The translations under genes and the position numbers were made by a program. Under the pieces are notes generated by a model. The model was not told the origin of the DNA, searched no databases, and was given only the letters and a program-made list of their open reading frames with translations. Positions 1 to 21,334 of a stretch of 21,334 nucleotides of DNA are shown here, in pieces; positions within the stretch are counted from its first letter, which is position 1, and the number at the start of each line of letters is the position of its first letter. The stretch comes from a virus. The DNA lies in the IMG/VR virus record IMGVR_UViG_3300042485_001869, positions 1 through 21,334 of that record; one strand, 5' to 3'.

Positions 1-228
1 TTGGTGGTAAAATAAATGATTAATTTGGTCGTAAACTAAACGTTCATATTGGCCCTCAGTTATGGGGTCCATTGTAAAGTCAAAACTACCTGTTACATTA
101 GTTCCTTTGTAAATAGTTATATATTCATCAGAAGAAGGGTATGTGCATATAGGTAAATCCCATTGCTTATTTGCTGCATATGCAACATGCGTAACGTCTG
201 ATTTGTTTAGTTGTTTGAATGATGACAT
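1..228 (-). CDS. Phage structural-region protein, 3' truncated
   Basis: Partial gene read from an ATG at 226-228 and open to the window edge (76 codons seen, no stop). The product starts MSSFKQLNKSDV and contains HVAYAANKQWDLP and a segment rich in Tyr and Thr. It lies 6 bases downstream of the 327-residue structural gene and so belongs to the same late operon. From memory, small proteins with this N-terminus sit next to baseplate and tail genes in environmental T4-like phages, but I cannot name a function. No signal peptide or membrane segment is seen in the visible part. A role in the tail or baseplate is inferred from position only. Confidence 0.8.
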   Translation of the reverse strand, partial: MSSFKQLNKSDVTHVAYAANKQWDLPICTYPSSDEYITIYKGTNVTGSFDFTMDPITEGQYERLVYDQINHLFYHQ

Positions 229-234
229 ACATGA

Positions 235-1218
235 TTAGTAATCTAACTTCACTCTGATTAATGCTTCTTTAGTAAAATCTTTTACTAATGGTTTTGATAA
301 TTTAGCTACTGCTAACAATTCACTGTTATCGTTATACATACCTACTGTTGTAACGTACGTTTGAGGATTATTAATCAATGTTGTATATAATAAATTACCA
401 TTTGCATCTATTACAGATGGGTTTGTAGTATAATTATATTCACTATTTTTAATACGTGTAAAGAAATAACGTGCTGAGATGGTTTCAGATGATTTCATTT
501 GAAAACTAGAACCAGAATCTAATGCTCTCCATAAATTTATTTGATTATATGAAGAGGCAGATACTGCTGGGGAATAAGGAATACCTGGTGTTAAACTTCC
601 TGTTAATGCGTTAGCATCTAAAACAATAATATCTAAATCTGGGAAGAACAAACCATAATATTTATTTGGAGTTCCTGATGTAAAATAAGAGCCGTTACTT
701 CCACTAATAATATTAAAGTATCTATTTTCACCAATAAAACGAGTTAAATTTGTAGTACCACTGTCATCTGTATATTTAAATGAACCACTAGCACCTGCTA
801 AAGTCATATTTAAAGAACCAGGTAATAAAGATTCTTTATAACGAGCTCTAGAAATATTAATAACATAAATAGCATTTGATGTAGTTGAACCACCATCGAA
901 ACTAAAATTTGTTGTTTCAGTACCATAAACTAAGTTTCTGTATTGACCATAAACAACACGTGATGGACTATACCCAGCAACTGCTGGATTAATAGGAAAA
1001 GATCCTGCTCCACTTACTTGTCCGAATTGTAAACTAAATTGAACTGAAGCTGACGTTGAAGTATTAAAATTACTATCAAAAACATCTACATAATATTCTG
1101 TATAAGTACTAGATGTATAAAAATCGTTTAAGGTGTAGTTATCTCCACTCCATAAACCACGCACTACTGTTTCGGCGCTTACTACTGAATCGTCTGTGTT
1201 ATATCTTGTAAATGACAT
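235..1218 (-). CDS. Conserved tail/baseplate structural protein
   Basis: A 327-residue protein rich in Ser, Thr, Gly, Tyr and Asn, as is usual for beta-rich phage tail proteins. The best conserved-looking part is residues 84-134, with SPSRVVYGQYRNLVYG followed by INISRARYKESLLPG. I recall this motif pair in structural proteins of environmental T4-like phages without an assigned function. There is no signal peptide or membrane helix. It lies 13 bases downstream of the 221-residue gene in the same direction, and the following partial gene starts 6 bases after its stop. The leader directly before the ATG is AT-only and has no Shine-Dalgarno. The function beyond virion structure is unknown. Confidence 0.8.
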   Translation of the reverse strand: MSFTRYNTDDSVVSAETVVRGLWSGDNYTLNDFYTSSTYTEYYVDVFDSNFNTSTSASVQFSLQFGQVSGAGSFPINPAVAGYSPSRVVYGQYRNLVYGTETTNFSFDGGSTTSNAIYVINISRARYKESLLPGSLNMTLAGASGSFKYTDDSGTTNLTRFIGENRYFNIISGSNGSYFTSGTPNKYYGLFFPDLDIIVLDANALTGSLTPGIPYSPAVSASSYNQINLWRALDSGSSFQMKSSETISARYFFTRIKNSEYNYTTNPSVIDANGNLLYTTLINNPQTYVTTVGMYNDNSELLAVAKLSKPLVKDFTKEALIRVKLDY

Positions 1219-1231
1219 TATTTATATTATT

Positions 1232-1897
1232 TTAAACTGTGGCTACTTTTTGGATGTTCAAAGGAATAGTAATTCTCGCACCACTATCTCTACCAATCAC
1301 GGTAAGTGTAGTTGTTAAGGTAGACAAACTAGTTCCAAATAAAGTATTGATTGTAGTACCTGTTATTGTAAATGAAGTACCAATTTGGCTTGACGATAAC
1401 ACGGCACCTGAAGTTGTATTTAAATCTGTAATTCCTGGTGTTGTTACTGTGATACCTGTTCCTGCAAATGAAGATAATAATCTTGAATCAGAAACAGTTA
1501 CAATATATCCGTTTGCTTCAAATGTACTTGTAGCACCTAAATAGTTAAGTGTTTGTGGAGTAATTGTTAATGAAGCACCTTGACGTAAGGTAATGCTGCT
1601 ATAACCAACATTAATAACTGGTAGACGTGATGTACCACGAGGTAATGTTACTAGCTTATAACGCATGATTTGTGAATCGTCTGGGTATGCTTCAATTACA
1701 GGCATATTTTCAATTGCTTCACCATAATAAGCAGATCCTGATGGGTGGTTTGGGTTATACAGAGTATAATCAATTTCATCATCAGCTAATGAAAATTGTG
1801 TGATTTGAAATGAACCATCGTTACGAGCCAATAATTCACGGCCCTTAGTGGTTAATATTGCATCTACTGTTACGAATGTAGGATTTAAAATTGCCAT
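1232..1897 (-). CDS. Tail-associated structural protein with conserved N-terminal motif
   Basis: A 221-residue protein in two visible parts. Residues 15-44 carry LTTKGRELLARNDGSF followed by QITQFSLADDEIDY, a motif I associate with a small structural protein of T4-like environmental phages. Residues from about 100 on are Thr/Ser/Gly-rich with alternating hydrophobic residues, suggesting an all-beta (possibly Ig-like) domain. Its start is 49 bases after the stop of the 1831-residue gene, and a promoter-like box lies about 25 bases upstream of the ATG, so it may head a separate transcript with the two genes that follow. It is probably part of the tail or baseplate periphery. No enzymatic motif is seen. 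Confidence 0.75.
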   Translation of the reverse strand: MAILNPTFVTVDAILTTKGRELLARNDGSFQITQFSLADDEIDYTLYNPNHPSGSAYYGEAIENMPVIEAYPDDSQIMRYKLVTLPRGTSRLPVINVGYSSITLRQGASLTITPQTLNYLGATSTFEANGYIVTVSDSRLLSSFAGTGITVTTPGITDLNTTSGAVLSSSQIGTSFTITGTTINTLFGTSLSTLTTTLTVIGRDSGARITIPLNIQKVATV

Positions 1898-1917
1898 AGT
1901 TCTTTATGTTGTATATA

Positions 1918-1930
1918 CTATAAATATATT
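1918..1930 (-). promoter_or_regulatory. Promoter-like box TATATTTATA upstream of the 221-aa gene
   Basis: Read on the minus strand this is AATATATTTATAG, in the 49-base gap before the ATG at 1897. It shares the TATTTATA core with six other gaps in this window. It could be a Bacteroidota-type -7 box (TAnnTTTG family) or a phage-specific promoter. No convincing -33 TTG element was found. Confidence 0.45.
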
Positions 1931-1946
1931 GATTTATTGAATTTTA

Positions 1947-4900
1947 TTATATTGTGTTTCCGTTACTTAATAATTTTTGTTTTACCTGTCTAGTTATTGT
2001 ATCGATATTTTTTAATACATCTGGTGATAAATTGTCAGGTATTATAAACCCATACGATGTTTGTCCATTTTCTTTATTAAATACTAAATTAATATTAGTT
2101 TCATCTGGTATTTTAGATAATAATAATAATTTATTTATTGTGTTATTAGTATAAGAAGATACCGATAGAGTACTTACTAAATTAGGTGATACTTTAATAG
2201 CAAACACCGAACCGTTCGGAATAATACCAGCTGTTACTACATTAAGTTCTTGTACTTGAGTACTGTTATTATAATAAAGAAGAATCACATCTCCAACCTT
2301 AGGTGAAAAAGTATAGTCTATGTTTCCATAAATTGGATGTAAATCAGCAGAACTAGTTTCAGATAAATATAAATAATCTTTAAAACTAGATAAGCTTTCG
2401 TTTAAAAATAATGTATCAGTACCATTAGAAGATGATATAAATGGAGCAGCAGAGCTAGTAGCAAACGGATTTATACCGGTAGTTGCTGTTGATATTGAAT
2501 TTCTTAATCCTGTATATGGAGTTAGGTCCCCGGTGTTAAGTAAAGATGCTGTATAGGATCCTGTAGATACTGATTGTAATAGTCTAAAAAATATTTTATC
2601 TCCAGGATTAAAGTTAGTATAAGAACTAGTTACATTAAAATCAAGTACTGAGGATAAATTTCCTAAAGATGATGTGAATGTTTTTGTTTGAGAAGCTAAC
2701 GTTGTACTTCCTGAAACTATACTAAAAGTATAAGAAGCACTCTGAACTGCTGTTGGAAATTGGATATTAACACCAAAGTTTGCTGAGAAGTCCATAGTAA
2801 TATTCTGTGATGCTGAATAGAAAGGGAAACTTCCAGTAACACCTAAATTATAGTAAGCACGGCCCTCAAACGTACCATCAATATTATTAAAGGCGTTATA
2901 TACAAACCCACCACTAGGAGCATACTGATTGGTTGACCCCCCATTTATAAACCCATTATTATTATTACTACGGAATAAAATTGAAGTACCTACTCCAACA
3001 TATTGGAAATATAATTTTGTAGAACCTGTACTGTAATATAATGTTGGATAGTAAGAATATCCACTATCAAATACTGATTTAGGACCATCTGTTTTTTTCT
3101 GATCTCCATATTGTTGATTGTCAAATAAAGCAACAGTTGGATTTGAACCTAACTTAAACGTATTTTGAACTTCAGACCAATTACTATCTATACTTGAAGT
3201 AGGTGTTTGACTTAATTCAGTTAAACTACCACTTTCATCTACTAAATATTTTAGAGCAACTAAGTTACGACTACTAAAGAATGAACTACTTACAACTTGA
3301 GTAAATAAACCAAATTTTCTGACATACCTATCAATTGCTGCTGTTTTACCATATGATTTATCGCCTACCCAAACTGAAGAAGATGGGGAATAGGTATTAT
3401 AATTAGCACTATATGTTTTAGAACCACTATAACGTGGTAGTGTGTATGCAGATAATGATAAATAAGAATCTTGTAATGAAGCTGTTACTAATAATGGAAA
3501 AGATCCACTTCCAATTATTTGAGAGCTACCTGATATTTCTAAAGTTTTTCTTGATGTTGAATATAAACTAGTAGATACATTATTTAACATTACGTTAAAA
3601 TCTGAATGTATAAAATCATTATAATCAGGCATTTTAGGTTTTGCATTACCTGGTAATGTGCCATAAGTACCTACTGTATATAATAATCCTGAAGCTGATA
3701 CACTTGAAGATATATTTTGTAATGAACTACTATATAGTGCTAAAGATCTACTAAAATTTAAAGCAACTGAAATATTTTGGGTTGTATTTGCAGTTGTTGA
3801 ACCTGTTGGTACATAAATAATTTTGTTTGTGTTAATCATATTAGATGATGTAGCTACAAATAAAATACCATTTATATCAACAGATTGTGTAGATGGGTTA
3901 TTAGAAGCACCTGAAAAATAACTAGTAGTACTTCCTGAAATTACATAGTAAGTATTTGCTATAGAGGCATTTACATCAAAGCTTGTAGTAAAGTTAAGAT
4001 TAGGAAAACTATTATAAGCATTTATATATTGTAATGAACTACTATAAGGAGCTAAAGATTTACTATAATTAAAAGAAGCAGAAATATTTGTTATACTATC
4101 ATTAAAAGTAGATCCTGTAGAAACATATATAGTAGTAGCAGTATTTGAAGGTAGTGTACTACCAGTAATAGCAATTATTATTCCATTTATATTAAATGAA
4201 CCTGTTGGATTTAATAATGAAGACAAACTAGCACTACTTATAGATAAAGTAGCTGGGGTTGATATAAATGAAGCTGTTGCTTCTGGAATAAAAATATTAG
4301 CTAGGCTAGCACTAGTTTCATAAATAAATTTATATCCAAATATAGGAAAAGGATTTGATGATGAAACTTGGGGTTGGAAAGCATCTGATGAAGTGTATTG
4401 TAAACTACTTAGCCATGGATTTTTATTATTTACTACAAAATAATCATCATATATATTAATTTCAGATCCAGGAATTTCTCCATTTATATAAGATACTTTA
4501 CTTCCAGATAAATCATAATAAAAAGAATCATATACAGATTCAAAAACAGGAGCCACAACGCTACCATCTTTTTCCAGTTCATTAATAGCTTCAGGTTGAG
4601 CATAAGACCATTTATTTCTCTCTAAAACAGGAGAATTAATAGTAACACCTGTTGAAAGACTAGTTCTTGCAGGAACATAATCTTCTAACATCTTAAACAT
4701 TGAATTATCAAAAAACTGGATTAAGCGAATAAATCCATTGTAATCTAAAAGTGAGCCTGTAAATCCAGCATATGAACCAGTACCATCAACAAAATATATT
4801 TGTCTTTGAGCATCTAAATCACTATATGACCCACTATATTGTTGTTGAGGATTACCTATGTAATTATCTATTGACCAATTATTATTAACAGATGCTATAG

Positions 4901-7442
4901 ATTTAGAAACATAAGTATCTAACTGTGTTTGAGGTGAGAATGATATATCAACATAATGTTCATCTGCTGTTCTAAAATTAGATGATGCAGTTGTGTATTG
5001 TAATATACTTGTATAAGGTGATAAAACACTTCCAAAAGTACCAGCTACACTTGCAGTAACATTATCAACAATTCTAACTTTATCATTATTATATCCTGCT
5101 AGTAATCCTTCAGTTGTAGAACCACCAAATTCTTTTACATTTAATACACTATAATTAAGATTACTACCAGTAGGGGTATAATAAGAGTTTGTTACAAATA
5201 ATGAGCTTGTAATTAATCTTCCCCCAACATACGAACCAGAAAGATTATCTATTTTAGAATAAAAATCTTGATTTAGTATACCGAATGTAGATAATAATGT
5301 TCTTAAACCAGCAACAGTACCCTTACGTTGTAATAATAAAGGTAAATTATGGTAAATACGTTTATATGATTCTGCTAAAATATCTTTTTTAGGAATAGTA
5401 TTTAAGAAAGAACCTGTTCCTCCAGAAAAATATAATGTAGTACTTCCAGAAATAGCATAGTAGGAATTAGCTAAATCACCATCTAAATTAAAACTTGTTG
5501 TAAAATTTAAATTTGATGAAGAATTTTGAGTGGTAATATATTGTAAAGAAGAACTATAAAAAGAGAATGAACTACTTACGTTAAATGATGCAACAATGTT
5601 ATTTAAAGTATCATTAAATGTAGAACCAGTTGGAATATATATAGTAGTTGGTGTGTTTAATGGACCCGAATATATACTGCTTGAAATACTACCTGTAATA
5701 TTTAATATAGTTCCATTTACAATAAAAGATCCTGTTGGGTTTAATATTGGTGACAAACTAGCACTGCTTATAGATAAAGTAGCTGGGATGTTACCTAATG
5801 TAAAATTTTCGTTAAAATTACTACTTCCACTATTTCCTAATAAATAATTAGCAATGTTTTGATTACCAAGACTATTAAATATACTTACTCCTAAAGATTG
5901 TAACATATTGTATACAAGATCTTTAGAAATACCAATCTCTAAATTATTATTAGCTAAATTTATTTCGGGAATTGTTTTGATATATATCCATATATTATCA
6001 AAAAACTGACCCATCATATTTAAGAAGGTTATATAATTTTCATTATCTGGGTCATCTACTACATAACCTGGTACTGAATATTTAAAATAGTCAACATTAT
6101 TCAGGTCATAGTCTTCAGCATTTAGGGAAGATGATGCATACCAAATTCCAACAGCTGATGATGTTGTAGGTAATAAAACATATGGTTTATAACTTCCTGA
6201 TTTAGGAAAAGGAGTTATTCCATATCGAGTTGTTGAAACTAAACTACCTGATTCAAAATATAAATAATTTTCAAATCCATCAAAGTTTGAAATAATACTG
6301 TTAATACTAGCAGAATATGTGTTTATTTCTGATTGTAAACTACTAGAAAAACTGCCTGAGAAGCTACCGCTTATTAAGTTATAAGTTGGGTATTGAGCTA
6401 TAAGATTGTTATAATTTTCAATTTGTTGAACCTTAGTATAAAAATTATGTACACGTGAGAAAGCAGATCCAAATGTTACAAAACTACCAAATCCACTTTC
6501 ACCACTTCCATTACCACTATAATTTATATTAATATCAATACTTTGAGAATTATTTAGTTTAAATAATCCTTCTTGATCATTTGCAAACTGATTTTCATAG
6601 GGTCCATCAGTTGAATTTAGACCAAACCTTGATAGATTACTAAAATTGGGTCCTCTTAATGTGCTACCGGTTGCTGCAGATAGTATAGCATCAAGATTAA
6701 TATCAAAAATATATGGTGTTGAAATTTCTTCTACAACCCATAATGATGATTTTTCAGTAATAGAATCATCTAAAGTATTATATAACTTAAACAATATTTC
6801 ATATCCAGTATCAACTCTATTTAAAACAATATTAGTAACAAGTTCTTGTATATTATTACCAAAATTTAAAAGAAACGGATCGAAAATAGAAGATGTAGTA
6901 TAAGATTCAATTAAAGCAAGAGAACCAGTTTCAATTTGATCATTAGTTAAAACAACAGACCCAACTCTAATTTCAGTTCTATCAGGAGAAATTTCTTTAA
7001 TAAATAATTCTGCTGATGGGTAACTTGAGATTTTATTTTTAAATATATTATATTGAACCTTAAATTCACCTGATGAATAGCCTAAATTTTGTAAGTCTTG
7101 TACAGGATCAATTTCAATGATAGGATATGTAGAAGACGTTGTACTTAAATTAGATACAGTGCCTACTTGAGCTCCTGTAGCTGTTTGATTTGTTGTATTT
7201 AAATCAGGGGTTACTCCTGGATTTAGAGATTCATCTGTAGGTAATTTATAACTACGATAATTGTAATTATCTTCTAGAGGATTACTTGTAATATCATAAA
7301 CATAATATTCTATATAATCATTAAAAGGGTCAAAACTTTTTTTAATATTTAAAGAAGTAATTAACCTTAAGTCATCTGTTTCATAACGTGAAACTTGACT
7401 TGTACTTAGAATACTACCTACTATTTTAATATTATCTGCCAT
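1947..7442 (-). CDS. Very large tail/baseplate structural protein with duplicated modules
   Basis: An 1831-residue protein, Ser/Thr/Asn/Gly-rich and largely beta-predicted by eye, with no signal peptide. Conserved-looking backbone segments are NLEIGISKDLVYNMLQSLG (about 501-519), YKRIYHNLPLLLQRKGT followed by VAGLRTLL (about 690-715), IRLIQFFDNSMFKMLEDYVP (about 905-925) and PDYNDFIHSDFNVML (after 1260). I recall the same segments in long structural proteins of environmental T4-like phages. Between them are three copies of a module with a core like TTIYIPTGSTFND then YSSSLQYI then YYAISGSTT, at about 553-678, 1063-1179 and a shorter 1180-1245. Two copies are still alike at DNA level, pointing to recent duplication. 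It is likely a baseplate-attached fibre or peripheral tail protein. Receptor contact is an inference from the variable modules. The start ATG is 4 bases after the preceding stop. Confidence 0.85.
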   Translation of the reverse strand: MADNIKIVGSILSTSQVSRYETDDLRLITSLNIKKSFDPFNDYIEYYVYDITSNPLEDNYNYRSYKLPTDESLNPGVTPDLNTTNQTATGAQVGTVSNLSTTSSTYPIIEIDPVQDLQNLGYSSGEFKVQYNIFKNKISSYPSAELFIKEISPDRTEIRVGSVVLTNDQIETGSLALIESYTTSSIFDPFLLNFGNNIQELVTNIVLNRVDTGYEILFKLYNTLDDSITEKSSLWVVEEISTPYIFDINLDAILSAATGSTLRGPNFSNLSRFGLNSTDGPYENQFANDQEGLFKLNNSQSIDININYSGNGSGESGFGSFVTFGSAFSRVHNFYTKVQQIENYNNLIAQYPTYNLISGSFSGSFSSSLQSEINTYSASINSIISNFDGFENYLYFESGSLVSTTRYGITPFPKSGSYKPYVLLPTTSSAVGIWYASSSLNAEDYDLNNVDYFKYSVPGYVVDDPDNENYITFLNMMGQFFDNIWIYIKTIPEINLANNNLEIGISKDLVYNMLQSLGVSIFNSLGNQNIANYLLGNSGSSNFNENFTLGNIPATLSISSASLSPILNPTGSFIVNGTILNITGSISSSIYSGPLNTPTTIYIPTGSTFNDTLNNIVASFNVSSSFSFYSSSLQYITTQNSSSNLNFTTSFNLDGDLANSYYAISGSTTLYFSGGTGSFLNTIPKKDILAESYKRIYHNLPLLLQRKGTVAGLRTLLSTFGILNQDFYSKIDNLSGSYVGGRLITSSLFVTNSYYTPTGSNLNYSVLNVKEFGGSTTEGLLAGYNNDKVRIVDNVTASVAGTFGSVLSPYTSILQYTTASSNFRTADEHYVDISFSPQTQLDTYVSKSIASVNNNWSIDNYIGNPQQQYSGSYSDLDAQRQIYFVDGTGSYAGFTGSLLDYNGFIRLIQFFDNSMFKMLEDYVPARTSLSTGVTINSPVLERNKWSYAQPEAINELEKDGSVVAPVFESVYDSFYYDLSGSKVSYINGEIPGSEINIYDDYFVVNNKNPWLSSLQYTSSDAFQPQVSSSNPFPIFGYKFIYETSASLANIFIPEATASFISTPATLSISSASLSSLLNPTGSFNINGIIIAITGSTLPSNTATTIYVSTGSTFNDSITNISASFNYSKSLAPYSSSLQYINAYNSFPNLNFTTSFDVNASIANTYYVISGSTTSYFSGASNNPSTQSVDINGILFVATSSNMINTNKIIYVPTGSTTANTTQNISVALNFSRSLALYSSSLQNISSSVSASGLLYTVGTYGTLPGNAKPKMPDYNDFIHSDFNVMLNNVSTSLYSTSRKTLEISGSSQIIGSGSFPLLVTASLQDSYLSLSAYTLPRYSGSKTYSANYNTYSPSSSVWVGDKSYGKTAAIDRYVRKFGLFTQVVSSSFFSSRNLVALKYLVDESGSLTELSQTPTSSIDSNWSEVQNTFKLGSNPTVALFDNQQYGDQKKTDGPKSVFDSGYSYYPTLYYSTGSTKLYFQYVGVGTSILFRSNNNNGFINGGSTNQYAPSGGFVYNAFNNIDGTFEGRAYYNLGVTGSFPFYSASQNITMDFSANFGVNIQFPTAVQSASYTFSIVSGSTTLASQTKTFTSSLGNLSSVLDFNVTSSYTNFNPGDKIFFRLLQSVSTGSYTASLLNTGDLTPYTGLRNSISTATTGINPFATSSAAPFISSSNGTDTLFLNESLSSFKDYLYLSETSSADLHPIYGNIDYTFSPKVGDVILLYYNNSTQVQELNVVTAGIIPNGSVFAIKVSPNLVSTLSVSSYTNNTINKLLLLSKIPDETNINLVFNKENGQTSYGFIIPDNLSPDVLKNIDTITRQVKQKLLSNGNTI
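3709..3903 (-). repeat. Intragenic module copy C (short, diverged)
   Basis: The third, shorter copy of the module in the 1831-residue protein. It encodes KIIYVPTGSTTANTTQNISV and then LALYSSSLQNISS. At 3715-3776 it is still recognisably similar in DNA to 4026-4090 of copy B, for example in the shared string aatgaactactat and the following ctaaagat. It lacks the part corresponding to YYAISGSTT. Confidence 0.7.
3908..4256 (-). repeat. Intragenic module copy B
   Basis: Encodes PATLSISSASLSSLLNPTGS through YYVISGSTTSYFSG, residues about 1063-1179 of the 1831-residue protein. Its beginning is nearly identical in DNA to copy A: + strand 4224-4256 and 5754-5786 share gacaaactagcact and cttatagataaagtagctgg with one mismatch between them. 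This implies duplication within the gene, not convergent protein similarity. Confidence 0.85.
5411..5786 (-). repeat. Intragenic module copy A
   Basis: Encodes PATLSISSASLSPILNPTGS through YYAISGSTTLYFSGG, residues about 553-678 of the 1831-residue protein. It sits between two conserved backbone segments of the protein and looks like an insertion in a tolerant loop. It is paired with copies B and C further along the same gene. Confidence 0.85.
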
Positions 7443-7446
7443 TATT

Positions 7447-7794
7447 TTATTGCTGTTGAGAATACTGTTTTGTTTCGTTCACTGTGGTTTGTATTTCTAC
7501 TAATTGTTGTCTTAATGAAGTAATTTCATCTAACAATGCTTGAATATCTGTATCATCTATTCTTACTTCTAAAGTACCTGCTATTCTTTCTAATAATTGT
7601 CTTAAAATATCTTCTGGTAGGAAGTCATATAAAGAATTAAATAATGCTAAAAAATCTTCTATTGTAAAAGATGGTGTAGCGGCATCCTGCGCATCTACTT
7701 GAATGGCCGGAGGTAATTGACTAAATTGTCTATTAATTACTTTATCAAAAGCATCTTTATCAAATACTGTTTTCTCTAATAGTATACGAGACAT
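7447..7794 (-). CDS. Small conserved protein with C-terminal coiled coil
   Basis: A 115-residue acidic protein starting MSRILLEKTVFDKDAFDKVI. The middle (about 40-75) is a run of hydrophobic and acidic residues that looks alpha-helical (IEDFLALFNSLYDFLP, then ILRQLLERI). Residues about 85-110 show heptad-like spacing (LLDEITSLRQQLVEIQTTV), consistent with a coiled coil. Its ATG overlaps the stop of the upstream gene as TAATG at 7792-7796, and the 1831-residue gene starts 4 bases after its stop, so all three are translationally linked. It may help trimerise or attach the neighbouring fibre-like proteins. That is inferred from helix content and position only. Confidence 0.8.
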   Translation of the reverse strand: MSRILLEKTVFDKDAFDKVINRQFSQLPPAIQVDAQDAATPSFTIEDFLALFNSLYDFLPEDILRQLLERIAGTLEVRIDDTDIQALLDEITSLRQQLVEIQTTVNETKQYSQQQ

Positions 7795-8900
7795 TATCTT
7801 ATAACTTTAAAATAGTAATTATTATCAGATATAACTGTTTCACCGTTAGTTAACACAGTTTTAAATAATAATTTATAATAACGTTCCGGTTCTAATCCAT
7901 TCATATAAACATCAAAATAACTACCACTAGCATCATAACTAATTTTAGTATAGTTTGTGTCGTAATCTACGACAATTTCCTCGGTATCCAAGTCCTTTAT
8001 TGACCAATATGAAGAAGTAGGTAAAGCTTTATTGTCTAAATAAAGTGAAGTTGTTTGAAATCTTCTAGTTGGAAATTGATCTCTAACATTTACTCTAAAA
8101 CGTTGTACTGAATCTTGTTGGTATTCATTTTTATTATTACCTAAAGTAGCTACAAATAAACTTGAACTAACTATAGCTATTGAACCTGTATATCTTGCAT
8201 CATTCCATCTTATTTCTAAACATGGGGGATAAATTGTATGAGTATTTCCTGAGAAGTATTTTGTTTCAAATTTAGATTGAGATGTAAATTCTATAGATGA
8301 ACTATGTTTTAAAATAAAACCATAATTACTTATTGCATTAATATAAGAAGCACTAACAGCATTTGTTACTTTTAATTCAATATCTTTTGAAGTTATTTGA
8401 GTAAATGATTGACTAGCAGCATATAATGAACTAGTATACCATAAACCACCTCCTGCAGTTGCGCTGCTGCTACTTACATAAGAGCCTGTTGTTCCTGCTG
8501 GGAATGATCCATTATTAAACCATCTACTACCACTATCTTGATCTATATATTTCCAACTTACACCATCAACAGTATTAGGTACATTACCTAATCTACCAGT
8601 ACCCATATTCCAATCAGAAGCTAGTGGGTGTGAATATAAAGTATAGTTTAAAGGTATGGATGAGGCGTTAGCTAAATATAACTTTAAATAAGCATCAAAA
8701 CTACCAGTACCTATTTTACTAGCGATTATATCGCTGATTTGAGCAGAAGGAAATTTAATAACGGAACGTGATACTTCATCAGTACCATTAATAGAATAAT
8801 AAGTGCTAATCTCTAATATTTCATCTAATCCCGTATTGACTGTTGGATAAAATGAATATAAAGTAGCGCTTTTTTCAGGGAATATTTTATAAATTGCCAT
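7794..8900 (-). CDS. Fibre-like tail structural protein (MAIYKIFPEKSATLYS family)
   Basis: A 368-residue protein starting MAIYKIFPEKSATLYSFYPT, followed by NTGLDEILEI and SRSVIKFP. This N-terminal layout, with a regularly spaced beta-rich body of about 230 residues, resembles the DNRLRE type of phage and surface proteins. I recall close relatives in T4-like environmental phages. The C-terminal part (from about 250) has RFRVNVRDQFPTRRFQTTSLY and ends in a second beta domain. The stop overlaps the next start (TAATG). A 44-base gap with a promoter-like box precedes its ATG. It is probably a baseplate or fibre component. The exact role is unknown. Confidence 0.75.
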   Translation of the reverse strand: MAIYKIFPEKSATLYSFYPTVNTGLDEILEISTYYSINGTDEVSRSVIKFPSAQISDIIASKIGTGSFDAYLKLYLANASSIPLNYTLYSHPLASDWNMGTGRLGNVPNTVDGVSWKYIDQDSGSRWFNNGSFPAGTTGSYVSSSSATAGGGLWYTSSLYAASQSFTQITSKDIELKVTNAVSASYINAISNYGFILKHSSSIEFTSQSKFETKYFSGNTHTIYPPCLEIRWNDARYTGSIAIVSSSLFVATLGNNKNEYQQDSVQRFRVNVRDQFPTRRFQTTSLYLDNKALPTSSYWSIKDLDTEEIVVDYDTNYTKISYDASGSYFDVYMNGLEPERYYKLLFKTVLTNGETVISDNNYYFKVIR

Positions 8901-8915
8901 AGTTAGTAATTACTA

Positions 8916-8927
8916 CATATAAATATG
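8916..8927 (-). promoter_or_regulatory. Promoter-like box, near-palindrome CATATTTATATG
   Basis: Located 16 bases upstream of the ATG at 8900. The sequence is CATAT-WW-ATATG, so it could serve as a promoter box in either direction or as a dimer binding site. It shares the TATTTATA core with the other gaps. Confidence 0.4.
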
Positions 8928-8944
8928 TTAACTACCAAACTATT

Positions 8945-9790
8945 TTATGCCAATAAATGATAATATTCTTTAAAATGTTTAATTCTGTCAGCAAGACCAA
9001 TAGTACCACCATTAACTCTTTTAGTAATAGATGTTACTACTGCATCAGTAGCGCCACCATCTGCCATTTTATGTAAATTGTTCTTAGTAAAGAACCATGC
9101 TGCTGATAATAATGCATATTGTGATGCTACTAAATCAGGATTTACTGTCATATCTACACCTATTGATTTACCAAATGCTGTGTAGTTATCTTTACCTGTT
9201 AATTGGATATAACCACGACCTCTGAATTTGTAACCATCACCACTTGCTTCAGTTCCGTTACCCATTCTATTTGAGTAAACTTTGTTTGCAATCTTTTGTG
9301 GATTTCTATTATATGGAGCAGCTGCTGCTTCTGTTGGAAAGTATTTTTTAAATATACCGTTTAAACCTTTAGCTGAATAGTTTAGATTTTCTTGTGTTAA
9401 ACGAAAACCACCTGATTCGTGACCACATTGGGCTAAAAAGTGTGCCAATCTCAATGGAGTGTTAATTTGGAACTTAGCTGCCGTATCAGGAATCATTGCT
9501 ATTACAGCATCAGGAATATGTCCTTTTAATTTATCTAATTTTAAACCACCTGTACTAGCTATAGGAGCAGGAGTTGGAGCAGTAGTAGGAGATGCTATTT
9601 GGGCTGTACCCATTATTTTATTCCAAGTACCGTCGCCTACAATACCATCAGGAGTTAAACTATTCTTTAATTGAAATGCTTTAACTGCTTCTTCTGTTTT
9701 AGGACCAAAATTAGTAACTGCTGGTTCAATACCAAGCTTTTGTTGCATTAACTTTACGTTTTCGTTATTATCACCTTTTTTTAATAACAT
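8945..9790 (-). CDS. Endolysin: peptidoglycan-binding domain plus GH19 chitinase-like domain
   Basis: A 281-residue cell-wall hydrolase. Residues 1-60 form a peptidoglycan-binding type 1 domain (LLKKGDNNENVKLMQQKLG, then TEEAVKAFQ and PDGIVGDGTW). A Pro/Thr/Ala linker spans about 65-82. Residues 83-281 form a glycoside hydrolase family 19 domain with HFLAQCGHESGGF (Glu125 the likely catalytic acid), ENLNYSAKGL (Glu134 a likely second catalytic Glu) and GRGYIQLTG at 191-199. Phage GH19 enzymes cleave the glycan strands of peptidoglycan. No signal peptide is seen, so export needs a holin or delivery in the virion. It lies between the gp6-like gene and the fibre-like gene, inside the baseplate cluster. 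A virion-borne role is possible because the gp5-like hub here has no lysozyme domain. Confidence 0.92.
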   Translation of the reverse strand: MLLKKGDNNENVKLMQQKLGIEPAVTNFGPKTEEAVKAFQLKNSLTPDGIVGDGTWNKIMGTAQIASPTTAPTPAPIASTGGLKLDKLKGHIPDAVIAMIPDTAAKFQINTPLRLAHFLAQCGHESGGFRLTQENLNYSAKGLNGIFKKYFPTEAAAAPYNRNPQKIANKVYSNRMGNGTEASGDGYKFRGRGYIQLTGKDNYTAFGKSIGVDMTVNPDLVASQYALLSAAWFFTKNNLHKMADGGATDAVVTSITKRVNGGTIGLADRIKHFKEYYHLLA

Positions 9791-9809
9791 ATCTTTAATA
9801 TTTTAATTT

Positions 9810-11630
9810 TTAATAAGTTACAACTCTACCTTGAATATCAGTATCAGGATATCTTACTTCAAAAATTGAAGGATCTGCTGATGGATATATATTACCATTT
9901 CTAGTAGCTCCTGCTATATCGTATCCTAAAGTAGAATAAGTAGTCCCAGTAATATCTTGTTTATTTATTACTTCTAACTTAACTACAGATTGTACCCCTT
10001 TTGTTTGTAAAAGAGTAATCATAACATCTGATAGTGTAATTGGTTGATTTATTTGCCAATTGTCTGTATTGAAATAATTTTTTAAAGCATTAGAACAATC
10101 TTGTAATACAAGTTGATTATTAAATCCACCTACTATAGTAATATCAAAATTAATTCCTATATTGATGTAAAAAGCATCTTTAATATTAATAGCATCAGTA
10201 ACCATTCTATATTCATTCAAATAAGTAGCTAAGTTTTGTTTTAATGTAGTTGATGCTAAATCTAATTGTTTTTTGTCGTTATAAGCTAAAACATACATAT
10301 CTAATGCTAATGGATTAGAAACTGCTGTTGGTGCTGTTGTAGATTGAGGATTAACACTTAAATCTTGACTAACATACACTTTAGATATACTACCATAATC
10401 TGAGGGTAATGACAATGCTCTTACAATATAATCATTTTTAGTTACAGCACGTAATTGAGATGAATGAGCATATAAAGCATTATTTCTAATTTCTTCTATT
10501 TCATCGGCACTTCTACCACCTGAAGATGGATTTGGGTTGATTGATACTACACTATTTTTAATTTCATTATCTGTAATTCCAGATTTAAAATAAATTCCTG
10601 AAACGTCAATTGTGGTTAAATCATTAGCAGGTACATTTGAAGTAATACCACCACCTGTTAAGTAACGTACGGTTAATGTTGTATTTGAAGGAGCTAAACC
10701 ATATTCTTGAGTATAAAATATAGATGTTTGGTTGTAGTTATCTAATAAATCTGATATACCTGGTACTAATCCTAATTGGATATTGTCTGGTGTAGGTATA
10801 ATGTTATTATCGGATTTATTTGAAACTCCTGCTCCAAATTCTAATTGCAAACTATTATCAGATAACAATCTTGAAACGAATCTACGTGGAGCACGTTTTA
10901 ATTTTAACAAATAAGGAACTTGATCAGAATTATATGTTGGATTAGCTAATTTATCATAAATAGTGGATTGAGCTAAATAAGGAACTTCATACCACAAATT
11001 ACCATCACTATCGGTTACATCTAAAATTTGTAAAATATTAGAATCAGTAATATTAACTGTAGAAAATTTAGTTGGGTTACTAAAATTAAAAGTAGTTGAT
11101 TTTATTTCAGCTGATATAGCTGATACTGATTTTTTTATTAAAAAATTACTTGTATCATAAAATGTAATAGTAGCACTACCTGTATCACTAAAATCTATTT
11201 GTTCAGTAGTTAAAAATTTAGTTCCTGTAGATACTGATGTTAATACAGTATTTGTAGGAATAATTAATCCATAATTAGTATCAGGAACAGCAGCATTATT
11301 TATTACTGTAGAAGGTATTTTTTGGAATATATCTACTGTAGTAGAAGAAGCATATGATGCTTTAGGTCTATAACCTAAAACATAAGACATAGCATATAAA
11401 TTTTCTTTTTCTTTAGCGTATAATAAATAGTTTTCTTGTACTTGGTTATCAAGATAAAATGACATTACATCACCAACATATGAAGCCATTTCAATAAACA
11501 TAGCTCCAGGGTTAGCATCTGAAAAGTCATTATATGCTGTTGGAAAATATGTTTTGGCATAATTTATTAAGTTAGCTTTAAATGTGCTAAAATCTTTATT
11601 TAAATATGATATATTCTTATCTTGGGTCAT
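9810..11630 (-). CDS. Baseplate wedge protein, T4 gp6-like (baseplate J family)
   Basis: A 606-residue protein. Residues 9-70 carry the typical N-terminus, with YLNKDFSTFKANLINYAKTY, then DANPGAMFIEMASYVGD and a segment matching gp6-like wedge proteins. The central part, near residues 370-405, has RSADEIEEIRNNA and AVTKNDYIVRALSLP, the baseplate-J type core. The C-terminus ends in a small domain with FEVRYPDTDIQGRVV. gp6 dimers tie the wedges together into the inner ring of a contractile-tail baseplate and drive its opening on attachment. The gp25-like gene lies just upstream (2-base gap), the same partnership as in T4. The length is close to the 660 residues of T4 gp6. Confidence 0.9.
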   Translation of the reverse strand: MTQDKNISYLNKDFSTFKANLINYAKTYFPTAYNDFSDANPGAMFIEMASYVGDVMSFYLDNQVQENYLLYAKEKENLYAMSYVLGYRPKASYASSTTVDIFQKIPSTVINNAAVPDTNYGLIIPTNTVLTSVSTGTKFLTTEQIDFSDTGSATITFYDTSNFLIKKSVSAISAEIKSTTFNFSNPTKFSTVNITDSNILQILDVTDSDGNLWYEVPYLAQSTIYDKLANPTYNSDQVPYLLKLKRAPRRFVSRLLSDNSLQLEFGAGVSNKSDNNIIPTPDNIQLGLVPGISDLLDNYNQTSIFYTQEYGLAPSNTTLTVRYLTGGGITSNVPANDLTTIDVSGIYFKSGITDNEIKNSVVSINPNPSSGGRSADEIEEIRNNALYAHSSQLRAVTKNDYIVRALSLPSDYGSISKVYVSQDLSVNPQSTTAPTAVSNPLALDMYVLAYNDKKQLDLASTTLKQNLATYLNEYRMVTDAINIKDAFYINIGINFDITIVGGFNNQLVLQDCSNALKNYFNTDNWQINQPITLSDVMITLLQTKGVQSVVKLEVINKQDITGTTYSTLGYDIAGATRNGNIYPSADPSIFEVRYPDTDIQGRVVTY

Positions 11631-11632
11631 TA

Positions 11633-12043
11633 TTATATAAATTGTACAGTTACTTGATCGGGTTCGTTTGAAATTCTTAAACGATAATTTACAGTTACAT
11701 TTAAGGTATTATAATCAAAATCATTTTTAATATCTATATTACCTAATTCTACTTCAGGAATAAAAATATTAATAGCGTCTATTATTTTAATTCTTAATAA
11801 CTCTGTACTATCACTAGTCATATTTTCAAATAATGATTTTCTTAAATCCGCTCCGAATTCAGGATTCATTATTCTTTCACCCTTATCTGTTAGTAATAAA
11901 TTAATTAAATTAGATTTAATTTGTTCTTTAGTACTATATGTTTTGTTAAATACGCCTTTAGCATTAAAGGGTAATGATACCCCAATTACAATATTCTTTT
12001 GTAAATCTAGTGGATTTACTCGTATCGTTTGAGGTATTGGCAT
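11633..12043 (-). CDS. Baseplate wedge protein, T4 gp25-like
   Basis: A 136-residue protein of the GPW/gp25 family. The hallmark is at residues 39-73: KEQIKSNLINLLLTDKGER followed by IMNPEFGADLRKSLFE. The C-terminal half ends in strand-like NTLNVTVNYRLRI. gp25 sits at the junction of baseplate and sheath and starts sheath polymerisation. The length matches T4 gp25 (about 132). It is 1 base downstream of the preceding gene's stop and 2 bases upstream of the gp6-like start, so it is co-translated with its structural partner. The old lysozyme label of this family is not supported by catalytic residues here. Confidence 0.92.
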   Translation of the reverse strand: MPIPQTIRVNPLDLQKNIVIGVSLPFNAKGVFNKTYSTKEQIKSNLINLLLTDKGERIMNPEFGADLRKSLFENMTSDSTELLRIKIIDAINIFIPEVELGNIDIKNDFDYNTLNVTVNYRLRISNEPDQVTVQFI

Positions 12044-12044
12044 A

Positions 12045-12386
12045 TTATCCTAAATTGCTTAATCCTGCTTTATCTTGAGCAGTCATGTTGTTTGCAGCAT
12101 CTGCTATAAAAGCAGCAAATGGATTACCACCTGTATTTTCTACTTGCAATCCACCTTGTTGTGGTACTTGATCATAACCTAACATAGATCCCATTTTACT
12201 TGCTAATTGAGCGCGTAAAGCAGGGTTAGGTGCTACATCATTGCTTGTAAACGACATTGTACGATTTTCACGTAATGCTTTTTTCTCTTGTTTAGCCATG
12301 TGCTCTTCAAGAATGTATGGTAATTCTTCATGAATAGCATCGATTACGGCTTCTTTAATTAATCTTTTAAATGCTTTTGTGTTCAT
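12045..12386 (-). CDS. Small hypothetical protein, baseplate cluster
   Basis: 113 residues from the ATG at 12384-12386, starting MNTKAFKRLIKEAVIDAIHE. A start 13 codons further up (12425) is in frame but would overlap the preceding gene and run through the AT-only gap, so the internal ATG is preferred. Residues 1-40 are strongly helical and charged. The rest is Ala/Gln/Asn-rich and looks disordered, ending MTAQDKAGLSNLG. It lies between the hydrophobic-core structural gene and the gp25-like gene. I do not recognise a family. A minor virion or assembly role is inferred from location. Confidence 0.7.
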   Translation of the reverse strand: MNTKAFKRLIKEAVIDAIHEELPYILEEHMAKQEKKALRENRTMSFTSNDVAPNPALRAQLASKMGSMLGYDQVPQQGGLQVENTGGNPFAAFIADAANNMTAQDKAGLSNLG

Positions 12387-12388
12387 AA

Positions 12389-12400
12389 TTATAAATATTT
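12389..12400 (-). promoter_or_regulatory. AATATTTATAA box before the 113-aa gene
   Basis: The shared TATTTATA core occupies the 13-base gap upstream of the ATG at 12386, only about 4 bases from the start. It is too close for an ordinary promoter with a leader for this gene. It could serve a leaderless transcript or be the AT-rich ribosome-loading leader typical of Bacteroidota. Confidence 0.3.
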
Positions 12401-13893
12401 TATCCTTGTAAATTTTGATTATCAATTTGTAATTTCAATTGACTTATTAGTTGTTGTGGGTCTAATGTAAATGAATAATCACTTTTTAATTGTTCTAAAC
12501 CTTTAGTATTAACGGCTACAGCATAATGACGTTTATTTCCTTTAACTACAAATTTAGGATCATCTTCTTTTTTAAGAACAAATGTAAATCCTTTGTAATT
12601 TCCAATTATACTGTTATTGTTAGTAGGAAGTACTTTATTAACAAGACCATTTAATGTTGATAAAGAGGAATTATCAAGAGTATCTTGTAACGAAGTTGTA
12701 CTTACTCCTGGGTTTTGTTTTACTAGTAAATTTAATAGTGTTGTTGAGTTGCGTAATCTATCAGCATATTCACTATCAGATTCATCCGATCTACGATTAA
12801 TATCAGATATTGGGTTTTCGCTAGATAATGTAATTTGTGATATATAATCAAATAATGAATTATCATCTAATAAATCCAATGTTTTATCTTCAATTTTTTG
12901 ATTAATTTCACGTAATTGTCTTTTTAAATCTTCTAATATAGCAATAGCAGATGTTAACATTGGTATTAATATAGAAACTGTTATACCTATACCGTCACGA
13001 ATTTCTTTAGCATTAGCCCATTTAATAGTTGCTGGTTTAGCAAGAATACCTAATGGAGATGGTACGGGGATTATATTTAAAATAGCAGTTAATACTCCAA
13101 ATATTGTTAATATAACATTTAACGTTTGTAATACTTTTAATATAGCTCTAATTCTATTTTCTTGTCTATTTATAGTACTAATAGCTCCATTTCTAGCTAC
13201 CCTAGCTTGGTTTAATTGAGGTAATGTTACAGCATTATCAATAATTTCATTTGTTTTATCTACTAATTCTTGAAGTTCAGCACTATTAGCTATAACTTTA
13301 ATTAATTCTCCTGTTAATAAAGATGCTGTTATTTGCACTAAACCCTTAAATATATTTTTTAATAACTGTTGAACCTTTTCAGATTTATATAACTGTTTTA
13401 AAGTTTCTCTATTTAACTTTTTTCCAGCTACTTTTCCTTTAAATTGAACATATTCTGTTTTTATTTTAATAAAAGGATCTAATAAAATTTTTTGTAATCT
13501 ATCTTGTAATCCTTTTAAATTTTTGTCAATTTTTATTTTTTCTTTTTCATAGCTAAAATTTTCTAAAGCAACAGCAGCTTGGTATTCTTCATCTGATAAA
13601 GTAGGAGGAATTTCAATTACTCTTCCAAATTCATATGTTGTTGTACCTATGTTTTGTTTTGATAGTTCAAGTAATTTTTTAATATGATTTTTTTCAAATT
13701 CAATTTTTTTTAAAATTGTTTTTTGAATTTCATCTTTTAATTTTTGAACAATACCTAATGCAGCATTTATAACTTGTTTTTTAGCATTATCTAATAACTG
13801 TTCTCCAAAAGATTGTGGATTTTGGATTTGTGATAACGTATTAGTTATATTACTAGGGACTAAAGATGATATGTTTGATTGTAAATCAGCCAT
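12400..13893 (-). CDS. Large baseplate-cluster protein with hydrophobic core
   Basis: A 497-residue protein. Residues about 30-150 are Lys/Glu/Ile-rich and helical, with coiled-coil character. Two hydrophobic segments follow, near 258-285 (VILTIFGVLTAILNIIPVP) and 300-320 (GITVSILIPMLTSAIAILED). A helical stretch and then a beta-like C-terminal domain follow, with YKGFTFVLKKEDDP and RHYAVAVNTKG. The start ATG overlaps the stop of the gp5-like gene (TAATG at 13891-13895). I recall similar proteins beside gp5-like genes in environmental T4-like phages, labelled only as virion proteins. A hub component or tape-measure-like role would fit the helical and hydrophobic content, but the sequence does not prove either. 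Confidence 0.75.
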   Translation of the reverse strand: MADLQSNISSLVPSNITNTLSQIQNPQSFGEQLLDNAKKQVINAALGIVQKLKDEIQKTILKKIEFEKNHIKKLLELSKQNIGTTTYEFGRVIEIPPTLSDEEYQAAVALENFSYEKEKIKIDKNLKGLQDRLQKILLDPFIKIKTEYVQFKGKVAGKKLNRETLKQLYKSEKVQQLLKNIFKGLVQITASLLTGELIKVIANSAELQELVDKTNEIIDNAVTLPQLNQARVARNGAISTINRQENRIRAILKVLQTLNVILTIFGVLTAILNIIPVPSPLGILAKPATIKWANAKEIRDGIGITVSILIPMLTSAIAILEDLKRQLREINQKIEDKTLDLLDDNSLFDYISQITLSSENPISDINRRSDESDSEYADRLRNSTTLLNLLVKQNPGVSTTSLQDTLDNSSLSTLNGLVNKVLPTNNNSIIGNYKGFTFVLKKEDDPKFVVKGNKRHYAVAVNTKGLEQLKSDYSFTLDPQQLISQLKLQIDNQNLQG

Positions 13894-15113
13894 TATATTG
13901 TAAAGGTTGTATTTGATTTTAAAGTTTCAATCTTATCATAAAGAGGTTTTAACTGAGCTTGTAAAGCTTCAGCTGATCCTTGAACTTTAGCTAGAGGACT
14001 ACCACTAGCATTTGTAGATGTTGCTGTAAGTGAAAGTGCAAAAGCGTCTAAGGCTGATATTAATGATAATAAAAAATCCCCAGTTTTTGTTCCTAATAGT
14101 AAAGGTTCAGATGCTGGTGTATCATCGAAACGGGTTCCTAAGATAATTTTGGGATTAGGACCTTTAGGAACAGCATCTCCTTTAACGTTAATATAAACTC
14201 TACCACCATTTAAATTAATATAATTATTTGTACTAATTTCAACATTATTCTCGGCAAATAACATTACATCATCAAATTTAGAATTTAATATAATTTTTCC
14301 TGCGTTTAATATTATTTGAGACTCAGTATAATCAGAAATACCTAAAGGTAGTGTTAATGGATTTATAGGATCCTTTATATTATTTTTTAAAGAAATACTT
14401 TGATTAGAAGTTAAATATATTGAAGAATCATCTTGATTTATTTGTTCAAGATAAAAATCTTTTTTAGAATCATAAGCATGTCCATTAGATATTATAGTAA
14501 TAGGATATCCTTCAAGTCCAATATCAGACCATTCATTTCTATTTAAAGCTACTCTTACAGTAGTTCCAAAACGAATTGAATTTCCTTTTCTACCTTGTAC
14601 TATATGGTCACCTTCATAGTTTAAAATATTTCTTATATTAGAATCTTCTAAAAAAGTTTTACCTAAAGGAGATTTTGCATTTGACGTTTGAGCATTAACC
14701 TGAGAATCTTCCCATAGATTTATAGAATTAATATAGTATTTTTCTGTTGATGTAGGAGTTATTTGTGATGATGGAGAAGGAAGTTCAATTATATAAACTA
14801 ATTCTCCTAATAAAGGATAATAACAAAACTGAGGGAATAAAGGTTTAGCTGTATCACATATATCAAACAAAGAATCCTTATTTTCAGGATCTATATTTTT
14901 AGCATTATTATAATCTATAAAAAATATTCTTCCCATAGCACCATAACCTCCTACTTTCTCAAATTGTTTTGTAGTAGGGGTATTATTAGTAGTAACAACA
15001 CCCATTACCTTACCTACTTGTAAAGATGGTATTTGGGGAAAAGTTGATGAGGTAGAAGATTTACTTGTTCCAACCGTTTGATTACTTATACCTGTTCGTA
15101 TTGATAAAGGCAT
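13893..15113 (-). CDS. Baseplate hub/spike protein, T4 gp5-like without lysozyme domain
   Basis: A 406-residue protein. After a Ser/Thr-rich N-terminus, residues about 30-150 look like an OB-type domain (LQVGKVMGVV, GRIFFIDY, LLGELVYIIELP). EGDHIVQGRKGNSIRFGTTV near 168-187 is the motif I associate with gp5/VgrG-type spikes. Residues about 262-325 are short alternating strands (ILNAGKIILNSKFDDVML, NNVEISTNNYINLNGG), consistent with a trimeric beta-helix. PLLLGTKTGDFLLSLISALD precedes a helical C-terminus. The T4 lysozyme domain is absent. It should form the membrane-puncturing spike at the centre of the baseplate. The genes on both sides overlap it at TAATG junctions. Confidence 0.8.
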   Translation of the reverse strand: MPLSIRTGISNQTVGTSKSSTSSTFPQIPSLQVGKVMGVVTTNNTPTTKQFEKVGGYGAMGRIFFIDYNNAKNIDPENKDSLFDICDTAKPLFPQFCYYPLLGELVYIIELPSPSSQITPTSTEKYYINSINLWEDSQVNAQTSNAKSPLGKTFLEDSNIRNILNYEGDHIVQGRKGNSIRFGTTVRVALNRNEWSDIGLEGYPITIISNGHAYDSKKDFYLEQINQDDSSIYLTSNQSISLKNNIKDPINPLTLPLGISDYTESQIILNAGKIILNSKFDDVMLFAENNVEISTNNYINLNGGRVYINVKGDAVPKGPNPKIILGTRFDDTPASEPLLLGTKTGDFLLSLISALDAFALSLTATSTNASGSPLAKVQGSAEALQAQLKPLYDKIETLKSNTTFTI

Positions 15114-15511
15114 TACTTAATATTTTCGTATTGAAGTTGTTGAGTTTTAGGAGCCTGCTCTAATAATTTTTTACCTTCGTCTTGAATATCTTTCTGTTCA
15201 GCTAATAAAGCTTCAATTTCACTCATATCAATTAACGAATCTGATGCTGAATTATTAGAAGATGCCGCACGTTGTGCTATAGCTGCCATTTTAATCAATT
15301 GTTCATTATTTTTTACATTAACATCAATTAAATCTTTAACGGTAGGCATCAACATTACCGCGGAACCCGCGTTAGATGTTGCCATAGGTTTCATTGTTTC
15401 AATAAATTCACCAATTTGTTTGTCAATATCTTTATTATTCTTGTGTATTTTCTTAAATAAATCCGATAATGACATGCCGTCAAATACGGTTACGTCGTCA
15501 AAATTAGCCAT
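15113..15511 (-). CDS. Conserved small protein upstream of the hub gene
   Basis: A 132-residue protein starting MANFDDVTVFDGMSLSDLFKK. It is mostly helical and acidic. The middle has SAVMLMPTVKDLIDVNVKNNEQLIKMAAI, and the C-terminal half (about 95-125) has coiled-coil-like MSEIEALLAEQKDIQDEGKKL. I recall homologues in the same place, between sigma and hub genes, in environmental T4-like phages without a known function. The stop overlaps the hub ATG (TAATG), so the two are translated together, which suggests an assembly or minor structural role. A promoter-like box lies 14 bases upstream of the ATG. Confidence 0.8.
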   Translation of the reverse strand: MANFDDVTVFDGMSLSDLFKKIHKNNKDIDKQIGEFIETMKPMATSNAGSAVMLMPTVKDLIDVNVKNNEQLIKMAAIAQRAASSNNSASDSLIDMSEIEALLAEQKDIQDEGKKLLEQAPKTQQLQYENIK

Positions 15512-15524
15512 AAAATGCGTTTAC

Positions 15525-15537
15525 GTATAAATATAAG
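15525..15537 (-). promoter_or_regulatory. Promoter-like box CTTATATTTATAC at head of the structural operon
   Basis: Lies in the 29-base gap between the sigma gene and the 132-residue gene, 14-26 bases upstream of the ATG at 15511. It is the most likely start of the long virion transcript, because downstream gaps are mostly 0-20 bases. The TATATTTA core fits the Bacteroidota TAnnTTTG -7 family. The exact complement of the core is the T4 late box TATAAATA, but in the opposite orientation. Confidence 0.5.
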
Positions 15538-15540
15538 TAA

Positions 15541-16323
15541 TTAAATCTTTATATATCCGTGCTCATAATACTCATTATATAATCGGATACGCAATGTATC
15601 TAACTTTTTTATGATTTTAGTAATCTGAGGGGTTGATACATCTGTCATCTCGCGAATATAGATGTATAGAGCCTTTTTATTAAATATCTCTAGCGTTTCA
15701 CGCTTACGAAATAATTCAATAATAGCGTCTGCTGTCTGAGCATCGTGTTGTTTAGGAAATAGTGTATGAATATGTTTATCAATATACATTATATACTGAT
15801 TGATGAATAGATTTGGAGAGTGCATTTCATCAATAGCGTCCATTGATTCATATAATTGGGTTTTATCCTCATCTATATCTTCAACATCCGCTTTTTCTTG
15901 TAACTTTTTATAGTTGTTCTCATTGTAAACAATAAGATAACGTTTAGCAATAGTTCCAAAATAACTAAATGCTTTACCTTTCTCAGCTTTATATAAGTGT
16001 AATTTTTCAAGGAGGAAAGTAATAACTTCGTGTTTTAATTCCTCAATTGTATCTGTATCAGTATAATAGAACTTAAACGTGTGGATAATATTTTCGGCTA
16101 ATTTGTAAAAACCGTACTTAATACGTTCATTATAAATACGATTACGCTCAGCCGTATCTTCAGTAATAAGATATTCGACGATAGCGTCCTCAGTATCTTG
16201 AGTAAAATAAATTCTTGGTTCTTTTGGTTTACGCTTACGAGGTTTACCGCGTTTAGTTAACGCTATCGTTTCATCATCGTCTCCGAAAATATCGTAGTCG
16301 TAATCTTCTTCATAGTATGCCAT
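15541..16323 (-). CDS. gp55-like late-transcription sigma factor
   Basis: A 260-residue protein with an acidic N-terminus (residues 1-18, many Asp/Glu/Tyr), then a basic patch (KRGKPRKRKPKEP, 24-36), then a helical core. Residues 39-140 read YFTQDTEDAIVEYL, then YKLAENIIHTFKFYY, then IEELKHEVITFLLEKLHLY and KAFSYFGTIAKRYLIVYN. This is the sigma region-2-like layout I know from gp55-type factors of T4-like environmental phages. The C-terminal third has a helix-turn-helix-like stretch (TDVSTPQITKIIKKLDTLRIRLY). It should redirect host RNA polymerase to late promoters. It stands directly upstream of the baseplate operon it may control. Confidence 0.75.
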   Translation of the reverse strand: MAYYEEDYDYDIFGDDDETIALTKRGKPRKRKPKEPRIYFTQDTEDAIVEYLITEDTAERNRIYNERIKYGFYKLAENIIHTFKFYYTDTDTIEELKHEVITFLLEKLHLYKAEKGKAFSYFGTIAKRYLIVYNENNYKKLQEKADVEDIDEDKTQLYESMDAIDEMHSPNLFINQYIMYIDKHIHTLFPKQHDAQTADAIIELFRKRETLEIFNKKALYIYIREMTDVSTPQITKIIKKLDTLRIRLYNEYYEHGYIKI

Positions 16324-16376
16324 CTGTTGTCTTATTTTTAATAGACATGATACGAAAAGAAAGGAACGTAACCAAA

Positions 16377-16655
16377 CTAGTTTTTATAAGTATTGAACTG
16401 ATTGATTTGATTTTGTATTTCTTTTAAGTTTCTAAAAAATACACCAACTTCATCATCAGCTTCCATAGCACCTGCTATTTCCATTTCACGTAAAGTTTCA
16501 TCAGAATTTTGAATTATAATACTAATAGCATTAATATACTCTTGTTGTTGAGTAGCAATTTTTTCTAAAGCACTATTTCTACGAAACAATAAATAAAATC
16601 CAACCAATATTATCTCAATTAAGTGGATACCAAGTACCCATAAAAATATTGTCAT
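16377..16655 (-). CDS. Small membrane-anchored coiled-coil protein
   Basis: A 92-residue protein. Residues 3-24 (IFLWVLGIHLIEIILVGFYL) form one clear membrane helix followed by RR, which suggests the rest stays in the cytoplasm. Residues 30-90 are charged and helical (SALEKIATQQQEYINAISI, then VFFRNLKEIQNQINQF). It lies 6 bases downstream of the 67-residue gene, with which it is probably co-transcribed, and 53 bases upstream of the sigma gene. The size and single membrane helix allow a spanin- or holin-related role, but no family hallmark is seen. I do not assign one. Confidence 0.75.
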   Translation of the reverse strand: MTIFLWVLGIHLIEIILVGFYLLFRRNSALEKIATQQQEYINAISIIIQNSDETLREMEIAGAMEADDEVGVFFRNLKEIQNQINQFNTYKN

Positions 16656-16661
16656 AATAAA

Positions 16662-16865
16662 TTATTGACGTGGAGCAAATTGTTGTTCAAAATCATCAGG
16701 TTCAACAGAGACCATTTCTCTAATTGCCTCAATTGCCTCTTTTGTTTTTTCAATGGCCTCATTAACTTGTTCTTGTGTACCACCTCTGTTGACTAAAACG
16801 TCAATACGGCTTACAGCAGTATCTAAAGTCATTAATCTGTCTAATACGTTGTTTTTGTATCTCAT
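16662..16865 (-). CDS. Small helical hypothetical protein
   Basis: A 67-residue acidic, helical protein (MRYKNNVLDRLMTLDTAVSR, then QVNEAIEKTKEAIEAIREM). Residues 8-50 have regular hydrophobic spacing that suggests a two-helix hairpin or coiled coil. I recall short proteins with an MRYK-type start near gp55-like genes of environmental T4-like phages, with no known function. It is followed after 6 bases by the membrane-anchored 92-residue gene, which could be its partner. A promoter-like box lies 12-25 bases upstream of its ATG. Confidence 0.75.
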   Translation of the reverse strand: MRYKNNVLDRLMTLDTAVSRIDVLVNRGGTQEQVNEAIEKTKEAIEAIREMVSVEPDDFEQQFAPRQ

Positions 16866-16876
16866 AGTATATGTTT

Positions 16877-16890
16877 ATATATAAATATAT
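16877..16890 (-). promoter_or_regulatory. Promoter-like box CATATATTTATATA
   Basis: Starts 12 bases upstream of the ATG at 16865, in a 150-base gap. Same TATTTATA core as the other boxes. It probably drives the 67- and 92-residue genes and possibly the sigma gene after them. Confidence 0.45.
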
Positions 16891-17000
16891 GTGTTTTTCC
16901 GTTCCCGCTATTCCTGCTACCCTTTACGCTTTTTCCATCCAACCCGTTCAAACCAAACGTAGGTGGAAGTTACGAAAGATTTTTTATACCTCCAAAGAAG
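16891..17000. other. Gene-free gap, purine/G-rich on the minus strand
   Basis: Between the promoter-like box at 16877-16890 and the hairpin at 17001 lie 110 bases with no credible gene. On the minus strand the stretch is purine-rich with several GG and GGG tracts (GGGTTGGATGG, AAAGGG, GCGGGAACGG). It may be a leader, a regulatory site or a remnant. No fold of note was found by eye. Confidence 0.4.
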
Positions 17001-17023
17001 AAGAGTAACTTTTGGTTACTCTT
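17001..17023 (-). terminator. Hairpin terminator at the end of the 84-aa gene
   Basis: A perfect 9-bp inverted repeat, aagagtaac and gttactctt, around a 5-base loop. On the minus strand it is followed by the pyrimidine-rich CTTCTTT. The gene's stop codon (17016-17018) lies within the right arm, so the hairpin forms at the very end of that transcript. It likely separates it from the 16865 transcript. Confidence 0.7.
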
Positions 17024-17270
17024 TATTTCTAAATGCTTTTAATTCTTCTCGAATCATCGCTTTAAGTTGCTCTTTAATTTGATTAATCTTAGGAGATTGC
17101 CTTAAAATAGTATTAATAACCTCAATTGTACCTGGATCTTCAACACTAAATTCAAATGTGTCGTCTAACTTATTATCTTTAATGTCAAAGCTATCTATTG
17201 TAACACCAACTTTCTCAACTTTATTTATAAATGCCGCTTTATCTTCTAATTTTATCTTATAATGTTTCAT
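17016..17270 (-). CDS. Hypothetical protein, 84 aa
   Basis: An 84-residue charged protein: MKHYKIKLEDKAAFINKVEK, then DSFDIKDNKLDDTFEFSVED, then a C-terminal helix IKEQLKAMIREELKAF. The alternating beta-like N-terminal two-thirds plus the final helix suggest a small alpha/beta fold. I do not recognise the family. It has its own promoter-like box (17271-17287) and ends in a hairpin terminator, so it seems to be a one-gene transcript. Confidence 0.7.
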   Translation of the reverse strand: MKHYKIKLEDKAAFINKVEKVGVTIDSFDIKDNKLDDTFEFSVEDPGTIEVINTILRQSPKINQIKEQLKAMIREELKAFRNKE

Positions 17271-17287
17271 GGGTATAAATATTAACC
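17271..17287 (-). promoter_or_regulatory. Promoter-like box GGTTAATATTTATACCC
   Basis: Lies immediately upstream of the ATG at 17270, ending 1 base before it. A CTTG lies about 18 bases further up and might act as a -33 element, the only such match found. The box also forms a partial inverted repeat (GGTtAATATTtATACC). Confidence 0.4.
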
Positions 17288-17352
17288 TTTAAATTTTCTG
17301 CTCAAGTTGCTTGTACCTCCACTAATCCTACTCTTATACGTATATACTATAC

Positions 17353-17847
17353 TTACGCGTTTATTTCGCTTAAATCATATTTTTTACCTATACTTTCAAT
17401 TATAGTTCGAGCACTATTAGTATCAATACAAAAACCTTCACGATTTGGTGAAATACGAACACCAAGCAATTGAAGATGTTCATGTATTTCTTGCTCTAGC
17501 ATACGACCATTAGGGCACTTATATGAAAATACAGGGTACCACGGCGCAATAACACCGGTAGCTGCATTAATCTGGCGGACGCGATCATATACTGTTGTAG
17601 TAGTGTAGCCTATCTTACACACGCCCGGAATAGAGGGATTAACAAGAATGTAGATATAATGAGGATGTTGGGGGATATTAGTAGGATCAATCCAGCTAGC
17701 ACCATAATATGTAACTATATCCCATTCAGGTAATTGTGGGTCAGATTCAGTTGTAAATGCAATAGCCTCACGCATACTGTATTTAAAACTAGTATGTGGG
17801 TCAAGCTTGCGATATTGTTTAGCTTCATCTAATGTAATGCGTCTCAT
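17353..17847 (-). CDS. T5orf172 / GIY-YIG-like nuclease-fold protein
   Basis: A 164-residue protein. Residues 64-140 match the T5orf172 (Mug113) layout within the GIY-YIG fold: YIYILVNPS at 64-72, VCKIGYT at 77-82 with R89/R91 after it, LEQEIHEHL at 118-125 supplying the acidic residue, and NREGFCID at 135-142. Residues 1-60 are an additional N-terminal part without a recognised domain. Family members are seen in phages and plasmids, and many are suspected DNA nucleases, but the reaction is unproven for most. A role in host DNA attack, DNA repair or homing is possible. The gene lies among small accessory genes. A weak TATATTAC box is found in the 50-base gap upstream. Confidence 0.75.
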   Translation of the reverse strand: MRRITLDEAKQYRKLDPHTSFKYSMREAIAFTTESDPQLPEWDIVTYYGASWIDPTNIPQHPHYIYILVNPSIPGVCKIGYTTTTVYDRVRQINAATGVIAPWYPVFSYKCPNGRMLEQEIHEHLQLLGVRISPNREGFCIDTNSARTIIESIGKKYDLSEINA

Positions 17848-17867
17848 AACTTATTTGTTTATACTGG

Positions 17868-17880
17868 GTAATATAGGTAA
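17868..17880 (-). promoter_or_regulatory. Weak promoter-like box TTACCTATATTAC
   Basis: In the 50-base gap before the ATG at 17847. TATATTAC departs from the TATATTTATA consensus in its last bases. Listed because the position, 21-33 bases upstream of the start, matches the other boxes. Confidence 0.25.
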
Positions 17881-17897
17881 GAGTCGTGCCATAACCA

Positions 17898-18080
17898 CTA
17901 TTCTATTGAACCCGATACGTTATCTTGTACAACACGTTGCACAACAGCCATATCTGCTACGGCTTTATCCCATTCCTCAAGTGTCATGCCGTGTTCACGC
18001 GCACGTTCCTCACGTAATTGCTGTGAATATAAAGCAAACGCTTCTTTTGTTAATAATATTTCTCCTGTGTACTTTTTCAT
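17898..18080 (-). CDS. Small helical hypothetical protein, 60 aa
   Basis: 60 residues from the ATG at 18078-18080: MKKYTGEILLTKEAFALYSQ, then REERAREHGMTLEEWDKAVA. A longer in-frame reading begins at 18116 but would translate through the promoter-like box, so the shorter start is chosen. The composition is charged and helical. The segment REHGMTLEEWDKAV looks like a short turn-helix unit. The family is unknown. The next gene downstream (T5orf172-like) follows after 50 bases. Confidence 0.65.
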   Translation of the reverse strand: MKKYTGEILLTKEAFALYSQQLREERAREHGMTLEEWDKAVADMAVVQRVVQDNVSGSIE

Positions 18081-18086
18081 AGTGGT

Positions 18087-18100
18087 AAATATAAATATAT
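18087..18100 (-). promoter_or_regulatory. Promoter-like box ATATATTTATATTT
   Basis: Located 7-20 bases upstream of the ATG at 18080. Same TATTTATA core as the other boxes. Confidence 0.4.
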
Positions 18101-18116
18101 ATTTTTGTCGATGCAA

Positions 18117-18191
18117 AAAATTGTATTAAAAGAGATTTTGGGGTTTTGCAAAGTGGGTGAAAAAGGAGTTAAATAGAAACGCGGATATGCG
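18117..18191. other. Gene-free flank of the RNA islet
   Basis: 75 bases between the 60-residue gene's leader and the putative + strand RNA. On the + strand it is G-rich in the middle (ttggggttttgcaaagtggg). No credible gene was found. It may hold upstream elements of the + strand transcript. Confidence 0.35.
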
Positions 18192-18200
18192 TATATACTG
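18192..18200 (+). promoter_or_regulatory. Candidate + strand promoter box TATATACTG
   Basis: Lies directly before the 5' arm (18201) of the long-range stem. A start about 7 bases after a -7 type box would fall at or near 18201. No -33 element is evident. Confidence 0.3.
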
Positions 18201-18357
18201 TCGGGGCGTAAAGATCGTTGTCGCGTTGAGAATACCCCAGGCTCTGCCCTTTTTTGTGCGCGCCGTCGATGGACCGCAATTGGCATGGGATCAGACCGCG
18301 CACGCCCCGATATCGATCCGCTAGCAACGGCAAAAGAGCAAATCTGCTAGCTTTTTT
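18201..18357 (+). ncRNA. Candidate structured small RNA, antisense to all genes
   Basis: A GC-rich island of about 157 bases in AT-rich surroundings. On the + strand a closing stem forms from tcggggc (18201-18207) and gccccga (18304-18310). Directly stacked on it is a second stem, gtgcgcg (18256-18262) with cgcgcac (18297-18303). Then comes a terminator hairpin, gctagca (18320-18326) with tgctagc (18345-18351), followed by six T. All three stems are perfect matches. The T-tract is on the + side only, which orients the transcript. No credible protein is encoded (the + reading frames across it are low-complexity and His/Arg-rich). I do not recognise a known RNA family. Confidence 0.5.
18320..18357 (+). 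terminator. Intrinsic terminator on the + strand
   Basis: A 7-bp perfect stem gctagca/tgctagc with an 18-base loop, directly followed by TTTTTT at 18352-18357. The large loop makes it weaker than a typical terminator. It lies just beyond the 3' end of the EF-hand gene, which converges from the other strand. Confidence 0.55.
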
Positions 18358-18368
18358 GTACGCGCGCG

Positions 18369-18575
18369 CTATATTTTTACACCCACGCGATCTAGTATAT
18401 CCTTGTATTCAGCAGGCGATTCATCACCGTATCCGCCTGAATTATCATCATCGCCCATTAGCTCGTCTAATATTGACTGCGCTTCTTGCTTTGTCACCCA
18501 TCCATCACCGTCTACATCGATTATGTTTCCTACATAGTACATGTCGTTCATGTTCATTAAATCGTTTACGTTCAT
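18369..18575 (-). CDS. Single EF-hand-loop protein
   Basis: A 68-residue acidic protein. Residues 20-31 are a textbook calcium-binding EF-hand loop, DVDGDGWVTKQE: Asp20, Asp22, Asp24, Thr28 and the bidentate Glu31 are all present, with Gly25 at the turn. An entering helix (about 10-19) and an exiting helix (AQSILDELMG, 32-41) flank it. The C-terminal 27 residues are Asp/Gly/Ser-rich, then helical (AEYKDILDRV). With one loop only, it may pair as a dimer or act as a dockerin-like unit. It has no signal peptide. The leader is AT-rich (AATTAATAATATG) without a Shine-Dalgarno. The 66-residue gene lies 16 bases upstream. Confidence 0.8.
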   Translation of the reverse strand: MNVNDLMNMNDMYYVGNIIDVDGDGWVTKQEAQSILDELMGDDDNSGGYGDESPAEYKDILDRVGVKI

Positions 18576-18591
18576 ATTATTAATTGTTTAA

Positions 18592-18792
18592 TTATTTATT
18601 ATAGGTTTGGTTGTAATATTGTTCAGGTGTTAATATATTATCATCACTGCACCAAGTATTTATAGCTTCAATTATCTGCTCTTTTTCTACATTTAATTGA
18701 CTTTCGCACATATCTATTACTTCAATAGGTATATTAAATTCTAATTGATATTCTTTTAATTCATCTAGTAATTCTTGCATTGCTGTTTTCAT
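18592..18792 (-). CDS. Small acidic protein ending YYNQTYNK
   Basis: A 66-residue protein, MKTAMQELLDELKEYQLEFN, then a central CESQLNVEKEQIIEAINTW and the C-terminus EQYYNQTYNK. I recall this frame, an MKTAMQEL start, a KEKEQII middle and a YYNQTYN end, as common in small proteins of Bacteroidota phages and prophages. It supports the host inference. The function is unknown. It has 4 bases between its ATG and the stop of the 53-residue gene upstream, so the two are probably co-transcribed with the EF-hand gene. Confidence 0.8.
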   Translation of the reverse strand: MKTAMQELLDELKEYQLEFNIPIEVIDMCESQLNVEKEQIIEAINTWCSDDNILTPEQYYNQTYNK

Positions 18793-18796
18793 ATGT

Positions 18797-18958
18797 TTAA
18801 TTATTTAATTGTGATATCAATTTATTACCTGCGTCTTGACTACTCACGGGTATCATTCTGTTGTTTCCCAACACGTACCATCCATCGTAACGTTCTTCCA
18901 CTCGTAGTGGACCACTTAAATCGAATGTTTCACCGTCTGTAAATGTTAATTTGCTCAT
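18797..18958 (-). CDS. Small hypothetical protein, 53 aa
   Basis: Read directly from the sequence: ATG at 18956-18958, stop TAA at 18797-18799, 53 residues starting MSKLTFTDGETFDLSGPLRV and containing ERYDGWYVLGNNRMIPVS. It looks like a small beta-barrel-like or SH3-like fold with strongly alternating residues (LTFTDGETFDL, GWYVLGNNRMIPV). No family is recognised. It is supported by its own TATATTCACGG box upstream, by the tight 4-base gap to the next gene, and by codon use like its neighbours. Confidence 0.7.
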   Translation of the reverse strand: MSKLTFTDGETFDLSGPLRVEERYDGWYVLGNNRMIPVSSQDAGNKLISQLNN

Positions 18959-18973
18959 ATTTTATTATTTGTG

Positions 18974-18990
18974 TACCGTGAATATACGAA
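18974..18990 (-). promoter_or_regulatory. Promoter-like element TTCGTATATTCACGGTA
   Basis: Located 16-32 bases upstream of the ATG at 18958. It is 16 of 17 bases identical to the element before the next gene upstream (19300-19316). The identical core TATATTCACGGTA in two separate gaps implies a shared promoter or operator. Confidence 0.5.
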
Positions 18991-18995
18991 CCGAA

Positions 18996-19286
18996 CTATG
19001 CCGTAGCACGTTTCGGTATGTATTGTTTATTATAATGTTCAATTATTGGTTTCATGTGTTTATCTATACATTCAGCATCTTGCTTGATCATATAATCAGC
19101 CCAATTTAACACACACGTTTCATGGTAGCTACGATGCCAAGTGATCGTATTGTCTGCACTGGTATAATCGACTGGAGCGAATAACACGGTACCGTCACCT
19201 TCATCATCGTGTATTTCATACCCTAATACTTTAGCGTACTCGTAAGCCGCTTTATTAATTGCATTTCTGATTTCCTTTTTGTTCAT
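18996..19286 (-). CDS. Hypothetical protein, 96 aa
   Basis: 96 residues from the ATG at 19284-19286: MNKKEIRNAINKAAYEYAKV, LGYEIHDDEGDGTVLFAPVD, then ITWHRSYHETCVLNWADYM and a basic tail ending YIPKRATA. A reading from 19337 is in frame but would translate the GC hairpin and the promoter-like element, so the internal ATG is preferred. It is a mixed alpha/beta protein with two His and one Cys clustered in HRSYHETC, which could bind metal. That is a suggestion only. The family is not recognised. Codon use is ordinary, in contrast to the C-free gene just upstream. Confidence 0.75.
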   Translation of the reverse strand: MNKKEIRNAINKAAYEYAKVLGYEIHDDEGDGTVLFAPVDYTSADNTITWHRSYHETCVLNWADYMIKQDAECIDKHMKPIIEHYNKQYIPKRATA

Positions 19287-19299
19287 ATTATTAATTTTA

Positions 19300-19316
19300 T
19301 ACCGTGAATATAAGAA
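19300..19316 (-). promoter_or_regulatory. Promoter-like element TTCTTATATTCACGGTA
   Basis: Located 14-30 bases upstream of the ATG at 19286. It has the same 13-base core TATATTCACGGTA as 18974-18990 and sits right after the GC hairpin in transcription order. Confidence 0.5.
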
Positions 19317-19318
19317 TA

Positions 19319-19335
19319 GGGCCCTGCCAGGCCCC
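19319..19335 (-). terminator. GC-rich hairpin bounding the C-free gene
   Basis: ggggcctggcagggccc on the minus strand: a 5-bp GC stem around a 6-base loop, followed by TATTCTTAT. The stem is strong but the T-run is poor. It lies 61 bases after the stop of the C-free gene and coincides with the end of the G-free stretch. It is probably a terminator, with processing or a boundary element as alternatives. Confidence 0.4.
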
Positions 19336-19396
19336 ATTTATTTAATTTAATATATTAATATTTTCAAACTATTTCATTATAATATATTATTTTAAT

Positions 19397-19768
19397 TTAA
19401 CTATACTTATTAACTATATTATTAATTAATTCTTCTACATTTAAATCTTTACCTATACTATATAATACTAAATCATTATAAACATTTAAATTATTAAACA
19501 TTACTTTAATTTCATTACTATTATTATCTATATAAACACTACCAATATTAAATTTATTTCTAACTTTTAATACTAATTCATTATTTAATTTTCTTTTTTC
19601 ATCTAATTTTTTATTTAATTCATTTACTTCTTTATTTAATTTTTCTAACTTTTTAAAATCAACATCTTTTTCTAATTTACCTTTAATACTTTCATACTTT
19701 TTTTCATTAATTCTTTTACTAATTTCCATACTTAATACATTCATTTCATTCATACTTAACTTTTTCAT
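19397..19768 (-). CDS. C-free gene for a Lys/Asn-rich coiled-coil protein
   Basis: A 123-residue protein whose coding strand has no C: 56 G, no C, the rest A and T (hand count). Ala, Pro, Thr, His and Gln, which all need a C in the codon, are therefore absent. Cys and Trp are also missing although codons without C exist. The sequence starts MKKLSMNEMNVLSMEISKRI. Residues about 20-70 are Lys/Glu/Leu/Asn heptad-like (LEKLNKEVNELNKKLDEKRK), a probable coiled coil. Residues 70-123 alternate as in a small alpha/beta domain (SVYIDNNSNEIKVMF, then VEELINNIVNKYS). The frame is open, begins with ATG after an AT-rich leader, and has a promoter-like box upstream, so it looks real. The function is unknown. 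Confidence 0.7.
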   Translation of the reverse strand: MKKLSMNEMNVLSMEISKRINEKKYESIKGKLEKDVDFKKLEKLNKEVNELNKKLDEKRKLNNELVLKVRNKFNIGSVYIDNNSNEIKVMFNNLNVYNDLVLYSIGKDLNVEELINNIVNKYS

Positions 19769-19796
19769 AAACTTTTAATTTTTAATTTTTAATAAT

Positions 19797-19810
19797 ACAT
19801 AAATATACAT
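19797..19810 (-). promoter_or_regulatory. Promoter-like box ATGTATATTTATGT
   Basis: Located 29-42 bases upstream of the ATG at 19768, inside the G-free stretch. TATATTTATG is the closest match in the window to the Bacteroidota TAnnTTTG type. A transcript starting just after it would contain no C from start to the hairpin at 19319-19335. Confidence 0.45.
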
Positions 19811-19964
19811 AATTAATTCTTACTTTCCAAATATATTTATAACTATTTCTAATTATTTTTATATATATTTTTATTAAATTTTTAATTATTAATATTATAT
19901 ATTAAATATAATAAATTAATTTTGCCTTTCATAATTATTCATAACTATTTTTTTATATATTTTA
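19811..19964. other. Extremely AT-rich gene-free stretch
   Basis: 154 bases between the C-free gene's promoter box and the structured islet, including 74 bases of pure A/T at 19850-19923. No credible gene. Such a stretch could be an easily melted site (origin-like) or simply a promoter-upstream region. No iterons were seen. Confidence 0.4.
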
Positions 19965-20100
19965 GTGGTGGGTGGGGAACCCGTGAGCAGAAATACCGTA
20001 TGAATCTCAACGATCGGGAAGCTAGTGATCGACTGTCTGGTGAGCACGCGATCCAGACGGTCAGCGAAGGAGCCCGGGTAGAAACCCGAGCTCGATCACC
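19965..20100 (+). ncRNA. Candidate structured RNA or DNA element, GC-rich islet
   Basis: About 136 GC-rich bases between very AT-rich flanks. Visible stems (+ coordinates): 20031-20040 with 20053-20062, 10 bp with one G-U pair, 12-base loop; 20070-20074 plus 20075-20079 with 20084-20088 plus 20089-20093, 9 bp with one C/A mismatch and an AGAA loop; an outer stem gtgatc (20025-20030) with gatcac (20094-20099) closing both into a three-way junction; and an upstream hairpin, gggaaccc type, at 19974-19982. The strand is uncertain: the + strand has TATATTTT just before (19957-19964) as a possible promoter, but no T-tract follows. It could instead be the 3' end of the minus-strand gene at 20123. 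No known RNA family was recognised. Confidence 0.45.
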
Positions 20101-20122
20101 ATTAAAAATTAAAAGTATGAAC

Positions 20123-20518
20123 CTAATTTAGAGCGATGTTGCTCAATATATCTAACGGTACTAGCTCCCCAGTGTATTTTAATCTGGAGCATTCCCACTC
20201 ATATTCATTATTATAAATGTACACGTAATCTACCCCATAATCTTTGCCTACTGCGTCTAGCTCACTGGTATTTACGTCTCTTGGTTCAACCATACCCCAT
20301 GGTTCTTTTCGATCGCGATGGAACGCTACGCAGCTGGTTAGTGTTGCGTCCAGCGAGCTTAGATCCCCTAACTCCATCAATTCAAATACTGCGGACGGTG
20401 AAGTGTAATTATCCACTAGCAGCTGACCGTTATGCTCTGGGTAACCGTCCCAGTGGCAATAAATAATTTTAGTGATCCCATTATCCAAATTCATCCCAAT
20501 TAATGATCTTGTAGCCAT
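20123..20518 (-). CDS. Conserved phage protein (MATRSLIG / CHWDGYPEHNG family)
   Basis: A 131-residue protein starting MATRSLIGMNLDNGITKIIY, then CHWDGYPEHNGQLLVDNYTS and LMELGDLSSL. This N-terminal frame (MATRS, a YCHWDGYP motif and a GDLSSL motif) is one I know well from many phages of unrelated hosts, always without assigned function. The C-terminal half carries FHRDRKEPWG, and YNNEYEWECSRLKYTG ends the fold. Cys21-His-Trp-Asp is invariant-looking and could be a functional site. There is no signal peptide. The leader (AATTAAAAGTTATG) is A/T-only. The structured islet begins 23 bases beyond its stop. Confidence 0.85.
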   Translation of the reverse strand: MATRSLIGMNLDNGITKIIYCHWDGYPEHNGQLLVDNYTSPSAVFELMELGDLSSLDATLTSCVAFHRDRKEPWGMVEPRDVNTSELDAVGKDYGVDYVYIYNNEYEWECSRLKYTGELVPLDILSNIALN

Positions 20519-20567
20519 AACTTTTAATTTAATTTTAATTTAATAACGTGAAGGTAAGTAATAATAT

Positions 20568-20792
20568 TTAGCCTTCCAAATAAACATTCTGCTTTACTCC
20601 ATGTAGACTACTCACTCTCAGCTCACTCATCCAGACAAACTGGTCTGCTGGACGATTACTAGGAACGTACGTGTGCTTCGGTTGCTCAACGCCGTATTCC
20701 AAATTGATCGGCTCACCTTGTACTCGCATACCAAAAAAGAACGTTAATAAAAAACTCAAAATTGTCTCTTTAATATAAAAAACTTTACTCAT
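20568..20792 (-). CDS. Hypothetical protein, 74 aa, hydrophobic N-terminus
   Basis: A 74-residue protein. Residues 8-21 (KETILSFLLTFFFG) are hydrophobic but short for a membrane helix. The N-terminus before it (MSKVFYI) adds some length, so a membrane anchor or signal-like segment is possible. The rest is polar (EQPKHTYVPSNRPADQFVWM, then LRVSSLHGVKQNVY). It is not recognised. Its ATG lies 26 bases downstream of the terminator for the AT-hook gene, so it needs a promoter of its own or read-through. No box was identified in that short gap, which lowers confidence a little. Confidence 0.6.
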   Translation of the reverse strand: MSKVFYIKETILSFLLTFFFGMRVQGEPINLEYGVEQPKHTYVPSNRPADQFVWMSELRVSSLHGVKQNVYLEG

Positions 20793-20817
20793 AACTTAAA
20801 TTTAATAATGAAAAAAT

Positions 20818-20856
20818 GATCCCCTTACCACACCAACAGGCTCGGGGATCGGGTTA
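20818..20856 (-). terminator. Intrinsic terminator after the AT-hook gene
   Basis: On the minus strand, a hairpin GGGTTA/TAACCC (20851-20866, 4-base loop) is followed by a perfect stem GATCCCC (20844-20850) with GGGGATC (20818-20824) and then ATTTTTT. The T-run follows the second stem directly, so this is a strong rho-independent terminator. The first hairpin starts 1 base after the gene's stop. Confidence 0.75.
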
Positions 20857-20867
20857 CTCCTAACCCA

Positions 20868-21107
20868 CTAAGCCATCACTGACTCAGATTTAGTTTTCTT
20901 CGGTGCGCCACGCTTGATCTCAATTCCGGCTGCGATCTTAGCTGCCTTCGCGGCTAATTTAGCTTGGCGAGCACTAGTCTGGCTAGCTGGACGACCTCTT
21001 CCAATTGACAATCCTTGTGCTGCTCTTTGAGCACGCGCATCTAATCTTGCTTGACGAGCTGATCCAGCTACTACTGGACGACCTCTTTTACCTGTTTCTT
21101 TTGACAT
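20868..21107 (-). CDS. AT-hook protein built of 29-residue repeats
   Basis: A 79-residue, very basic and Ala-rich protein. AT-hook cores RGRP occur at 8-11 and 37-40, and a degenerate RGAP at 66-69, so the spacing is exactly 29 residues both times. Each unit continues with SARQA+L, then A-rich +AAG (GSARQARLDARAQRAAQG and TSARQAKLAAKAAKIAAG). AT-hooks bind the minor groove of AT-rich DNA, so it may bind the phage's own AT-rich regions or compact or silence host DNA. A DNA-level repeat is also visible (ctggacgacctctt occurs twice, about 87 bases apart). It lacks a membrane segment. An ATG leader of A/T and a T-run precede it, and a strong terminator follows. Confidence 0.85.
   Translation of the reverse strand: MSKETGKRGRPVVAGSARQARLDARAQRAAQGLSIGRGRPASQTSARQAKLAAKAAKIAAGIEIKRGAPKKTKSESVMA
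20987..21084 (-). repeat. In-frame tandem repeat of 87 bases in the AT-hook gene
   Basis: The string ctggacgacctctt (+ strand) occurs near 20987 and 21071, one 29-codon unit apart. It reflects the repeated RGRP-SARQA unit of the protein. The third unit near the C-terminus is more diverged. Confidence 0.6.
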
Positions 21108-21167
21108 AACTGTTTTTTTTATTTTTTAATTTTATATACTAAATATTGGAACAAAACCTTGCCTAAC
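21108..21167. other. Short intergenic gap with AT-rich leader
   Basis: 60 bases. On the minus strand, AATATTTAGTATAT lies about 30 bases upstream of the AT-hook ATG and loosely resembles the other promoter boxes. A long T/A run (AAAATAAAAAAAACAG on the minus strand) leads into the ATG. No Shine-Dalgarno. Confidence 0.35.
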
Positions 21168-21334
21168 CTAATTGGCATTTACTTTAGCCAGACACTTTGG
21201 ACAACCTGCTTCCTTCACTCCCTCAATGGATGCCCAGTTGCTGGACAACATTGGTGTACCACAAAGAGTTACTGAGTCACCCGACTGAGCGATGTGTACT
21301 GTATTTGTCCACACAGCTCCTTTATTACCAAACA
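21168..21334 (-). CDS. Small CxxC (zinc-ribbon-like) protein, 5' truncated
   Basis: The C-terminal 54 residues of a gene entering from the window edge, stop TAG at 21168-21170. The visible part reads FGNKGAVWTNTVHIAQSGDS, then VTLCGTPMLSSNW, then GVKEAGCPKCLAKVN. The LCGxPML and CPKC elements form the two halves of a likely zinc site (one Cys, a gap, then CxxC). His13 may be the fourth ligand. I recall this frame in small phage and actinobacterial or Bacteroidota proteins of unknown role. The start lies outside the window. Confidence 0.75.
   Translation of the reverse strand, partial: FGNKGAVWTNTVHIAQSGDSVTLCGTPMLSSNWASIEGVKEAGCPKCLAKVNAN

Follow-up and report, generated by a model that had tools for sequence, protein, structure and literature searches.

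The DNA analysed here, called the window below, is a stretch of 21,334 nt from IMG/VR virus record IMGVR_UViG_3300042485_001869. Base counting confirmed the first-pass annotation of a 592-nt segment (19332-19923) that is free of G on the + strand (A 212, C 72, G 0, T 308). The gene encoded on the opposite strand has 0 C and 56 G in its coding strand, and its leader and 3′ untranslated region are likewise C-free. The earlier claims that the gene uses no C and that the bias spans the transcript were thus accurate, and the promoter-like box and the hairpin at 19319-19335 are found in the sequence where they had been placed. The second-longest run lacking G or C anywhere in the window is 75 nt. 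In 300 windows simulated with a first-order Markov model the longest C- or G-free run averaged 57.5 nt, with a maximum that never exceeded 84 nt. The features of the locus are as follows.

19332..19923, - strand: 592-nt tract with a C-free coding strand (+ strand without G), from base counts
19903..19910, - strand: -7 box TATATTTA close to the tract's 5′ edge, from the sequence pattern and the box-to-edge relation across loci
19800..19807, - strand: second -7 box TATATTTA, ~30 nt upstream of the start codon, from the sequence
19397..19768, - strand: C-free gene of 123 aa, “KLS” family (a name coined in this analysis), from the ORF call and relatives
19348..19389, - strand: A-U-only hairpin in the 3′ untranslated region, from an alignment and RNAalifold
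19358..19378, - strand: 21-nt motif AATGAAATAGTTTGAAAATAT in the hairpin loop, identical in the window and in the first three relatives found
19319..19335, - strand: G+C-rich terminator-like hairpin that holds the first C downstream of the gene, from the sequence

The two TATATTTA boxes presumably belong to the Bacteroidota-type -7 promoter class. Neither Rfam models (at gathering thresholds) nor a tRNA search found anything over the window. A coding strand devoid of C implies proteins devoid of Ala, Thr, Pro, His and Gln. The window protein is modelled as a helical hairpin followed by a small alpha/beta tail (pLDDT 75). Foldseek gave no significant fold match for this model in the PDB (best E 1.6), and the best match of the family to the sequences of solved structures in the PDB had an E-value of 0.11. 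None of ten proteins encoded in this and related C-free islands matched a Pfam or PHROGs family of known function, and the window protein had no Pfam match above the cut-off; the best PHROGs matches, those of an L060 protein (5.5e-05) and of the window protein (0.00096), were to families of unknown function. Five island proteins (that of the window gene and one each of G001, L060, L068 and L079) had no tblastn match in the phage collection. The model of a second island family had no significant PDB match either, and its weak winged-helix-like matches were not used.

The window gene and its closer relatives are followed by an A-U-only hairpin that carries the shared 21-nt motif in its loop. RNAalifold applied to 12 sequences yielded nine consensus pairs, none of which is broken and three of which show changes on both sides. 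The motif AATGAAATAGTTTGAAAATAT occupies the loop of an A-U-only stem at 12 loci, and the stem lies beyond the sequence used as probe; the identity of the motif across loci arises in part by construction, as most of them were fetched by it. It occurs in one copy per record in all eight records found by the motif (up to 2 mismatches allowed). Contig L056 has the gene family and lacks the motif, which is therefore not required for the C-free state. As to the role of the hairpin and its motif, our guess would be a stabiliser of the 3′ end or a protein site.

C-free genes in related phages, which the first-pass annotation had proposed to look for, were found both as relatives of the window gene and as unrelated small genes. 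The search of viral contigs with the window protein identified three relatives (56-92% identity in the best segment), C-free throughout the part present. Used as an exact probe in IMG/VR, AATGAAATAGTTTGAAAATAT retrieved 11 contigs with the motif inside a C-free stretch in each, some of these stretches being short where the contig ends. A profile search added the L056 relative (~30% identity), also C-free. Homologues of the window gene remain C-free down to 30-37% protein identity. The earlier view that the bias is not a protein constraint was right. Wider patterns searched in IMG/VR (promoter box, start codon and ~150 C-free bases) gave 8 and 27 contigs. The longest tract, in L007/G001 from the motif search, has 1890 nt without C and comprises three C-free genes and most of a fourth one with one C. 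Among the contigs retrieved by the wider patterns, L060 has 1665 and 293 nt with one C and codes six C-free ORFs of at least 52 aa; L082 has a C-free run of 1354 nt that includes a 390-nt gene with 154 G and no C; and L067 has a run of 280 nt in a contig of 40% G+C. C-free runs of at least 180 nt and up to 1890 nt are present in 35 of 38 contigs or pieces, a figure that gives no estimate of frequency since C-free patterns had been used to retrieve 23 of the 38. None of the 38 has a G-free run of that length on the same strand. The three exceptions are the isolate immuto (see below) and G006 and L012, both cut at contig ends. L062 is nearly identical to L060 and was omitted from the ORF, run-start and 38-contig counts. 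The G content of C-free units ranges from 12% (the window tract) to 39% (one L082 gene); the absence of C over 592-1890 nt at such G contents is not plain A+T richness.

The genomes carrying these tracts are, by sequence comparison, Immutovirus-like T4-type phages of one clade. The window encodes a relative of the immuto-type baseplate wedge protein that is 46% identical over its full length. All 12 contigs of one comparison have this protein, as do 17 of another 22 that carry C-free or C-poor genes; the five without it may be fragments. Flavobacterium phage vB_FspM_immuto has a large T4-like genome whose TerL, major capsid and baseplate wedge proteins are 40-76% identical to those of the contigs where these reach. 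Its gp143 is a probable relative of one C-free gene of G001 (34% identity across 59 aa; E 2e-4, valid for that one comparison). Unlike the latter, the gp143 gene is C-poor rather than C-free, with 5 C versus 89 G in 357 nt. The longest C-free run in immuto is 158 nt, and parts of the 21-nt motif, searched as exact sub-strings, were not found. Only four immuto records matched gp143 in the phage collection. In the cyanophage relative Mel-JY01 the longest run is 79 nt without C and 104 nt without G.

The island is the sole place of its kind in three large contigs, where the next longest run without C or G measures 88 nt (G001, G004) or 93 nt (G003); in two contigs of near-complete size it is short, 256 nt in G018 and 187 nt in G028. 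The island lies upstream of the baseplate wedge gene, at a distance of ~7-14 kb in the 19 contigs where both positions were worked out. Between the island and the late genes, the window has a G+C-rich non-coding element (18120-18460) that is conserved in at least 14 other contigs, with 76% identity over 259 nt in L006 and the core GTCGATGGACCGCAATTGGCATGGGA; it is possibly an origin or a structured RNA. Another G+C-rich element (19960-20108) lies just upstream of the island. Its - strand folds better than shuffled sequences (z -3.4), and a part of 38-48 nt is conserved in L005, G007, L081, L082, G028 and G013. The island is also adjoined by a gene for a small basic protein (20868-21107) with repeated RGRP motifs, which we take to be AT-hook-like; G004 has a similar gene at 79743-79982.

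The first C-free pattern matched nothing in cellular genomes. The second one retrieved 11 stretches, some of them archaeal and some from endosymbionts very poor in both C and G, along with one from Saprospiraceae and an odd one from Flavobacteriales. None was counted as an island, on base counts for all 11 and a reading of the sequence for three; the baseplate query had no match in two of these genomes in a search run without a control. The Flavobacteriales MAG contig CANEVR010000001.1 (L122), which is cellular or mobile, has a small ORF (2951-3157) whose first ~207 nt contain 59 G and no C and are followed by sequence of normal C content.

The exclusion of C is apparent at the level of codons and of substitutions. 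Among Y-ending two-fold and Ile codons, none of 1446 ends in C in 30 island ORFs (a set in which at least one ORF, L053 10071, is nested and some are near-duplicates), while 26.8% do so in 152 small ORFs nearby. At synonymous positions the island ORFs use G about as these neighbours do, apart from a lower use of GAG. Six pairs of the window family differ by 43-70 nucleotides each and ten pairs of a second island family by 9-167, with no difference involving C; the pairs of one family are not independent of each other. In seven comparisons of non-island orthologues, 37-49% of the differences involve C. Some island genes have 1-2 C.

The C-free runs often begin at a -7 box of sequence TAnnTTT(A/G). 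This is the case for 11 of 13 runs at loci fetched by protein or motif, a count that excludes runs from loci known only through the promoter and C-free patterns. Over all runs the box, identified by its sequence pattern, is found at the start of 37 of 54, compared to 15% of random sites, tracts that start in the first 40 nt of a contig or locus being excluded. The remaining 17 runs, G007 among them, have no -7 box near their start. In L008 and L056, two diverged phages, the sole Cs between C-free genes are directly upstream of a -7 box, with a C at the same place in both. At several 3′ ends, including that of the window, the first C is found in a G+C-rich terminator-like hairpin. When island proteins were compared to the contigs by tblastn, 10 of the 138 matches (self-matches included) contained C, and these 10 were the ones read. 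C-bearing copies outside tracts concern three island gene families and use C freely in some cases and sparingly in others: the G004 copy at 3826-3963 (oriented coordinates), 50% identical to a C-free G007 gene, has 17 C and 24 G, and those of two other families have 17, 12 and 5 C versus 16, 72 and 45 G. It had been anticipated that homologues making free use of C would argue against selection. This refutation failed for copies inside tracts; genes related to them that lie elsewhere do carry C, suggesting that it is the transcription unit that is constrained.

An assembly error behind the window tract is unlikely: many other metagenome contigs carry related tracts whose genes have diverged and are intact, and a weaker version is found in the sequenced isolate immuto. 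Eight metagenome contigs (L006, G003, G005, G006, L012, L015, L052 and L063) end within or at a C-free tract. This probably reflects a break of assembly at low G+C, the alternative being a biological cause.

These phages keep, at one place of their genome, short transcription units with no or almost no C in the coding strand from the promoter onward. The C-free state and its conservation are firmly established, and they require a force that works either on the RNA or on the strand being transcribed. We consider it likely that the transcript is under selection: the exclusion extends for the most part to single Cs, from which we infer selection on the RNA itself. The best overall explanation, which we favour tentatively and hold to be possible rather than probable, is that something in the infected cell attacks cytidines in mRNA and that C-free messages escape. 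The attacker of exposed mRNA would be a C-dependent endonuclease or a base-modifying enzyme, and could serve either a host defence or the phage's own host-shutoff. Messages without C, that of the window gene being one, would go on producing small proteins needed by the phage under attack, and the first C after the gene would be shielded by its position in a terminator-like hairpin. Worded more broadly, it is quite possible, if short of probable, that three-letter (A, G, U) operons are kept because an undescribed Bacteroidota mechanism, immune or shut-off, acts on RNA cytidine at a time when the island genes are still needed.

We know of no C-directed RNase or modifier in these hosts. The deaminase family PF00383 had no match in 11 phage records, most of them fragments, while 12 of 14 control genomes matched. 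Against an attack on cytidine stands the normal C content of other phage genes that must be expressed, which would limit the attack in time or to some proteins. The 5 C tolerated in immuto, the 1-2 C of some island genes, the neighbours that are only C-poor and the runs without a -7 box near their start also speak against it. T4 offers two cases of phage-encoded discrimination by the base content of message or DNA: RegB cuts mRNA selectively at GGAG, and Alc causes cytosine-dependent termination by sensing unmodified C in DNA. In favour of the attack, phage defence directed at mRNA bases has a known example: in the CmdTAC system, the mRNA ADP-ribosyltransferase CmdT recognises particular bases in single-stranded mRNA, though it modifies the A of GA dinucleotides and not C (PMC11618068).

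The nearest rival to cytidine attack is a shortage of CTP or a chain-terminating CTP analogue, in which any C would stall or end the transcript and the units might be switches read only at low CTP; we consider it unlikely. These two are the explanations in which a single C is costly, and the general exclusion of single Cs fits CTP limitation too, as does the absence of C from the promoter through the coding region with its return in the terminator, when the message is already complete. Prokaryotic viperins make ddhNTP chain terminators, producing other ddhNTPs besides ddhCTP, and a C-free message would not incorporate ddhCTP. The NCBI prokaryotic viperin model, however, scored above cut-off in only 4 of 299 genomes sampled from the order of one Flavobacteriales MAG, which may not be the true hosts of most of the phages. 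Sub-cut-off matches, found in 200 of the 299, came up in all 14 control genomes as well and so probably represent other radical-SAM proteins. The rarity of the enzyme leaves the earlier suggestion of viperins as the specific cause unsupported. Moreover, ddhCTP is considered less harmful to the multi-subunit RNA polymerase of the host than to viral enzymes, and no CTP synthase gene was found in eight phage records, most of them fragments. A search for a single-subunit RNA polymerase in the same number of records (0 of 8) is uninformative, as no control genome matched either. Cytidine attack is preferred to CTP limitation because Cs are tolerated in terminator hairpins, which would shield them and have to be completed to release the message. 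Mutation rather than selection is a less probable origin again: a transcription-coupled deaminase acting on the exposed non-template strand would turn every C into T, in agreement with a tract that spans transcribed DNA and lacks C on the non-template strand alone. Terminator-like hairpins at the 3′ end keep their C though they are expected to be transcribed, and so does the position just upstream of the -7 box shared by L008 and L056. In six alignments of C-free and C-bearing relatives, only 5 of 29 sites with Ala, Thr, Pro, His or Gln in the C-bearing relative have a C-to-T-like replacement, and Val and Gly codons show no clear surplus of T that would point to C-to-T change (small numbers). 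The retained Cs and the few C-to-T-like replacements disfavour mutation alone, and the persistence of C at both kinds of site weakens the strand-specific deamination put forward at first.

Two further explanations are improbable. The phages could avoid G in the template if 7-deazaguanine, made by the DpdA pathway, hindered the host RNA polymerase, the genes read first being those without template G; we give this very little credence. Immuto is annotated with QueC, QueD, QueE, FolE, QueF and DpdA (18.6-37.0 kb), and G003 has matches to QueC, QueD, FolE and DpdA (63.4-69.4 kb), but none to immuto QueE and QueF. The immuto DpdA query matched one of ten other records, which are mostly fragments. 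Template G is normal in the remaining genes of these phages, and phages known to use 7-deazaguanine substitute it for only a fraction of their G and are well transcribed. The idea that the messages evade Rho-dependent termination, or have to be unstructured, fares no better. The primary site of Rho binds C-containing RNA and a C-free RNA has no G-C pairs, but neither demand would call for the removal of every C, and whole contigs keep 11-16% C. With its terminator hairpin included, the window transcript is no less structured than shuffled sequences of equal composition (z -1.3). Conservation of the 3′ hairpin is a further point against this explanation.

The pattern points directly to a force that selects on RNA cytidine in the course of infection. 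A defence in this role would be of a new type, and nucleotide supply in this role would amount to a novel layer of gene control. To our knowledge, no link connects CmdTAC with these phages. No report of C-free phage genes was found in the literature searched, which did not cover bioRxiv preprints, and whole natural messages without one base, kept while their proteins diverge, are undescribed there. Most natural DNA and RNA lack long stretches missing one base, according to a published methods paper (PMC6526412).

Some islands have second-tier genes nearby that are strongly C-poor without being C-free, with 3-12 C versus 35-78 G. They are found at L060 1595-2000, G007 4188-4394 and 5758-5994 (oriented coordinates), L053 7513-7824 and in L073-L075, and possibly represent an intermediate state.
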